64,000 nt of DNA from Lysinibacillus xylanilyticus (GTDB lineage Bacteria; Bacillota; Bacilli; Bacillales_A; Planococcaceae): the NCBI RefSeq assembly GCF_001708185.1, contig NZ_MDDN01000002.1, forward strand, positions 372,001 through 436,000. The letters run 5' to 3'. A program made the position numbers and the translations under genes. Below the pieces are notes generated by a model. The model made no database searches, was not told where the DNA came from, and worked only from the letters and a program-made list of their open reading frames with translations. Shown here piece by piece: positions 1-64,000 of the stretch; positions within the stretch are counted from its first letter, which is position 1; every line of letters begins with the position of its first letter.

Positions 1-1
1 T

Positions 2-775
2 AGTTTATTCGCTTCATCGTTACTACTTGTTGGTATTTTAACAGGTTGTGGTAGTCAAGGTAGTAACAACAAAACAACAAACGAACCTGTTGAAATAACA
101 ATTTCCGCAGCGGCTAGTTTACAAGAGTCATTAGAAGAACTTCAAAAAACCTATGAAAAAGAACATGATAATATTAAAATCATCTATAACTTTGGTGGCT
201 CTGGAGCATTACAGCAACAAATTGTAAAAGGTGCTCCTGTAGATCTTTTCTTTTCAGCAGCAGAAGATAAATTTGATGAACTAGTAAAAAACGGTTTAAT
301 CGACCAACAACAAGGAACGGACCTTTTAGCTAACGAATTAGTTTTAATCGTTCCTAAGAAAAATGAAAAACACATTCAATCTTTTGAAGACTTAACGAAG
401 GCTGATAAGATTGCCGTTGGTACACCAGAATCGGTTCCTGCTGGCAAGTACGGTGTAGAAACATTGACAAATATGAAACTTTGGGAAGATGTAGCATCAA
501 AAGTTGTGTATACAAAAGACGTACGACAAGTACTTACTTATACAGAAACTGAAAATGTTGATGCAGGTATGGTATATAAAACAGATGCCCTTGTTTCAGA
601 TAAAGTAGATGTTGTTACTACAGCACAAGGTGATACACATACACCTATTATTTATCCTGTAGGTGTTATCAAAGATAGTAAGCATGCTAAAGAAGCGGAA
701 GATTTTTATAACTATTTACAAAGCGATACGGCGATGAAAGTATTTAAAAAATACGGCTTTCAAGGAGCTCATTAA
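2..775 (+). CDS. modA: Molybdate ABC transporter substrate-binding lipoprotein, 5' partial
   Basis: The reading frame is open from the left edge, so the start codon lies outside the window. About 257 residues are visible. The first are a hydrophobic signal stretch ending in a lipobox (LTGC, Cys about residue 16 of the visible part), so the protein is anchored to the outer face of the membrane. The rest is a type II periplasmic-binding fold typical of ModA: ISAAASLQ near the start, NFGGSG, then APVDLFFSA. It binds molybdate (or tungstate) and hands it to ModB, which starts directly after the stop codon. Molybdate uptake fits the cofactor genes that follow. Family assignment is secure; molybdate over tungstate is inferred from context. 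Confidence 0.93.
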   Translation, partial: SLFASSLLLVGILTGCGSQGSNNKTTNEPVEITISAAASLQESLEELQKTYEKEHDNIKIIYNFGGSGALQQQIVKGAPVDLFFSAAEDKFDELVKNGLIDQQQGTDLLANELVLIVPKKNEKHIQSFEDLTKADKIAVGTPESVPAGKYGVETLTNMKLWEDVASKVVYTKDVRQVLTYTETENVDAGMVYKTDALVSDKVDVVTTAQGDTHTPIIYPVGVIKDSKHAKEAEDFYNYLQSDTAMKVFKKYGFQGAH

Positions 776-778
776 TTG

Positions 779-1435
779 ATGAGTACCGGTTTCTGGTCAC
801 CTCTTAAACTTTCTGTTGAAATTGCATTTGTGTCAGGAATCATTGTTATAGTAGCAGGTATTCTATTTGGTAAATGGATGGCAAAACGCAAATTTAAAGG
901 GAAATTATTTCTTGAAACGGTACTGCTTTTACCATTGGTATTACCTCCTACGGTAGTAGGCTTCCTTCTGATTATTATTTTCGGCAAAAACAGCATGTTA
1001 GGTAGCTTGATTACATGGCTTTTCAATCAACCCGTTATGTTCACATGGTGGGCGGCAGTTATCGCCTCTACTGTTGTTGCATTTCCTTTAATGTATCAAT
1101 CGGCAAAAACTGGATTCGAAGCTGTTGATGAGGATATCGAGAACGCCGCACGTGTTGATGGTGCTAACGAATGGCAAGTCTTTTTCTTCATTTCTATTCC
1201 TCTTGCATTAAAAGCGATTGTGGCAGGTGGAATTTTAAGTTTTACACGAGCTTTAGGTGAATTTGGGGCAACTTTAATGTTTGCGGGAAACCTTCCAGGC
1301 AAAACGCAAACAACGCCACTTGCTATTTATATGGCGATTGAATCGGGTAACATGTCACTCGCTTGGTCATGGGTGATTTGTATGATAGGTATTTCCTTCC
1401 TTATGCTTCTGAGCGTCCATCTATTGAAAGCATAA
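779..1435 (+). CDS. modB: Molybdate ABC transporter permease
   Basis: An inner-membrane permease of about 218 residues with five to six hydrophobic segments. The cytoplasmic EAA-type loop (DGANEWQVFFFISIPLA, around residue 125-145) is where an ATPase docks. An AAGGAG site at 762-767 serves either TTG at 776 (8-nt spacer) or ATG at 779; ATG is preferred here. It is translationally coupled to modA. No ATPase (ModC) follows: a terminator comes next. Bacillus subtilis yvgL-yvgM is likewise described without its own ATPase, so this probably shares an ATPase encoded elsewhere rather than being a deletion. Confidence 0.92.
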   Translation: MSTGFWSPLKLSVEIAFVSGIIVIVAGILFGKWMAKRKFKGKLFLETVLLLPLVLPPTVVGFLLIIIFGKNSMLGSLITWLFNQPVMFTWWAAVIASTVVAFPLMYQSAKTGFEAVDEDIENAARVDGANEWQVFFFISIPLALKAIVAGGILSFTRALGEFGATLMFAGNLPGKTQTTPLAIYMAIESGNMSLAWSWVICMIGISFLMLLSVHLLKA

Positions 1436-1459
1436 CAATACAACTGTATCTTTGTGCAA

Positions 1460-1504
1460 AAGAGCATGTTTTGAAAAGGATTGATCAAAACATGCTCTTA
1501 TTTA
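1460..1504. terminator. Bidirectional terminator after modB
   Basis: A perfect 15-bp inverted repeat (arms 1460-1474 and 1485-1499) with a short loop. It is followed by T-rich sequence on the plus strand and by TTTT on the minus strand. It can end modAB and the convergent small membrane-protein gene. Confidence 0.8.
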
Positions 1505-1529
1505 ATGTGTCAGACCTAGTTGTACTATT

Positions 1530-1835
1530 TTAGGAATCTTTTTCATCTGTGAATATTTTAAGTGCACCAAATGCGACTACTAAAGGAATTACCACTAACG
1601 TAAATCTAAGAAAATAAATATCAAAGATGAAACTAATGACAACGATGGGTAATCCAATCATAACGACCATTGAGGCGAATTTAGTATAACGGATTATTTC
1701 ATTCGATAACTGTGGTTCTTCTTTGTACATCCATCTTTTCCCGAACAACAGACTTTCTTCAGGATAAAAATAAGACCAAATTACTAAACCATAAATGGGC
1801 ATCATTAAAATAAAAAATAAAATCTTTTCAGCCAT
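1530..1835 (-). CDS. Small membrane protein of unknown function
   Basis: 101 residues, not recognised. It has an N-terminal hydrophobic helix (about residues 4-22), a charged central part (KRWMYKEEPQLSNEIIRYTK), then two strongly hydrophobic helices (about residues 53-92), so three membrane spans are likely. A good ribosome site (AAGGTGGGATAGT) precedes the ATG. It is transcribed towards modB and stands alone between two terminators. No catalytic motif is visible. Confidence 0.6.
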   Translation of the reverse strand: MAEKILFFILMMPIYGLVIWSYFYPEESLLFGKRWMYKEEPQLSNEIIRYTKFASMVVMIGLPIVVISFIFDIYFLRFTLVVIPLVVAFGALKIFTDEKDS

Positions 1836-1957
1836 ACTATCCCACCTTGATCTTTTACCACTATTTTACTAACATCTCATCCTATTTTCTTGTTTTAATA
1901 ACCTGCTTCGTACAAAAATTTACAATCCACACAGTCAAATTCACATGAATATCCAAC

Positions 1958-2001
1958 AAAAAAATTATCTTACCTCTAAGAAATAGAGGCCAGATAATTT
2001 T
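1958..2001 (-). terminator. Terminator of the moeB-moaD operon
   Basis: Inverted repeat with arms AAAATTATCT (1961-1970) and AGATAATTTT (1992-2001), plus an inner CCTCT/AGAGG pair. On the minus strand it is followed by a run of seven T. It lies just after the moaD stop. Confidence 0.8.
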
Positions 2002-2036
2002 AAACAGACTATATTATCAAGCTACATCTTTACTCT

Positions 2037-2270
2037 TTACCCACCACTAATTGGTGGAATAAAGGCGATTGTGTCCCCTGTTTTTATAACCGTTGAATCG
2101 GTTGCAAATTCCTCATTGACCGCTGTCATAACATGTTGCAAAGAAATTTGTGGATATTGGCTTTCCATCCATGCTTTAATTTGTCCAACTGTACGGTCTG
2201 ACAGCTCTACAGTTAATTTTGGCTCACCGATGATTTCTTGTAAGTGTGCAAACAATAATATGTTAATCAC
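2037..2270 (-). CDS. moaD: Molybdopterin synthase sulfur carrier subunit MoaD
   Basis: 77 residues with the ubiquitin-like beta-grasp pattern and the C-terminal Gly-Gly (PPISGG) that is adenylated by MoeB and converted to a thiocarboxylate, the sulfur donor for molybdopterin synthesis. A longer open frame exists upstream, but GTG at 2270, 6 nt after an AGGAGG site, gives the family's usual length and N-terminus (VINILLFAHLQE). The start overlaps the end of moaE by 8 nt, so the two synthase subunits are translationally coupled. Last gene of the moeB-moeA-mobB-moaE-moaD operon. Confidence 0.93.
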   Translation of the reverse strand: MINILLFAHLQEIIGEPKLTVELSDRTVGQIKAWMESQYPQISLQHVMTAVNEEFATDSTVIKTGDTIAFIPPISGG

Positions 2271-2742
2271 CAAAATCCTCCTCACTGATTGTTGGGTTTC
2301 CTTTTGGATAAGGTACATTTTCTAATTGATCGCCAATCCACTCGGTTCCATCTTCCCAATACTCTTTTTTCCAAATAGGCACAATTTGTTTAATACGATC
2401 AATAGCAAATTCATTTGCTGCATAGGCCATTTTACGATGGGGTGATGAAACCGCAATTACTACAGCAATATCCGAGATTTCTAAATGACCAACACGATGC
2501 GTAATGGCCACTTTCGCCTCTGGCCATCGCTCTTGTATTTCTTTAGAAATTTGTTCAAACATTTTAATGGCCATAGGTGGATAGGCTTGATATTCCAAAT
2601 GTAATGTTTTCTTTTCTTTCGTCATTTCACGTACTGTTCCGATGAAAACAGTGATTGCACCAGCGTTTCGACTTGTTACTTTTTGTCTAACTTCCTCAAC
2701 ATCAATTGGTTTATCGATGATTTCAAACAACGATGTAGTCAT
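2263..2742 (-). CDS. moaE: Molybdopterin synthase catalytic subunit MoaE
   Basis: 159 residues covering the whole MoaE fold. Family hallmarks visible are GAITVFIGTVR near residue 30-40, HRVGHLEISD in the middle, AVSSPHRK and the lysine-rich catalytic stretch PIWKKE. With MoaD it inserts two sulfurs into cyclic pyranopterin monophosphate to make molybdopterin. It lies 2 nt after mobB and overlaps moaD. Nothing is unusual in length or motifs. Confidence 0.95.
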   Translation of the reverse strand: MTTSLFEIIDKPIDVEEVRQKVTSRNAGAITVFIGTVREMTKEKKTLHLEYQAYPPMAIKMFEQISKEIQERWPEAKVAITHRVGHLEISDIAVVIAVSSPHRKMAYAANEFAIDRIKQIVPIWKKEYWEDGTEWIGDQLENVPYPKGNPTISEEDFGD

Positions 2743-2744
2743 GA

Positions 2745-3263
2745 TTATTTCCTCATTTCCTTCATAAGAACTTCCATATATTGTGCTTTTTCATGAATTA
2801 AAAAAGTTGGATAATCTAGTGGTTTATCCAGTGGATAGGTCGGCCAGTAAAGAACACAGACGATATTACTTACTTTTTGCAGCAAAGATTGATCTTCCGC
2901 TTGTCGCAAAAGAACAACCTTCGGAAAGTGTTCATTTTTATAGCCTTCAATTAAAATGATATCCATTTCAATTGACTCATAAATAGCTAGTATATCAGCA
3001 AGTTGCCAGTTACTTTGGTGAATGCTCATGCGCAAAGTACCTTCTCCTTCAACTGCTGTTACACTTGCGCCGGCCTTTTCATGCCGAGCACTGTCTTTCG
3101 AACTTTCAATCGCAGGGATACCACCATGTCCATGATGCTTAATTGTTCCTACACGCAAGCCTTCAGTCTTAGCTTGTGTAATGAGTTGTTCCATTACCGT
3201 TGTCTTCCCACTATTTTGATAGCCTACGATTTGTAGGATTTTTCGATGATGTCCCAAGGCCAC
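2745..3263 (-). CDS. mobB: Molybdopterin-guanine dinucleotide biosynthesis adapter MobB
   Basis: 172 residues with a P-loop GYQNSGKTT at about residues 14-22, then GTIKHHGHGG typical of MobB, and DIILIEGYK further on. It binds GTP and assists MobA in attaching GMP to the cofactor. The GTG start at 3263 follows AAGGAAG by a short spacer and overlaps the end of moeA by 40 nt, which indicates translational coupling. Its presence fits the Mo-bis-MGD requirement of the formate dehydrogenase encoded downstream. Confidence 0.92.
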   Translation of the reverse strand: MALGHHRKILQIVGYQNSGKTTVMEQLITQAKTEGLRVGTIKHHGHGGIPAIESSKDSARHEKAGASVTAVEGEGTLRMSIHQSNWQLADILAIYESIEMDIILIEGYKNEHFPKVVLLRQAEDQSLLQKVSNIVCVLYWPTYPLDKPLDYPTFLIHEKAQYMEVLMKEMRK

Positions 3264-4516
3264 TCACTTCCTTGCAAATCTTCTAACAATAAGACAGCTA
3301 CTTGCATGCCTTTTTCGTATCCACGTGATCCACCTGGTAATACAATAAAGGCATTGGCTTCCGCTAAAGACGAAACAGCACTAGATTTATCAAAACCAGA
3401 AGGAGCTGCAACTAATTGACCTTTTTCATAAGAAATACTAGCACGCACAAAACGGGTAAACGGATTCGGTTTTTTAAAGTCCGCACCTAAAATAGCCTGC
3501 TCTCTACGTAGATGTGGCTGCTTATGGCCAAATGCCTTTCGAATAATAGGTCGTGTAAATAGTTCAAAGCCTACATAGCAAGCTGATGGATTACCTGAAA
3601 GTCCAAATAATAATTGACCATTTCGAGCAGCAACAGTTGTTACACTACCTGGTCGCATCGCTACTTTATTAAAAAGCACTTTTGCGTCAATGGCTTCATA
3701 AATGGCTGGTAAGTAATCATAATCACCTACTGATACTCCTCCTGTTGTAATCAATATGTCTACTTCTTGTAGCGCTTTCTCTACAACATCAATACATAAA
3801 TTTATGTCATCACTAAATTTACCAAAATATTTAACTGTTGCCCCAGCACGTTCAATTTGGGCCATTATCATGTATGCATTACTATTACGAATTTTCCCTG
3901 GCTGTAAAGATTCACTCGGTTCTAGTAACTCACTTCCTGTTGCAATGACACCTACGATCGGCTTCCGAAATACAGGTACTTGATCATAACCAAAAGTAGC
4001 AAGTAATGCGACAACACCTGGATTGATAGATTGTCCTTTTTCAATAAGGATTGCGCCTTTTTGAACGTCCTCTCCCTGATATGAAATATTTGTTCCTGTT
4101 GCATAAGAGCGTTTAATCGACATATACATTTGATTGTCATCTTCAAATGTATGCGCTAATTCTAACATAACGACTGCATCGCATCCTTTTGGGATAGGTG
4201 CTCCTGTCATAATGCGGACCGCTTCTTTAGCACCTACTACTTCCTCAAATACATAGCCCGCGCCAATTTCTCCGACTACTTTAAAGGTTACTGGATTTTC
4301 TGAACTTGCCTCTTGACTATCGACCGAACGAATAGCATAACCATCATAAGGTGAACGGTCAAAAGCAGGTACATCTTGGTCTGCCGCAACGTCTTCTGCT
4401 AAAAAACGCCCATATGCTTGCTGTAGTGAAACAATCTCTATTTTTTCTTGGAATGCAAACTCCATAACACGTTGAACAGCTTCACCTACAGCAATTGGTT
4501 TTCTTTTCTCTAACAT
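3224..4516 (-). CDS. moeA: Molybdopterin molybdenumtransferase MoeA
   Basis: 430 residues. ATG at 4516 lies 8 nt after AAGGAG; an in-frame extension upstream lacks a ribosome site and runs into moeB. Visible marks are SPYDGYA (about 55-61), MTGAPIP (103-109), TTGGVSVGDYD (258-267) and GLSGNPSA (305-312), which form the molybdopterin and molybdate binding site. It catalyses molybdate insertion into adenylylated molybdopterin. Third and fourth domains are complete. Second gene of the operon, 13 nt downstream of moeB. Confidence 0.95.
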   Translation of the reverse strand: MLEKRKPIAVGEAVQRVMEFAFQEKIEIVSLQQAYGRFLAEDVAADQDVPAFDRSPYDGYAIRSVDSQEASSENPVTFKVVGEIGAGYVFEEVVGAKEAVRIMTGAPIPKGCDAVVMLELAHTFEDDNQMYMSIKRSYATGTNISYQGEDVQKGAILIEKGQSINPGVVALLATFGYDQVPVFRKPIVGVIATGSELLEPSESLQPGKIRNSNAYMIMAQIERAGATVKYFGKFSDDINLCIDVVEKALQEVDILITTGGVSVGDYDYLPAIYEAIDAKVLFNKVAMRPGSVTTVAARNGQLLFGLSGNPSACYVGFELFTRPIIRKAFGHKQPHLRREQAILGADFKKPNPFTRFVRASISYEKGQLVAAPSGFDKSSAVSSLAEANAFIVLPGGSRGYEKGMQVAVLLLEDLQGSEWPWDIIEKSYKS

Positions 4517-4529
4517 TTGGAACACTCCT

Positions 4530-5546
4530 TTATCCGAGTAAACGATAATAAATGGTTTTAGCTTTCTGTACATCTTGTATCCCATGAATAACTACACGTC
4601 CATCCTGGAAAATCACCAGTCGATAATCCTCCGCTTGGCAAGAAAGTAAATAGGGGTTTTTTTGAATATCGCCATAGGGACGAATTTGGACAGCAAGCTG
4701 CTCAAGATTATAGTGAATCGGTTTAGGTGGACGAATTTGAATGGCATCGCGACCACATAAAATATCTAACTTTGTTTGATTTTCATAGGACAAATACGGA
4801 TATGTGGGTTTGTTTCCACAAGATGGACAATCACTTTTACGTATTTTTTCCACATTTATTTCATAGTGTTGATTTTGCCAAACATCAAAGGTTAAAAAAC
4901 TTTTTCGTACCGCTTCTTCATCTCCTACTAAAAGTTTGAAAACCTCAGCTACTTGATAAGCTGCTACTATTTGAACAGTCGGACTAATAATTCCCACTGT
5001 ATCGCATGTCATCCCTGTATTAGGCATCGCCTCTAGCAAACAATGTAAACAAGGTGTTTTGCCTGGTACAATCGTATAAGTAGCGCCATAACTACCAATA
5101 CAGGATCCATAAACCCAAGGAATTTGAAATTTTTGTGCAAGGTCGTTCATCATAAAACGAATATCAAAGTTATCTGTTGCATCTACCATGACATCTACAT
5201 TTGCAAGTAGTGCTACTAATTGCTCTGAACTTGCATCCAGAATATATTCGTTGATTTCCACCTCTGAGTTTATACTTTGTAGTCGTTTTTTGGCAGCGAT
5301 TACTTTAGGAACTTTTTCTTGTGCATCTTGTTCGGTATATAGTTGCTGTCTTTGTAAATTGCTCCACTCCACATAATCACGATCAATAATCGTCAACTTT
5401 CCGACGCCTGCCCTCACTAGAGCCTCTGCGCTAGCACTGCCTAATGCACCAACACCTATGATTAGAACATGTTTTTGTTTTAGTAATTGCTGCCCTTTTT
5501 CTCCGATTGGGCTGAATAATTGTTGTCTAGAATATCTATTATGCAT
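4530..5546 (-). CDS. moeB: MoaD/ThiS-adenylating enzyme (MoeB/ThiF family)
   Basis: 338 residues. Rossmann nucleotide site GVGALGSASA (31-40), IIDRD (53-57), DATDN (122-126), two zinc-binding CxxC pairs (C166/C169 and C240/C243) and a Cys in GMTCDTVG (C181) at the usual catalytic position. It adenylates the C-terminal glycine of MoaD. A C-terminal extension of about 90 residues follows the zinc site and looks like a shortened rhodanese-type region, without an obvious catalytic Cys. First gene of the operon; the divergent moaB operon starts 207 bp away. Confidence 0.92.
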   Translation of the reverse strand: MHNRYSRQQLFSPIGEKGQQLLKQKHVLIIGVGALGSASAEALVRAGVGKLTIIDRDYVEWSNLQRQQLYTEQDAQEKVPKVIAAKKRLQSINSEVEINEYILDASSEQLVALLANVDVMVDATDNFDIRFMMNDLAQKFQIPWVYGSCIGSYGATYTIVPGKTPCLHCLLEAMPNTGMTCDTVGIISPTVQIVAAYQVAEVFKLLVGDEEAVRKSFLTFDVWQNQHYEINVEKIRKSDCPSCGNKPTYPYLSYENQTKLDILCGRDAIQIRPPKPIHYNLEQLAVQIRPYGDIQKNPYLLSCQAEDYRLVIFQDGRVVIHGIQDVQKAKTIYYRLLG

Positions 5547-5580
5547 AAATGTTTTTGCCTTTCTATCTATGAATTTTAGT

Positions 5581-5608
5581 TTGACCTTTTAATTTATAGC
5601 TTTATAAT
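5581..5608 (+). promoter_or_regulatory. SigmaA-type promoter of moaB-mobA-moaC
   Basis: TTGACC at 5581-5586, 16-bp spacer, TATAAT at 5603-5608. It reads towards moaB, leaving a leader of about 140 nt that contains a GC-rich hairpin. Confidence 0.7.
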
Positions 5609-5617
5609 AAGAAAAGC

Positions 5618-5688
5618 GCATTCGAGCCAGTTTAACCGCGACAAGCTTTGGCGAGCCCGAAGCGACCTCGAACGGCTGGCACGAATGC
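5618..5688 (+). promoter_or_regulatory. GC-rich structured leader element before moaB
   Basis: Arms GCATTCGAGCCAG (5618-5630) and CTGGCACGAATGC (5676-5688) pair at 12 of 13 positions. Inside is a second hairpin (GCTTTGG / CCGAAGC around 5644-5663). The element is far richer in GC than its surroundings and lies between the promoter and the moaB ribosome site. It may be a cis-acting RNA or a dispersed palindromic repeat that landed in the leader. I could not match it to the known Moco RNA motif. Confidence 0.45.
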
Positions 5689-5753
5689 CTAGACATTATT
5701 TTAAATAGAAAAAATTTTATACTTTCTTACTCTATAAAAGGAGGTCTTTACCC

Positions 5754-6248
5754 TTGCATCCTACACATCATCAACTTCCTATACGAGCTGCCATTTTAAC
5801 TGTGAGTGACACACGCACAAAGGCAGATGATCGCGGTGGCCAGTGTATTCAATCGTTACTTCAAGAAGCTTCATTTGAATTAGTGGACTACCAAATATCA
5901 AAAGATGAACCACTTGACATCGCAAATCATGTAAAAAAATGGTGCGTTGATCACACCATCAATACAATTATCGTAACAGGTGGAACAGGATTTACTCCAA
6001 GAGACCAAACATACGACGCCCTTCTCCCTCTTTTCGAAAAAGAGATGATGGGATTTGGTGAATTATTTCGAACATTAAGCTATGAGGAAATCGGTCCAAA
6101 AGCCATGTTTAGTCGTGCCACAGCAGGGAGTCGCGATAAAACGGCTATCTATTTGTTACCAGGTTCCACCAATGCCGTGACACTTGCCATGACAAAACTA
6201 ATTCTTCCGACTGTGCAACACTTTGTCGGTGAGCTGAATCGTGTATGA
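5754..6248 (+). CDS. moaB: Molybdopterin adenylyltransferase-type protein MoaB
   Basis: 164 residues, TTG start 9 nt after AGGAGG. The MoaB/Mog fold shows LTVSDTRT (15-22), VTGGTGFTPRD (74-84) and LLPGSTNAV (134-142), the molybdopterin-binding loops. It adenylates molybdopterin before MoeA acts. First gene of the moaB-mobA-moaC operon; the stop codon overlaps the mobA start (ATGA). Confidence 0.92.
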   Translation: MHPTHHQLPIRAAILTVSDTRTKADDRGGQCIQSLLQEASFELVDYQISKDEPLDIANHVKKWCVDHTINTIIVTGGTGFTPRDQTYDALLPLFEKEMMGFGELFRTLSYEEIGPKAMFSRATAGSRDKTAIYLLPGSTNAVTLAMTKLILPTVQHFVGELNRV

Positions 6249-6835
6249 AAATAGCTGGTGTTGTCTTAGCTGGTGGTCAATCTTCTCGATATGGTCAACC
6301 GAAAATGTTTGAGTTGTTTGCTGGCCAGCCACTATATAAGCACAGTCTCATAGCCTTACAAAAAAATCAACTACAGCCTTTAATTATTGCTACTAATGCT
6401 AGCTTGCAATCGAAGTTTGTAGAAGAAAAGGTCCAATGGATCATTGAAAAACAGCCTCATCAAGGACCTCTGTTTGCCCTGCAAAATATCATGACTAATT
6501 TTCCCGATGTCGAATGGTTTTTTGTTGTAGCTAGTGATATGCCATTTATCCATGCAGATTTTATCCAAACTATGCTCACATTTATCGATGATCGTTATGA
6601 TGCTATTGTCCCGAAACAAGATTCAAGATTACAACCTCTCGCTGCTTTATATCGACGCAGTGCTTTACCGATAGCAAATCAATTAGTGCAACAAAACAAG
6701 CGAAGTATGAAAGTCTTGTTAGAGCAACTTCAAGTATGTTATGTTCCTTTTGAAGAAGAAAGCTCAACATTTATCAATATCAACTCTCAACAAGATTGGC
6801 ATCAAACATTTGAAAGGAAGTCTAATAATGAGTAA
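6245..6835 (+). CDS. mobA: Molybdenum cofactor guanylyltransferase MobA
   Basis: 196 residues with the nucleotidyltransferase signature [13 protein letters not shown] (8-20) and a metal-binding ASDMPF in the middle. It transfers GMP from GTP to Mo-molybdopterin, giving the MGD cofactor used by DMSO-reductase family enzymes such as the formate dehydrogenase nearby. Start overlaps moaB by 4 nt and the end overlaps moaC by 8 nt. Length and motifs are normal. Confidence 0.92.
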
Positions 6836-7310
6836 TTTTACACACTGGAACGAAGAAGGTCGTCCTAAAATGGTCGACATCTCTGAAAAAACAAGCACCA
6901 ATCGCACAGCCATTGCTCGTAGTACGATCACTTTATCCGATGAAGTCTATCAAGCCATCCAACAAGGAGGCATTAAAAAAGGTGACCCTACGCAAGTAGC
7001 GCAAATTGCCGGGATTATGGGTGCTAAAAAAACAGCTGATATTATCCCTATGTGTCATCCGATCATGTTACAAGGTACCGATCTCCAATTTGAATATACA
7101 AAGGCACAGGTTGGTTACGAACTTCATATTCAAGCAACAGTAAAATGTAGTGGTAAAACAGGCGTCGAAATGGAAGCTCTAACTGCTGTATCTATTGCCG
7201 CACTGACTTTTTATGATATGTGTAAAGCCGTTGACAAATCTATGGTCATTAAAGACACATACCTTGTTGAAAAAACAGGCGGAAAAAGTGGCACATTTGT
7301 GCATAAATAA
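6828..7310 (+). CDS. moaC: Cyclic pyranopterin monophosphate synthase MoaC
   Basis: 160 residues starting at the ATG that follows AAAGGAAG and lies inside the end of mobA; a longer in-frame extension runs through mobA and has no ribosome site. MoaC marks include MVDIS (15-19), [15 protein letters not shown] (65-79) and [13 protein letters not shown] near the C-terminus. It acts after MoaA to form cyclic pyranopterin monophosphate. Last gene of the operon, followed by a large structured repeat and a terminator. Confidence 0.95.
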
Positions 7311-7319
7311 ACATCAAAT

Positions 7320-7571
7320 CAATTTCGCCTCGGCGTAATTGCCGCTGCCGCTTCACTTTCGCGCAGATAAACAATGCGTCCGGATTTTTGAATTGTGCTA
7401 GCACAATTCATTCCTTTGAAAATCCGTGACATCCGCCGGAGGCTTTATCTTCATTCAGCAGGTGCCTTTTGTACCAAAAGTGTAGCGACAGGTACTTGGA
7501 CACCCACTGAAAAGAAACCTCATACGCATCCATCCTTCTAGGGCAGTAGCTTTCTGCTGAATGAAGATAAA
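7320..7571. repeat. Structured intergenic repeat, copy A
   Basis: Starts with a near-palindrome built on CAATT..GCCTCGGC..AATTG, then has a nested hairpin (GTCCGGATTTT / AAAATCCG enclosing GAATTGTG/CACAATTC), a CCGTGACATCCGCCGGAGG core, and a perfect 17-bp inverted repeat (7444-7460 with 7555-7571). The same layout recurs at 8688-8922 and 10221-10411. No open frame of note lies inside. Confidence 0.75.
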
Positions 7572-7574
7572 AAT

Positions 7575-7600
7575 CCGGCATTATTGTGCCGACTTTTTTC
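7575..7600 (+). terminator. Terminator downstream of moaC
   Basis: CGGCA (7576-7580) and TGCCG (7587-7591) form a short stem followed by six T. It lies right after repeat copy A and probably ends the moaB-mobA-moaC transcript. Confidence 0.6.
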
Positions 7601-7645
7601 TATTTTTTTACGTAGCCAATCCTAACTAATACCTCTCTATTGCGT

Positions 7646-8662
7646 CTAACCACCGATGTGTGACATTTCGATTTTTGAGTTTTTCCGTTTTTTCATTGTC
7701 TGTTCATTTCGTTCATCGGAATAGCGATCTTTTCTATCTTCCCAAACAGTTGAAATGCATTGGGTGATCGCTTCATCGTCTGCGCCAGACCTTAACAACT
7801 CTTGTAGATTCGTACCCTCTGTTGCAAATAAACACGTATAAAGTTTTCCTTCTGCAGAAATACGAGCACGCGAACAATTTGAGCAGAAAGAATCTGTTAC
7901 AGATGATATTACGCCGATTTCGCCCTTAGCATCTTGATATTGATAACGCGTCGCCACTTCCCCTTTATAATTAGGGTCAACCGGATGCAGAGGAGAAAAC
8001 TGATGAACTTGGTCAATAATTTCTTTCTTCGATACAACCTCATCTAGTCGCCAACCATTCGAATTACCGACATCCATATATTCAATAAAACGAAGAATGT
8101 GCTGTTTCTCTTTAAAAAATTGTGCCATCGAAACAATATCCTGTTCATTTTTTCCTTTTTGAACAACCATATTGATCTTTACTTGCAAGCCTGCTTCGGC
8201 CGCTTTTTCTATACCTTCTAACACCGTTGTCACTTTTCCACGATGACCATTCATCTCGAAAAAACGTTCCTCATTTAGAGAATCTAGGCTAATGGCTACT
8301 CGTGATAAACCTGCTCTCGCCAATTCATTGGCATACTTTTTCAACAATGTACCATTAGTCGTTAAAGCAATATCTTCTACTCCATCTATGCGATGAATAC
8401 GTTCAATTAATGTCGGCAAATCACGACGTAGTAAAGGCTCACCGCCAGTAATGCGTACTTTTTTCACACCTAATGAAACGAAAATCTTTACTAATCGTTC
8501 GATTTCTTCAAAACTCAATACTTTATCGGACGGTAAAAAAGCATAATCTGGACCAAACACTTCTGCAGGCATGCAATATTGACAACGAAAATTACAACGG
8601 TCTGTCACGGATATCCTTAAATCTCTTAATGGTCTGTGTAGTTGATCTTGTAGACTAGTAAT
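7646..8662 (-). CDS. moaA: GTP 3',8-cyclase MoaA (radical SAM), apparent ATT start
   Basis: 338 residues if translation starts at ATT 8662, 6 nt after AAGGAG. The residues after it ([20 protein letters not shown]) are the conserved MoaA N-terminus, so a start at the later GTG (8608) would cut off real protein, and no ATG/GTG/TTG lies between. The radical SAM cluster is C23-x3-C27-x2-C30, a second cluster uses FCSNCSR plus a later Cys, and the protein ends in the required Gly-Gly (MSHIGG). With MoaC it converts GTP to cyclic pyranopterin. The 3' end is separated from moaC by the repeat and a terminator. Confidence 0.93.
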
Positions 8663-8687
8663 TGTAATCTCCTTCTTTCATTTTGAT

Positions 8688-8922
8688 CAATTATGCCTCG
8701 GCATAATTGTGTCCGGAATCGACTTTGTGCTTAGGCCTGCATGATGTTTTTGGCGCGTAATAGTAGTTGCAGTAGCACCGATGCAGGTCAGTTAGCCGTT
8801 ATCGCATGGAAGCGATGATTTTAGGCTAACATCCTTTGTGAACTCCTTTTCGATTCTGTGACATCCGCCGGAGGCATTAACTTCTTTTAGCGGATATTTG
8901 GACCTCCTGCTGAAAGAAGTTA
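8688..8922. repeat. Structured intergenic repeat, copy B
   Basis: Begins with a perfect palindrome (arms CAATTATGCC / GGCATAATTG around TCG), shares the GTGACATCCGCCGGAGGC core with copies A and C, and ends with an inverted repeat (8878-8891 with 8909-8922, one mismatch). The interior differs from copy A. Its right arm overlaps the fdhD stop codon. Confidence 0.7.
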
Positions 8923-9723
8923 GAGCGATTGTGTAGGCAAGTGAATACGCTCTTTGTGTGTATAAATGTTAAGTGTATTTTGACGAATAAAACCTACCGT
9001 TGTAATACCGAGTTGCTCTGCTAATTGCAATGCTAATTCTGTTGGCGCTGATTTAGATAATACTATTTCACAGCCAATCTTTGAGACTTTCAGTAAAATT
9101 TCAGATGAAATCCGTCCGCTAAATACGATAATTTTATCTTGCATGCTAATGTTGTTTCGTAGACAATGTCCATAAATTTTATCTAATGCATTATGGCGTC
9201 CAATATCCATTCGACTTAATACAATACCATCCACATCACAAAGCGCTGCATTATGAACACCACCCGTTTGTTTGAAAATCTCAGCCGAATCTTGCATATC
9301 ACGCATTAAACGAAAACAATCATCTGTTGTAATACGCACATGAATACCTTCCATTTTTTTAGAAACTAATGCATCATTAGCAAAAACAAAACCTTGACGA
9401 CTCATGCCACAACAAGATGTAATGTATCGTTTATTTTGAATTTGTTGAAAGTAAGGATTCACACGCTTTGTTTTAACATGCACAAAACCTTCTTTTTCTT
9501 GGTGCCAAATGGCTTCAATATCTTCGTAATCGCGAATAATTCGTTCAGAAGCCAAATAGCCAATCACCATATCTTCTACATACTCGGGTGTGCAAACCAT
9601 CGTCACAAATTCTTGCTCATTAATCTTCACTGTGACAGCGTATTCAGTGACAACGGTATCTTCTATTTCTTTGATTTGATTACCTTCAACACGTATAATT
9701 TCTCTTGCTACTGCTCTATCCAT
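8920..9723 (-). CDS. fdhD: Formate dehydrogenase sulfurtransferase FdhD
   Basis: 267 residues. The family's functional cysteine motif appears as TSCCGMSR (C104-C105) instead of the enterobacterial CxxC, a form I also expect in Bacillus homologues. The C-terminal half has DIGRHNALDKIYG and FSGRISSE, the cofactor-binding core. FdhD passes sulfur to the Mo-bis-MGD cofactor before insertion into formate dehydrogenase. Good ribosome site (AAAGGGG) 6 nt before ATG; 12 nt after the DUF2294 gene, so co-transcribed. Confidence 0.94.
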   Translation of the reverse strand: MDRAVAREIIRVEGNQIKEIEDTVVTEYAVTVKINEQEFVTMVCTPEYVEDMVIGYLASERIIRDYEDIEAIWHQEKEGFVHVKTKRVNPYFQQIQNKRYITSCCGMSRQGFVFANDALVSKKMEGIHVRITTDDCFRLMRDMQDSAEIFKQTGGVHNAALCDVDGIVLSRMDIGRHNALDKIYGHCLRNNISMQDKIIVFSGRISSEILLKVSKIGCEIVLSKSAPTELALQLAEQLGITTVGFIRQNTLNIYTHKERIHLPTQSL

Positions 9724-9735
9724 AAGGCATCCCCT

Positions 9736-10083
9736 TTATTCACTAATATTTTCTTCAAAAACAAAGACAGAAATAGCAAAATCCTCTTCAATTTTGATAT
9801 CCGAAAATAAATGGAGTAACTTAGAGCCCATCAATTCTTCCATGCCATCTGGAGGACTTTTAGTATACAAATCTTGAATCATCCTTGTGCGTGCAGCATG
9901 TACCATTTTTAACCCTTCAGGTGTACTTGCAATAAATTTTTCAGTTGGTGTGATATTACCATATAAAGTTGAAACAGCCATGTTCTCGACGAAAACAGTA
10001 TGAATACGCTCTGGTCCCTTCCCAAATATATCTTTGCGTAGTTTTCGAATAATATCGTTGAATTCATGCACCTTTTTTGACAT
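9736..10083 (-). CDS. DUF2294 family protein
   Basis: 115 residues matching DUF2294: a basic start (KKVHEFNDIIRKLRKDIFGKGPE), TPTEKFIASTPEG in the middle and a C-terminal DFAISVFVFEE strand. Molecular function is unknown. The neighbourhood (directly upstream of fdhD, promoter facing away from formate dehydrogenase) suggests a role in formate dehydrogenase expression or assembly. This is inference from context only. Confidence 0.8.
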   Translation of the reverse strand: MSKKVHEFNDIIRKLRKDIFGKGPERIHTVFVENMAVSTLYGNITPTEKFIASTPEGLKMVHAARTRMIQDLYTKSPPDGMEELMGSKLLHLFSDIKIEEDFAISVFVFEENISE

Positions 10084-10196
10084 TTTAACGATTCTCCCAA
10101 CGTAATTAATCTTTTTATCCTATGTTCATGGGGGTCACCCTTACAGTTTGTTAATAATATAGCAACTTAAATAAAAATTAAAGAGAAAATATCCAA

Positions 10197-10211
10197 TGAT
10201 AATTATTATCA
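10197..10211. promoter_or_regulatory. Fur-type 7-1-7 operator
   Basis: TGATAATTATTATCA is a perfect 7-1-7 inverted repeat, identical to the core Bacillus Fur box. It lies about 115 bp upstream of the DUF2294-fdhD genes, next to a possible minus-strand promoter (TTGGAT, 17 bp, TATTTA). Iron control of molybdo-iron-sulfur enzyme assembly is plausible; PerR or Zur recognise similar boxes. Confidence 0.6.
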
Positions 10212-10220
10212 ATTATCGAT

Positions 10221-10411
10221 CAATTTCGCCTTGGCGTAATTGCGTCCGGATTTTGAATTGTGCCTGCACAATTCATTCCTTTTAAAATCCGTGACATCCG
10301 CCGGAGGCTTTATCTTCATTCAGTAGATGGTGAACACCTATTGAAAAAGAGCTATATCTGAATTCATCTAATCACCTTCTGAGATAGGATTTTCTACTGA
10401 ATGAAGATAAA
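10221..10411. repeat. Structured intergenic repeat, copy C
   Basis: Shares with copy A the CAATTTCGCC..GGCGTAATTG start, the GTCCGGATTTT / AAAATCCG hairpin and the GTGACATCCGCCGGAGG core, and ends with a perfect 19-bp inverted repeat (10309-10327 with 10393-10411) followed by TTTTTATT, which could terminate plus-strand transcripts. Confidence 0.75.
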
Positions 10412-10426
10412 TTTTTATTATAATTA

Positions 10427-10455
10427 TTGTCCATTTTGGCTTAAAAGGCTATAAT
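10427..10455 (+). promoter_or_regulatory. SigmaA-type promoter of candidate small RNA
   Basis: TTGTCC (10427-10432), 17-bp spacer, TATAAT (10450-10455). The -35 element overlaps an imperfect Fur-like box (10418-10432, 11 of 14 informative positions). Confidence 0.6.
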
Positions 10456-10461
10456 AATTGG

Positions 10462-10676
10462 TATTACACATGGAATGAAAGTATTTTGATTCCTATGTCA
10501 TGGTTTCATACAAATAAGTTTGAACTATAGGCATGGTGGTTTTAATATTTAAATTCTATAGTTATATTGAATAAAAAATAAAAGTTGATTGAATTTTTAG
10601 CAAGGCCTGTTAAGAATTTTATCCACCATGAATAAATAGCATGATAATACATGCCTTTTCATGGTGGATTTTTTTA
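10462..10676 (+). ncRNA. Candidate small RNA of about 210 nt upstream of formate dehydrogenase
   Basis: The segment runs from a consensus promoter to a strong terminator. It holds no open frame longer than about a dozen codons and no ribosome site. The formate dehydrogenase gene has its own promoter further down. The RNA would contain CATGG/CCATG complementary pieces and end in the terminator hairpin. Existence is inferred from signals only. Confidence 0.4.
10621..10676 (+). terminator. Strong terminator upstream of formate dehydrogenase
   Basis: Perfect 12-bp arms ATCCACCATGAA (10621-10632) and TTCATGGTGGAT (10658-10669), an inner GCATG/CATGC hairpin, then a run of seven T. Confidence 0.8.
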
Positions 10677-10741
10677 TTTTTGAGCAATATCAACATCGAC
10701 AACAAATAATAAATGTTTCTTCATCTATGTTGGAGTAGAAA

Positions 10742-10770
10742 TTGGACAAATTGGGAAATGACATTATAAC
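10742..10770 (+). promoter_or_regulatory. SigmaA-type promoter of the formate dehydrogenase operon
   Basis: TTGGAC (10742-10747), 17-bp spacer, TATAAC (10765-10770), about 100 bp before the start codon. It would drive the dehydrogenase, the DUF1641 gene and the SalA gene. Confidence 0.65.
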
Positions 10771-10871
10771 AAGACAATCAAAATAAAAAAACTCGAAACT
10801 CTATTCCCGATTTATCCTAAGTATTAACCTGTTGTCAAATAAGTCTCAAAGAGCAAAAGGAGGAAAATATC

Positions 10872-13805
10872 TTGACTAAAATTAACATTAATGGCGTATC
10901 GTACGATGTAGCAGATGGAGCTACAATACTGGATACCATTAATCAACACGGAATCGCCCATCCACAAATTTGTCATGTACCATCAGTTGATCCTATCGAA
11001 ACTTGTGATACATGTATCGTTGAAGTGAACGGCCAATTAGTTCGTTCTTGTTCAACAAAAGCAGTAGCTGGCATGGATATCCAACTTACTTCTGAGAAAG
11101 CGAAAGCAGCACAAACAGAAGCCATGGACCGTCTACTAGAAAACCATTTGCTGTATTGTACCGTTTGTGACAATAACAACGGGAATTGTACATTACACAA
11201 CACTGCAGAATTAATGGAAATTGAACACCAAAAATATCCTTATCAACCAAAAGTGGAACCACATGAAGTGGATATGTCTCATCCATTCTATCGATATGAT
11301 GCAAACCAATGTATCGCATGTGGACAATGTGTAGAAGTGTGTCAAAACCTACAAGTTAACGAAACGTTATCGCTAGATTGGGAAGCTGATAGACCAAAAG
11401 TAATTTGGGATGAAGGCGTAGCTATTAACGATTCTTCCTGTGTAGGTTGTGGTCAATGCGTTACCGTTTGTCCATGTAACGCCTTAATGGAAAAATCAAT
11501 GCTTGGCGAAGCTGGTTTTATGACTGGGCTGAAACAAGATACGTTAGATCCGATGATTAATTTAATTAAGGAAGTTGAACCTGGCTATAGCGGTATCTTT
11601 GCGGTTTCTGAAGTCGAAGCTGCTATGCGCAGTAAACGTACGAAGAAAACAAAAACAGTTTGTACTTTCTGTGGAGTAGGTTGTTCGTTTGAAGTTTGGA
11701 CAAAAGACCGCAAAATTTTAAAAGTGCAACCTTCTGACGGTCCTGTCAATGCTATTTCTACTTGTGTAAAAGGGAAATTCGGTTGGGACTTCATCAACTC
11801 TGAAGAACGAATTACAAAACCATTAATTCGTAAAAATGATGCATTTGTTGAATCCTCATGGGATGAAGCGCTTGACTTGATTGCTTCTAAACTAGGTGGC
11901 ATCCAAAAAGAATATGGTTCTGGATCTGTCGGCTTTATTTCTTCTTCAAAAATTACAAACGAAGAAAACTACTTAATTCAAAAAATGGCGCGTCAATTAT
12001 TCGAAACAAACGACGTTGATAACTGCTCACGCTATTGTCAATCTCCAGCTACTGATGGCCTACTACGCACAGTTGGTATAGGTGGCGACGCTGGAACGAT
12101 CAAAGATATCGCTAAAGCTGGCCTTGTTATTATTGTTGGGGCAAACCCTGCAGAAGGTCACCCTGTTTTAGCTACTCGTGTAAAACGTGCCCATAAGTTA
12201 CACGGTCAAAAATTAATTGTTGCCGACGTTCGTAAACATGAAATGGCTGAGCGCTCTGATATTTTCATGCGCCCAAAACAAGGAACAGACCAAGTATGGT
12301 TAATGGCCGTTACAAAATATATGATCGATCAAGGCTGGCATGATGAAGCCTTCATTAAAGAGAACGTGCACTTCTTTGATGATTTTAAAGATGTACTTGA
12401 AACATACACACTAGAATATGCAGAAAAAGAAACGGGCATTTCAAAAGAAACGTTGATAAATGTTGCTGAAATGATTCGTGATGCTGACGGTACATGTGTA
12501 CTTTGGGGTATGGGTGTTACACAAAATACAGGTGGCTCCTATACATCAGCTGCAATTTCTAACCTACTTCTAGCTACTGGTAACTATCGTCGTCCAGGTG
12601 CAGGTGCCTACCCTCTTCGTGGTCACAACAATGTTCAAGGTGCTTGTGATATGGGTACACTACCAAATCTATTACCAGGTAATCAAAAAGTCATAGACGA
12701 CGAAGCACGTAAGAAATTTGAAGAAGCTTATGGTGTAAAAATCAAACCTGAACCAGGTCGTACAAATATGGCCATGTTAGATGCGATCATGGAAGGTAAA
12801 ATGAAAGCAATGTATTTAGTTGGGGAAGATATGGCACTTGTAGATTGCGATGCTAACCATGTAGATAAAGTACTTTCACAACTAGACTTCTTTGTTGTAC
12901 AAGATTGCTTCCTTTCACGTACTGCACAATATGCGGATGTTATTTTACCAGCAGCACCTTCTCTTGAAAAAGAAGGTACGTTCACGAATACAGAGCGTCG
13001 TGTGCAACGACTATATCAAGTATTACCAACACTTGGTGAATCAAAAGCCGATTGGGAAATCCTTCAATTAGTAGCACGTCGCCTAGGTGCTGACTGGAAT
13101 TACAGTCACCCAAGTGAAATCTTTGCTGAAATGGCTAGTCTTGCTCCATTCTTCTCGCAAGCGAACTATGATGTATTAGAAAATTGGGGTAGCTTCTGTT
13201 GGGGTAGCCATGATGGTAAAGACACACCTTTACTATATGAAGATGGCTTTAACTTCCCTGACAAAAAAGCTCGCTTTGCTTTAAACGATTGGATTAGACC
13301 GGTTGAATATGAAGCGCAATATGATTGCCATATTAACAATGGCCGTATGCTTGAACACTTCCATGAAGGTAATATGACAAACAAATCAAAAGGTATTCAA
13401 TCGAAAGTACCTGAAATTTTTGTTGAAGTATCACCAGAGCTAGCAAAAGAACGTGGCATTGAAGATGGAGCTCTTCTTCGTTTAGTGTCTCCTCAAGGCG
13501 CATTAAAATTAAATGCCCTAGTGACAGATCGCGTACAAGGAAATGAACTATTCTTACCAATGAACTCTGTTAGCAAAGACTCAGCGATTAATTTCTTAAC
13601 GGGTCCGGCTGGAGACATCAATACATCGACACCTGCTTATAAACAAACAAAAGTACGAGTAGAAGTATTGAAACAAAAAGGAAAAACGCCACTTCCTAGA
13701 ACAAACCCTCGTTATAAAAAACGTCATCCGCAAAATGGTGTTGAGGTACAACGTAAATGGAACCGTCCTGGTTACGTTCACTTAACAACTAACGAAAGGG
13801 AGTGA
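10872..13805 (+). CDS. Formate dehydrogenase, molybdopterin-containing catalytic subunit
   Basis: 977 residues, TTG start 8 nt after AGGAGG. Domains in order: [2Fe-2S] domain (C34, C45, C48, C60); His-Cys cluster domain (around H92, C96, C99, C106); two ferredoxin-like [4Fe-4S] sites (C147-C157 and C190-C200); the molybdopterin oxidoreductase domain with its own [4Fe-4S] site (C264, C267, C271, C298); catalytic Cys389 in RYCQSPAT where some enzymes carry selenocysteine; and a C-terminal dinucleotide-binding domain. This is the cytoplasmic layout of Bacillus YjgC/YrhE. It oxidises formate to CO2, passing electrons along its cluster chain; the partner acceptor is not encoded here. Confidence 0.95.
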   Translation: MTKININGVSYDVADGATILDTINQHGIAHPQICHVPSVDPIETCDTCIVEVNGQLVRSCSTKAVAGMDIQLTSEKAKAAQTEAMDRLLENHLLYCTVCDNNNGNCTLHNTAELMEIEHQKYPYQPKVEPHEVDMSHPFYRYDANQCIACGQCVEVCQNLQVNETLSLDWEADRPKVIWDEGVAINDSSCVGCGQCVTVCPCNALMEKSMLGEAGFMTGLKQDTLDPMINLIKEVEPGYSGIFAVSEVEAAMRSKRTKKTKTVCTFCGVGCSFEVWTKDRKILKVQPSDGPVNAISTCVKGKFGWDFINSEERITKPLIRKNDAFVESSWDEALDLIASKLGGIQKEYGSGSVGFISSSKITNEENYLIQKMARQLFETNDVDNCSRYCQSPATDGLLRTVGIGGDAGTIKDIAKAGLVIIVGANPAEGHPVLATRVKRAHKLHGQKLIVADVRKHEMAERSDIFMRPKQGTDQVWLMAVTKYMIDQGWHDEAFIKENVHFFDDFKDVLETYTLEYAEKETGISKETLINVAEMIRDADGTCVLWGMGVTQNTGGSYTSAAISNLLLATGNYRRPGAGAYPLRGHNNVQGACDMGTLPNLLPGNQKVIDDEARKKFEEAYGVKIKPEPGRTNMAMLDAIMEGKMKAMYLVGEDMALVDCDANHVDKVLSQLDFFVVQDCFLSRTAQYADVILPAAPSLEKEGTFTNTERRVQRLYQVLPTLGESKADWEILQLVARRLGADWNYSHPSEIFAEMASLAPFFSQANYDVLENWGSFCWGSHDGKDTPLLYEDGFNFPDKKARFALNDWIRPVEYEAQYDCHINNGRMLEHFHEGNMTNKSKGIQSKVPEIFVEVSPELAKERGIEDGALLRLVSPQGALKLNALVTDRVQGNELFLPMNSVSKDSAINFLTGPAGDINTSTPAYKQTKVRVEVLKQKGKTPLPRTNPRYKKRHPQNGVEVQRKWNRPGYVHLTTNERE

Positions 13806-13809
13806 TTTT

Positions 13810-14286
13810 ATGGCTGCACCAATTACGACAATTAAAAAAGCTCAAGTAACAGAAGAGCAACTAAAGGAAGAAAAGTTAGACAATTTAAAGCAACTTCTTT
13901 CTGAGAATGAAGAAATGGTGAACCAGGTCTTTACGATCATGGCAGAATTAAATGATATTGGAGCGCTAGAAGCCGCTACGAAACTACTTGAAGCAAAAGA
14001 GGATGTTGCACATATCGCTCTTGGTCAATTAACGCGTAAGCCTGTTACGAATATCATCAACAACTTAATGGGTGTTGCAGGAGCATTAACCGAACTGAAC
14101 CCAGAAACAACAACAAAGCTTATTGAAGGCTTAAATACTGGCTTAGATGAAGCGAACAAAGCAATTGAATCGGACGAAAAAGTTAGTGCCTTTAAGTTGT
14201 TCAAAATGTTAAATGACCCTGATGTTAATCGTGCTGTAAACTTTGGCGCTCACTTCTTAAAAGGGCTTGGCAAAGGCCTAAAATAG
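13810..14286 (+). CDS. DUF1641 family protein, formate dehydrogenase partner
   Basis: 158 residues, mostly helical and soluble, with the DUF1641 region in the second half (NNLMGVAGALTELNPETTTKLIEGLNTGL). It starts 4 nt after the dehydrogenase stop with a good ribosome site (AAAGGGAG). Bacillus yjgD and yrhD sit in the same place next to yjgC and yrhE, so it is likely an accessory subunit or assembly factor. Biochemical role is unknown to me. Confidence 0.85.
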   Translation: MAAPITTIKKAQVTEEQLKEEKLDNLKQLLSENEEMVNQVFTIMAELNDIGALEAATKLLEAKEDVAHIALGQLTRKPVTNIINNLMGVAGALTELNPETTTKLIEGLNTGLDEANKAIESDEKVSAFKLFKMLNDPDVNRAVNFGAHFLKGLGKGLK

Positions 14287-14302
14287 GAAGGTGGTTTCTA
14301 AT

Positions 14303-15349
14303 ATGCTAACGAACGAACACATTTTAAAAACTTTGCAGAAAATCGATGATCCAGAGCTTCATAAAAGCATCGTTGACTTGAATATGGTAAGAAATATTCA
14401 AGTTAACGGTACACATATCTCACTGGATCTTGTCTTGACTATTCAAGGTTGTCCATTAAAAGCCAAAATTCAAGCAGATGTTGAAGAAGCGTTAAAAGCG
14501 ATCGGTGCATCAAAAATATCCATCCAATTTGGTTCTATGACAGATGACGAACGCCGTAGTTTAACAGCTTCTTTAAAATCAGAAAAAGTTACGGATAAAG
14601 GAATGCCTAAAATGCTTCTACCCGACTCTGGTGTCAAATTTATTGCCATTACTAGTGGTAAAGGTGGCGTCGGTAAATCTACTGTGACGATTAATTTAGC
14701 AGTAGCCCTTGCCCGTCTTGGTAAACGAGTAGGGATTTTAGATGCTGACATTTATGGCTTTAGTATTCCTGCCATGATGAAAATTCATCAAAAACCAACA
14801 ATGCTTGACCAAACAGCTATTCCAGTGATGAGTGATGGTGTAAAGATCATGTCGATGGGCTTCTATACTAACGACAACCAACCTGTCATGTGGCGTGGGC
14901 CAATGCTCAACAAATGGATTCGTAATTTCCTTGTCAATACACATTGGGGCGAATTAGATTATCTCCTCATCGATTTACCACCTGGTACAGGAGATGTAGC
15001 CATTGATATGGCAGCAATGATTCCACAAGCGCAGGAAATTATTGTAACAACACCTCACCTTGCAGCTTCTCATGTTGCTTCTCGTGCAGGTCTGATGGCT
15101 CAACATACGAAACACACGATTCTTGGTGTTGTCGAAAACATGGCTTACTTCGAAAACTCAAATGGTGAAAAGAACTATTTATTCGGTCAAGGTGGCGCAG
15201 AAAAATTAGCAGATGAGCTCCAATCAAGTATCATCGCTCAAATACCATTTGCCCAACCTGAGGAGAATACAGGTTCTTCCGTTTATGACGAAGACTCTAT
15301 CATCGGTGAGGTATTTACCCACCTTGCAGAAGATATAACGTATCAATAA
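14303..15349 (+). CDS. salA: SalA/Mrp-family P-loop ATPase
   Basis: 348 residues. An N-terminal MIP18/DUF59 domain (about 1-80) is followed by an Mrp/NBP35 ATPase domain with the deviant Walker A SGKGGVGKST (118-127). The C-terminal CxxC used by ApbC to carry an iron-sulfur cluster is absent: the region reads MAYFENSNGE. That is the form of Bacillus SalA, a regulator, so a cluster-carrier role is doubtful although the place next to an iron-sulfur enzyme invites it. ATG at 14303, 8 nt after AAGGTGG, is preferred to GTG at 14291. Confidence 0.85.
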   Translation: MLTNEHILKTLQKIDDPELHKSIVDLNMVRNIQVNGTHISLDLVLTIQGCPLKAKIQADVEEALKAIGASKISIQFGSMTDDERRSLTASLKSEKVTDKGMPKMLLPDSGVKFIAITSGKGGVGKSTVTINLAVALARLGKRVGILDADIYGFSIPAMMKIHQKPTMLDQTAIPVMSDGVKIMSMGFYTNDNQPVMWRGPMLNKWIRNFLVNTHWGELDYLLIDLPPGTGDVAIDMAAMIPQAQEIIVTTPHLAASHVASRAGLMAQHTKHTILGVVENMAYFENSNGEKNYLFGQGGAEKLADELQSSIIAQIPFAQPEENTGSSVYDEDSIIGEVFTHLAEDITYQ

Positions 15350-15357
15350 AAAATAAT

Positions 15358-15397
15358 AACCCTTGACTCGTTCTTACACGAGACAAGGGTTTTTTTA
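15358..15397 (+). terminator. Terminator of the formate dehydrogenase operon
   Basis: Arms CCCTTGACTCG and CGAGACAAGGG around an 8-nt loop, followed by eight T. Confidence 0.88.
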
Positions 15398-15437
15398 TAT
15401 AGCAGTGTTCTAATGAAACACTCCCCTACTATTTAGT

Positions 15438-15725
15438 TCAATAACCAGCCTTTTTTAAAACCTGCATAAAATAAAAACGATACGTATTTTTCACGAAAGT
15501 ATCTAAAGGAAGCCCAACATTTAATTGATACTTTGTAAAAATAAAATAAAAACGCTTATCCCATTTTAAACGTAATAATTCCCCAGCATCTTCCCCGTAT
15601 TTCTCTGTAAATTCCTCAATTAAAGGTTCGACCATATAGTAACAATAGTCTTTTAAGTTTGCGAGGGCCTCTATATCTTTCTCCTTCTGAAAACGCGTAA
15701 TCCAATCAGCTAATTGTTCATTCAT
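15438..15725 (-). CDS. Small helical protein, possibly sigma region-2-like
   Basis: 95 residues, all-helical and rich in Tyr, Phe and Lys. The spacing of hydrophobics (MVEPLIEEFTEKYGEDAGEL, then FYFIFTKYQLNVGLPLDTFV and YRFYFMQVLKK) resembles the core helices of sigma-70 region 2, with the LPLDTFVKNTYRFY part in the place of the usual FxxYI. The likeness is weak and function is unknown. A GAGAGATG site precedes the ATG. It converges with the formate dehydrogenase operon. Confidence 0.55.
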   Translation of the reverse strand: MNEQLADWITRFQKEKDIEALANLKDYCYYMVEPLIEEFTEKYGEDAGELLRLKWDKRFYFIFTKYQLNVGLPLDTFVKNTYRFYFMQVLKKAGY

Positions 15726-16524
15726 TTAAAAATTCATCTCTCTTTATATTGAGTTTCTTCCTATTATATTATACCTCTTTTTCTATAAATTCTCGCTTCT
15801 CACGTTTCTTCGATATTTTGTTTTGGGTTGATAAAATAATGAGCTTTATACCTATTCAACATGTAAGATGCTCACCTAATGAATAATAGATTGTATCCCC
15901 TTTATAATCGATCAAATACGTTCTTATAATATGACTACGATGAACACTTATAATCATTTATTGGAAGAAACTATTTAAGAGCGAGTACTAGGACGTGATG
16001 ATTTTAGCCTTCGTTCTTCTATTGCTAATCCCCAAGGAGTAGCCAGCCGGAACGAAGATCAACTAAAATACAGCGCATATATTTTAAAAATTTCATCCTC
16101 AACTTTTGGTAATGAACCTAAATATTATAATGTTTACCTTATTTTATAGACCCCCTGTCACGGAGTGGTCTTTTTATTGTTTATTCAGCTAAGCACAAGA
16201 CAGAAACCCTTTCACTTTCAAGTAACGATGGGAAGAATGGTCAAAAAAGTTCGCCATCAGTTATACAGACTTACAGCGATTGCGGGAATAGACAGAATCA
16301 TCAATGACAAAAGCTGGAACACGCTATTTTTTTCTGTAAAGAACTTTTCATCATTAGGTTGGGAGTCCCAAAACTCATAAATGTTATTTGTTATGTCAAA
16401 AAGTCAAATAGATTTTTGAATATCGAAATAGCTAATAATATGAAGTGTTAATAAGGATTTTTTTACTACGATAGTTGAGTTATAATGAAAAGGCTATAGG
16501 CATTTTCATAGAAGGAGTAATTAC
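15726..16524. other. Intergenic region without a supported gene
   Basis: About 800 bp. It contains a terminator-like hairpin at 16148-16176 (AGACC / GGTCT, then TTTTTATT) and an imperfect inverted repeat near 16000-16062 (TTAGCCTTCGTTC and GAACGAAGATCAACTAA). A 71-codon open frame at 16165 lacks a ribosome site. A promoter for the next gene probably lies near 16440-16490. Confidence 0.5.
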
Positions 16525-17469
16525 ATGACTGGAAAACAAATTAACCCAATATTAATTCAAGCATTAACAAATCAAGAAATCACTGAAATCCCATCATCCC
16601 CTACGTTCAAGTATTTAGGCGGGACATATGTAAAGTCTATCGTCGATAATTTAAAAAAAGTAATGACTCGGCATGAAAAAAATGAAATCATGATGACTTG
16701 TAAAAGCTGTAACAAATCAGGCAAATATAATATTGGAACTATGTTCATTAATGTTCCTACAAATAACCAAAATATACAGAATCCAGAACAACAGTACACT
16801 GGGTATTTCCGTTGTAAGTATTGCAATACTGCTGGACAGTGGGAAGAGTCGTCAGAACTATATATGTTTAGCATTGCAGCTTTATTGGCACCCGATAACG
16901 AAAATACTCTTGTTCAATTTGGTGAAATACAACTTTTTGATGGAACTTCACCAAAATATGCTACAGATGGGGAAGAACACCTCTTACATTTAATTTCCTC
17001 TTCACCAAGCAACGCTTTATTATGGAATAAACTAGGTAATTTATACATTGCTGGTGCGAGACCTGAACTTGCAATGGCAGCTTTCGAAAAATCTATTGCT
17101 ATCGATCCAAATCAAATAGAGTCACACCTGTCTATTGCCAATATTCTTATAGACATTAAGGATTATCAACATACTATTCATCATTTGCATCAGGTGATGT
17201 TATCCGCGGAGCATTATGAGCATCTTAATGCAAATCGTTTAAGAGAATTATTAGCGCACGGAATTTGCACAAGTTTCATCACTTCGGTTGAATCAAAGCA
17301 GAAATATTCACCGCTTCCTATAAAAGAGCAAGTAATGTCAGCTGATAGAGAAATTAATCTAGCTACTCAAGAACTCCTCCAAGGTATTGAACTATATTCG
17401 GATGACGTAACTTCATTTTATCCGCTCGCCGAAGCATTTATGGGAAAACAAGCTCAGGAGTTAATTTAG
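16525..17469 (+). CDS. Zinc-ribbon and TPR-repeat protein
   Basis: 314 residues with an AAGGAG site 7 nt before ATG. An N-terminal zinc-ribbon-like part has CKSC (C59/C62) and CKYC (C97/C100). Two tetratricopeptide repeats follow at about residues 160-225 (NALLWNKLGNLYIAGARPEL, then AAFEKSIAIDPNQIESHLSI). The C-terminal part is helical. No signal peptide is visible, so it is cytoplasmic and probably a protein-protein adapter. Partner and process are unknown. Confidence 0.75.
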   Translation: MTGKQINPILIQALTNQEITEIPSSPTFKYLGGTYVKSIVDNLKKVMTRHEKNEIMMTCKSCNKSGKYNIGTMFINVPTNNQNIQNPEQQYTGYFRCKYCNTAGQWEESSELYMFSIAALLAPDNENTLVQFGEIQLFDGTSPKYATDGEEHLLHLISSSPSNALLWNKLGNLYIAGARPELAMAAFEKSIAIDPNQIESHLSIANILIDIKDYQHTIHHLHQVMLSAEHYEHLNANRLRELLAHGICTSFITSVESKQKYSPLPIKEQVMSADREINLATQELLQGIELYSDDVTSFYPLAEAFMGKQAQELI

Positions 17470-17491
17470 AAGGTACTATTAATTATACTAA

Positions 17492-17514
17492 AAGCTTCAC
17501 GAGTGAAGTCTTTT
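17492..17514 (+). terminator. Short terminator after the TPR gene
   Basis: CTTCAC-GA-GTGAAG with flanking AAAAG and CTTTT forms a tight hairpin followed by T-rich sequence. Confidence 0.55.
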
Positions 17515-17745
17515 AAAATTTTTGGTTATACTCTTTAAGCCTGGAATAGAAATCAAAATGTTGATTTAAATTTTCGTCGTTTTGCAAAGTAATGATAAAT
17601 TTCACCATATCTGATCGTTCAAAAATAGAAGCTTATCTCGCATTAGTTTACTCTATTCATGAAGTTGCCGAACGTATTAAACGCAGCCCTTCAACGACTT
17701 CAAGCTGCAGTTGCGTCTCCTCTTTAGCAGAAGCTGTTAACTCTC
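17513..17745 (-). pseudogene. Degraded coding remnant
   Basis: The minus strand reads protein-like in two pieces: TASAKEETQLQLEVVEGLRL, then after stop codons IFERSDMVKFIITLQNDENL continuing to RLKEYNQKF and a stop at 17513. Composition looks coding but the frame is broken. I do not recognise the family. Confidence 0.3.
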
Positions 17746-17783
17746 TAGTTGTGCATACATAATCGTTTTCTAAACATTGGTAA

Positions 17784-17826
17784 AAAAAACGCTTGAAACC
17801 CTACTAAAGGATTTAAAGCGTTTTTT
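17784..17826 (+). repeat. Dispersed hairpin element, copy 1 (divergent)
   Basis: AAAACGCTT..AAACCC..TACTAAAGGATTT..AAAGCGTTTT hairpin followed by T. It resembles the hairpin core of the elements at 18541-18650 and 42949-43050. Confidence 0.5.
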
Positions 17827-17924
17827 CTCGCGTTTCACAATATTATTATGAAAGGTTTGCAGCAATGCTTCCCGAATTCAATATAAAGATACTATGTTGA
17901 ATAGACGACTCATCACTATAGCAT

Positions 17925-18302
17925 TTATTCTTCGTTAAACCACAGTTCATCTTTGTTATCAACGTCGCCATTATAATTGATCAGAATTTCTTCTCCAGCT
18001 TTTATATCTTTATAAGCAAAAAAATCAAATGTTTGATTTTTAAAATTAATCTCATATGTTGCATTTGGTTCATAAGAATGATTAAACAACATTCCATAAC
18101 CAAGAAGGATCGCAGAACGACCAATTCCATACTCAAAAGCGTAATCAGCGAGCAAGGTTTGCTCAATGTATTGATGCTCTTCATTTGGATAAGCAATTAC
18201 AGGTGCCTCATGTAAAAGCTCTCCTTTCTGGATATCGCATGTAGCAAATACCCCTCTATTGAATTCTCCATCACTTAATGGAGATGTTTTTATTTCAATC
18301 AT
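17925..18302 (-). CDS. SET-domain protein
   Basis: 125 residues. ATG at 18302 follows AGGAG by 7 nt; an ATG 18 nt upstream contains that site and is not used here. The short SET fold shows RGVFATCDIQKGE near residue 20, the pseudoknot motif GMLFNHSYEPNATYE, and GEEILINYNG near the end, where the tyrosine serves S-adenosylmethionine chemistry. Such minimal bacterial SET proteins are putative protein-lysine methyltransferases; substrate unknown. The gene stands alone. Confidence 0.8.
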   Translation of the reverse strand: MIEIKTSPLSDGEFNRGVFATCDIQKGELLHEAPVIAYPNEEHQYIEQTLLADYAFEYGIGRSAILLGYGMLFNHSYEPNATYEINFKNQTFDFFAYKDIKAGEEILINYNGDVDNKDELWFNEE

Positions 18303-18420
18303 GTTTGTTCTCCTACTCATTAATAAAATTTTCTTTTTAACTGTAACATTAATTTGAACATTGAGGTCTAAAAAAATGAAATTATTTTAAATAAAACACC
18401 TTTAGTGTCACCGAATAATG

Positions 18421-18481
18421 GCTCATCACCATAACATGTGGTTGATTTAACAAATGTCTTCCACAACTTTTGGTGATGAGC
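18421..18481. repeat. Inverted repeat GCTCATCACCA
   Basis: Perfect 11-bp arms (18421-18431 and 18471-18481) with an inner GTGG/CCAC pair. A related CTCATCACTATAGCA piece occurs near 17909. It looks like a small mobile palindromic element rather than a terminator, as no T run follows. Confidence 0.45.
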
Positions 18482-18540
18482 ACGAAAAATTGAAGATCAA
18501 TAAGGAGTATCAAAAAAATCTTTTTGTTTGTTCAGAAAAT

Positions 18541-18650
18541 GTGTAAAGTCTTTTCATTTTCTAGCCTTGTCAAACGTATTTTCATAAAAGGAAAAGCGCC
18601 TCGAACCCTTTATACTAAAGGATCCAAAGCACTTTTCAATTGGTTTGGAC
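18541..18650 (+). repeat. Dispersed hairpin element, copy 2
   Basis: About 110 bp that align well with 42949-43050, including CTTTTCATTTT, AACGTATT and the hairpin AAAAGCGCC..CCCTTT..AAAGGAT..AAAGCACTTTT. No gene is encoded; a chance open frame crosses it. Copies near unrelated genes suggest a miniature mobile or retained integration element. Confidence 0.55.
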
Positions 18651-18668
18651 TAGCGTTCCCAACTAAAA

Positions 18669-19919
18669 TTAAGCAGTTACTTTTTGCGTATTTTTTTTAC
18701 TCATTTTACTTAACCAAATAAATATAAACACAATAATTAATATAACTGGGGCTAACTCTTTTGGGAAAAATAGCATTAGTGAAATTCCTACTAGTAAAGG
18801 TGTCTTTAAAATAGCAATCGAAGCACTACCACCTATAACAGCTACGATAAAAAGCATATCTAGTTGCGGGAAAAAAGTCGCGATCGCGTAGCCCTGTAAA
18901 ATGGAAGCGAAGATAACTGGTAAAACATTTCCACCAACCCAACCTGACTTAAAACAAAACTCCATAAAAATCAGTTTTAAAACAGAAGCTAAAATTAAAG
19001 TAGCCATCGAAAGTGTCGGTACTAAACTAGGTAAAGCTTGCATAGACAGTTGACCGGAAAAAAGTAATTTAGGAGCGATTAAAGACATCAAACCAATCCC
19101 GATACCACCGATAACAGCACTTAAAATAATTTTATTGTTGATTTTAGAAAAGATTTTATTCATTGCTCTTTCCATTAGTTCATAAAGTTTACTAAACAAA
19201 ATACCAAACAACACAAAAGGAATAAAAAGAAACAATTCATCCAACCCCCAGTTCGTTTCACCTAACTTGGTCACAAAGGGAGGTTGATCTGATATTTTAA
19301 TAAAAATCATAAAAGTCACTATTCCATTAATGATAAATAATAAATACAAGAATTTCTTCAATAAAAGCAGTTTTTTCTCTTTAGGTGCCTGATCAGGATT
19401 ATAGGGAATAAGGTAATGATGAGGTAAAGCAAATTGTTTTAGCCTAATTAACCAAGATTCCTTTTTCCATTCATTGTAGGAAAAATAAAAGTAACGCATT
19501 TTATCTGCCTGCCATACTGATAACGCAATAACAGAACTTAATATGGCTGCTGCAGGACCAACACTTGCACCAAAAATTAAAATTAAAAAAGCAATTAAAA
19601 AATTGAGACCTACATTTGAATAGTTCATTCTTTGAGTTGTTTTTAATTCAACAATAGCTTCATTAGCCGTTTGAGGCAGTCCCCCCCACTTATACTTGCT
19701 AACACCGACTAAAACACCACCCAAAATACATAAAAGTAATGTATAAATAGCAGGTACTTTTAAAGTATTGGATACGTCAGTCCATAAAAAATCTGCCAAG
19801 CCATTAACTACTATTAAAAAAACAGAAGAAATAAAACCGATCATCCCACTTAAAATTAAGCCATAAACTAGTAATCCGATTATTTTAAAATACTTCTCAT
19901 TCAATACAAAATTCACCAC
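18669..19919 (-). CDS. ClC-family chloride channel or transporter
   Basis: 416 residues with about ten hydrophobic segments. The ClC-type anion-site sequences appear in modified form: FGASVGPAAAIL around residue 116-127 and GGNVLPVIFAS around residue 326-336. A charged cytoplasmic loop lies between (about 140-190). It moves chloride, fluoride or a similar anion across the cytoplasmic membrane. The Glu of the usual GKEGP is replaced by Ala/Pro-rich sequence, which would favour a channel over an exchanger. The GTG start has a weak ribosome site, so a slightly later start is possible. Confidence 0.8.
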   Translation of the reverse strand: MVNFVLNEKYFKIIGLLVYGLILSGMIGFISSVFLIVVNGLADFLWTDVSNTLKVPAIYTLLLCILGGVLVGVSKYKWGGLPQTANEAIVELKTTQRMNYSNVGLNFLIAFLILIFGASVGPAAAILSSVIALSVWQADKMRYFYFSYNEWKKESWLIRLKQFALPHHYLIPYNPDQAPKEKKLLLLKKFLYLLFIINGIVTFMIFIKISDQPPFVTKLGETNWGLDELFLFIPFVLFGILFSKLYELMERAMNKIFSKINNKIILSAVIGGIGIGLMSLIAPKLLFSGQLSMQALPSLVPTLSMATLILASVLKLIFMEFCFKSGWVGGNVLPVIFASILQGYAIATFFPQLDMLFIVAVIGGSASIAILKTPLLVGISLMLFFPKELAPVILIIVFIFIWLSKMSKKNTQKVTA

Positions 19920-20239
19920 TTTTATACATATATTAAGACACTCTCTTGTTAGTAACTATATTTATTTGAAATACAGCAGCCATTTTTATAATGCCAATAT
20001 AACTATACTAGACTTTGTGCTGAAAGAGCTAGTATTTTCCTCTCTAGTATCTAAACAAACTAAGAGATAGATTGCCTAGTTTATGATTGTCACCATTCCC
20101 GTTTCTTTGCTTCTCATATTCCATAACTGTAAATAAATCTTCGATGCACTATTACCATTTGTCTATCAAATTACAATTTACTATGTTATGATTTCCTTAT
20201 AAAAGGAATTTTTAGTTAATTAAGATTCGTGTAAGTTTA
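19920..20239. other. Intergenic region
   Basis: About 320 bp of AT-rich sequence between divergent units. It should hold the promoter of the ClC gene; no further gene or clear hairpin is seen. Confidence 0.4.
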
Positions 20240-20832
20240 TTGAATAAGGGGAAGAGGAACCGAATAATAGATACCATCATCTATATGATAAGACACGCAG
20301 AATCACCATTTGTTTTCGGTCAAGAACGAACGAGAAAACTATCCAACCAAGGTGCAATAGACGCAAAAAAAGTAACGGCAATAATGAATGAGCAGAAGAT
20401 TGATCTAGTAATCTCAAGTCCTTATACAAGATCAGTTTAAACAATCGAGGGAATTGTTGATTCCTAAAATATAGAAGTAAAGGTAGTTGAGGAATTAAGG
20501 GAAAGGCAATTAAAGGGGCTTATAAATTACCTGAAGAAGAAATACAACAGGCAATAAAAAAATCCTATGAAGATATTGATTTTAATTTATCGGGCGGAGA
20601 ATCAGTAAGAGACGTCCAAAATCGGGCTATTCCTATAATAAAAGAACTTCTAAATAATTATGAGACACAGACTATTATTATAGGAACTCATGGAAATGTT
20701 ATGACTATTATTATGAATTATTTTAAGAAAGAATACGGATATCATTTTTGGAAAAACACTTCAAAACCTGACATATACAAGTTGGTATTTTCAAGAGAAA
20801 CACTAAAATTAGTACAACGGAAATGGGAATGA
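20240..20832 (+). pseudogene. Histidine phosphatase family protein, inactivated
   Basis: The N-terminal piece carries the catalytic IRHAES and ends at a TAA after ISSPYTRSV, where relatives continue with Gln (CAA to TAA). A second in-frame TAA follows 9 codons later, then a one-base frameshift near 20505. After that the frame resumes as GAYKLPEEEIQQAIKKS, GGESVRDVQNRA, IIIGTHGNVMTIIM (second catalytic His) and ends at TGA 20832. A phosphoglycerate-mutase-like phosphatase that has decayed by at least three lesions. Confidence 0.8.
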
Positions 20833-21103
20833 CTTAAGCAGAGGCTATTATCCCCTTTTCAAAATCAAAAACAATAGCCATCAGAATCAAACTAGCGGGC
20901 ATTTGGATATAAAACATACACAAAAATACTTTTGTTATGCTTCCCCAATCACTTCTGTAGCTCCACTCTCTAGTTTTGTTCCAGATACTTTTTCAATAAT
21001 GCTTAACTCAGCCAATTTTGACACTAAAGTGATTAAATTTATGAAATTAGCTCAATCATCAATGTAAAAAATTCTTTTAATTAATGGATATATGGACATT
21101 CAG

Positions 21104-21304
21104 TTAATTTATGAGCCTTTGGTTATATTCAATCCACTTTTCCATTTCTTTCTCAACTGCTCGATTTTGCCATTCAAACCATATGCCCGAACACTCACTA
21201 CAATGACTATCTACTCCACTTTTTTTATGTGCATCTTTACATGTAAATACAGTCTTTTTACGACAACTATAGCAGTAAACTTCTTTATCTTTATAAAATT
21301 CCAT
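21104..21304 (-). CDS. Small zinc-ribbon protein
   Basis: 66 residues from ATG 21304, which follows GGGAG by 9 nt; two earlier in-frame ATGs are possible. CYSC near residue 11-14 and CSEC near 35-38 form a four-cysteine zinc site, and the C-terminus is a charged helix (EKEMEKWIEYNQ). The pattern fits a zinc-binding adapter. Role unknown. Confidence 0.6.
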   Translation of the reverse strand: MEFYKDKEVYCYSCRKKTVFTCKDAHKKSGVDSHCSECSGIWFEWQNRAVEKEMEKWIEYNQRLIN

Positions 21305-21496
21305 AACCATCAACTCCCACATTTTACACATATTCATTTCCGTTTTGTACACAAATTATTCTTATTTACAAAGTAAATCATTACGGACAATGAATAGCCT
21401 TTAAAAGCAGTGGTTTTGTAGTTTCCTCCTGCCTCCATTAGTCGAATAACAGGTACTCACCCCTTCTCGAATCAACGTACCGATGCAAAGCTAATT

Positions 21497-22204
21497 TTAA
21501 CATCTAACATACTTGCGTTTGAATCCGATTCTCCCTTTATCCATTTCTTTTTGAATACTTTCGTAAGCATTTAGGAAACTTGTTTTTTTCTTGTCCCGTT
21601 TGACTTCTACTATACCTACTTCCTTTGCGGTCTCGACAGCTTTTTCATGTAGTGGCAAATATGAAAGTCCTACTGTGTATAGAAAATTATTCATAGCAGA
21701 TTTCGTTCTTTCTGGCGAATTATGAAGAGAATTTTTCACAATATCAAGCATATTAGAAATCTTGCTTTCGGAAAATTCATTGTCTTTGCGATTCCCTAAA
21801 AGCCAACAGTAGCAACTCCAACCCGCTGACATTCTTAGCTCGTCACCGCTTGCAATCCATTTATCTGCAACGTCTTGTGCAATAGCTGACTCTGATAAAG
21901 TTACTGCCACTACATAATCAGACAGCATATAAAAATACGCTTCATCTATCCAACGATCAAAATCCGACTCAGTCATAGCTTTTGGGTCTGCTATGATGCC
22001 TGCAAAATACATTGCATCATAGTTACCTGTAGCATAAAGCTCTTCAGCTAAAGATTGATTTATTTTTATTTTCTTCGCGATTGGTTTCATAGCACCTGTA
22101 GCCACACCAAAAACAGGCTCGTGTGCACCATTAGATATGTACATTTTTTTAGTTCGTTCCTTACCGAGGGATTCAAGCTCCTGCATAACTGTTTTGAAAT
22201 CCAT
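21497..22204 (-). CDS. DNA alkylation repair (AlkD-like HEAT-repeat) protein
   Basis: 235 residues of repeated helical pairs. It shows the AlkC/AlkD-type start (KTVMQELESLGKERTKK, then GAHEPVFGVATG), LAEELYATGNYDAMYFAGII and WSCYCWLLG. AlkD-type proteins remove alkylated purines by wrapping the duplex. Subfamilies in Bacillus lack glycosylase activity, so repair is inferred from fold. Strong ribosome site AAGGAAGG; monocistronic with a terminator downstream on the far side. Confidence 0.75.
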   Translation of the reverse strand: MDFKTVMQELESLGKERTKKMYISNGAHEPVFGVATGAMKPIAKKIKINQSLAEELYATGNYDAMYFAGIIADPKAMTESDFDRWIDEAYFYMLSDYVVAVTLSESAIAQDVADKWIASGDELRMSAGWSCYCWLLGNRKDNEFSESKISNMLDIVKNSLHNSPERTKSAMNNFLYTVGLSYLPLHEKAVETAKEVGIVEVKRDKKKTSFLNAYESIQKEMDKGRIGFKRKYVRC

Positions 22205-22391
22205 AGTTTTATACTTCCTTCCTTAATATTAATACCTTTTTAATGATAACCAACTAGTTTCTATTCCTTATCAAGTCTTCCATACTTCCTGATATTTTAA
22301 CCCTAATCGTTATTCAAGTATTCCGCTTCGTTTGTTTTAGTACATTCCTACACAATTTTTAAATCGAATTTAACATAAATATCCAATAAAA

Positions 22392-22421
22392 AAAATCACC
22401 TCTAAGACTAGAGGTGATTTT
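22392..22421. terminator. Hairpin terminator between the cytolysin and AlkD-like genes
   Basis: AAAATCACCTCT (22392-22403) and AGAGGTGATTTT (22410-22421) pair perfectly. Flanks are A-rich on one side and T-rich on the other. It lies about 180 bp after the cytolysin stop; the rest of 22205-22598 holds no gene. Confidence 0.7.
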
Positions 22422-22598
22422 ATCAAACTTTATTACAATTTATCAATCTTTATAGTGAAGTTAATCTAGCACATTAAGTATGAACATGTTTTGATCAACC
22501 TTTTTCAAAAGATACATTTATTATTGATTTCCATTTCAATGTCAAACCTTAAAACGAAGCTACATCATATTTGAGAAAGTACCTCTCATGACTAATAC

Positions 22599-24131
22599 CT
22601 AATTAATAATACCTGTTGGGTATAATGTAGTTCCTCCAATTGAAACATTTATTTCATTCGATAATGGAACATTGTATTCATCAATAATTGTTCTCCACCA
22701 CTCCCATGCAAGACCTGTACATTCTCTTGCATAAATTCTTATATTTTTTGAATTAGGCGGAAGTGGTATTACTGTAGAGAAATGAGCTGTTTTATCTTTC
22801 CAGTTTCCATCCCAAGTTTTATGGGATAGTACTTCATTTCCATTTTCATCATATGAAAATTCATCCCAGGCTACTTCAAATTGAGCAACATATGCACCAG
22901 AATGATCAAGATTGATGCTTCCTTTAGAATATTCGGTAGTTGTCGTCTCGATATAATCTGTATTGTTATGAACAGCAGCAATTGAATTGTCCTTTAAGAA
23001 AACACTTGTATATGATATTGGGTATGCTGGATTTTTAAGACTAAATTCTGCATTATCTTTAATTATTTTTCTAATTTCATTAAAGTCTTTTGACACAACC
23101 TGGTTATGCGTTTGTGAATCTCCGCCTAATACTACAGCAGTAAAGGAACTTTCTTCAAAAATATCTTTGTATTGTCCACTAGTTTCTACATTGGTATTGA
23201 CATCATTCAGTAAGGCTTTAAAAGCAGCTTGTACATCCTTGCTCTTAGAGCTTGTTTCTAATTTCACATAAATTGTTCTGCCATAAGCTACATTTGACAC
23301 CATAACGGGAGGAGCATCATTACTTACTCCTTTACGAGTTAACTCTTCAAAAAGAACACTTTCATCAAAAAGGTCTGATGGATTGTTAGGTAGTTCTGCA
23401 CTTACGGTATAAAATATTTGTTTATATGCCGCAACCATCACCTTTTTCTCTCCACTTTCAATCGCATTAAAGTCAATTCCCAGTGAATTTTCAAGAACTT
23501 TGGCGTTAACATTCAGCGTGCTTGCTATTTGAGATTTGCTATAAACCATAGATTCTGAATATTGTAGTCTTGCAGGTAAAGTATGGGTTGTTGAATATTT
23601 TTCATTCCAAGTAGATACTAATTCATCTACTGCCCCAGATACATTACCATATGTTGGATTATCCACAGTTATAGTATTTTCTCTTTTCATACCAGGTAAG
23701 TCTATGCTAATATTTAGCGGTTTTCTTTTGGCAACCAATAAACTAGGTTGATTGTCTACAAAAGCTTTGTTTGCAAGTTGTAATGCTCCTGGATAGGTAC
23801 GATTCGCCATAGAATCGATAATTGAAATATCCACCGGTGAAGTTGTAAGTGATTTTTTATTACGTTCAACTACTATAAATTTATCTTTTGAGTTTTTACC
23901 TTCTTTTGGAACAAAACTATTAATCTTATCACCATTCACTGCCAAAACTTCGCTGTTATTGTAGTTCAAGTTTGCTATACCAGTATCAATGTCATTAGGT
24001 ATGCTTGTTTCACTAGCTAAATTAGTATCAAGTGTTTCAGCAAAGGAAATAATCGGATAATTAATAATGCATAAACAAACAGATAAACTTACTAAAAATT
24101 TTATGACTTTAAAATAATTTCGCTTTCCCAA
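22599..24131 (-). CDS. Cholesterol-dependent cytolysin (thiol-activated, sphaericolysin/alveolysin type)
   Basis: 510 residues, TTG start 7 nt after GGAGG. Signal peptide of about 31 residues ([19 protein letters not shown]). The mature toxin shows the CDC domains in order and the unmodified undecapeptide [11 protein letters not shown] at 470-480, plus the Thr-Leu cholesterol-recognition pair at 502-503. It is secreted, binds membrane cholesterol and oligomerises into large pores. Lysinibacillus sphaericolysin is the obvious comparison. An extended -10 (TGGTATAAT, minus strand, about 24157-24165) lies close upstream. No regulator is adjacent, so it is probably a single-gene unit. Confidence 0.96.
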
Positions 24132-24271
24132 AAAAATCCTCCTCCTTTTTTAGGAAATTATACCACAGGAATATTTTAAATAAATATAGTAGTTTAGTTT
24201 CATATTTTAACCACTAAGTAGTACATTTGAAGGAATTCTCTGTTAGTTAAGCAAAGTATTTTTGATTATGC

Positions 24272-24311
24272 AAAAAAAAAAAAAGACACCTACTTGTGAC
24301 GATGCCTTTTT
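24272..24311 (-). terminator. Terminator of the DUF4261 gene
   Basis: On the minus strand AAAAAGGCATC pairs with GGTGTCTTTTT (G-U pairs included) and is followed by a run of 13 T. Confidence 0.7.
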
Positions 24312-24320
24312 GGAATGAAA

Positions 24321-25448
24321 CTAGTATTTGATTTTGAGAGTATCCCCCTCGACATAAACTCCCTCGGAACGGGAAATCGGCAGCTTTTGCTCCGCTGAGA
24401 AGCCGATCGTTTCTCCATCCCTTAAAGTGACGTTTTCATCTACAATATATCCTGAAATAGTAATCAAAAAGTCACGCATCTCTTCAGGGGATGCTTGGCT
24501 GTCCAGGATTTCAATTTCATCCTTGCCAAAGGCTTTTAGCCCATAGGTATATCCATCGACCCCGGCTTCTGTTCCGACTAGGCCGAAATAAACCAGATTC
24601 AGTAAAGGGAACATGTCGTCATCCTTCATCATTTCAGCCATATCTAGATAAAGTTCAGGCTGAAATACAGTGCCGCATGTATAGATCCCTATTGCGTTAG
24701 GAAGCTTTAGGCAACTGGCCGCCAGCTTGGTATATAGCCTGCCGCTGTCTAGCGGGGAGCCCGAGCGTGTAAATACAGCCAGAATGATTTGAGCTACATG
24801 TGTTTGGGTAACCTCCACGGCTTCTTTCCACAGATAGTTTCCCTGTGCATAAAACTCAGCCTCACCATCCGGTACGGGAGCATCGACAAAACTTACCGCT
24901 AACATGGAGTCGTCCACTTCAAAGACCAAAGTTCCTTCATTTGTTTCTTCGGCGTTTTCCTCATCCTCTCCTGACGAGCAGGAGATGTTCCAATCATTGA
25001 AAAGGTTGGCTTTGATCTGATCAATATCACATTCTGCGGAGTTAAGCAAAACGAACCCGTTAAAAATATCAGAACCATTGTCTTGCGTTTCTGCCTCATC
25101 CTCCATGGATTGGGCAGCTTCATATGCTGCAGCCTGCTGCATCCAATATTCTCGGATTAATTCTACCATCTTTACAGCTTCTTGCTCTGCAGTCGCAGGG
25201 GCATAAGGTTGCATCTCGCTGAATATATGGCCGCAATGCTCGATGTCAGACGGATCCTCATAGCCTCCACATACGCCAAGGAGCCATTTTCCAAGCATTG
25301 CTTTTTTATACCTGAATATATAGTAGTGCATATCATGTAAATCAAACTCTCCAGCAATTTCTATTTTGCTAGGTTCTCTCCCGAGTTCGCGTTCATCCGC
25401 AAGCCAGTCAATCATGGATTGCATCGCTGCTTGTTGTTGAGCTGTCAT
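24321..25448 (-). CDS. DUF4261 domain protein, compositionally foreign
   Basis: 375 residues. The N-terminal third is an acidic helical part (WLADERELGREPSKIE, then CGGYEDPSDIEHCGHIF). The rest fits DUF4261: FVLLNSAECDIDQIKANLF, FVDAPVPDGEAEFYAQGNYL, SGSPLDSGRLYTKLAASCLK, YTYGLKAFGKDEIEILD and DGETIGFSAEQKLPISRSEG. Function unknown. G+C and use of GC-ending codons are visibly higher than in the flanking genes, which indicates transfer from a different genome. Clean ribosome site (GGGGAGAAATTA). Stands alone with its own terminator. Confidence 0.85.
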   Translation of the reverse strand: MTAQQQAAMQSMIDWLADERELGREPSKIEIAGEFDLHDMHYYIFRYKKAMLGKWLLGVCGGYEDPSDIEHCGHIFSEMQPYAPATAEQEAVKMVELIREYWMQQAAAYEAAQSMEDEAETQDNGSDIFNGFVLLNSAECDIDQIKANLFNDWNISCSSGEDEENAEETNEGTLVFEVDDSMLAVSFVDAPVPDGEAEFYAQGNYLWKEAVEVTQTHVAQIILAVFTRSGSPLDSGRLYTKLAASCLKLPNAIGIYTCGTVFQPELYLDMAEMMKDDDMFPLLNLVYFGLVGTEAGVDGYTYGLKAFGKDEIEILDSQASPEEMRDFLITISGYIVDENVTLRDGETIGFSAEQKLPISRSEGVYVEGDTLKIKY

Positions 25449-25740
25449 TAATTTCTCCCCTTTATGAATGTATTATTCTACCATTATTATACCAGCTTTT
25501 ATGGCAAGAAATAGTGAAGCAAGGATTATTCCTCCTATGGTAGATTACTCCTATTTCTATTATAGGAAGTCGTTCATCAATTATTGAGTGCTGGGATAAG
25601 TAGCAATATAATCCCGACTTTTTGGTCATAAAAAAATCCTCCATTCAATTGAATTGGAAGATAATTTCGGTACTATATTCACGTAATTTTAGGAGTAATA
25701 ATAAAGGGATTCTACGTCAGTGACCGAATCCCCATTCTTT

Positions 25741-26187
25741 TCAATGGTTTGCATTTGTAGTTCTAACGGTGAAATTTTGTAGATGTTCAGAGCTAATACT
25801 ATATGAAACAACCTTCTTCTTGTACTTCTTGACTACATCAACGCGATTGTCGTAACTAAAAACAAAGAAATTAACATCTTTTTTGCCTCTTTTTACATTC
25901 ATGATAAATGGAGTAACATTAGTCTCTGGCTGTAAAAATAATTTTTCATTACCTGGAAATATATAGTGTTTTTTCAAGAATGAAGCTTTATTAAAATAGT
26001 TTGTAAATCTATTTTTTTCTTCCTCTTCTAAATTCTTTCCATTAAATGTTACCGTAACATCTTTTGAATCAAGTTTTTTATGAAGTTCAAATTTACTTAC
26101 ACCCCATCCCACAACTATACTGGGAGGGCTCGTTAACAATTTAATAATAGATCCAATCACTATCGTAATAATCAAACCTGTTGTCAT
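25741..26187 (-). CDS. yfmQ: YfmQ family protein
   Basis: 148 residues: one N-terminal membrane helix (about 3-28), then a soluble domain with FELHKKLDSKDVTVTFNGK, FLKKHYIFPGNEKLFL and NVKRGKKDVNFFVFSYDNRV. The pattern agrees with Bacillus YfmQ as I remember it. Function unknown; probably membrane-anchored facing the cytoplasm. Weak ribosome site. Confidence 0.7.
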   Translation of the reverse strand: MTTGLIITIVIGSIIKLLTSPPSIVVGWGVSKFELHKKLDSKDVTVTFNGKNLEEEEKNRFTNYFNKASFLKKHYIFPGNEKLFLQPETNVTPFIMNVKRGKKDVNFFVFSYDNRVDVVKKYKKKVVSYSISSEHLQNFTVRTTNANH

Positions 26188-26326
26188 ACCATACCAACTC
26201 TTTCAAAAATTTTATCATTTTAGTAGCAATTACTATATTACTATATTTTTACCTATATTGCACATTATTTTGTAAAAATCAGGTGTGTTGAGTAACCATT
26301 TTTATACATCCAATTAATTCGAAGAG

Positions 26327-26390
26327 GCTGATTTCCGCTACGGGCTACTCGCTTTCCTGCGGGAGTCGGGTAGCCCTACGCTACAATCAG
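26327..26390. repeat. Bacillaceae-type palindromic intergenic repeat
   Basis: CTGATT..GGGCTAC..CGCTTTCCTGCGGG..GTAGCCC..AATCAG: nested inverted repeats, much richer in GC than the surroundings. Elements with a CGCTTTCC core are scattered through Bacillaceae genomes. Confidence 0.6.
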
Positions 26391-26559
26391 TTAAAATGGG
26401 CATATATTTGCAAAATAGCAACAAAAAAATCCTTTTTTTCGCGCAATAATAAACCTATTTTTTCCCAATCAACACGCCTGATAAAAAATAATTAGAAATT
26501 AGGCTATATCGATGTTTTATCATCCACCTCTCAATGATAAGGGATTTATATTTTTTATA

Positions 26560-26594
26560 ACCATCCAATTCGATGCTTTTTTGACCATCCATTT
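26560..26594. promoter_or_regulatory. Candidate MocR operator cluster, downstream
   Basis: AACCATCCAATT and GACCATCCATTT are direct repeats 24 bp apart (CATCCA at 26562 and 26586). More CATCCA pieces lie at 26307, 26521 and 26632. Spacing equals that upstream of the MocR gene. Confidence 0.45.
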
Positions 26595-26642
26595 ATCTTA
26601 GGGATAAGACCCAATCTAACACATTTTTAGTCATCCAACTGT

Positions 26643-28073
26643 CTATAAACTATTAAGCGCTTCTGCAAACCTTTTGATTCCTTCATCTATTGAATCTTCA
26701 TCTTCCTTTGCGAAAGTAAAACGAACAAATCCATCTTTGGATCCCAGTGTAGAACCAGGAACATAAATGACGCCTCTTTTAATGGATTCTTCAAGCAATT
26801 GGATTTCATTATAATTTTTAAGTATTTGACACCATATATGAATACCACCTTGAGGGATAGAATATTCCACCAGATCTTTTAAATAAGTATCAAGGCTTCT
26901 TATAATTTTATCTCTCCTTTTTTCTAATTCCTTAACCAAACTTTTTATATGAATATGAAAATTTTCTGATTCTAAAAAATCATTCGCTATCCATTGTGTA
27001 TAGCTAGAATGACCGAAGTCAACTTGTTGTTTTGCATCCGATAATCTTTCAATGACCGATGTTGGGCCAATAATCCACCCTATTCTTAATCCTGAGGCAA
27101 CAATTTTGGACAAAGAACTTATGTATAATACGTTTCCATTCCTATCCATTGATTTAAGGGTAGAGATTTTCTCTCCCGAAAAAGCTGTTAAACTATACGG
27201 ATCATCTTCTACTACTGGAATTCCAAACTTTGAGGATATGTCTAAAATCTCTTCTTTTTTCTTTTTATTCAATAAAGAGCCCGTTGGATTTTGAAAATAT
27301 GGATTTAAAAAAATCATTTTAATTCGGTGTTTTTTATATAATGACAGCAAATCTTCCGGGTTCATTCCATCCTTATCGACAGGTAGATAATGTACTTTTA
27401 TACCTGCCGATTTGAAAATTGGAAGATTATAATTGTAGGAAGGATCTTCTATTGCTATTGCATCTCCAGGCTTTAACAAACATTGTACAATTAAATGTAA
27501 TGCTTGTTGCGCTCCTGATGTTATCAGTATTGAAGAAGGTTTAGTTTCGATTCCCCGACTTTTTTTTACGTGTTTTGTAAGGGTATTTCTAAGGATTTCA
27601 TTCCCCAGTGGATGATCGTATCCTAAGCTTCCAATAAAAGAACGTGTTGAAGTTATCTCGCTTAAAAAGCTTTTTGGGAAAAGTTCTTCTGACAATTCAC
27701 CGGAAGCTAAATTTATTAATTTATGTTCAACAGCTTCTTTTCTTATTTTTTGCGTTACAGGTTGACTAGGTAAAAAAGAACCCGCCTCAATATACCTATT
27801 CCAACTAGGTATCCGTTTTTTTGTTATACCCCATATATCTTTACTAATGGTAGTACCGCGTCCTCTATTTCTTTCAATTAGCCCCATCGATTCTAATTCG
27901 TCATATGCATTAACGACAGTACTTCTATTTACACTTAGAGCACTTGCTAAATATCTCTCTGATGGTAATGGTTTATCAGGTGGAAATGTACCATCTGCAA
28001 TTCCCTTTTCAATATATTCTGCGAGTTGTTTATAAATAGCTTTTTTCGCTTGTCTATCAGGTTTCCAATCCAA
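26643..28073 (-). CDS. MocR/GabR-type transcriptional regulator
   Basis: 476 residues, TTG start after GAGGTGAG. An N-terminal GntR winged helix (about 10-78: AIYKQLAEYIEKGIADG, LPSERYLASALSVNRSTVV) joins a class I aminotransferase-like domain with TSGAQQALHL (185-194), NPTG (262-265) and the PLP-binding lysine K323 in SSLSKIVASGLRIGW. Such proteins sense a PLP-reactive amine or amino acid and bind directly repeated operators. No obvious aminotransferase or vitamin B6 gene is adjacent, so the target is unknown. Repeats on both sides of the gene are likely operators. Confidence 0.92.
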   Translation of the reverse strand: MDWKPDRQAKKAIYKQLAEYIEKGIADGTFPPDKPLPSERYLASALSVNRSTVVNAYDELESMGLIERNRGRGTTISKDIWGITKKRIPSWNRYIEAGSFLPSQPVTQKIRKEAVEHKLINLASGELSEELFPKSFLSEITSTRSFIGSLGYDHPLGNEILRNTLTKHVKKSRGIETKPSSILITSGAQQALHLIVQCLLKPGDAIAIEDPSYNYNLPIFKSAGIKVHYLPVDKDGMNPEDLLSLYKKHRIKMIFLNPYFQNPTGSLLNKKKKEEILDISSKFGIPVVEDDPYSLTAFSGEKISTLKSMDRNGNVLYISSLSKIVASGLRIGWIIGPTSVIERLSDAKQQVDFGHSSYTQWIANDFLESENFHIHIKSLVKELEKRRDKIIRSLDTYLKDLVEYSIPQGGIHIWCQILKNYNEIQLLEESIKRGVIYVPGSTLGSKDGFVRFTFAKEDEDSIDEGIKRFAEALNSL

Positions 28074-28174
28074 CTATACTCACCTCATTAGTTCCTTCAA
28101 ACTTGCTCTTTCTTCTTTAGCAGTGTTATTTCAGGTAAAAGATTATATATTAATATTATTTCAATTGTATTTAA

Positions 28175-28209
28175 CCATCCACTTCATTGTTATTCTAGCC
28201 ATCCACTAA
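28175..28209 (-). promoter_or_regulatory. Candidate MocR operator cluster, upstream
   Basis: Direct repeats (CATCCACT at 28176 and 28200 on the plus strand; AGTGGATGG on the minus strand) are exactly 24 bp apart, about 100 bp before the regulator's start. They fit autoregulation by a MocR protein that binds tandem sites. Confidence 0.5.
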
Positions 28210-28281
28210 AATAATCAATCCTCATTTTCCATTTTATATCCAATGTTACAATAAGCGTGAAATAAACTCCTATTTCATAGA

Positions 28282-28311
28282 AAAAAAGCAGAATTTAACT
28301 CTGCTTTTCTA
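28282..28311 (-). terminator. Terminator overlapping the DUF6241 stop
   Basis: AAAAGCAGAGT and ATTCTGCTTTT form a stem whose loop holds the TAA stop codon; on the minus strand a run of T follows. Confidence 0.7.
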
Positions 28312-28889
28312 CTGGAATACCAAAGACTTGGAATATATAATCTTTCTCTTGTTCTTTTGTAGTAATACCAGTGGCTATACCACCTTCTTTTGTTCCTTGA
28401 ATAAACCACATATCATTATGGTCTTTGTCAACCGACTTAAAATCACCTTGTTTCCAACGATTTAAAATTTCTAAATATTTTTCACTATGTTCGTATCCAT
28501 CTTTATTTTCCTCTACAATTTGCAGTAAAGTCTCAATTCTTTTTCGTAGTAATCATAATTGATGATTCTTTCTCATCAGCAATGATCTTCTGATGTGACA
28601 TTTCTTGAATAACTTCTTGCATTAGATTATCAATAAAGGGTTCATCTCCACTCTTCCATTCATCAAACCTTTTGGAATACGTAGTGTTTTCCCAACCAAA
28701 ATTCGTATCCACTGTCGATACAAACTCTTTCTTATCATCTTCTTTTGAAATTGATTGACCGCTATCTAATTCACTCTCGACGCTATTAGAAGTTTCGTTT
28801 TCATAGTTCTTTTTCATAATCAAAAACGTACCACTTATACTCAATAATGCTGTTAAAACAACTATACCTAAAATATGAATCCGCTTCAT
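28296..28889 (-). pseudogene. DUF6241-type membrane-anchored protein, frameshifted
   Basis: The first part (118 codons, ends at 28533) has an N-terminal membrane helix and a soluble region, KRFDEWKSGDEPFIDNLMQE, then ends at MITTKKN. Removing one A from the A run there restores the frame into TKRIETLLQIVEENKDGYEH, ILNRWKQGDFKSVDKDHNDM and a final IFQVFGIPVEKQS. The joined product has the DUF6241 layout. A single-base expansion in a homopolymer could be a phase-variable or recent lesion, or a sequencing error. Confidence 0.75.
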
Positions 28890-29149
28890 TTTTTTAACAC
28901 ATTCATTAATTTTACCATTAAATTTCCATATATACTTTTCTCTGTAAACATCAGCACAAAAAACAGAAGTCTCCAGCTATACAAGATACCTTTTTTCATA
29001 AAAAGTTTTATTCAAGTTCATATTTGTGGTGACAAAACTCTCTAGCTTGATTTTAAGATTATCGTTCAAGTTATACCAAAAAGCCTTAACCCCGTTTTTA
29101 GACGTCTGGATTTCCTTGACCTTGATTCGCCATTCCAGTAGCAGGGCAG

Positions 29150-29487
29150 CACAAAAAAAAGGCGTTTGAAACCTGCGAATAATAGGGGTTTTGTGTATTT
29201 TTCTTAATTCCTATGTATGAAGAAATTTCAAACAAACATAGGCAATAATCGCTGCGAACAGTTTAGATTGAATACGGCATTTTTGGTTACCTCGAATAGT
29301 ACAAGCACGTTCGAGTTTTGTTTATTCCAATGAAAAAAATCCTAATCGCCCAACGAGACTTATACATGTTGGTATTTTCTTCAGCAGTGATATCGATTAA
29401 ACTTGTCACGACAAGTATTTCTTTACCCTCAAGTTCCATGAATTGAACGACACCTTGCGCTTTTTCGTTTATTTTTTCGGTGTCCAA
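29150..29487 (-). pseudogene. IS4-type transposase remnant
   Basis: A C-terminal fragment reads VTSLIDITAEE..MYKSRWAIRIFF, the region with the conserved YxxRWxIE of DDE transposases, here with Arg in place of Glu. After frame breaks it continues as LFAAIIAYVCLKFLHT and stops. The N-terminal half and the DDE core are missing. A dead insertion-sequence end between the DUF6241 gene and the ycsI-ycsG-pxpA operon. Confidence 0.75.
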
Positions 29488-29513
29488 AGAAATTCTTTTT
29501 TATAAAAAATCAA

Positions 29514-29552
29514 AGCTGGTGAAATTTTACTCGTCGTAAAATTTCACCAGCT
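29514..29552 (-). terminator. Perfect 17-bp hairpin downstream of the ycsI gene
   Basis: AGCTGGTGAAATTTTAC (29514-29530) and its exact complement (29536-29552) enclose 5 nt; a T-rich stretch follows on the minus strand. It either ends the pxpA-ycsG-ycsI operon or is part of the dead insertion sequence. Confidence 0.6.
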
Positions 29553-29634
29553 TATTAGATTTCAGAAATTGGTTTTGTCCCAACTTCTTGACACTTACTG
29601 ATGAAGAAAATAAATAGATGGCTTCGAACATACC

Positions 29635-30429
29635 TTAAAGTATGCTCAAGCTTGTTTCCTTTATATCAGTAATTAGCATATGACCCGGTGCATGGGTAAT
29701 TATAATAGAAGGTTTACTTTCCATTGCTACTGCCTGAGGGGTTACGCCACAAGCCCAAAATACTGGTATTTCCCCTGGCTTAATGGACACGGAATCACCG
29801 AAATCTGGTTTTGAAATATCCGTAATCCCTATTTGTTCTGGACTACCAATATGAATTGGTGCACCGTGTACATTTGGAAAACGCGAAGTAATTTGAATTG
29901 CACGAATCGCATCCTCTGGTGTCATAGGGCGCATACTGACAACAGTTGGTCCTTCAAACACACCTGCTTTTTCACACGCGATATTTGTTTTATACATTGG
30001 CACATTACAGTTTTCTTGAATATGTCTTATTGGAATACCCGCTTCCAGAAGAGGTGTTTCAAATGTAAAGCTACACCCTATTAAAAAAACTACCATATCC
30101 TCTTCCCAATAATCTGTAATATCTAATACTTCTTCAGTTAAAATACCATCCCGATAAATACGATATTTCGGAATGTCCTTGCGAATATCTGCATTTTTAG
30201 CAATTTTTGAAGGTATAAATGATCCAGGTTCTGTCACATCTAATAATGGGCATGGCTTTGGATTGCGATGACAAAATAGTAGAAAGTCAAAGGCATGCTC
30301 CTTCTTCAAAATCACTAAATTTGCTTGTGTAAACCCAATAGACATGCCAGAAGTTGGTCCAGAAATTTCTTGATTACGAATAAGTTTACGGATTTCATTC
30401 GGCTCTAAAGCACTATATGTTGTCATCAT
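29635..30429 (-). CDS. ycsI: YcsI-type putative hydro-lyase (DUF1445, D-glutamate cyclase family)
   Basis: 264 residues from the ATG 7 nt after AAGGAG; an in-frame upstream extension overlaps the transporter gene and has no ribosome site. Family marks: [18 protein letters not shown] near the start, [19 protein letters not shown] and, at the C-terminus, [14 protein letters not shown] and [12 protein letters not shown]. The family includes enzymes opening 5-oxoproline or cyclic amides. Third gene of the pxpA-ycsG-ycsI operon, the same order as in Bacillus subtilis. Confidence 0.88.
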
Positions 30430-30499
30430 CAATTCACTCCTTATAAATGAACCATCCATGAAAAGATGCTCATGGATGGATGGTTGGTTGGTTGTTAGA

Positions 30500-31753
30500 T
30501 TAACTAAAAATTTTCGGAATTTCTTCAATAAATGTAATAATGCTGAGACATCCCATAATAAGTACCACAATTGCTCCAGTTACAGTTAACCAACGTGGAT
30601 GCTTATATGTGCCAACAATATCTTTTTTGTGTGCAGCAACTAATATAATGCCAAGTGATAATGGTAAAATCAGTGCATTTAATGCACCTACCAAAATTAA
30701 CACATTAACAGGCTTACCAACCAAGGCAAAAGTTGCTGTTGAAATGACGATAAATGCTATAATCACCCAATTATGATATTTATCAATGTTAGGGTGGAAT
30801 GAACGAATAAATGAAACGGATGTATAAGCTGCACCTACAACAGAAGTAATCGCTGCAGCCCACATAATCATACCAAACATACGATAACCAATATTACCCG
30901 CAGCTAGTTGGAAAACAGATGCAGGTGGATTGGCAGGATCAATGACTAAACCTTTCGAAACAACACCAAGGACCGCTAAAAATAAAGCAATACGCATTAC
31001 GCCAGTAATCAAAATCCCTGTCACAGAGCTTTTTGTTACTTCTGACAAGGATTCTTGTCCTTTGATGCCAGCGTCCAAAAGGCGGTGACCACCAGCAAAA
31101 GTAATGTAACCTCCAACTGATCCACCCACCAAAGTTACAATCGCAAACCAGCTAATTTCTTTAGGCCAAACAGTGTTCACAATCGCTTCTCCCACAGGTG
31201 GTGACGTTTTAAAAGCAACGAATAGCATGAGTAGAATCATGACACCGCCAGCAATTTGCGCAACCTTGTCCATTGCCTTCCCTGCTTCTTTATAGATAAA
31301 TATAAAAATAGCAAAAAGTGCACTTACAATGGCACCTATAATTGGGTCTACGCCAAGCATTGCATTTAACCCTAATCCAGCTCCAGCAACGTTACCAATA
31401 TTGAATGCTAAACCACCTATAACAATCATAATTGCAAGGAGAACACCTAATCCAGGTAACACCTTGTTGGCAATTTCTTGCCCTCGCAAGCCAGAAACAG
31501 CAATGATTCGCCAAACGTTTACCTGTGCGACAATATCTAGAATTAATGAAATTAAAATGACAAATCCAAAGCTAGCCGCTAATTGCTGTGTAAATACTGT
31601 CGTTTGTGTTAAAAATCCTGGTCCGATAGATGAAGTTGCCATTAAAAAGGCTGCTCCTATTAACACACTTTTACTTGCTGTTTTCTTAACAAATTTCCCT
31701 TTTTTCTCTTGCTCGATCGCTGCTTCATTAACTTCCGTTTTTTTTGCTACCAT
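30500..31753 (-). CDS. ycsG: NRAMP-like transporter YcsG
   Basis: 417 residues from ATG 31753 (AAGGAGGGG upstream); about eleven membrane helices. It has the NRAMP-type first helix region ([20 protein letters not shown]) but the metal-binding DPGN of true Mn/Fe carriers is not present, so it is probably not a metal transporter. Between pxpA and ycsI it may carry 5-oxoproline or another small organic substrate; this is inference. It overlaps nothing and starts 4 nt after pxpA. Confidence 0.85.
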
Positions 31754-31757
31754 TGAC

Positions 31758-32522
31758 TTACCCCTCCTTGATTGCACGTACTGATATTTGATGTTCTGCT
31801 AATCTTGAATGAATATATTTTGCAAACTCTATAGCATGTTCCCCGTCCCCATGAATACAAATAGTATTTGCGTGTAATGGGATTTCGATTTGCTGTTGTG
31901 ACAGCACAATTCCTTCTTTCACCATGCGCACAACCTGATTCACAGCTTGTTCCTTATCGGTAATCAATGCATCCGGTTGGTTACGAGATGTTAAAGAACC
32001 ATCCTTCTGATAGGTACGATCTGCAAACACTTCATGAGCTGTTTGAAGCCCTACTTTTTCTCCGGCTTTTGTTAATTCACTACCTGAGAGACCGAATAAC
32101 ACAAGTGAAGGTGAAATATCATAAATGGCTTGTGCAATTGCCTCAGCAATCGCTGGATTTTTAGCAGCCATATTATAAAGTGCTCCATGCGGCTTAACAT
32201 GCTGCATGGTTTCATTGTAAGTCGTTAGAAAACCTTGCAATGCTCCAACTTGATAAATAACCATATCATAGGCTTCCTGTGGTGTGATGTTCATCTCACG
32301 TCGTCCAAAGCCATTTAAATCCGGTAATCCTGGATGTGCCCCGATTTTCACACCATTAGCAATGGCTAGCTTAACTGTCTCTCGCATGACTGTTGGATCT
32401 CCAGCATGGAATCCACAAGCAATATTAGCAGAGGTTACATATTTTAAGATTTCTTCTTGCTCTCCAAGTCGATAACGACCAAAACTTTCCCCTAAATCAC
32501 AGTTTAAATCAACTCGAAACAT
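31758..32522 (-). CDS. pxpA: 5-oxoprolinase subunit A (LamB/YcsF family)
   Basis: 254 residues, full-length: [14 protein letters not shown] at the start, [12 protein letters not shown] (about 33-44), [24 protein letters not shown] and CIHGDG near the end. With PxpB and PxpC it hydrolyses 5-oxo-L-proline to glutamate using ATP. It is transcribed away from pxpBC across a 280-bp shared control region. Confidence 0.93.
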
Positions 32523-32585
32523 CTTCTTCCCCCCGTTTTCTTCCCACTAAAGTAATTATAATGAATACGTTTACAACTTTTTTGT

Positions 32586-32602
32586 ACCGATATTCGGAAC
32601 TT
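32586..32602. promoter_or_regulatory. Candidate KipR operator, pxpA side
   Basis: ACCGATATTCGGAACTT contains CCGA/TCGG arms. A near-identical piece lies on the pxpB side, so both divergent promoters may be controlled by the IclR-type regulator nearby. Confidence 0.5.
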
Positions 32603-32767
32603 GAGTTTTGAAATTTAAAAAAATCTTAACATATTTTATAATTGCTGAAAAGTATAAATTTATAATTTTGAGAAAGAATATTTTTTTTAAAATTTTCATT
32701 CAAATTAAACTTGTTTTTGTTTATTGTTTAAATATAATTATAATAATCCGTTATTTAAAACTTATAT

Positions 32768-32784
32768 ACCGAATTACGAAACTT
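32768..32784. promoter_or_regulatory. Candidate KipR operator, pxpB side
   Basis: ACCGAATTACGAAACTT matches the pxpA-side site at most positions and lies directly before the pxpB ribosome site, where a bound repressor would block transcription. Confidence 0.5.
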
Positions 32785-32800
32785 CAGGGAGATGGTTTTT

Positions 32801-33541
32801 ATGCTGAATTTAAAAGAGAATGTACAGATAAGACCTTTGAGCGATTCTGCACTAGTTATACATGTAGGTGAAGGAATCAGTGAGGCAATTCACAATAAAG
32901 TTAAAAATATATTAAATTTATTAGAGAGAAATCCATTTGAAGGATTCATCGAGGTTGTGCCTGCCTATAATAATGTGACAGTTTATTACAATCCGATTGA
33001 AGTATACTTTTCAAATATAGAAAAAGGAGGCGAAATGCCTTACGAAAAGGTGAAAGCTACAATTCTTTCTTTATTGAATCAATCTCACATAGTTGAAACA
33101 ACGAAGGAGCGTGTCGTAAAAATCCCTGTAGTATATGGTGGTGAAATGGGACCCGATTTAGAATTTGTAGCCTCTTATCATGGTTTAACACCTAATGAAG
33201 TCATTAAAATTCACTCTTCTGTAGAATATCTTGTGTACATGATAGGCTTTGCTCCAGGTTTTCCGTTTATGGGAGGAATGGATAGACAAATTGCAACACC
33301 TCGTAAAGAAACTCCACGGTTATCGATTACTCCGGGATCAGTTGGAATTGCGGGCAATCAAACAGGGATTTACCCATTAGAAACTCCAGGTGGATGGCAA
33401 ATCATCGGACGAACACCTTCTCGTTTGTTTCTACCTGAACAATCTCCTCCAACTTTATTACAACCGGGTGATCGAATTCAGTTTGTACCAATTTCGTTGG
33501 AAGAATATAAGAGCGAATGGGAGATGGAAACATGGGCATAA
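32801..33541 (+). CDS. pxpB: 5-oxoprolinase subunit B (KipI homologue)
   Basis: 246 residues from ATG 32801, 9 nt after GGGAG. It shows the carboxyltransferase subdomain C/D pattern: PVVYGGEMGPDLE, FAPGFPFMGG and IAGNQTGIYPLETPGGWQI. In Bacillus subtilis KipI was first described as an inhibitor of the sporulation kinase KinA and the pair KipI-KipA is now regarded as 5-oxoprolinase subunits. Overlaps pxpC by 10 nt. Confidence 0.92.
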   Translation: MLNLKENVQIRPLSDSALVIHVGEGISEAIHNKVKNILNLLERNPFEGFIEVVPAYNNVTVYYNPIEVYFSNIEKGGEMPYEKVKATILSLLNQSHIVETTKERVVKIPVVYGGEMGPDLEFVASYHGLTPNEVIKIHSSVEYLVYMIGFAPGFPFMGGMDRQIATPRKETPRLSITPGSVGIAGNQTGIYPLETPGGWQIIGRTPSRLFLPEQSPPTLLQPGDRIQFVPISLEEYKSEWEMETWA

Positions 33542-34521
33542 AGGTATTACAGCCAGGTATGCTGGCAACCATTCAAGACCTAGGAAGATATGGGCTACAA
33601 AAGTTTGGTGTGATCGTCGGAGGAGCAATGGATTCAATTTCCTTACGAATTGCGAATTTACTTGTTGGAAATTCGGAAGGAGAAGGCGCTCTTGAGGTGA
33701 CACTTTATGGAACAACCCTTTTATTTGAAACTGATGAACTGATCGCAATTACAGGTGGCAATTTACAACCTACAATAGACGGAAAAGAAGCACCAATGTG
33801 GCGACCACTTTTGATTCAAAAAGGATCTGTTTTAAAATTTAAAACTGCGATTAGTGGTTGTCGAGCCTACGTATCGTTTAGTGGCGGAATTCAAGTGCCA
33901 AAAGTGATGAGCAGTAAAAGCACCTACATACGTGCTGGAATTGGAGGATTTCAAGGTAGAAAATTGCTGAAGAATGATGTCTTTGAATTAGATAGACGAT
34001 CAGAGTTAGGCGAGGATCTTTTCAAACTATTAAAAAAAGAACCAACGAACCTTTCTTGGTCAGCTGATTACACATCCTTTGTTACATTTAAAAAAACGCA
34101 AACAATCCGCTTTATAAGAGGCTCTGAGTATCAGCATTTCGATGAGGAGAGTTTACAAAAATTCCTTTCAACGCCTTACACCATCACAACACACGCTGAT
34201 CGAATGGGCTATCGATTAGAAGGAGAGGCTATTCAATTAAAAGAGCCATTTGAATTATTATCCGAAGGGGTTACATTTGGAACGATTCAAGTGCCCGCCA
34301 ATGGGCAACCTATTATTTTAATGGCAGATCGTCAAACAACTGGTGGATATCCTAAAATAGGACAAGTGATTTCTGCCGATTTACCATCATTAGCACAAAT
34401 GCAAACAAATGGTCGAGTCTATTTTAAAGAGGTCACTCTTGAAGAAGCTCAATTGGCATTAATACATCAAGAAAGAAAACGAAATGAATTAGCATTTGGA
34501 CTCCATTTAAAAAGGTTATAG
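33532..34521 (+). CDS. pxpC: 5-oxoprolinase subunit C (KipA homologue)
   Basis: 329 residues from ATG 33532, 8 nt after GGGAG. Carboxyltransferase A/B-type domain: VLQPGMLATIQDLGRYG at the start, VGGAMDSISLRIAN, THADRMGYRLEG and ILMADRQTTGGYPKIG. It completes the PxpABC complex. A strong terminator follows that also serves the convergent kipR gene. Confidence 0.93.
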   Translation: MGIKVLQPGMLATIQDLGRYGLQKFGVIVGGAMDSISLRIANLLVGNSEGEGALEVTLYGTTLLFETDELIAITGGNLQPTIDGKEAPMWRPLLIQKGSVLKFKTAISGCRAYVSFSGGIQVPKVMSSKSTYIRAGIGGFQGRKLLKNDVFELDRRSELGEDLFKLLKKEPTNLSWSADYTSFVTFKKTQTIRFIRGSEYQHFDEESLQKFLSTPYTITTHADRMGYRLEGEAIQLKEPFELLSEGVTFGTIQVPANGQPIILMADRQTTGGYPKIGQVISADLPSLAQMQTNGRVYFKEVTLEEAQLALIHQERKRNELAFGLHLKRL

Positions 34522-34596
34522 AAGCATTAGAGGCAATTCAATTGTCCAAAATTCGATCATTTAGATAGTAATGTTTTCAGTTAGCAATTTCAGCGC

Positions 34597-34639
34597 AAAA
34601 TGGGTAATCTCAAATGACTTTTGAGACTACCCATTTTTT
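34597..34639. terminator. Bidirectional terminator between pxpC and kipR
   Basis: AAATGGGTAATCTCAAA and TTTGAGACTACCCATTT pair with one mismatch, flanked by A on one side and T on the other. It touches the kipR stop codon. Confidence 0.85.
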
Positions 34640-35396
34640 AAAGCTGTTCATACCCCAATTGTTTAGAAATCTCTGCGGTAGCCTTCTTAAGTTTATCAAC
34701 GAAGATTTCAACGTTTTCCCCTTGATAATTGGTTTCTAGTCCCGCAATACTCATTGCTGCAACGACTTCTCCTTTATGATCGTAAATCGGTGCTGCAACA
34801 GCAGATGTATAATTTTCTAATTCTGAATGGCTGATTGTATAACCAAGTTCTCTAGCCTGCACAATCGTTTCAAAAAGCCTTTCCTTATCTGTAATCGTCC
34901 CCATTGCAAATGATTTAAGTTCTACCGATTCGAGATATTCCTTTATTTCTGCATCCGGTAAAAAGGATAATACAGCACGAGGGCATGCCCCTGCATAAAG
35001 AGGACTTTTTCTACCAATTGCAGTGTAGAGTCGAACTTTTTGCTTCGTATCTATTTTCTCGATATAAACAGCATCATCACCATCACGAACGATTAAATTA
35101 ATCGCTTCTTTTACATCATTATGTAACTCATTCATAATTGGATCTGCAATTTTTCGCACATCTAGGCGCATTGATACTAGATGTCCAAATTTAAGGAAGA
35201 GAATACCTAACCTATATTTTGCATCAGCTCCCTTTTCTAAAAAATCCATTTCCTCGAAAGATTTCAACATGCGGAAAGCAGAGGTTTTAGGGATTCCTGA
35301 TAACTCAATTACTTCTTGAAATGACAGTTCAGCATGATCGATAAATAGATTTAAAATATCCATTGAACGGACAACCGTTTTATTATTATTTGGCAA
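34638..35396 (-). CDS. kipR: IclR-family regulator (KipR homologue)
   Basis: 252 residues, TTG start after GAAGGGGGG. The N-terminal winged helix (LSFQEVIELSGIPKTSAFRM at about 24-43) is followed by the IclR effector domain (LYAGACPRAVLSF, GYTISHSELENYTSAVAAPI). KipR represses the kip operon in Bacillus subtilis; here the gene converges with pxpBC. Repeated ACCGA..AACTT sites in the pxpA-pxpB gap are likely targets. Confidence 0.88.
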   Translation of the reverse strand: MPNNNKTVVRSMDILNLFIDHAELSFQEVIELSGIPKTSAFRMLKSFEEMDFLEKGADAKYRLGILFLKFGHLVSMRLDVRKIADPIMNELHNDVKEAINLIVRDGDDAVYIEKIDTKQKVRLYTAIGRKSPLYAGACPRAVLSFLPDAEIKEYLESVELKSFAMGTITDKERLFETIVQARELGYTISHSELENYTSAVAAPIYDHKGEVVAAMSIAGLETNYQGENVEIFVDKLKKATAEISKQLGYEQL

Positions 35397-35626
35397 TTTA
35401 AGTTTCCCCCCTTCTATACTAGATTTAATCTAATCATAATTTTTCTTTTCTAATTAATAATTATACCTAACATCTTACTATTTTTATATACCCTGTAAAT
35501 CAGGTTGACAAAGACATAAAAAACAGGAGCAGAGAATGGTTGCTTTGCTTCCATACTCTTTACCCCTGCTTGTTATTCTTATTTTGATTCCCTCGATTAC
35601 TATGCTAGTTAAAAAATGCGGATATT

Positions 35627-36886
35627 CTATTTTTGTCCTACGCTCTGACGTTTTTCCTTAAATAAAATCACTCCAATCAAACCAACGATGGAGAAGATCA
35701 CTGGCGTGATGAAACCATAGTAATATCCATCAAATAGATTTCCTGAAGTTGATTGAAAATGATCCAATATATATCCAAAAATGATGGGAAGCAATACAGC
35801 ACTTAGAAAGCCGCCCGTATTCGCAATCCCCGAAACAATTCCAGATTCTTCTAGACTAAAAGATTGACGTACAGCTGCAAAGGTTAATGCACTTGCCCCA
35901 TATCCAAAGCCTATGATAAAGAAAATAATAATTAGAAAGTAAAAGGAAGGATGCCCATTACATAAAAGGAAGGAAAACCATCCTAATAAAACAATGATAT
36001 GAACGACAATATACGGTCTTTTAATTGTTTCTAACCGACTTGAAATCCAACTAGCTAGAGGTGCTCCAATAAGTGCCCCGATAAGACCGATCATAATCAG
36101 CTGGCTGGCATCTGAACGAGTCATTTCATACATATTCATCCCATATGGTACTGCCCACGAACTGATAAACCCTACATAACCGCCGACTACCCCAAAATGG
36201 CAAAAGAATAGGGCCCATGCTTGCGGATTTGAAAATATTCTTCGTAGTAAAACTGATGTTTTTTCACGTTGCACTTTTGCTGTATCAACTACTTGCTCAT
36301 CCCCGAAAATTTGTTTTGTTTTTTTCACAAGTACAAAATAAAGGAGGATGCCACATAAACATAAGAGTAGTCCTACTGAGAAAAATGTTACCCTCCAACC
36401 AAATAAAAGTATCCATGTGGAGAAAGGTACTGTCGCCAATAAGAAACCAAGACTTCCAGTCATGCCCGCCAGGCCAATTAATCGAACAAATTCCTTTGTA
36501 TGAAACCATTGGGCCAAAATTAGCACCATGTTAACCCATATGGTCGCATCCCCTACCCCAGTTAGTATTCTGGCAAAAAACAGGACGAATTCATGTGTAC
36601 TTAGACTATAAATGATTGTACCTAAACCTGTAAGAGTAGCACCAATAATTAGAAAAAAATTTGGCCCAAATCGATCAGCTAAAATCCCCATCGGAATTTG
36701 CAAACTCGTGTAGACAAAAAATTGTATACTCGTCAATAACCCAATCGTTGATGCTGTTACATTAAAATCTCGCATCAATTGGTCTGTAATCAATCCTGGG
36801 GCGGTTCGTTGACTCGCCATTAACAAATAAGTAAATAATACAGAAACAAATACAACCCATCTATATTTGCTATTTTGTTTGTCCAA
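35627..36886 (-). CDS. MFS transporter
   Basis: 419 residues with twelve predicted membrane helices and the MFS motif GILADRFGP after helix 2 (about 67-75). TTG start after AGGAG. The APGLITDQLMRDF start and overall layout resemble anion:cation or organic-acid symporters and nitrate/sugar-acid carriers. It stands between the pxp cluster and an aldehyde dehydrogenase on the same strand, so it probably imports the substrate of one of these; the substrate cannot be read from the sequence. Confidence 0.88.
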   Translation of the reverse strand: MDKQNSKYRWVVFVSVLFTYLLMASQRTAPGLITDQLMRDFNVTASTIGLLTSIQFFVYTSLQIPMGILADRFGPNFFLIIGATLTGLGTIIYSLSTHEFVLFFARILTGVGDATIWVNMVLILAQWFHTKEFVRLIGLAGMTGSLGFLLATVPFSTWILLFGWRVTFFSVGLLLCLCGILLYFVLVKKTKQIFGDEQVVDTAKVQREKTSVLLRRIFSNPQAWALFFCHFGVVGGYVGFISSWAVPYGMNMYEMTRSDASQLIMIGLIGALIGAPLASWISSRLETIKRPYIVVHIIVLLGWFSFLLCNGHPSFYFLIIIFFIIGFGYGASALTFAAVRQSFSLEESGIVSGIANTGGFLSAVLLPIIFGYILDHFQSTSGNLFDGYYYGFITPVIFSIVGLIGVILFKEKRQSVGQK

Positions 36887-37084
36887 AGATTTCTACTCCT
36901 ATTAGCTTTTACTCTATATATATGAATTACAGGTAACGTTAAAAACCTATTTTTCAAAGTAGTTTTATATATGAATTTGGTTGAAGATGCTTTTAGTTCT
37001 CAATGTTCAATATAAAACTTAAATTCTTTCTATTTTAATTTTATTTGCTTCTAATTCATTAAGAGAACTTCCTTATTTAAAAGA

Positions 37085-38557
37085 CTAATTAGAAAACCAC
37101 CCAACTGGCTTGGCTTTAAAGCTAATATTAACTTGCTTCTGTTCCGAAAATTCATCAAGACCAAAGACTCCTAAACCTCTTCCAACTCCACTTTGTTTAT
37201 AACCACCCCATGGGGCTTGCACTGTTGCAACATGAAAACAATTTACCCATGTAATACCGGCCTTTATTTTGCTGACTACGCGCATTGCTTTCTCCAAATC
37301 CTGACAAAAGACAGCACCAGCCAACCCAAATACTGTATCATTTGCTAAAGTAATTACTTCTTCTTCATCTTTAAATTTTTGAACGACTAAAACAGGACCG
37401 AAGATTTCTTCTTGTACAATTCTCATATCCGGAGTAGTGTTGATAAAAATAGTAGGTTCAACAAAAAAGCCGTTTTCAAACCCGTTCGCTACAATTCTAT
37501 TTCCTCCACAAGCAAGTGTTGCACCTTCCTGTATCCCTATTTCAATATAGTTTAATACCTTTTGCATATGTGCTTCACTTACAAGCGGCCCCATTTCACT
37601 TGTAGGCTTATTTCCATGACCAACGACAATCTTCTTTGCACGCTCTATCAGTCTTTCAATAAATTGATCGTGAATGCTTTCTTCAATTAAGAGACGGGAA
37701 GCTGCTGTGCACACTTGACCACTATTAAAGAAGAGATTAAATAGTGCATTATCTACTGCAATTTCTATGTCATTATCAGCGAATACAATGTTAGGAGATT
37801 TTCCTCCTAATTCTAAGGTGATTTTCTTTGTCTGTTCTGCAGCAACACGCATAATATTCTGACCTGTTTTCGTTCCACCAATAAAAGCCACTTTATCTAC
37901 TAAATTATTTTCGACCATTTCACTACCAACAGAACTTCCAGCTCCCATTACTAGATTAGCGACTCCTGCTGGTACACCAGCCTTTTCTATAATTTCAAAG
38001 AGTTTAACAGCAGTAATCGGTGTAACTTCTGATGGTTTTAGTATAAAAGTATTGCCAGCCGCTAACGCCGGAGCAATCTGCCATGCCGCCATAAGGAGGG
38101 GGAAATTCCATGGAACAATAAGACTACACACGCCGATAGGTTCACGAATGACGATTGTTTGAACTGAATCGCCTACATTATATATTTCGCCTTCTGATTG
38201 AGTAATAAGACTTGCATAGTATCGGAAACACTCAATTGCATTTTGAACATCTGTTTTTGCAGCAAGTAACATTTTTCCACTATTTAATGTTTCTAGCATT
38301 GCTAAATCATCTGCCTCTTCTTCCAACAGATTTGCGATTTTATGCAAATACTTTGCACGAGTTTTAAAAGGGAGTTGTGACCAAATTCCACTATTGAAAG
38401 TACTACGTGCTACTGAGATTGCATATTGTGCATCCTCAGCAGTACCGTCAGCTACTACTGCAAGTAGCTCACCATTTGCAGGATTTTTCACTTCTCTTTT
38501 TTCTTTAGAAATTGAAGTAATCCATTTACCATCAATATACATCCTAAGTTCCAACAT
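37085..38557 (-). CDS. NAD(P)-dependent aldehyde dehydrogenase
   Basis: 490 residues, complete. Catalytic Cys283 in FNSGQVCTAASR, general base Glu249 in LELGGKSPNIVF, oxyanion Asn151 in PWNFPLLMAAWQ, and a FIGGTKTG cofactor loop (226-233). Closest in pattern to betaine-aldehyde and aminoaldehyde dehydrogenases. It oxidises an aldehyde to the acid. With the amidohydrolase and alcohol dehydrogenase downstream on the same strand it suggests an amine or amide degradation route. Good AAAGGAG ribosome site. Confidence 0.92.
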   Translation of the reverse strand: MLELRMYIDGKWITSISKEKREVKNPANGELLAVVADGTAEDAQYAISVARSTFNSGIWSQLPFKTRAKYLHKIANLLEEEADDLAMLETLNSGKMLLAAKTDVQNAIECFRYYASLITQSEGEIYNVGDSVQTIVIREPIGVCSLIVPWNFPLLMAAWQIAPALAAGNTFILKPSEVTPITAVKLFEIIEKAGVPAGVANLVMGAGSSVGSEMVENNLVDKVAFIGGTKTGQNIMRVAAEQTKKITLELGGKSPNIVFADNDIEIAVDNALFNLFFNSGQVCTAASRLLIEESIHDQFIERLIERAKKIVVGHGNKPTSEMGPLVSEAHMQKVLNYIEIGIQEGATLACGGNRIVANGFENGFFVEPTIFINTTPDMRIVQEEIFGPVLVVQKFKDEEEVITLANDTVFGLAGAVFCQDLEKAMRVVSKIKAGITWVNCFHVATVQAPWGGYKQSGVGRGLGVFGLDEFSEQKQVNISFKAKPVGWFSN

Positions 38558-38605
38558 TTATCTCTTCTCCTTTTCGCCAGTCGATATAGGAAACGATGAT
38601 ACTTA

Positions 38606-38700
38606 CTAGGAAGCTCTTATATTCTGATTTGATCCTACGGCAATAATTTGATTTTCACTAACTTCTCTAATTAGTAATTCAATATCAGCACGACGTTATT
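38606..38700 (-). pseudogene. Short C-terminal gene fragment
   Basis: The minus strand reads RRADIELLIREVSENQIIAV then GSNQNIRAS and a stop. It looks coding and has no start or upstream continuation, so it is probably the tail of a deleted gene. Family not recognised. The rest of 38558-38857 holds nothing clear. Confidence 0.3.
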
Positions 38701-38857
38701 TCATTCTTTTAACTCAATTTCTAAACAGCAAAACAAGGAGGATCTCGGTATTGCATGAATGTTCTGTCAACACAACATTTGTTAGGCTTAACTTTTAAAA
38801 TTTCCTAACACAAAAATCTTGTTAAAACATTCTTTTCAAGTTATACGAAATGTTATG

Positions 38858-40477
38858 CTAAACTTTTACTAGAGCTTCATTTTTGTATAAAATTTGTCCA
38901 TCTATAATCGTCATCTCTACTTTTAAATCTTTTATACTATTATTGTTTTGACTTAGAATACTATTATCTAATACTACTAAATCTGCTAATTTCCCTACCT
39001 CTAAGCTACCTTTAATATCTTCTTCGAAACTCGCATATGCTCCATTGATCGTATATATTTTTATAGCTTCCAATATTGTAACTTTTTGATTCACTCCAAT
39101 TTCAGAATTACTGCTACTTACTCGATTGACTGCTGTATGAATGCCTATTAGAGGATTATAATCCGTAACTGGTGCATCAGAACCACCTGCACATATAATA
39201 CCTTTATCAATGAAGTCACGTACTGGATACATATAATTAACTCTTTCCCCATAATTCTTCACATAAATATCTCCAAATTCAAACGGGAAAGGTGGATTTG
39301 GAATTGGAATAACACCAAGGTTCTTCATTCTATCTTGTAAATCTGGTGTAGAAATTCCCGCATGCTCAATTCGATGGCGATGATCTTCTCTTGGGTGCTC
39401 ATTAAGCGCTTTTTCTACACAATTCAAATACATTTCAATTGCTCGATCCCCCTGAGCATGTACTGTTATTTGATAGCCTTTTTTATGAGCTTCACCTAAT
39501 ACACGATAGATTTCATCTTCACTATAGTAAAGAATTCCATGATCATTTGGATTACTTGCATATGGCTCTCTTGTTGCAATAGTAGGACCTGTACTACTTC
39601 CATCCGTAAATATTTTAGCTGGACCAATTTTAAAGCGTTCATCACCCGTACCTGTTAGTACCCCTGCAGATAGCATTTTCCCTACAAATTCATGTGAATT
39701 ATTTAAAGTACAAATGATTGCATAAACACGAACAGCAATATCCTTATTTTTTACTGCTTCCTGTAAAAGACGATAAGTATCTGTATCAGAAACACCTGCT
39801 TCATGGACACTAGTAATACCGGCTTGAACAAAATGATCAGAGGCTATTTTCATCGCTTGTCTTAACTCACCCTCTGAATATTTAGCAATTTCATTCATTC
39901 GCATATTCGCTTTTTCAATTAATTTACCTGTTAATGCACCATTAGCATCTCGCTCAATTACTCCCCCATCAGGATTGCTTGTATAAACATCAATTTCGGC
40001 TAATTCTAATGCTTTACTGTTTACAATAGAAATATGACCACAAGTACGAGTAATCATAATCGGATGTTCTGAAGAAATTTCATCTAGCTCCTTAATAGAT
40101 AAGTAACGCTTTTCTTTTATTGTCGTTTCATTAAAGCCCCACGCTCGAATCCATTGACCTTTAGGAACAGTTTGAACTTTTTTTCGTAATTCCAGTTTTA
40201 TGTCCTCATTTGAAGTAATATTTTGAGCCTTGCAACTGATAGCTAGTTGGTTTAATCCATACATAACTAAATGAATATGAGCATCTATAAACCCTGGGAG
40301 CAATGATTTTCCGCACAAATCAATAACTTCTGTTTTACTGTCTATCAGTTGCTGTACCTCTAAGGTAGAACCTACAAAAATAATACGATTTTCCTTAACT
40401 GCAACAGCTTCTTCAATTCGAGAATCCGCATCCATTGTAATCACTTCACCATTTATAAATACTAAATCTGCTTTCAT
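38858..40477 (-). CDS. Amidohydrolase (YtcJ-type, amidohydrolase 3 family)
   Basis: 539 residues. Metal site HxH in DAHIHL (65-70), further metal ligands in HAQGDRAIEMY and HRIEHAG, and the catalytic aspartate in GGSDAPV. The beta-sandwich is made of the first 60 and last 60 residues (GSLEVGKLADLVVLD). Such enzymes hydrolyse amide or N-formyl bonds; the substrate is unknown. Very strong ribosome site AAGGAGG. Probably one unit with the genes around it. Confidence 0.9.
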   Translation of the reverse strand: MKADLVFINGEVITMDADSRIEEAVAVKENRIIFVGSTLEVQQLIDSKTEVIDLCGKSLLPGFIDAHIHLVMYGLNQLAISCKAQNITSNEDIKLELRKKVQTVPKGQWIRAWGFNETTIKEKRYLSIKELDEISSEHPIMITRTCGHISIVNSKALELAEIDVYTSNPDGGVIERDANGALTGKLIEKANMRMNEIAKYSEGELRQAMKIASDHFVQAGITSVHEAGVSDTDTYRLLQEAVKNKDIAVRVYAIICTLNNSHEFVGKMLSAGVLTGTGDERFKIGPAKIFTDGSSTGPTIATREPYASNPNDHGILYYSEDEIYRVLGEAHKKGYQITVHAQGDRAIEMYLNCVEKALNEHPREDHRHRIEHAGISTPDLQDRMKNLGVIPIPNPPFPFEFGDIYVKNYGERVNYMYPVRDFIDKGIICAGGSDAPVTDYNPLIGIHTAVNRVSSSNSEIGVNQKVTILEAIKIYTINGAYASFEEDIKGSLEVGKLADLVVLDNSILSQNNNSIKDLKVEMTIIDGQILYKNEALVKV

Positions 40478-40690
40478 TTGTTACATCCTCCTTCGACTCT
40501 TTGAATTAATCTAATAAATATGATTCTATTATGATAGAACATTTTTTCCTAAATCATCATTTTGCAAAACGGTACTTTTTCTAGTAAAAGCACTCATCCA
40601 AGCATGACTAGACTAAAAAATGCAGTAGAAGCTAACTGAATAATGAGACTATAGGACATAATATTTAAAAGCGCTATCCTTTTGCAACAA

Positions 40691-41344
40691 TCACTTTTTA
40701 AAATTTTGTGTTAATCCAGCTGCACTAGACATAAGCATGCCGGAAGTTGGAACCAACGCAATTAATAAACCAGCTGCACCAATAATTCCTATAATCCATG
40801 GAATCAAATGTTTTTATTGCTAAATGTAACAGAGATAAATCTCCATTTTCTAAACCAGGTGTAATAATAGCCCCTGAAAAAACAATGAAGAATTGTATAG
40901 AAAGGTAGAGTAATTTTTTGCGAAGATTTTTTTCATTTTTTGCAGATAGAATAACCATGAAGCCACGCGGAAGAATATAAAAACCAATAGCCTAATTAAA
41001 ACAGTAGAAATAAACCAGGAATTAAACAAACCTTGATTGCCAATCACATCAAAAACCAATTTCAATGATGGATGTATAGCCGTTGTTAAGTAACTCATGT
41101 GTCCATCAGCACATAATCAGCCATTACACTAGCTTCCAAAGAACGTATAATAATATAAGTTTTTGTTGACTAATAAAATCACTGTATCTAATGTCCGTGA
41201 ATGTTAAATGTTGGGTAAATCTTAGATGAAGTCATTAAAAAAATCATTAAACCGTACAAATAGATCATTATAAAATTACCTCTTTACAAATATTGTATAA
41301 AGGATATTGACGATCATAAGCAAAATGACTGTAGCCAAATTCAT
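40691..41344 (-). pseudogene. Sodium:solute symporter (SSS family), wrecked
   Basis: C-terminal pieces in three frames can be joined: HPSLKLVFDVIGNQGLFNSW, then FYILPRGFMVILSAKNEKNL, then GAIITPGLENGDLSLLHLAI, then TFDPWIIGIIGAAGLLIALV ending PTSGMLMSSAAGLTQNFKK stop. This is the typical end of an SSS carrier. An N-terminal start (MNLATVILLMIVNILYTIFV) sits near 41344, with most of the middle deleted. The cluster's own substrate importer has therefore been lost. Confidence 0.8.
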
Positions 41345-41399
41345 TATTTAATCGAGGTTGTCTACCGCCTGAGCTAGTTAAAATAAACCCCTTATACAT

Positions 41400-42452
41400 T
41401 CACCACTTATTAACAACCGTAACACCCATATTTGCATAAGTCCCCATGGATTCAATTACACTTCCCGCTTCTTCTATAGATATTGTTTGAGTTACTAAAT
41501 CTTTAGGACTTAATATCCCATTTTCAATCATTCGTAACATTTGAGGAAATCTTGGTGCTTGCATACCATAAGAGCCAACAATCTGTATTTCATTAATGAC
41601 CATAAGATCAATAGGAACGGGGATCATCCCTTTTTCATTACTGGTTGTTAATCCTATTTGTAAATGGCGCCCTCTTTTAGCTAAGCTATTTATAGCTGAT
41701 TGACAAGTTTCAGTTATTCCAAGAGCATCCACCGACACGTGAGCACCGCCTTTTGTTAATTCTTTAATCAACTCAGCAGCATTTTCTTTTTTGGAATTGA
41801 CTGTGGCTACAGCACCTAATTTCTTTGCAAAAGCTAATTTTTCATCATTAATATCAACTGCTATAGCGTGTGCTCCTAGTGCTGTAATAATTTGAATTGC
41901 AGAAAGGCCAACTCCCCCACAACCATGGACAGCAACCCATTCCCCCGGTCTTACCTGTGCTTGATCAGTAACCCCGTGAAATGCCGTCATAAATCGACAT
42001 CCAATACCAGCTGCCTCAACAAAGTCAATATTTTCCGGTAAAATTACTAGATTGGTATCAGCATTAGGGATATGAACAAATTTTCCGTATCCACCCCAAA
42101 TGGTGATTCCAGGTAACGTAATGTTATCGCAAACATTATGGTGTCCAGCTTGACACATAGGACATGTGCCATCACCTTGAGTAAAAGGAACAATTACTCT
42201 GTCGCCTTTCTTGAACCTTGTAACGTCTTTCCCAACATCTTCTACAACACCACAAAACTCATGTCCCATTATATGAGGAAGAGGAGTCTCAACTCCCAAC
42301 CAATTCCAATGCCCTAACCAGCTGTGCCAATCACTTCTGCAAACTCCGTTAGCTTCAACACGAACAATTACTCCATCTGCTGTGTTCGTTGGATCTGGCA
42401 TATTTCTAATAACTAATGGCTTGCCGATTTCTTCTAAGACAAGTGCTCTCAT
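41400..42452 (-). CDS. Zinc-dependent alcohol dehydrogenase (MDR family)
   Basis: 350 residues. Catalytic zinc ligands Cys38 and His64-Glu65 (GHEFCGVVEDVG). Rossmann site HGCGGVGLSAIQI. The structural zinc lobe has only three cysteines (C97, C100, C108): the first is Asp94 (QGDGTCPMC). It oxidises an alcohol to an aldehyde that the aldehyde dehydrogenase nearby could use. AAAGGCGGGG ribosome site. Substrate unknown. Confidence 0.92.
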   Translation of the reverse strand: MRALVLEEIGKPLVIRNMPDPTNTADGVIVRVEANGVCRSDWHSWLGHWNWLGVETPLPHIMGHEFCGVVEDVGKDVTRFKKGDRVIVPFTQGDGTCPMCQAGHHNVCDNITLPGITIWGGYGKFVHIPNADTNLVILPENIDFVEAAGIGCRFMTAFHGVTDQAQVRPGEWVAVHGCGGVGLSAIQIITALGAHAIAVDINDEKLAFAKKLGAVATVNSKKENAAELIKELTKGGAHVSVDALGITETCQSAINSLAKRGRHLQIGLTTSNEKGMIPVPIDLMVINEIQIVGSYGMQAPRFPQMLRMIENGILSPKDLVTQTISIEEAGSVIESMGTYANMGVTVVNKW

Positions 42453-43276
42453 AAAATCCCCGCCTTTTATATTTTCTTTACTTTACCAGAAATCAGAATT
42501 TTCCATCATCTCTCATATAGTTAAAATAAGAGAGTATTTTTTTTTACATTATGTCCATTGTGAAATCAAAGAGAACAGTTTATCAAGTTTAATGTTACTT
42601 TCACTTATTCATAGACTTACTGATGCAGCAATCAGGTCTAAATATACTTGTAGTAGTGCCACCTCTCTTCCCTCACATTGAATCTTACTGCTATCCTAAA
42701 ACAACAAACGATTAGCTGGTTAGTTCAAAATAACATCAATCTTTAGAAAACAGCCGAAAATTTATTACAAAGCTATAAGGTGTTCGAGTGGGCATACAAT
42801 CGGCATTCGTTTGCTTCAGTTATTTTCCATTCATTACTGTTACTCGAATTATTTATCTTAATTAAAGTACTACCATCCTCACGTCTCAAAAAAATCAGGG
42901 CAGTTCGATACAGAACAGACAAGTACCACATTCGTACCACTTTTATTTGTGTAGAAACTTTTCATTTTATATCCTTTTCTAACGTATTCTCAAAAAAGGA
43001 AAAGCGCCTAAAACCCTTGATGTCAAAGGATTTGAAGCGCTTTTCAGTTAGTTCAAACTTATTCTATCTGAACCTTGAAACGTCGTAGGTGAAATGGAGT
43101 AGTAGAGTATATCTATTCTATTAATTACATTAGTAGCTTTGTAAAAAAATCTAAGAGAAAAGATCGAATTTAGTTTACACAGTCTTTATTAAGCTTTAAA
43201 TATATCTACATACTAGTTCAACATCCCTTTTCTAAAATATAGTTGAATACATATTTTAAGATAGGAGATGGAGAAA
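42453..43276. other. Intergenic region with one repeat element
   Basis: About 820 bp. A 102-codon open frame crosses the repeat at 42949-43050 but has no ribosome site. The stretch near 43190-43260 probably holds the promoter of the phosphodiesterase gene. Confidence 0.4.
42949..43050 (+). repeat. Dispersed hairpin element, copy 3
   Basis: Aligns with 18541-18650 over its whole length and has the better hairpin: AAAAGCGCCTAAAACCCTTGA pairing in part with CAAAGGATTTGAAGCGCTTTT. Confidence 0.55.
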
Positions 43277-44107
43277 ATGAGTAAAAAATTATTAATAGGT
43301 GCAGGGTTGGCATTATCATTGTTATTCACCCCGTTCAATCAAGCGTTTGCAGAAAAACCAACAGTAGGCGAAAGAAAACAGGTAGAAAATGTAGCACACC
43401 GTGGTGCAGCAGGTTATGCACCTGAAAATACGATTGCTGCTTATGATTTAGCAGTTGATATGAAAGCCGATTATATTGAAATAGACGTTCAAAGAAGTAA
43501 AGATGGGGAATTAGTATCGATTCATGATACAACAGTAGATCGTACAACAGATGGAACAGGAAAAGTAGGGGATTTAACACTTGAACAGCTTAAAAGTCTT
43601 GATGCAGGTAGTTGGAAAGGGGAACAATTTACAGGAGAACAAATTCCAACATTTGAAGAGATTCTTGATCGTTACCATGGGAAGGTTGGAATTTTAATAG
43701 AATTAAAAGCTCCAGAGTATTACCCTGGTATTGAACAACAAGTGGCAGAGTTAATAAAAGAACGAAATCTCGATAAACCACAAAATAAAAAAATCATCAT
43801 TCAATCTTTTAACTTTGAGTCAATGAAAAAAATGAATCAGCTTCTTCCTCAAGTTCAAATTGGTGTATTAACTTCTAATCGTGCACATACAACTACGGAT
43901 GCTTTAAAAGAGTTTTCTACCTATGCGGATTGGTTTAACCCAAGCTATGGAATTGTGACAAAAGAGTTAGTGGATCAAGTTCACTCTAATGGTATGAAAA
44001 TTGGATCATGGACGGTACGTAGTCAAGAAGCTGCAGACTTTCTATTTGAAATGAAGGTAGATGCAATAATTTCTGATTATCCAGATTATGTAGATCCTAG
44101 AAATTAA
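43277..44107 (+). CDS. Secreted glycerophosphodiester phosphodiesterase
   Basis: 276 residues from ATG 43277, 9 nt after AGGAG. Signal peptide of about 25 residues ending AFA. The GDPD TIM barrel shows VAHRGAAGYAPENT (catalytic H41-R42), YIEIDVQ (metal ligands E68, D70) and SIHDTTVDRTT (H83). It releases glycerol 3-phosphate from glycerophosphodiesters or teichoic acid outside the cell, like Bacillus GlpQ. Single gene with its own terminator. Confidence 0.93.
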   Translation: MSKKLLIGAGLALSLLFTPFNQAFAEKPTVGERKQVENVAHRGAAGYAPENTIAAYDLAVDMKADYIEIDVQRSKDGELVSIHDTTVDRTTDGTGKVGDLTLEQLKSLDAGSWKGEQFTGEQIPTFEEILDRYHGKVGILIELKAPEYYPGIEQQVAELIKERNLDKPQNKKIIIQSFNFESMKKMNQLLPQVQIGVLTSNRAHTTTDALKEFSTYADWFNPSYGIVTKELVDQVHSNGMKIGSWTVRSQEAADFLFEMKVDAIISDYPDYVDPRN

Positions 44108-44128
44108 TCTTTTTGTAGAGAAGTTAAG

Positions 44129-44153
44129 AAGGAGTAGTTGCTACTCCTTTTTT
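44129..44153 (+). terminator. Terminator of the phosphodiesterase gene
   Basis: AAGGAGTAG-TTG-CTACTCCTT followed by TTTT. Confidence 0.85.
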
Positions 44154-44344
44154 GTTTGGACGGAAATCAATCTTTTAGTTATTTGGCAAGAGTACGCCCC
44201 CTTTGACACGGTGCTAACATCAACATGAACGTTATTCAGCTTTGCTGATATACTGTTGCTGTAATCCTGTCTTTTGAACATATAAAAAATGCCTTCAGCA
44301 TATTCATCAAAATCAACATAATCGATTTTCCCTATATACCGCAT
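44141..44344 (-). CDS. Doubtful 67-codon open frame
   Basis: Overlaps the terminator of the phosphodiesterase gene and ends inside it. The product (MRYIGKIDYVDFDEYAEGIF at the start) matches nothing I know. It may be a remnant of an older prophage's accessory gene; expression is unsupported. Confidence 0.2.
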   Translation of the reverse strand: MRYIGKIDYVDFDEYAEGIFYMFKRQDYSNSISAKLNNVHVDVSTVSKGAYSCQITKRLISVQTKKE

Positions 44345-44391
44345 TCTTCGTTCACAAAAAATTTTATAATAAGGACTAAAACAACAAATTG

Positions 44392-44757
44392 TTACCGATT
44401 TTTATTTAAGTATTGTAATAAATAATCAACAATCACAAATATCGTTATATAAATACTACCTATTGAGGAAGTTAGATAAAAAGTATCTTTAAAAATATCA
44501 ATATTAGCTAAACTAATTAGTATTGAAAAAATGAATGTGCAAATTAAGTGCTTAATATATATAAATACAACATTTTTATTTTTACTGTATTTTTCAATCA
44601 CAATTGATACCACTACAGCTACAAGCATGGCAGGTGCAGTAAATGCAGTACCATAAATACCATATGAAATGCTATACGTATATTCAATAAATAATGGAAT
44701 AATAAATATCCCTAGAATTAATGTAATGACAGCTGAAATAATTTTGTTTTTCAACAT
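44392..44757 (-). CDS. Four-TM membrane protein, chromosomal copy
   Basis: 121 residues with four hydrophobic segments and a conserved middle EKYSKNKNVVFIYIKHLICT. It is about three-quarters identical to the protein at 49623-49994, and the flanking DNA is also similar. It lies just outside the prophage attachment junction, so it is probably left from an earlier related prophage. No known domain; an immunity, holin-like or exclusion role is conceivable. Confidence 0.6.
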   Translation of the reverse strand: MLKNKIISAVITLILGIFIIPLFIEYTYSISYGIYGTAFTAPAMLVAVVVSIVIEKYSKNKNVVFIYIKHLICTFIFSILISLANIDIFKDTFYLTSSIGSIYITIFVIVDYLLQYLNKNR

Positions 44758-45129
44758 CACACTTCACATCCCTGATTCATTTTTTATGCTTTTAAAAAAT
44801 GCCATGGAAATAAGACATAATCAACAATATGTAAAAATTCAATTCAACATTAAATTTATGTACCTCTTTATTAAATCATATAACCACAGTAAATAGTAAA
44901 AATTTTACTTTTTTCATATAAATTTATAAGTAATTTTTAAACCAATACGGCAATTAAGTAATCTAGGTCTTTATTGTTACTAGAATAGATTCGTCATACG
45001 ATAAATGCCAAGACATTTCATTTCAACAACTGCTTGTATTGCGTATGTTCTAGTAATGAATCGTCAATTGTTACTATATCGGACGATTTGTACATAATTA
45101 GCATTTACAATCTTGTATTTACCAAGTGC

Positions 45130-45262
45130 TTACTTCGTTGCATTCGCTTGAGCTTGCGTTGAATAGTTGCCTGATTGAACTCGATACAATTTGCAATCAT
45201 TAACACCTTCTACAGCTTGCTCCTTATCGTTAACAATAAGTTGAACTTTATTTTGCTATTAC
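45130..45262 (-). pseudogene. SPOR-domain fragment (endolysin amidase C-terminus)
   Basis: The minus strand reads QLIVNDKEQAVEGVNDCKLY then RVQSGNYSTQAQANATK and a stop. This is the repeated core of SPOR peptidoglycan-binding domains found at the end of phage and sporulation amidases. No N-terminal enzyme part remains. Together with the four-TM gene it marks prophage debris on the chromosomal side of the junction. Confidence 0.6.
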
Positions 45263-45290
45263 TCGGGTACAATAACAGTACCCTCTAACT

Positions 45291-45325
45291 AAAAAAGCCT
45301 TACAACCGATATGGCTGTAAGGCTT
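45291..45325 (-). terminator. Terminator after the tRNA-Arg fragment
   Basis: AAGCCTTACA (45295-45304) and TGTAAGGCTT (45316-45325) pair perfectly; six T follow on the minus strand. Probably the original tRNA terminator. Confidence 0.8.
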
Positions 45326-45330
45326 ACATT

Positions 45331-45381
45331 GACGTCCCAGGAGGGATTCGAACCCCCGACCGACGGCTTAGAAGGCTGTCG
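45331..45381 (-). other. Truncated tRNA-Arg(TCT): prophage attachment half-site
   Basis: Minus strand reads the anticodon arm (CGACAGC-CTTCTAA-GCCGTCG, one mispair), variable loop, T-arm (GGGGGTTCGAATCCC) and the 3' acceptor strand. The 5' half (acceptor strand, D-arm) is absent and no CCA is encoded. A 3' tRNA fragment next to prophage genes is the classical attR/attL core. GGGCAAATT-type sequence follows on the phage side near 45510. Confidence 0.85.
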
Positions 45382-45717
45382 TATCTTATATATACGTTAA
45401 TATACACTTATATAACCTTGATTTAATAGGTTTTTAATCAACTTATATTTAATAAATTATTTAAAATTTATATATATTTTTCTGCTTTTATATTCGTTTA
45501 GACAAATTTGGGGCAAATTAAAATCTGACTGATTATGTTTATTGGAAGGAACCAGGTTTCTTTGAATGGTTAGAATTTGAAGCAAAGTCCTCAAACCGAA
45601 TCAGATAAAAGTTAGCGTATAGCTAATCTTGGTCTTAAAAACCTCGATAAATAATAAAGAGACTAGCATGTCCAATCATTTAGACTTGCTAGTCTCATAT
45701 GTATTCAATTAATAATT

Positions 45718-46650
45718 TTAATTACTACTATCTCTAAGTAAATTTACCTTTTCATCAACCTTAGATTGGATATTTCTGCCTATTTCTAAAACCAAATCAA
45801 TTTTTTTATCTAATGACCAGTCGTTTTCGCTAACTGCATCACCATAACTAGCAATAATTTTAGGTATAATCTCTAAAGTTATCATTAATATAACTTTGGA
45901 TTTCAAAGAATCAGGAAGTTCCATAAAATGGGAACCCGTGTAATTTTCAAAATTTATATCAATTGATCCATTCAATTTCAGAAATAGTTCAATTGTGTGA
46001 TCCTCATATTCTAGTATAGGTTTTACATAAGACACTCCCTCGTTTTCGAACAAGAAAGCTAAAGTACTCAAAGCATTCATTATCCTGTTCCCAGAACCAA
46101 TAACTTCTGCGAGCTGATTATCAGTAGATCCCTTAAAACCAACTATTTTTTTTATTACTAAATGAGATTCTTCATCGATTGAATCACTTTCATTATTTAG
46201 TACTTTTGAAATCATCCATATAAAAAAATCTTCTGTAATATTATAGCTATTTGATTTAATTTCTCCCTGTCCTCTATAATTATTGATTTTACGTAAGATC
46301 GTCTTCGTTGCATCGTTATTTGATTTATTTACTATTAGTTGAGTTCTATAACCGTCTGTAAATATCACAATAAAACCATTATTGTTTGCAATACGAGCTG
46401 AACGCATTTCATTTCTTTCTTCCCCTGAACGCGGTTTTTCATACACAAATTTTATCATATTATACTTTATTTCAGTATTATTTAAATTAATAGTTTGTGT
46501 TTCTTCAAAAACTTTTTCATTATAAAAACTTAGTGTATCACCTGTAAAAGGATCAATATAAGGTGTACACCATTCACTATAATTAAGCATATTTCCAATT
46601 ATTTCTTCCATTTGATTACCTGTATCATCAGACCATCTTGAAAGTACCAT
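45718..46650 (-). CDS. Unknown protein, third gene of prophage accessory operon
   Basis: 310 residues, soluble, acidic, not recognised. An N-terminal region contains SARIANNNGFIVIFTDGYRT, and a helical C-terminal half contains EVIGSGNRIMNALSTLAFLF. No nucleotide-binding or nuclease motif is evident. It starts 3 nt after the preceding membrane-protein gene with an AGGGGAAA site, so the three genes form one transcript. A place between lysis genes and the attachment site is typical for lysogenic-conversion or anti-phage genes. Confidence 0.7.
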   Translation of the reverse strand: MVLSRWSDDTGNQMEEIIGNMLNYSEWCTPYIDPFTGDTLSFYNEKVFEETQTINLNNTEIKYNMIKFVYEKPRSGEERNEMRSARIANNNGFIVIFTDGYRTQLIVNKSNNDATKTILRKINNYRGQGEIKSNSYNITEDFFIWMISKVLNNESDSIDEESHLVIKKIVGFKGSTDNQLAEVIGSGNRIMNALSTLAFLFENEGVSYVKPILEYEDHTIELFLKLNGSIDINFENYTGSHFMELPDSLKSKVILMITLEIIPKIIASYGDAVSENDWSLDKKIDLVLEIGRNIQSKVDEKVNLLRDSSN

Positions 46651-46653
46651 ATT

Positions 46654-47277
46654 CTATTTCCCCTCTAACTCTATTTTTATACCATCTTTTATTATAAAAG
46701 TCATTATACGTCTTTTTTTAGAGATAATAGTTGGTTTAATTAAAACAAAATTATTAACATCTTCATTCCCAATTAAATCTATTTCAAAATTTCTTTTTTC
46801 TGTTATTTTCCCAGTGTCGTTAATCATCTTTAATAAATCTATTTCATATTTATTTTCAGAATCATTAAAAATCAAATCTTTACTTCTTTTTGGTTGTGTA
46901 TCAATCCAATTAGGAAAGACAATAATTATTTTTTCAGGTAAATCTTTATAATTACCTTCTATATTTACCTCAAAAATAATTCTTTTGTTTTTCTTACTAT
47001 TAATTTTTAATTCCCTTAATCTCTCTTTAGTATAATGAATACTTATAGTCAATTTAGTCCTCTTCGAAATAAACCAATAGACCACAAATGAAACAATTAT
47101 CAAAGCAATTAAATTATATATCCCTAAATCAATAAACCAAATCACTCTTTTATCTTCTATTTTAGTTATACTTTTTGTTACAGAAATGCCTAGCGACAAA
47201 GGTATTGAAACTAATAATAAGACAGTGAAATTCTTGAAATATGAAAAAAGTTCTTTCTTTAGATCCTCTTTTTTCAT
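46654..47277 (-). CDS. Two-TM membrane protein, second gene of prophage accessory operon
   Basis: 207 residues. Two membrane helices (about 14-33 and 44-68) precede a cytoplasmic Lys- and Ile-rich beta domain (about 70-207) with IIFEVNIEGNYKDLPEKIII and FEIDLIGNEDVNNFVLIKPT, which looks like a Cap15-like or other beta-sandwich sensor but is not assignable. ATGA overlap with the upstream gene. Membrane effector plus soluble partners is a common layout of abortive-infection systems; this is inference. Confidence 0.65.
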   Translation of the reverse strand: MKKEDLKKELFSYFKNFTVLLLVSIPLSLGISVTKSITKIEDKRVIWFIDLGIYNLIALIIVSFVVYWFISKRTKLTISIHYTKERLRELKINSKKNKRIIFEVNIEGNYKDLPEKIIIVFPNWIDTQPKRSKDLIFNDSENKYEIDLLKMINDTGKITEKRNFEIDLIGNEDVNNFVLIKPTIISKKRRIMTFIIKDGIKIELEGK

Positions 47278-47750
47278 TCTAAATAACCCTTAAAAACATG
47301 AATAAGTATTTCTTCGAAAATAACATTAATATTTTCTCCCCCAATTATTTGTCCGTTGGAGTATATTTCAAATTTACTGTTTTTATAAAGCAATTCTATT
47401 CTAGATATATCTATTGAATTATTATCAACCGTCCAATCAAGTAACTCTTTTAGTTCAATAAAAGACATAGGTTTATGTCTTATTTTTAAAATTAAATCTT
47501 TAACTTTTCCTGTTAAATATTCATCTATACTTTCGGTAAAATGAATACCCAAGATAAAACCGTTATTTTGTATTACTTGACTCATTATTTCAATCATTAA
47601 CTCAGAATTAATAATTAATTGTTTAAATCCACGTTTCTTCATTTCACAAATGACTTCATGATATTTTTTTTCATCTGGTTTATATATATTTAGATTGAAA
47701 TCTATTTCTTCTGCACTATACTTTCTAAATATTTTTCCGTACGCTTCCAT
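47274..47750 (-). CDS. Unknown soluble protein, first gene of prophage accessory operon
   Basis: 158 residues, no membrane segment. Predicted alternating helices and strands with NSELMIEIMSQVIQNNGFIL and a C-terminal IIGGENINVIFEEILIHVFK. Not recognised. Ribosome site AAGGAGAG 6 nt before ATG. It leads a three-gene operon whose members overlap or nearly touch. Confidence 0.65.
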   Translation of the reverse strand: MEAYGKIFRKYSAEEIDFNLNIYKPDEKKYHEVICEMKKRGFKQLIINSELMIEIMSQVIQNNGFILGIHFTESIDEYLTGKVKDLILKIRHKPMSFIELKELLDWTVDNNSIDISRIELLYKNSKFEIYSNGQIIGGENINVIFEEILIHVFKGYLE

Positions 47751-48028
47751 ATCGTTCTCTCCTTATTAAAACGTTATTACACGCACAATCTTTTCTAAAA
47801 CAGGTTTTTAACAAAGCTGCACTTATAATTTGATTAAAATTTCTTAAATAAATATTGGTTGTTTATTATGTATAAACCCTATTATATGTAAAACTCTAGA
47901 AAAAATACAGAAAAATCACCACCAAATTTATCCAAACAATCATAATAAACCTAAATAATTTATACTATTTAGCTTTATTATATTTTTTTATTTATCTCTC
48001 ACTACCGAAATCAGCGACTCGATCCTCT

Positions 48029-48226
48029 TTAAATCTCAACTAAATTAACTAAGTCAGAAAAGCTAGGTACGTTGTTAAATTTAATTTTCTCCATTGTTTC
48101 TATAATCACCAAATTTAATTCCTGTTCTAAATCCTCTCTATTATTAGCAGCTGTTTGGTGCAATAATTTTTTTATTTTTGGCTGCATTAATTCGATTACT
48201 TCAAGTGAATCTAATTCATATTCCAT
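48029..48226 (-). CDS. Sigma region-2-like small protein (split sigma partner)
   Basis: 65 residues. PKIKKLLHQTAANNREDLEQ followed by ELNLVIIETMEKI matches the start of sigma-70 region 2 (the DLxQE helix) and little else. It lies 13 nt after a gene for a sigma region-4 protein and has its own AAGGAG site. Bacillus SigO and RsoA (YvrI and YvrHa) are a known pair in which regions 4 and 2 are on separate proteins. A similar two-part sigma is the most economical reading; the protein is shorter than RsoA. Confidence 0.65.
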   Translation of the reverse strand: MEYELDSLEVIELMQPKIKKLLHQTAANNREDLEQELNLVIIETMEKIKFNNVPSFSDLVNLVEI

Positions 48227-48239
48227 TTATAAATACTCC

Positions 48240-48755
48240 TTATTTAATAGCATTAGCATTTAAACCACTTTGGATTTCTTTGATTGCTTTATTTTTCCCT
48301 TTGTTAACAGCTTGTTGAGAAATGTTCATAATACTTGCTGCTTCAATTTCAGTCATTTCTTTTATATGAAGCAAATATAAAATTTGTTTTTGTCTGTCAG
48401 TCAATTTATTTATAGCTTTAAAAATGCTTTTATCCGCAACGTAGTTTGCAATATTATCAGAATCAGTGACATTAATATTTTCTGCATAGAAAAAACTATC
48501 TTCGTTTTGTTCAAGTAACTCTTCTTTAAAGCTTTGATATCTTCTAATTTTTTGATCATATTTCTGTGCTGCATAATACAATGATTTTGAAAAATAAGTT
48601 ACCAGCACTATCTTTGAATAAAATATCTTAAACTCTTTCTCTAATAACTCCATAATGTTTTTATCTCTATTAATTTTGTATTCTTCAAACAATATCTTAT
48701 TTTTCTCAATAGCTAAAAAATTATGTAGTACTATATTTAAATATGTTTTGCCCAA
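48240..48755 (-). CDS. Sigma-70-like factor with region 4
   Basis: 171 residues, TTG start 7-8 nt after AGGAGGGG. The N-terminal half is helical; the C-terminal third is a clear sigma region 4: INKLTDRQKQILYLLHIKEM, TEIEAASIMNISQQAVNKGK. Similar in size to UviA/BotR-type and SigO-type factors that switch on toxin or bacteriocin genes. Its promoter region holds a perfect LexA box, and the divergent DUF3238 gene is the likely target. Confidence 0.8.
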   Translation of the reverse strand: MGKTYLNIVLHNFLAIEKNKILFEEYKINRDKNIMELLEKEFKIFYSKIVLVTYFSKSLYYAAQKYDQKIRRYQSFKEELLEQNEDSFFYAENINVTDSDNIANYVADKSIFKAINKLTDRQKQILYLLHIKEMTEIEAASIMNISQQAVNKGKNKAIKEIQSGLNANAIK

Positions 48756-48770
48756 AATACCCCTCCTAAA

Positions 48771-48786
48771 AAGAACGTACGTTCTT
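48771..48786. promoter_or_regulatory. LexA (SOS) box
   Basis: AAGAACGTACGTTCTT is a perfect palindrome containing GAAC-N4-GTTC, the Bacillus LexA operator core. It lies 16 bp before the sigma gene start, overlapping or just downstream of a possible -10 (TATATT, minus strand, about 48788-48793). It should repress the sigma gene until DNA damage. Confidence 0.8.
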
Positions 48787-48812
48787 AATATAAAGGTGTT
48801 TTTCTTTAGTTA

Positions 48813-48850
48813 AAAAACAACCAAAAATTTAATTTTTTTTGGTTGTTTTT
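48813..48850. terminator. Perfect hairpin between the sigma and DUF3238 genes
   Basis: 15-bp arms AAAAACAACCAAAAA and its complement around an 8-nt AT loop. Symmetric A/T flanks would let it end transcription in both directions and insulate the DUF3238 gene from read-through, or it may be part of the promoter read by the alternative sigma. Confidence 0.5.
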
Positions 48851-48922
48851 CGTTAGGAAAATGAGCCTTTCCAATACGTAAGGTAATTACACTACTTATC
48901 ACAAAAATTAGGAGGCTATATT

Positions 48923-49522
48923 ATGACAAAATTAGAATTACGTTTACGCACATTTTTACCATTTAAGTATGTAGAACACCCTATCCACCCAAAAACTTCG
49001 CGTTTCCACGGTGATACACGAAAAGAAGCTGATTGGAATTCAACTAAATACAGAACATCACAAAGTTTCTCTATTGACACGTCTAAAGCTAATTATGGTG
49101 TTAAAGGGACAGCTAAAGTAGGTCAAACAATCCAAGAAGACCTGGTGAAAGGTAAATGGAAAGTAACAAAAAAAGAGACAGCATCTGAATCTGGCTTACA
49201 ATACAATACAAATATCCTTGACGATGTTCTATATATTAACTGTAAATGCGCTATGAAAAATCCATTAGTTAAATTAGCACCTGCAATTGACTATACTTTC
49301 GTAATTAAAGTAACTCGTACAGGTAGTGTACGAATAAAAGGTCAACGTGATGGATTCCCTGCGTATGAATTTATGCGTAAAATTTATTCCATGAAAAAAG
49401 GCCCAGAAGTAATTTATTCAGCTGTTCCAGAGAGCCCTAAAGAAATTGGAGGCCTTTATCCATTCTTAAATAGTGAATGGGTGGACGTTGGTCGCTCATA
49501 CGATAGTTCGAAAAATAACTAA
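48923..49522 (+). CDS. DUF3238 protein, candidate bacteriocin or secreted effector
   Basis: 199 residues. The DUF3238 pattern is clear: LRTFLPFKYVEHPI, SRFHGDTRKEADWN, AIDYTFVIKV and GQRDGFPAYEF. No signal peptide, so release would need lysis. TTAGGAGG precedes the ATG by 7 nt. Divergent from a split sigma factor behind an SOS box and followed by its own terminator. DUF3238 genes occur near bacteriocin-type sigma factors in Gram-positives as I recall; the activity of the product is not known to me. Confidence 0.75.
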   Translation: MTKLELRLRTFLPFKYVEHPIHPKTSRFHGDTRKEADWNSTKYRTSQSFSIDTSKANYGVKGTAKVGQTIQEDLVKGKWKVTKKETASESGLQYNTNILDDVLYINCKCAMKNPLVKLAPAIDYTFVIKVTRTGSVRIKGQRDGFPAYEFMRKIYSMKKGPEVIYSAVPESPKEIGGLYPFLNSEWVDVGRSYDSSKNN

Positions 49523-49527
49523 AAATA

Positions 49528-49553
49528 AAAAGACCGTTTTAACGGTCTTTTTT
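49528..49553 (+). terminator. Terminator of the DUF3238 gene
   Basis: AAAAAGACCGTT-TTAACGGTCTTTTTT hairpin with a T run. Confidence 0.88.
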
Positions 49554-49622
49554 GTGTGGTGGTAGCTTTCTATTTGTTTAGATCTAACGACTCTATATAC
49601 ATAATTATCCGAGATAATTATT

Positions 49623-49994
49623 TTATCTACTCTTATTTAAACTTTTTAACAAATAATCAAAGATCACAAATATTGTTATATAAATACTACCCATTAAAGT
49701 AGCTAGATAAATAGTATCTTTAAAAGTATTAATATCAAAATTAACTAAACTAAATAATAGCGCAAAAATTAATGCACAAAGTAAATGCTTAATATACATA
49801 AATATAACATTTTTATTTTTACTGTATTTTTCAATCGCAACTGATACCACAACAGCTACAAACATAGCTGGTGCAGTAAATGCAGTACCATAAATACCAT
49901 GTGCAATGCTATATGTAGATCCAATAAATAATGGGATAATAAATACTCCTAGAATTAATGTAATTACAGCTGAAATAATTTTATTTTTCAACAT
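49623..49994 (-). CDS. Four-TM membrane protein, prophage copy
   Basis: 123 residues, four hydrophobic segments, about three-quarters identical to the protein at 44392-44757 (shared MLKNKIISAVITLILG, GIYGTAFTAPAM, EKYSKNKNV). It lies between the DUF3238 gene and the lysis genes. The pair on both sides of the attachment site may derive from two related prophages. Possibly an immunity or holin-like protein; unproven. Confidence 0.65.
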   Translation of the reverse strand: MLKNKIISAVITLILGVFIIPLFIGSTYSIAHGIYGTAFTAPAMFVAVVVSVAIEKYSKNKNVIFMYIKHLLCALIFALLFSLVNFDINTFKDTIYLATLMGSIYITIFVIFDYLLKSLNKSR

Positions 49995-50321
49995 AACACT
50001 TCACAACCTTTATTAATTTTTTTGCTTAGACATGATCCAACAGTATGTACAAAAAATTTAATTCACCACCTATGTCCCTCTCTATTAAAACATAAAACTA
50101 CAGTTAATAGGAAGTTTATTGATGTTTTTAAAATCCGTGGAAATGAAAGTATTATAGTTTATATTTACTTTCTAAATAGTTCCTTTCACTTCTTTATCTA
50201 ACTCTTACAAAACTTACTACTACCTAGATCATTATTTTATAAATACCCTTAATTTATTTTGTAAAACAAATTAAAAGGCTGTGCTATCTCATTAAAACTC
50301 GAAGCACAACCTTTTTTAATG
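49995..50321. other. Intergenic region before the lysis cassette
   Basis: About 330 bp. It resembles the DNA upstream of the chromosomal four-TM gene. Apart from the terminator at 50273-50316 nothing is seen. Confidence 0.4.
50273..50316 (-). terminator. Terminator of the prophage late operon
   Basis: AAAAGGCTGTGCT (50273-50285) pairs with AGCACAACCTTTT (50303-50315) with one mismatch; on the minus strand T follow. It ends the tail-lysis transcript after the amidase. Confidence 0.75.
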
Positions 50322-51005
50322 TTACAATGTTCGTTTCACTACTGAAATCAGCAATCCCAACGCTTCTCCATCTGTCATAGAGCCTACTTTTCCGCTATGG
50401 TCCACCTTTAAAATTCCTTTTTGATACGTTGTTTTTAATAGTGCTCTTAAATCCTCTTTTGCTGTTGATGTTAATGAGTTTGCCATCTTTATTTCCTCCT
50501 TTGGTTGTGTTGGTGTTGCTGGCTTCATAGCCTGTTCAATTCGTTTTAAAAAGCTATTCCAGCGATTTTCACTCAAGATACGATGCGGACAGTATTTTCC
50601 GTTCCAGTCCTGATGTTTTTTCACACGATCAATGCCCCATCCGTACTTTTTTAAAAGTTTAACAATGTATTGCACCGCATTTTCTTCGGCTAATGCGTAA
50701 CGCATGCCACCACTTTTGCTGTAACAGATTTCAACACCGATTGATTTCATATTCCCATTACCGGTGCCATCGCCACAATGCCAAGCGTTGCGATTGAATG
50801 GAATAGCTTGAATTACTTCTTTGTCATCTACAGCGACATGATAAGATACTTGATTGTTATTGCTTATCATGTATTTAACTTCATTTGCTGCAGACGCATC
50901 GTTTGCTGTGTTGTGTACTGTAATGAATTGAGGAGTCATGCTATATGGTGATTTAATAGGGTATTTGCTAGATGACAATATATTTTGTCTCAATGCGTAA
51001 CTCAC
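50322..51005 (-). CDS. Phage N-acetylmuramoyl-L-alanine amidase (endolysin)
   Basis: 227 residues. Amidase_2 domain with zinc ligands His31 (FITVHNTAND), a second His near 131 (KKHQDWNG) and Cys139 (KYCPHR). A Pro-rich linker follows at about 160-175, then a short C-terminal domain (SLTSTAKEDLRALLKTTYQK) likely for wall binding. It cuts the peptide stem from glycan at phage release. Overlaps the holin gene by 4 nt. Confidence 0.93.
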   Translation of the reverse strand: MSYALRQNILSSSKYPIKSPYSMTPQFITVHNTANDASAANEVKYMISNNNQVSYHVAVDDKEVIQAIPFNRNAWHCGDGTGNGNMKSIGVEICYSKSGGMRYALAEENAVQYIVKLLKKYGWGIDRVKKHQDWNGKYCPHRILSENRWNSFLKRIEQAMKPATPTQPKEEIKMANSLTSTAKEDLRALLKTTYQKGILKVDHSGKVGSMTDGEALGLLISVVKRTL

Positions 51006-51265
51006 TTAGCATCAACCTTTCTAGGAGCATCATAATTAAGAGCCTGTACGCTGTCTGAAGTCCCTTTAGTGGTTGGGTCAATGATTATACCTAGCAACGC
51101 TAAAATACTTAAAACGGTCTCTGAAATAGCCGTTACTTGGTCGTTATAAATTGTAATATCGACATTAAAAATGCCCGCAATTTGATTCGCGAGCACAATA
51201 AGCAATGCAATTAATGACACCCAAAATTGTTTATGTTGTAAACGTACTTTCCAATTAATTTTCAT
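51002..51265 (-). CDS. Phage holin (phi LC3 type)
   Basis: 87 residues from ATG 51265, 10 nt after AGGAG. WKVRLQHKQFWVSLIALLIV starts the first membrane helix, a second follows (TVLSILALLGIIIDPTT), and the tail GTSDSVQALNYDAPRK is typical of the family. It opens the membrane for the amidase. Confidence 0.9.
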   Translation of the reverse strand: MKINWKVRLQHKQFWVSLIALLIVLANQIAGIFNVDITIYNDQVTAISETVLSILALLGIIIDPTTKGTSDSVQALNYDAPRKVDAK

Positions 51266-51545
51266 GTTGTACACTCTCCTCAGTTTGTTTTTGTATACCT
51301 GCTACTTTTTCTAATACAACAATACGAACCTCATGATTATTGATACGTTTTGCTGATTCCTTTGAAGTTTCGTCAACCTCGTTTAAATGTTGGTTTAATC
51401 TGTCTATGCCATTAGTTAAACTAAGTAGCGTTTTATTTAGGTCGTTTGTAATGCGCCAAATAAATAAAAGACCTCCAATCAGCGCTGATACAATCGGCAA
51501 CCAATTATTGATAGTTTCCACCAATGTTCTCACCTTCTTTTCCAA
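51255..51545 (-). CDS. Membrane-anchored coiled-coil phage protein (XhlA-like)
   Basis: 96 residues. One N-terminal membrane helix (about 13-30) and a long heptad-like helix (LNQHLNEVDETSKESAKRIN). In PBSX-type phages a protein of this design lies before the holin and assists lysis. Overlaps the holin gene by 11 nt. Confidence 0.65.
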   Translation of the reverse strand: MEKKVRTLVETINNWLPIVSALIGGLLFIWRITNDLNKTLLSLTNGIDRLNQHLNEVDETSKESAKRINNHEVRIVVLEKVAGIQKQTEESVQHEN

Positions 51546-51599
51546 AATAAAAAACCTTCCACTATTGTAAAAGGCAAATTTTCTAGTATAAAAACAACG

Positions 51600-51755
51600 T
51601 TAAGCTTCTGTTTGCGTTTTAAAATCCTGTCCTGTGATTTCTTCATACTGCTTTGGTGAGATTTCTCCAAATGGATTAGCTTCCGTTTTTACTGCTAATC
51701 GTAACTGTGCTGCTGTTACCCATTTGTACATGAAAGCGATTTGCCAGAATTGCAT
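51600..51755 (-). CDS. XkdX family phage protein
   Basis: 51 residues. The Trp-rich N-terminus (MQFWQIAFMYKWVTAAQL) and C-terminal ISPKQYEEITGQDF agree with XkdX, a small protein of unknown role found after the tail fibre in PBSX-like phages. Ribosome site AAGGTGGTGG; start overlaps the preceding stop by one base. Confidence 0.75.
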   Translation of the reverse strand: MQFWQIAFMYKWVTAAQLRLAVKTEANPFGEISPKQYEEITGQDFKTQTEA

Positions 51756-51970
51756 TATGCCCCACCACCTTTCAAGAACATTACTTCTAGCTTTAACTGA
51801 GTAACTGTCTCACCAAGACTATTGATAAGTAAATCTTTCTGAATACCCTTGATTTTTTCTTGCGCTAATTGTTCTCCAAGCGAAGCAACTTGATCATCAA
51901 TGCTCAACCCTGTTCCAATTTTGATAGGCTCGCCAAATGAGCCATTTTCTGTGCGTTTTTTATATTCCAT
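51755..51970 (-). CDS. Small phage protein with coiled coil
   Basis: 71 residues. NGSFGEPIKIGTGLSIDDQV is followed by a long helix ending in MFLKGGGA. Likely a tail-tip accessory, as in other phages of this group, where it lies between tail fibre and XkdX. Start overlaps the fibre gene by one base. Confidence 0.6.
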   Translation of the reverse strand: MEYKKRTENGSFGEPIKIGTGLSIDDQVASLGEQLAQEKIKGIQKDLLINSLGETVTQLKLEVMFLKGGGA

Positions 51971-53886
51971 TACTCAACAGCCCCCGATATTAAGTGAATT
52001 TTGTGATTCAATGATAAGTCAGTGCGAGCCATCGTAAGCTTTAAGATGATATTGTCCTTCGGTTCTGTTGCTTCATAATAGAATGTATCTTCAACTATGT
52101 TATCGTCATATGACATTGGTGCCGTATCTTCTGGTGTTAATGTTTCATACTTCTCTTGCTCACCAGCCAAGGTCATGGACAGTTCCACCTTTAAGTCCAA
52201 TTCTTTATCACGCTCGATAAATAATAAAACACCCTTTGCATTCCCCTTCGGTGGCTCAATTTTGTAACGAGCAACAGATTGCAAAATAGGTGTTTTCACT
52301 TCATTTTTATTGAGTTTTATTGTCTTGCTAGTCTTAGCACCAAAATTGTCAACAACCTCAACGACAATGACATTCTCACCGACCTGCAGTTGCGCAAGTG
52401 AAACATCAAATTCCCATGCGCCATCTGGACCACTGTAAATTTCAACAGCATTTCCAGCATTAATACGTCTTGTCACTTTTACACTTGAATTAGTATCTTG
52501 ATCCGAGGATGTACCACTAATTTTAAATTTATCAACATCAACGACACCACTTGGAACAATTGCATCTACAGTTAAAAGTGGTGCTCGGTTAGGCACAACA
52601 TAAAGTGATTTTTCGATGATAACTGAAGGTGCTTTTTCACTATCTTCCGCCCAAACTTTTAACTTGTGCGCTACTCCATCTGCTAAGCTTCCTGTAATAG
52701 GTTTTTCACCATCATAAAGTTTCCCGGCCTTAAATATTAGTTTCCTAGTAAACGATACTGGTGCATTACTCAAACCGACTGCAAGTGCGATGCGTTGTTC
52801 ATTATTAATTTGAGCATAAACAGTTACTGATTGGTTAGTATCAACATCCGATGCTGAACCAGAAATAACAAGTAAATCATTTTCGTACAATGTAACATTG
52901 TTGCTTGGTGACGATAACGACACCGACGGTGCTGTATTAGCTACAGTCAATTTGAACGATTGAGAAGTCGTCGTTTTGCCGTCTTTGGCGTCCACCTGAA
53001 CTACGACATCACCCACTGATATACCCGTCATCGTTAATGTATTACCACTCACTGTTGCGGTTGCAATAGTCGGGTTACTAGATGACGTAACATAGGATAA
53101 CGCGTCTCCGTCTGCATCACTAAAATAGTTAGCTAAATTCAATGTTACTACGCCGTTTTTCTTTGTTGTTTGGTCTGGTATTTGCGTAAAATTAGGCGGC
53201 ATATTTACTTCTTCTAATACAGGTCGCCACCAGTTAATAGTTCCTCCTCCGGAATTGCTCAATTGGTACATAAACGTTTTAGGTGAATAATAGCCACGCA
53301 TAGGTCGGTAGTCTACGGTTGGATAATCAGGAGTAGTAATTTTTTCTTGTCCCCAACTAAATGCTCTATACCAATTCCAAAATGCGTTATGTGCGCTACC
53401 TGTTGGGTAATTGTCCGTATCTCCTGAGAAATCAGAGCTTACCGGTGTAGGTAGTCCAGGGAACCCTCCCTCATTTCCGATTATTAAATCCCATTCATTG
53501 TCGGTAGGGTATGCTCCTTGTTTGAAGTCTCCTCTACTTGAAGTACCACCAGTTAGTACGCGTACTTTGTACGTTTTTCCGTCGATAGTTACATTTTTAC
53601 CTGTTATAAATCCAAAATCGTTTAACTGTGACCATCCAACATATAAAATATTTCGTTCTGCTACGAGTATTTTTTTACCGTTAACAGTAACTTCTCTCCA
53701 TCTAATTCTATAAGCACCATTTGCATGACTGTCTCTAATTTCTAATGACTGCCCTGCAACGTACTTAGGAATATTACCACCATTGTATCCCTCGTAATTA
53801 TAGGGAATAGTAGGAGAAAGTTGTGGTACTCCTCCCATATAAAGTGTCCCCAATAAACGTAAATCTCCGTTTGCCACGAAAATCAT
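51970..53886 (-). CDS. Phage tail fibre / receptor-binding protein with Ig-like domains
   Basis: 638 residues. The N-terminal 230 residues are beta-rich and Trp/Tyr-rich (NEWDLIIGNEGGFPGLP). Then come at least three tandem beta-sandwich domains: a cadherin-like one (IPDQTTKKNGVVTLNLANYF, SDADGDALSYV), and repeats with VDTNQSV and QDTNSSVKV. The last 110 residues form another beta domain. Probably the host-binding protein of the virion. Located after the baseplate genes, as expected. Confidence 0.75.
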   Translation of the reverse strand: MIFVANGDLRLLGTLYMGGVPQLSPTIPYNYEGYNGGNIPKYVAGQSLEIRDSHANGAYRIRWREVTVNGKKILVAERNILYVGWSQLNDFGFITGKNVTIDGKTYKVRVLTGGTSSRGDFKQGAYPTDNEWDLIIGNEGGFPGLPTPVSSDFSGDTDNYPTGSAHNAFWNWYRAFSWGQEKITTPDYPTVDYRPMRGYYSPKTFMYQLSNSGGGTINWWRPVLEEVNMPPNFTQIPDQTTKKNGVVTLNLANYFSDADGDALSYVTSSSNPTIATATVSGNTLTMTGISVGDVVVQVDAKDGKTTTSQSFKLTVANTAPSVSLSSPSNNVTLYENDLLVISGSASDVDTNQSVTVYAQINNEQRIALAVGLSNAPVSFTRKLIFKAGKLYDGEKPITGSLADGVAHKLKVWAEDSEKAPSVIIEKSLYVVPNRAPLLTVDAIVPSGVVDVDKFKISGTSSDQDTNSSVKVTRRINAGNAVEIYSGPDGAWEFDVSLAQLQVGENVIVVEVVDNFGAKTSKTIKLNKNEVKTPILQSVARYKIEPPKGNAKGVLLFIERDKELDLKVELSMTLAGEQEKYETLTPEDTAPMSYDDNIVEDTFYYEATEPKDNIILKLTMARTDLSLNHKIHLISGAVE

Positions 53887-53906
53887 CTCCTTTTCGATAG
53901 TAAAAG

Positions 53907-54545
53907 TTATACCACTTCCACTAAATCGACGTTATAAGTCTGCCAATCACCGACACCCATCAAAGCGTTGACTGTATCAATTTGGATATTGCTACGAGCC
54001 ACTTTTGCACCTTTTTTGTATGCATTTTTAAGAGCTTGTACTTTAATAGTACCTGTGCCAACTTCTGTGATTATAACGTCCTCGCTGTGCACATCATCGT
54101 ATATTGTTACCTGTGTAAATGCTGTAAATCCTTCAATATTAGCAACCTTTAATTCTGTTGTACCAATCGCAACAGCCTCGATAATATCCGTCATTACTTT
54201 GTCTAAAGTGATTTTATTTGTACTTCCGTCCAAAGGATCTGCAAATGTTCCGCTGTTCCCAGGTACACGGCCATCTAGTTCCATTTGGATTTGCATGCGT
54301 CGTATAGTCGCTTCTAAAGAAATTAAATATTTTCTGTTAAATTCAATGTTTTTATCTAGATGGTTCATAACTTTTTGGTTGTGTCGTGTACCCTCTTGTA
54401 ACGCTTCCCAAACAGGTAATCCAGTGACACGTTCAATTTTTTGTTTTCCTGTATTCGGGTCTATTACTGGAATGAAATCGCCTTTTTCATCGATTCGTAA
54501 GATATGATCCAAAAATTCTATTCTTTCATATTTTTCAATAGCCAT
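53907..54545 (-). CDS. Phage tail protein, fibre-associated
   Basis: 212 residues, not strongly assigned. The N-terminal part is helical (FNRKYLISLEATIRRMQIQM), the C-terminal part is a beta domain with GTTELKVANIEGF. Its place between a baseplate gene and the tail fibre suggests an adaptor. Abuts the following gene (ATG and stop overlap by one base). Confidence 0.55.
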   Translation of the reverse strand: MAIEKYERIEFLDHILRIDEKGDFIPVIDPNTGKQKIERVTGLPVWEALQEGTRHNQKVMNHLDKNIEFNRKYLISLEATIRRMQIQMELDGRVPGNSGTFADPLDGSTNKITLDKVMTDIIEAVAIGTTELKVANIEGFTAFTQVTIYDDVHSEDVIITEVGTGTIKVQALKNAYKKGAKVARSNIQIDTVNALMGVGDWQTYNVDLVEVV

Positions 54546-54847
54546 TATGCAACAACCCCTTCTACAATGATGGGAATATCAAAAACATACATAAAGCCAT
54601 CATTTTCTTTATAAAAATTTGTTGGACCACTCACCAAGATAGCATTATCTCTATCAAGCAATGTTGCATGTGTTACTGCACCACTGTAGTCATCCAGATA
54701 AAACATTACACGAATGATATTTCCTAACTGCTCAGTTCTATAAATATCAATATCGCGCTCAACACCATCAATTAAAAAACGCCCCTTTCGCACATTGGAA
54801 AGTAGCGTTTGGAATAATAACTTTATTAATCTTTCATGGACTTGCAT
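54545..54847 (-). CDS. Phage protein of unknown function
   Basis: 100 residues, beta-rich. Ends LIKLLFQTLLSNVRKGRFLI at the N-terminal side and FDIPIIVEGVVA at the C-terminus. Lies after the XkdU-like gene; probably a baseplate component. No family recognised. Confidence 0.6.
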   Translation of the reverse strand: MQVHERLIKLLFQTLLSNVRKGRFLIDGVERDIDIYRTEQLGNIIRVMFYLDDYSGAVTHATLLDRDNAILVSGPTNFYKENDGFMYVFDIPIIVEGVVA

Positions 54848-54860
54848 ATAATCACCTCAT

Positions 54861-55517
54861 TTAATAAGAAAATGCCATACCCGTAACTGGATAAATGACT
54901 TTGTAACCGTGCGATTTTGGAGGAATATCAATCTTAGACTCACTACTTACACCAATACCATTATTTGTTGTAATTGCTTGATTTGTTATTGGATAAACAA
55001 CTGGATAAACATGATTACAAGCACTTACTTTTATTGCTGGCACGTTAATTACATAGAGAAAATGCAACCATAAATTCAAAGGAATCATATCCTCTAATGT
55101 TTTCTTCAAATGATTGACATCTGTAATCTTGTTATAAAATTCAAAGTGTAACTCAAAAGTATGTGGATTCAGTAACACATTATAGTTTTCTTCACCGCAT
55201 AAAGAATTTAATAACTGCTTTAACGTTCGCATTGTATAAGGCAATTTGTTATTAATTTTGGTTAAGATACGATTTTTTCTTTCCTCCAATGTATCTGTTG
55301 TTCGACGCTTCAACTTCAACATCTTTTCCCACAAAAGCACACCTTTTTCGTTAGTTTCGTGAACAAAACGGAATTTGAAAATATCGATTAACTGCAAACG
55401 AGCTTTGTTGAAGTTATCACTTTCAACTCGAGCAATTTCCTGAAACTCTTTAAAATCATTAACTGTCGGTGGTAGTAAAGGGTATAAATCAATCTCATTA
55501 GCTAAATAATCATTCAC
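54861..55517 (-). CDS. XkdU/YmfQ-like baseplate protein (DUF2313)
   Basis: 218 residues. N-terminus LANEIDLYPLLPPTVNDFKE, the central KRRTTDTLEERKNRILTKIN and NVLLNPHTFELHFEFYNK fit DUF2313 tail proteins of PBSX-like and Mu-like phages. It overlaps the baseplate J gene by 8 nt or so, as xkdT-xkdU do. Confidence 0.8.
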   Translation of the reverse strand: MNDYLANEIDLYPLLPPTVNDFKEFQEIARVESDNFNKARLQLIDIFKFRFVHETNEKGVLLWEKMLKLKRRTTDTLEERKNRILTKINNKLPYTMRTLKQLLNSLCGEENYNVLLNPHTFELHFEFYNKITDVNHLKKTLEDMIPLNLWLHFLYVINVPAIKVSACNHVYPVVYPITNQAITTNNGIGVSSESKIDIPPKSHGYKVIYPVTGMAFSY

Positions 55518-56565
55518 TAATTACACCCCTTACCGGAATTGAATTTTCGTCAATTGCAAGGTTCTCCGCAATGCCATTAATCATGGTATCACGAATATCT
55601 AAAATACCATTGATTGCAAGTGCTCGAGACTCTATTTGTGCAATCCTTATGATTGTTTGTGAATTGTCCTCCCAATCCTTTTTCAATTCTAAGAAATAAT
55701 CATCGACCATCTTCTGAATATCTAATTCGAGCAACGCCCAGTCATAACCAATATCAAAAGTAATATTGAACGTAAAGTTTACTGTTGTTTCGGTAACTCC
55801 TTCCACCTTAACGACATGGCCAATAGGCGCTATACCTAAACCTTCACCTTGATTAACCTCTGGATCAATTGCCGTTTGAAGATTCTCTAACATTACAGGA
55901 GATGGCTTTTGATATTGAGCATCCATAACAACAATTTTAACGTTGTAAATCCCGTCTCGTACCCTATACATTTTAACGCCGCCTACACCTTGTAGACTAT
56001 GCACCTTATCCTTATAATCTTTCCGATTACCACCGAACGCAAGTGCATCAAAGCTTTCTAAATAGCGTTTTCTTAAATCTTCTGTAGGTTCTTCATCTTC
56101 ACCAGGAATTAAAACTTCTGAGAGAACTGCTGTCTGAAGGCCATCGATGTAATCTATAGGAATTAAATTCCCAAAATCATAATTACCTAAAATCCCAGCA
56201 GTTTCGCACTTCAATTTAAAAATACCTTCACCTGTTTTTTCAGTAACTACATAGTCTAAAGTATCTAAACTAAAACGAGCGCCTATAGGGACGTTAATGT
56301 TAAATTCGCCCTTTCTAATCGCTTTTGTAGCCGATTCTGGTGTAATGCCCCTATCTTTGCATAATTTAATTAAAAATTCACGAGATGCAGTATCACCGAA
56401 CATTTCTCGTATCATACCGTCCATTGAGAAATACAGCTCATACAATTGTTTTGCATGTGGTGATATGGCATCAAAGATAATGGATCCTTCTCGTTTGTCT
56501 ACATCGTTTTTAACTTCATTTAAAGCTTTATCCAATATGTTTTCATGGGTAATTTGCTCAAACAT
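55510..56565 (-). CDS. Baseplate J family protein (XkdT-like)
   Basis: 351 residues from ATG 56565, which overlaps the preceding stop (TGATG). Baseplate_J marks: REGSIIFDAISPHAKQLYEL, DRGITPESATKAIRKGEFNI, LRKRYLESFDALAFGGNRKD and YKDKVHSLQGVGGVKMYRV. A wedge component of a contractile tail baseplate. Confidence 0.92.
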   Translation of the reverse strand: MFEQITHENILDKALNEVKNDVDKREGSIIFDAISPHAKQLYELYFSMDGMIREMFGDTASREFLIKLCKDRGITPESATKAIRKGEFNINVPIGARFSLDTLDYVVTEKTGEGIFKLKCETAGILGNYDFGNLIPIDYIDGLQTAVLSEVLIPGEDEEPTEDLRKRYLESFDALAFGGNRKDYKDKVHSLQGVGGVKMYRVRDGIYNVKIVVMDAQYQKPSPVMLENLQTAIDPEVNQGEGLGIAPIGHVVKVEGVTETTVNFTFNITFDIGYDWALLELDIQKMVDDYFLELKKDWEDNSQTIIRIAQIESRALAINGILDIRDTMINGIAENLAIDENSIPVRGVISE

Positions 56566-56972
56566 CAAATATCCACCTCTCTTTCTATTGGGATTTCCCC
56601 ATAAACCGTATGTGCAGTAAAGGACATAAAAACCTTATTCTTTTTGTGACTGAAATTAAAATCTGATAGCTCGTTTATACGGTTATCAATTAGTAAGCAT
56701 TCTTTAGTAATACGTTGTAATTCGCTGTACACATAAGGAATAGGTTTTCCGAATAACTTCGCTATTTCAGCTCCAAAGTTCCAACTATAAATAATATTTT
56801 CGTAACGCTCAGTACCCATTGCTTTGTAAATTGCTTGTTCCATCGCTTCTTTACCGTCCGTATAGCCTACAATTCTATTTCTTGCATGATCCATACGATA
56901 GGTTCGAGTTGGTTGTGCTTCTTCCTCAAAATCTATCACTAGTTCGTCATGCGAATTTTGATTTGGAATCAT
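56565..56972 (-). CDS. DUF2634 baseplate protein (XkdS-like)
   Basis: 135 residues. GTERYENIIYSWNFGAEIAK and LFGKPIPYVYSELQRI are typical; a gp25-like wedge fold. Overlaps both neighbours by a few bases. Confidence 0.85.
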   Translation of the reverse strand: MIPNQNSHDELVIDFEEEAQPTRTYRMDHARNRIVGYTDGKEAMEQAIYKAMGTERYENIIYSWNFGAEIAKLFGKPIPYVYSELQRITKECLLIDNRINELSDFNFSHKKNKVFMSFTAHTVYGEIPIEREVDI

Positions 56973-57241
56973 TCAACCACCTCTTTATCGATAATTAAAT
57001 ATTGTTGGCCTCCGTGAGCACGGATCATTGTTACTATGTCGCCTTGTGTTAAGCCATAATCTTTAACGGCGCGAGTCACCTTTACATGTGCTTCTTCCAA
57101 AATTAATTTTTGATCAATTTGGACCTTCAGAGGACTTGTACTAACAACAGTGCCATAAACGATATCAGTAAGTTTTTGTGAGTTTACAGCGTCTATTGCA
57201 ATCTTTTTAATAAGATTTAAAATATCGGTCATATCACGCAA
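56969..57241 (-). CDS. DUF2577 tail protein (XkdR-like)
   Basis: 90 residues. DIVYGTVVSTSPLKVQIDQK and GDIVTMIRAHGGQQYLIID fit DUF2577, an OB-like domain of the tail spike. The start is uncertain: TTG at 57241 is 8 nt after GGTGG, ATG at 57232 is more distant, and the frame is open further up. Overlaps the XkdQ gene. Confidence 0.8.
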   Translation of the reverse strand: MRDMTDILNLIKKIAIDAVNSQKLTDIVYGTVVSTSPLKVQIDQKLILEEAHVKVTRAVKDYGLTQGDIVTMIRAHGGQQYLIIDKEVVE

Positions 57242-58196
57242 TAAAATCACCACCAATTAGCTTTAAGTCCATGTGATGGGAAGACTCATTAAAGGTGTGC
57301 TTTACCGTTTCAACCATCATAAAATTAGCTACAGTAATATCGCCAAGGTACAATTGAACAGCAACTTGGCTCCCTCCACGAATCTTTGGATCACCGAACG
57401 CTTTATTAATGTGTAACTTGCGAGATTTCTGATTATAAAGTTTCAACATACCATCAGCTTTTGCTTTACCATTAGCTTTCTCATCGAGTTTATCGGTCAT
57501 TTGCAAGACGCCCCACTCATTGATTTTGGAACTATCTTGAGCAATATAAATTTCGCGTTTGCCTGTCTTCTTATTTTCACGAACTAATTTGATCTTGTTA
57601 TATGTGTTTTCATCTATTGATGTTGTATATTCGAATGATTCACCTGAGTCTATGTCAATTAACAAATCTGATTTAAGCATTTTAATATTACGTAGATTTA
57701 ATGATCCGTAGTCATCGTACAACACATGCAAATCTCCTGTGTTAAGCAATGTGTCAGATAAAGCGTTATCCATGATGGTAAATAGCTCTTGATTATCTTC
57801 AACTCTAGAAGCTATAACATGCTTTGTATTAGCAACAATGCCAGTCTGAAGCTTAAAATCCTTCGCAATCATTTGAAGCACTTGAGCAGCCGTTTTATTA
57901 GCATATACATAGGTGTCTTTGTTTTTAAAGTAGCGTAGTTGGTCATAGCAAGTGACGCTGATAATGCGGTTATTGTTACGTTTTTTCGTGAAGACAAAGC
58001 CAAAAAATATCTTGTGGCCATCATAGTCAAAACGAACAGCATCACCTTCATGAAAACCGAGAATCTCATCCTTTACGATGTTAAAAGTCAACTTTCCTGG
58101 TGAACCCTTTCGATGAGTTTCCCACTCGACACCTTCCTCAACAGCGCATTCGAAAATACGACCTCTACTCATAATGAGAAGTTGTGATTTAGCCAA
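57234..58196 (-). CDS. XkdQ/YqbQ tail protein
   Basis: 320 residues. ISVTCYDQLRYFKNKDTYVY, LHVLYDDYGSLNLRNI and GGSQVAVQLYLGDI are family marks of the gp44-like baseplate hub. Overlaps the LysM gene by 8 nt. Confidence 0.85.
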   Translation of the reverse strand: MAKSQLLIMSRGRIFECAVEEGVEWETHRKGSPGKLTFNIVKDEILGFHEGDAVRFDYDGHKIFFGFVFTKKRNNNRIISVTCYDQLRYFKNKDTYVYANKTAAQVLQMIAKDFKLQTGIVANTKHVIASRVEDNQELFTIMDNALSDTLLNTGDLHVLYDDYGSLNLRNIKMLKSDLLIDIDSGESFEYTTSIDENTYNKIKLVRENKKTGKREIYIAQDSSKINEWGVLQMTDKLDEKANGKAKADGMLKLYNQKSRKLHINKAFGDPKIRGGSQVAVQLYLGDITVANFMMVETVKHTFNESSHHMDLKLIGGDFIA

Positions 58197-58869
58197 GTTT
58201 AATCACCTGCCCAACCTTTATAACGTCTGGATTGCTAATGTTATTTAATTTTGCTAGTTCAGTATATTTCGATCCATCACCTAGATACTTTTTAGCGATA
58301 GCCCACAACGTATCACCTTTTTTTACAGTATACGTTTTTGGTGTCTCCTTGCCTGTTGTTGGACGTTTTTGCTCTACGACAGCCTTTTGTGTTGTCGTAG
58401 AGCTAGACGCGCCATTAGACTGTGTAGTAGGCTGTACAACGATTCGTTTATTGCCGTATGCTCGATATTGTTTTAGTTGGATACTAACTGTTACATCAAA
58501 GCCATTTTCTGCTGATTCCATTATCTCGTAACTCTCTATAGCCATCGTCATATTGGTATCAAAAAGTAGATTACCATTAGGCATCATCCGATTAACGATT
58601 AACTGAAATGGCTTATCCGAGAACTTTAATTTCTCTAACTTTTCAAGATAAAATGCAGCTGGTTGAAAACCATTCGGATAAACAGCAAACGGATATTTGA
58701 TGTTTGGGAGTAATACCTCAAACTCAATATCCGTTAGCCCTGGTTTCTTTATTACGTTTACTTCACCATCATTCATCAGCACAATCGTTTCGTTACGCCC
58801 ATTAATTTTAGTAGACATTTCAGATGGAGCAACAGGAAATTGTACACCATCTACAAAAAAGTTATACAT
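58189..58869 (-). CDS. XkdP-type tail protein with LysM domain
   Basis: 226 residues. N-terminal tail domain (VAPSEMSTKINGRNETIVLM) and a C-terminal LysM (YTVKKGDTLWAIAKKYLGDG, NISNPDVIKVGQVIKLG at about 180-226) joined by a Ser/Thr-rich linker. It connects tail tube and baseplate and may touch peptidoglycan. Overlaps the tape-measure gene by 8 nt. Confidence 0.88.
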   Translation of the reverse strand: MYNFFVDGVQFPVAPSEMSTKINGRNETIVLMNDGEVNVIKKPGLTDIEFEVLLPNIKYPFAVYPNGFQPAAFYLEKLEKLKFSDKPFQLIVNRMMPNGNLLFDTNMTMAIESYEIMESAENGFDVTVSIQLKQYRAYGNKRIVVQPTTQSNGASSSTTTQKAVVEQKRPTTGKETPKTYTVKKGDTLWAIAKKYLGDGSKYTELAKLNNISNPDVIKVGQVIKLG

Positions 58870-61093
58870 CTTCTGTTGGACCTCCTTCCGCTAACATATC
58901 TGCTACTTCCTCGGCACGTTCACCGAAACGATCAATAACACCATCGATGTCCATTTCGCTGTTGATATGATTTTCATTCTTCATATCGATATTGATTTCA
59001 GCTGTAGTATATCGATTGATTGCTTCTCTCTCTGCGATGTCTCGAAGGTATTTTAGATCTTCTCCAGAGCCTTCCATTGACTTCGCCATTTTTGCTGTAT
59101 TGCCAGCTGTTTTGCCACCGTTACGGTTCCCCTTATCTAACTTATCACCTAAATCACCAGCTCCAGCACCTTTATTAGCATTCGCATTCTTCATTGCGTC
59201 TTCCATTGCTTTTTGTACGTTATCTGGACCTTTAACCTTCTCCGTATTTTTATCTGAGTTAAATAAATCTGCACCCCAGTTGTAACCTGTATCCCATGCT
59301 GATCCCAAAGACTTCATTTCCATTTTCGGTGCTTCCCAGTAATCAGCAGGAGTTTCGCCAACCCAATCATTAACACCTTTTTTTAATTTTGATAAATCTG
59401 CTGTTACAGATGTTCTAGCACTAAACTCACTCATTTTTCCAATGTCAATACCAGGTACTTTATTAAGAGCATCGATAACCCAGTTGATTGCTTGTATCGC
59501 CATATTAGCACCACTAATGAACATATTAGCAAGATTTGTGGCAGCACTATCAAAACTTCCAATCATACTTATTGCCATATCTAGAGCGTTATTTGCTAGG
59601 TTTCCTAATAACCGTTTTACTGCGTATACTCCGTGTTTTTTAGCATTCACAAAGAATTCTACGTAGGAAGCCCACATATTCCACATATAGGCTATTACGT
59701 TATAAACGACAGTTCCTAAAACCATAAATGCTCCAGCTATTATCCCAGTAGCACTTATTGAGGTTCCAGCAAAGTGATTTACTACGGCGATTGCTAAATA
59801 AAATATAGCAATTAAAGCGATGACTAATATAATAATCCACGTTAATGGACAAGCATATAAGGCAGCGTTTAGGCCATTTTGAGCAACAATTAAACCTAAT
59901 ATAGCTGCCGTTTGAGCCCACGACACCATTGTGCTCCAAATTTTAGTTGCAATGTCCTTTAGTGTTGTAAACCACGCTATCCCCATTGTTGCGTTGTACA
60001 CAATTAATGCTGCTGTAACACCCCAAATAGCAGGTTCTATGATTGACCAATTGTCATAAATAAAACTTCCTCCAACTGCTAAAGTATCCAATGTGAACAT
60101 GGCTACATCAGCCATTTGGTTTAAAGCAGCAATTGTATTTGCAACCACTTGTTGGAATCTATCACTATTGGCGATTTCATTTAATTTGACTAACACACCT
60201 TGAAATGCCCATAATGCTTCGTTTTTGAAACTTGTCCACAATTGAGCCCATGTCATTGGCATACTTTCGAATTTTTTATTAATATCATCAGCAGCAGCAA
60301 ACATCGATGCTTTTACTATGTCAGCAGTTATCTTTCCGTCGCTAGCCATTTTTCTTATTTGTCCGATAGAAACATCTAGATAATCAGCGATAGTTTGAAT
60401 TACATTTGGAGTAGCTTCGAATACAGCGTTCAACTCTTCGCCGCGTAGTACGCCACTTCCCATAGCTTGTGTTAATTGTAAAGTTGCCGACTGAACACCC
60501 TCAATATTTGTTCCTGCTATTACAAATTGTTTGTTTAATAATTCTCCGAAAGCTATGGTTTCTGCGTTAGATTTGAAAGCGTCCTTTGCATTCATGGCTA
60601 ATTTAGCAACCATGTCAGCTGTATCTGAATAAGAACCTCTAGAGCGTTGAGCACTGTCAAAGATCATTTGTTGTAGTTCGTCAGTTGTTTGTAATTTATC
60701 ATTTATTAAATCCAGTCGTGCGGTTGTATTGGTCAATTCGTCTGATACAGCAAAAACATTACCAACTGCTTGAAAGCTTAAATATGCAGCTGCAATGCCT
60801 ATAATTTTATTTAACAATCCATCAGCTGCATTCGTACCATCTCTAATATTATTGGTAAATCTTTGTTGGGCTGCTGTAGCATTGTTAACTTCACTTTCGA
60901 TTCTATTCATTGCATTTTCGGCCATCGCTAATTCTCTACGTGCTAATTCAATACTAGAGGTATCCATCATTTGTCCAGATGCCGCATGCATAGCTTCCAT
61001 TTGATTAACCATCATTGACACAGCATTATGCATAGCTCGCATCGGCTGACTCAATTGATCTTGGATTTGGATTGCTGTGCGTATTGTAGCCAT
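58862..61093 (-). CDS. Phage tail tape measure protein
   Basis: 743 residues: a helical N-terminus (MRAMHNAVSMMVNQMEAMHA), the tape-measure domain near 150-330 (GEELNAVFEATPNVIQTIAD), several hydrophobic stretches in the middle (about 360-480), and a Lys/Asn/Gly-rich C-terminal part. It sets tail length, so the tail is fairly short. It is the first gene of this late operon in the window: a terminator lies directly upstream, and the tail tube, sheath and chaperone genes that usually precede it are absent here. Confidence 0.92.
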   Translation of the reverse strand: MATIRTAIQIQDQLSQPMRAMHNAVSMMVNQMEAMHAASGQMMDTSSIELARRELAMAENAMNRIESEVNNATAAQQRFTNNIRDGTNAADGLLNKIIGIAAAYLSFQAVGNVFAVSDELTNTTARLDLINDKLQTTDELQQMIFDSAQRSRGSYSDTADMVAKLAMNAKDAFKSNAETIAFGELLNKQFVIAGTNIEGVQSATLQLTQAMGSGVLRGEELNAVFEATPNVIQTIADYLDVSIGQIRKMASDGKITADIVKASMFAAADDINKKFESMPMTWAQLWTSFKNEALWAFQGVLVKLNEIANSDRFQQVVANTIAALNQMADVAMFTLDTLAVGGSFIYDNWSIIEPAIWGVTAALIVYNATMGIAWFTTLKDIATKIWSTMVSWAQTAAILGLIVAQNGLNAALYACPLTWIIILVIALIAIFYLAIAVVNHFAGTSISATGIIAGAFMVLGTVVYNVIAYMWNMWASYVEFFVNAKKHGVYAVKRLLGNLANNALDMAISMIGSFDSAATNLANMFISGANMAIQAINWVIDALNKVPGIDIGKMSEFSARTSVTADLSKLKKGVNDWVGETPADYWEAPKMEMKSLGSAWDTGYNWGADLFNSDKNTEKVKGPDNVQKAMEDAMKNANANKGAGAGDLGDKLDKGNRNGGKTAGNTAKMAKSMEGSGEDLKYLRDIAEREAINRYTTAEINIDMKNENHINSEMDIDGVIDRFGERAEEVADMLAEGGPTEDV

Positions 61094-61108
61094 GTTCCCA
61101 CCTCTTTT

Positions 61109-61143
61109 ACAAAATAAAAAAGCACTCGTAATTGAGCGCTTTA
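61109..61143 (-). terminator. Terminator upstream of the tape measure gene
   Basis: On the minus strand AAAGCGCTC-AATTAC-GAGTGCTTT (one mismatch) followed by six T. It overlaps the stop of the gene at 61141 and separates it from the tail genes. Confidence 0.75.
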
Positions 61144-61791
61144 TTTAATATATTCTTTACCATCTAAAATCAATGAGATAACCTTGTCATCTTTGATTTT
61201 AAATTGGAATTCCGATTGTATCACAGCTCCGAATCCATTTTGAGAATCTACATAACTTTGGACAATTGTTATTCCATCTTCTTTGCCGAATTTCCATTCT
61301 GTTATATTTGGGAATTTAGCAGTGGATGGCACCTTCAAAATTGACTTTAATGAGTTTTGACATCGAATTTGTAAATCCGTCATCTCTTCTTTGGTAACTA
61401 TAAAATCATTCATTTTATTTAATGTCTTACCATTTTGGAAAAGAGTATTATTTCCATATCTAATCATATTAACAGTACCATTAACATTCATATATAAGAT
61501 AATGTTCGAAGCATCTTGTGAATCTATTCTGTATCCTTTTTCTCCTTTAAAATGAGCATTATCTAAACCTTCATCATGTTTTATAGTAACTTCTTCACTT
61601 ACCCCAACAGAAGATAATGTTTTAATAACACCTTCCCCTTGTTCAACTGTTATATCTAATTCTCTTGCTATCTTACTTTTAGAATCTGTATTATATTTTT
61701 CTGGATTTTGAGAAATAAATATTACAGGTACTGCTATAAAAAAAATAACAAATACTAAACAACCTACTGATAAACAGCCCTTTTTCTTCAT
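61141..61791 (-). CDS. Prophage membrane-anchored protein of unknown function
   Basis: 216 residues. One N-terminal membrane helix (CLSVGCLVFVIFFIAVPVIF, about 5-25) after Met-Lys-Lys-Lys; the rest is outside or soluble, with a repeated-beta C-terminus (GITIVQSYVDSQNGFGAVIQ). Not recognised. It has its own terminator and a strong GAGGAGGG site. It could be a superinfection-exclusion or host-surface gene; there is no direct evidence. Confidence 0.65.
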   Translation of the reverse strand: MKKKGCLSVGCLVFVIFFIAVPVIFISQNPEKYNTDSKSKIARELDITVEQGEGVIKTLSSVGVSEEVTIKHDEGLDNAHFKGEKGYRIDSQDASNIILYMNVNGTVNMIRYGNNTLFQNGKTLNKMNDFIVTKEEMTDLQIRCQNSLKSILKVPSTAKFPNITEWKFGKEDGITIVQSYVDSQNGFGAVIQSEFQFKIKDDKVISLILDGKEYIK

Positions 61792-61875
61792 AGGTATCCC
61801 TCCTCATAAACAAATATACCTAATATGGAGAGATTTAACTATACCCTTTACATAATAATCACCCCTTTCAATGAA

Positions 61876-61904
61876 AAAACACCCTCAAGAGAGAGTGTTC
61901 TTTA
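61876..61904 (-). terminator. Terminator between small prophage genes
   Basis: ACACCCTC-AAGA-GAGAGTGT with A/T flanks; on the minus strand TTTTTT follows. Confidence 0.75.
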
Positions 61905-61932
61905 TCTAAGCTATTTCCTTATTTCTATTACT

Positions 61933-62121
61933 CTATTCAAAAAATACTAACTCTTGCGGAAGCGAATCCAACTCTTCTTTATTTAATAATGAAAAGAATG
62001 CAATCATAAAATTTTCAAATGAGTCGTATTTTAAAATATCGATGCCGTAGTTATTCCTAATTTCTTCAAACATTGATGTAAATGATGCTAAAGAACGTGG
62101 TTTTTGTTGTGTTTCATTCAT
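61933..62121 (-). CDS. Small acidic prophage protein
   Basis: 62 residues from ATG 62121, just after AGGAGG. One helical domain (SFTSMFEEIRNNYGIDILKY, SFENFMIAFFSLLNKEELDS). Not recognised. It has its own promoter, bracketed by an inverted repeat, and a terminator, so it is a separately controlled unit. Confidence 0.6.
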   Translation of the reverse strand: MNETQQKPRSLASFTSMFEEIRNNYGIDILKYDSFENFMIAFFSLLNKEELDSLPQELVFFE

Positions 62122-62138
62122 ATGCTCCTCCTGATTGG

Positions 62139-62217
62139 GAGTAACATCCACTTCAAATTGAAGCTATTATATGCTACAATTTATCTTGACAATAAGATTT
62201 TTGAGTGGATGTTACTC
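62139..62217 (-). promoter_or_regulatory. Promoter enclosed by a 14-bp inverted repeat
   Basis: GAGTAACATCCACT (62139-62152) and its exact complement (62204-62217) enclose a minus-strand promoter: TTGTCA (62192-62187), 15-bp spacer, TATAAT (62171-62166). The repeats may be paired operators that loop the promoter. Confidence 0.5.
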
Positions 62218-62225
62218 AAATTCGT

Positions 62226-62263
62226 ATCATGTTTTAAGTTGCCGCTTAAAGCATGATTTTTTT
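62226..62263 (+). terminator. Hairpin with plus-strand T run
   Basis: ATCATGTTTTAAG and CTTAAAGCATGAT pair with one bulge around TTGCCG, then seven T on the plus strand. No plus-strand gene precedes it, so it may end an unannotated short RNA. Confidence 0.5.
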
Positions 62264-62279
62264 ATTTTCGGTTACTTGT

Positions 62280-62891
62280 TTATTGTACATACTTTTCATA
62301 CACTTTCTTGCTGATTGATAAATCGAGTCGGAATTTTTCTTTTGCTATCATTAGGTCAACTGTATCGGCTAAAATTGGCTCTCGTTCAATCAACATCTCA
62401 GGTGTCATCTGACTTTTCTTTAGGGATTTCATATGTCCATGTCGACTAGAGACTGCTTTGTTAGCAATTGTATTAGCTTTTATAAAGTTCACCTTTGTTG
62501 GTTCAAGTAATGATTGATGTAATTTAGCCATCGTTTCCTTTTGATGCTCTTTATCTAGCATCCTAAAGATTTGAAAACCTTCTAATCCACTAGATTGACG
62601 AAGTGTTTTAACTACTTCAAATAGCCAATCTTCGAATGCTTCTGCCTCAGGTCTTTGCGAACGAGTTATTGCTTTATAAATCCCTTGTTCAGATATTGCT
62701 GTATACTTCCGATTCATACCCGCCAATTTGGCGGATGTAAGATATTTACTTTTTAAATGCTTTGTCATAGCGTTTGTTTCACTATAACCAAGTGCATCTG
62801 CAATATCTTTAGCAATCCCCCACCATTCACCTTCGATTTCCACAAAGCGAATTTCGTAATCTAACCATGTTTCCATTTTGATATTCATCAT
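62280..62891 (-). CDS. BRO-N-type phage antirepressor
   Basis: 203 residues. The BRO-N domain is in the first 110 residues: YEIRFVEIEGEWWGIAKDIA, LGYSETNAMTKHLKSKYL, ISEQGIYKAITRSQRPEAEA, FEDWLFEVVKTLRQ. The C-terminal half is helical. Such proteins inactivate repressors. Strong AAGGAGG site; it overlaps the upstream HTH gene by 4 nt. Confidence 0.88.
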   Translation of the reverse strand: MMNIKMETWLDYEIRFVEIEGEWWGIAKDIADALGYSETNAMTKHLKSKYLTSAKLAGMNRKYTAISEQGIYKAITRSQRPEAEAFEDWLFEVVKTLRQSSGLEGFQIFRMLDKEHQKETMAKLHQSLLEPTKVNFIKANTIANKAVSSRHGHMKSLKKSQMTPEMLIEREPILADTVDLMIAKEKFRLDLSISKKVYEKYVQ

Positions 62892-63094
62892 ATTGCCTCC
62901 TTTTTAATCTCAAATAAATCGCCGACTTCACAATCTAAAAATTCGCACAATATTTCCAATGTTTGAAACTGAATACCTTTCCCTCTCTTATAAAATAAAG
63001 AGTTTAAAGTAGTTCTTGATATTCCTGTTGCTTTAGATACATCGGTAATAGTTAGCTCTTTTTCAGCTAAAATTACACGAAAATTATTTCGCAC
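62888..63094 (-). CDS. Cro/CI-type HTH regulator
   Basis: 68 residues, GTG start after GGGGGTG. A single XRE helix-turn-helix: ELTITDVSKATGISRTTLNS, then KGIQFQTLEILCEFLDCEVG. Its sequence closely parallels the N-terminus of the divergent repressor at 63259, so both may read the same operators as a Cro/CI pair. Confidence 0.85.
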   Translation of the reverse strand: MRNNFRVILAEKELTITDVSKATGISRTTLNSLFYKRGKGIQFQTLEILCEFLDCEVGDLFEIKKEAI

Positions 63095-63141
63095 AAAATC
63101 ACCCCCATTTTGCCTTCTTTATCTACATATTGTCCAATAAG

Positions 63142-63225
63142 CTGAACAATATGATAAATTTAATATAATCTACCATTGTTTAACTGTCAACATCAAAAGC
63201 TAAAAAAACTTTTAAATTTGTTCAG
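63142..63225. promoter_or_regulatory. Candidate operators of the divergent HTH switch
   Basis: CTGAACAA (63142-63149) and TTGTTCAG (63218-63225) are exact reverse complements, one near each promoter of the divergent regulator genes. TTGTCCAATA next to the first may be a weaker half-site. Confidence 0.4.
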
Positions 63226-63258
63226 ACTACAATACAATAGTCAATAAGAGGTGATAAA

Positions 63259-63786
63259 ATGATTAAATGCAATCTAGCTGTTTTATTAGCAGAGAGAAAT
63301 ATAAAAATTAGCGAATTATCAAAACGAACAGGAATATCCCGCACTACGTTAACGGCACTAAATCAAAACCAAAGTAAAGGTATTCAATTTGATACTTTTG
63401 ATACTCTTTGTAATTTTCTTAAAATCAAACCTAACGATCTTTTCATTCAAGAACCACTTGAATATGATTTTGAAGTAATCGAAATTCAACCCAGTAATGC
63501 TCCAAATATTTGTGACTATTATCTGGTCGTCTCAGCTGAGATACAACATAAGAATGAGTTATTAGATATGAATTTTGTATGCAAAGTTAAATTATGGGAA
63601 GAATATAATGAAATAACTCAAATTTTTATCAGTCCTAGTTATCATGATAAAATTCAAGATTTATTAAACTCGATCCCTGTCACATTTAAAGTTAGTATTG
63701 AACAAGAATTATTAGATGCAATAAAAGCGGCATTGGTAGTTGAACTTAATTTTAATGAAAACGTAGAAGTTGTTTTAAACCAATAA
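63259..63786 (+). CDS. CI-like HTH repressor with C-terminal beta domain
   Basis: 175 residues, AGAGGTG site before ATG. XRE helix-turn-helix in the first 65 residues (NIKISELSKRTGISRTTLTA, KGIQFDTFDTLCNFLKIKPN), then an unrecognised domain of about 110 residues instead of the LexA-type peptidase domain. It is the only plus-strand gene in this part and is divergent from the small HTH gene, as a lysogeny switch would be. Confidence 0.82.
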   Translation: MIKCNLAVLLAERNIKISELSKRTGISRTTLTALNQNQSKGIQFDTFDTLCNFLKIKPNDLFIQEPLEYDFEVIEIQPSNAPNICDYYLVVSAEIQHKNELLDMNFVCKVKLWEEYNEITQIFISPSYHDKIQDLLNSIPVTFKVSIEQELLDAIKAALVVELNFNENVEVVLNQ

Positions 63787-63935
63787 TATTCAATATAATT
63801 ATCGATAACTATCTAATTAAAATCACAACCATTATTTTTCTAAAATTTTTTTATTCACTTCAAACAATTTTTTGTTGCGACTATACAATCCTTTGTTAAC
63901 TGCTTCCTATATGGAGGCGGTTTTTAACAACAAAA

Positions 63936-63996
63936 AAACACTCCAAAGACACTGATTATTAACTAATGAATAATCAGTAAGCCGTTGGAGTGTTTC
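63936..63996. terminator. Long hairpin at the right edge
   Basis: Outer arms AAACACTCCAA (63936-63946) and TTGGAGTGTTT (63985-63995), inner arms CTGATTATT and AATAATCAG (63952-63960, 63969-63977). It can end transcription from the repressor gene or from a convergent gene beyond the window. The rest of 63787-63935 holds no gene. Confidence 0.65.
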
Positions 63997-64000
63997 CAAA

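Follow-up and report, generated by a model that had tools for sequence, protein, structure and literature searches.

A putative LexA-gated, self-activating split sigma factor and a candidate bacteriocin-like DUF3238 effector in a Lysinibacillus prophage

The window analysed here, a stretch of 64,000 nucleotides from Lysinibacillus xylanilyticus, carries a small group of genes beyond the lysis genes (amidase, holin) of a prophage (Table 1). Genes for a region-4 sigma protein and an RsoA-like protein form one operon, a DUF3238 gene diverges from it, and a small membrane gene converges on the DUF3238 gene. The gene content, the operator-like site, the paired promoter-like elements and the recurrence of the module in other genomes can be read directly from the sequences, and the open reading frames (ORFs) listed in a first-pass annotation of this DNA were confirmed in position and strand. 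A tape measure gene lies at 58862-61093, and an ORF farther along the contig (L088) reads by eye as what we take to be a terminase small subunit; OxdC, integrase and some other labels below were likewise assigned by eye. The related prophage of Lysinibacillus mangiferihumi (L040) has its structural genes first, then holin and endolysin, the membrane gene, DUF3238, sigma and RsoA, and last a gene that, by eye, is presumably an integrase.

Table 1. Features of the module and its surroundings, with positions in the window
Feature	Position	Strand	Description
Second copy of the membrane protein, candidate orphan immunity gene	44392..44760	-	76% identical to the first copy
RsoA-like subunit	48029..48226	-	65 aa, second gene of the operon; NCBIfam RsoA 1.1e-8, NF010682 3.7e-16
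Sigma subunit, region 4 only (SigO-like)	48240..48755	-	171 aa, TTG start; Pfam Sigma70_r4 2.6e-7
LexA-type operator	48773..48784		GAACGTACGTTC; lexA-matrix score 17.1; identical in L040
Sigma-operon promoter-like element	48792..48822	-	GGTTGT-N20-CCTTT; pattern match
DUF3238 promoter-like element	48841..48870	+	GGTTGT-N19-CCTTT; back to back with the sigma element
DUF3238 protein, candidate effector	48923..49522	+	199 aa; PF11579 1.4e-14
Terminator-like stem-loop with T-tract	49527..49552		between DUF3238 and the convergent membrane gene
Protein with four hydrophobic segments, candidate immunity protein	49623..49994	-	123 aa; convergent to DUF3238
Prophage endolysin (Amidase_2) and holin (Phage_holin_1), possible release route	50322..51274	-	Pfam

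Pfam places region 4 at residues 114-161 of the sigma protein and gives no match to region 2, in agreement with the earlier reading of this gene as a sigma region-4 protein and with the arrangement of the SigO-RsoA type. The gene starts at TTG behind the ribosome-binding site AGGAGGGG, and the RsoA-like ORF begins 13 nt past its stop codon, also with a ribosome-binding site. A model of the sigma subunit from its single sequence had a pLDDT of 38.6 and was set aside. The 65-residue partner has no match in Pfam. It matches the NCBIfam models NF041489 (RsoA; 35 bits) and NF010682 (58.7 bits), short of their curated cut-offs of 100 and 86 bits respectively, and both models are matched by all 24 aligned RsoA-like relatives. 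The shortfall in score is counted against the main reading. By these profiles its membership of the RsoA family is good, so that the operon appears to hold an RsoA-family partner for the sigma protein, at 35 bits against the curated 100. The first-pass annotation had described this protein as region-2-like; the profile searches place it in the RsoA family, and a direct profile comparison with full sigma factors speaks neither for nor against region 2. Aligned by hhalign with six full sigma factors of the same genome, the RsoA alignment reached a probability of 0.15%, inside the range of 20 shuffles. Any one whole-sigma model was matched by at most 2 of the 24 RsoA-like members (best 1.2e-5) and Sigma70_r2 by one of the 24, at 0.027, while a PDB profile search with RsoA returned nothing relevant up to E 10. 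The assignment to region 2 leans instead on RsoA itself, which is described as the sigma-2 part of SigO-RsoA (PMC8103513).

Of 250 genomes searched within the family, 35 have a relative of the sigma gene, and the one relative found in a named genome is that of L. mangiferihumi (82% identical). We examined 41 sigma loci, namely the window, 39 of the 40 other sigma places (one, in G072, was left out) and a second sigma/RsoA pair present in the 4.76-Mb genome from which the window comes. All 41 have an RsoA-like ORF close to the sigma gene (phmmer E ≤3.6e-6). At 35 it is adjacent and on the same strand; at the other six (L047, L048, L064, L068, L070 and L071) it is on the other strand and begins 1.6-2.9 kb from the sigma start. 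A short YvrJ-looking ORF follows the sigma gene at 23 loci, the window having none, and the two YvrJ-like ORFs that were tested, after the sigma gene in L046 and before it in L078, match PF12841. When the class was searched with the RsoA alignment, 57 of 398 genomes gave a match, and a sigma partner lay within 1.5 kb of RsoA at 29 of the 30 loci returned, a set that partly overlaps the earlier one (for example L191, L195 and L203). The partner at all 41 sigma loci, its adjacency at 35 of them and the 29 of 30 class-wide loci are counted in favour of the main reading. The search for the same layout in other genomes, which the first-pass annotation had proposed, bore out the pairing of the subunits, and two genomes besides L040 have DUF3238 beside both of them. 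A sigma relative is present on twelve plasmid records; in each of the six opened, an RsoA-like ORF (by eye) comes after the sigma gene, in four of them with a YvrJ ORF between. Phage records gave no match to the sigma, RsoA or DUF3238 proteins of the window, nor to the sigma of L108 or the RsoA of L079, so the module seems to be rare among deposited phages. A search of IMG/VR for close relatives only gave a single contig, apparently the L. mangiferihumi prophage.

The perfect GAAC-N4-GTTC palindrome reported earlier before the sigma gene is indeed present. It is the one exact site in the window; as 0.73 would be expected by chance, its mere presence means little, and its position and conservation carry the weight. 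On these two grounds a chance match was rejected. We compared it with a matrix of 101 boxes from 31 lexA upstream regions, the boxes having been chosen at no more than one mismatch to GAAC-N4-GTTC, so that the matrix is not independent of the simple pattern, a point counted against the main reading. Taking the top box of each lexA region, the scores have a median of 19.0 and a minimum of 15.3, a range that includes the score of the window box. Above a strong-box threshold of 11.9 (set at the 99th percentile of upstream regions from 438 control genes), a box is found at 18 of 36 sigma representatives (<80% identity, drawn from 49) and in 5 of the 438 controls (Fisher p 1.5e-18), one of these five being the L040 sigma box itself, read from its DUF3238 side. 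Exact boxes lie upstream of 8/36 representatives and 3/438 controls, and boxes with at most one mismatch upstream of 24/36 and 23/438. Class-wide, 15 of 29 sigma/RsoA pairs exceed 11.9, and four of the six opened plasmids have exact boxes 30-45 bp upstream of the sigma gene. The score of the window box, the excess over controls, the plasmid boxes and the exact box at the second pair of the same genome are counted for the main reading. The first-pass annotation had called a split sigma under LexA control inside a prophage a new combination; LexA-linked split sigmas are widespread, and the prophage of the window is not special in this respect.

Exact GAAC-N4-GTTC sites number 21 in the genome of the window, where the reversed control has 43, so the motif shows no genome-wide enrichment; two of the 21 stand directly upstream of its two sigma/RsoA pairs. 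Boxes like AGAACATACATTCC (reverse strand) occur at its lexA gene, and its recA box is CGAATAAATGTTCG. In the window, 7 nt separate the LexA-type box from the CCTTT of the sigma promoter element, so LexA bound here would lie across the operon's start site, a placement consistent with membership of the LexA (SOS) regulon. The matrix derived from lexA operator regions likewise supports the LexA control that had been proposed for the sigma gene. A strong box is absent from the other 18 of the 36 representatives and from 14 of the 29 class-wide pairs. Among the loci outside the genus at which DUF3238 accompanies both subunits, L145 has a strong box (17.4) and L142 and L143 have none; these two, the half of the representatives that lack one and the 14 class-wide pairs are counted against the main reading.

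The sigma operon and the DUF3238 gene are each preceded by an element of the common form GGTTGTT-N18/19-CCTTT. An inverted repeat between the two genes had been considered as a terminator and was reread as the two divergent -35 elements. The exact promoter pattern is not enriched in the genome, which has six matches and 16 to the reversed control; four of the six fall inside long ORFs, and the sigma and DUF3238 elements are the only ones outside. Upstream of many sigma operons we see RGTTGW, a spacer and CTTTA. With patterns drawn up after inspection of these same loci, a loose version picks out 19 of 36 representatives, among them the window, and 15 of 438 controls, and a stricter version, which the window fails, 15 of 36 and 13 of 438. 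The 17 representatives without even the loose pattern, its definition after the loci had been seen and the lack of genome-wide enrichment are counted against the main reading; the pairing of the elements, their being the only two outside long ORFs and their retention in L040 are counted for it. A promoter apparently common to the operon and a neighbouring target is a feature of the SigO-RsoA type, and the matching divergent elements lend support to the earlier claim that the split sigma transcribes DUF3238.

The DUF3238 assignment is secure, with 54.8 bits to PF11579 against a gathering cut-off of 21.1, and the gene is divergent and followed by its own terminator-like stem-loop, as first annotated. 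An AlphaFold2 model (pLDDT 84.8) is all-beta except for a short end helix. A fold search with this model found one solved structure at E <0.001, 3c5p, and no functional neighbour. An alignment of 20 members shows invariant G, R, D, P and E positions and a nearly invariant H; the proteins of the window and L040 have R in place of this H, which is counted against the main reading, as is the lack of an informative fold neighbour. The family occurs in 65 of the 398 genomes of the class (E up to 1e-5). Thirty DUF3238 loci with 1.5-kb flanks contained an RsoA match in two cases and a sigma match in three. Fourteen matches, chosen mostly as lying outside the core family, were fetched with wide flanks: both subunits are present in L142, from one genome, and in L143 and L145, from another, four more loci (L144, L148, L149 and L155) have a region-4-like ORF, and L154 has a weak one (5.7e-4). 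No split sigma was found near 21 core-type DUF3238 loci within flanks of 1.5 kb. 3c5p (BAS0735) shares family and fold with the DUF3238 protein of the window. PADLOC gave no match up to E 0.1 for nine window proteins, including DUF3238 and both membrane proteins, and open-licence PMC yielded no paper on DUF3238 function.

Several known systems resemble parts of this module. SigO is known for acid-stress control in Bacillus subtilis. In colicin-type bacteriocin loci an SOS-controlled toxin gene faces a convergent small membrane immunity gene, a layout like that of the window; the window differs in having a dedicated sigma factor and an unrelated candidate toxin family. The SigO-RsoA (YvrI-YvrHa) proteins of B. 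subtilis carry the sigma-4 and sigma-2 parts on separate chains and transcribe their own operon and neighbouring genes (PMC8103513), and UviA of the Clostridium perfringens bacteriocin plasmids is a putative group V sigma factor, with regions 2.4 and 4.2 in a single polypeptide, for the adjacent SOS-induced bacteriocin gene, whose regulatory region includes a putative LexA site (PMC4459074). The window module belongs with the split sigmas of SigO-RsoA type and differs from the one-chain UviA type: its sigma protein does not combine regions 2 and 4, and it shares with SigO-RsoA the apparent split of sigma-4 and sigma-2 parts and the homology of the 65-aa protein to RsoA. It differs from SigO-RsoA in the LexA-type operator, in prophage carriage and in having DUF3238 as neighbour instead of oxdC. 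UviA can be viewed as an analogue in logic; it is a single chain, and its cargo is unrelated. SigO-RsoA is the only split sigma in the literature that we found.

Altogether, we propose that LexA bound over the start site would keep the sigma operon silent, and that DNA damage, through LexA cleavage, would allow the SigO-like and RsoA-like subunits to be made. These would assemble into one two-subunit sigma directing RNA polymerase to the GGTTGTT-N18/19-CCTTT promoters, of which one would drive the sigma operon in a positive feedback and the divergent one DUF3238. The DUF3238 protein would then be a bacteriocin-like antibacterial effector, set free when holin and endolysin lyse the cell, and the convergent membrane protein with four transmembrane segments, expressed from its own promoter, would protect the producer or its kin. 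We infer LexA binding, assembly of the subunits and use of the promoters; toxicity, immunity and release by lysis are guesses from the layout. A LexA-gated split sigma that activates its own operon and DUF3238 is, in our judgement, likely. An antibacterial role for DUF3238 is an even call, and the full reading, in which the circuit drives a bacteriocin-like DUF3238 effector, we favour with reserve. Split sigmas and SOS-sigma-bacteriocin circuits are already known separately; the back-to-back matching promoters of a sigma factor and a divergent DUF3238 gene are new. We found no paper in open-licence PMC that joins a split sigma with an SOS-bacteriocin circuit, and none on SOS for YvrI/RsoA, the two-subunit sigma or YvrJ.

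The circuit could be right and DUF3238 still not be a bacteriocin. It might be a lysogenic-conversion, phage-exclusion or virion-release protein, with the membrane gene as unrelated prophage cargo, an alternative that we hold to be unlikely while giving it real weight. The L040 module sits between the lysis genes and the integrase-like gene, a usual site for cargo, and DUF3238 has no signal peptide by eye and no toxin match in Pfam or the fold search. By a simple hydropathy count, the window has the convergent small polytopic membrane gene of a bacteriocin-immunity layout, and such a gene lies within 1.1 kb at 12 of 16 DUF3238 loci (the 14 with wide flanks, the window and L040). The corresponding figures are 2 of 21 for core-DUF3238 loci and 31 of 134 for background ORFs. 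The Fisher p of 6e-5 for 12/16 versus 2/21 overstates independence, given the near-duplicates window/L040, L148/L149 and L150/L151 and the origin of L143 and L145 in one genome. The core loci have flanks of 1.5 kb, and one locus of the window's own genome (L128, identical to L154) stands on both sides, its small membrane ORF being the cut end of a longer gene. That 19 of the 21 core loci have no small membrane gene nearby suits a function other than bacteriocin; at DUF3238 loci beyond the window and L040, however, the membrane gene is again convergent in L142, L144, L145 and L146. It is divergent or co-directional at the other six of the 12. We count the 12 of 16 loci against 2 of 21 core loci for the main reading, and these six, the four of 16 loci with no such gene nearby and the background frequency against it. 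The membrane protein is 93% identical in L040, and homologues with 60-64% identity occur at L068 and L071, split-sigma loci with cargo other than DUF3238, which argues against its being unrelated prophage cargo. A similar layout is also seen on an 8.2-kb Lysinibacillus plasmid without an annotated phage gene, where the promoter element is followed by the gene of a hydrophobic, glycine-rich protein of 130 aa, with a membrane protein of 108 aa encoded convergently. An antibacterial effector made under the LexA-gated split sigma remains our preferred reading.

Two further alternatives, each improbable in our view, concern the trigger. The module might be an ordinary stress sigma of the SigO/RsoA type, responding to acid or envelope stress and not to DNA damage, as its family membership and the YvrJ-like ORFs in many of the related sigma operons, which occur at SigO as well, would allow. 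The LexA-type box on the start site speaks against this, as do three canonical-looking SigO/OxdC loci (SigO, YvrJ, RsoA and an oxalate decarboxylase cluster) that have no LexA box (scores 1.3, 0.7 and -1.8); an oxalate decarboxylase gene, which would mark a SigO ortholog, is not seen beside the module, with no cupin match among ten neighbouring window proteins scanned. Alternatively, the palindrome might be the operator of another dyad-binding repressor of prophage or plasmid origin. It is near-perfect on several plasmids (AAGAACATACGTTCTT), more so than most listed lexA boxes, and in one group of loci a half-site has drifted to GAAC-N4-ATTC; yet the scoring matrix was built solely from lexA operator regions, and similar boxes are found at chromosomal, plasmid and prophage copies. 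Transcription of DUF3238 by sigma-A or a late phage activator, with the matching promoter element arising by chance, is very improbable: the second hexamer of a 9/12 sigma-A-like match at 48896-48924 runs into the start codon of DUF3238, and such matches are no more frequent in the region (18) than in shuffles (16.8), whereas among 20,000 shuffles of the intergenic region 22 had either split-sigma element and none had both, and both elements are kept in L040.

If the LexA-gated reading is true, relatives of SigO-RsoA would form a damage-triggered two-part switch that commits the cell to antibacterial proteins, the common promoter would be a tool for finding unrecognised bacteriocins, and a testable role would open for DUF3238, a family whose structure 3c5p was deposited without an assigned function. 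More tentatively, and with some doubt on our part, two-subunit sigmas of Bacilli may serve mostly to switch on, after DNA damage, exchangeable bacteriocin-like cargo carried by prophages, plasmids and chromosomes. New toxin families with membrane immunity proteins would then include DUF3238 and several unnamed small genes, and SigO-RsoA of B. subtilis would be an offshoot without LexA control. Elements similar to those of the window precede other genes beside split sigmas, namely an Amidase_2 gene (L047, L048), a family of 416-436 aa (L043, L044, L077) and proteins of 158-161 and 145-151 aa; the cargo with such promoters includes several unnamed genes of 100-430 aa, and those of them that were scanned gave no confident family. 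These elements and the one on the 8.2-kb plasmid are counted for the main reading. Megacin A of Priestia megaterium is a UV-inducible phospholipase A2, on whose regulation we found no paper in open-licence PMC. On pGeo12b, a gene with weak likeness to phospholipase A2 and a promoter of the split-sigma type lies near a split sigma, and its resemblance to Megacin A in this respect is a lead only.

The genome that carries the window also encodes another sigma/RsoA pair, which has diverged from the first; upstream of it stands an exact LexA-type box (GAAC-N4-GTTC) and, nearby, an ORF that by eye resembles a subtilisin-like protease. Elsewhere in the same genome, an exact palindrome of this form stands immediately upstream of each of two similar recombinase-like ORFs (L086 on contig C12 and L099 on contig C45), which might belong to a mobile element under SOS control.

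Coordinates of additional features
Feature	Location	Strand	Remarks
Three tightly packed ORFs	window 45718-47750	minus	158, 207 and 310 aa
Second sigma/RsoA pair, diverged	L079, own genome C46:107359-121868
DUF3238 locus	L144 (G372:C46), 5467-6763		115-aa region-4-like protein and 71-aa ORF precede DUF3238
Phospholipase-A2-like gene, weak	L110:8581-9493 (Geobacillus plasmid pGeo12b)		PF08398 at 0.0017, below cut-off

At the DUF3238 locus L144, the two short genes may encode a split sigma of a different kind; the 71-aa product gave no match to the RsoA model and by eye resembles another region-2 type.

Within the window prophage, the ORF trio lies between the split-sigma module and the second membrane-protein copy. 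None of the three had a confident match in Pfam, PHROG, NCBIfam or PADLOC, and they possibly form a prophage cargo operon.

Among the relatives' sigma loci, a conserved ORF of ~435 aa with an HTH-like start is divergent from the sigma operon in 11 (L042, L045, L046, L049, L050, L051, L053, L054, L056, L057 and L062). Since by eye it resembles a peptide-sensing type of regulator, these sigmas may receive a further input. On pGeo12b, an IS21 element interrupts the split-sigma gene, and the weakly phospholipase-A2-like gene, preceded by the split-sigma promoter type (GGTTGTT-N18/19-CCTTT-like), brings megacin A to mind.
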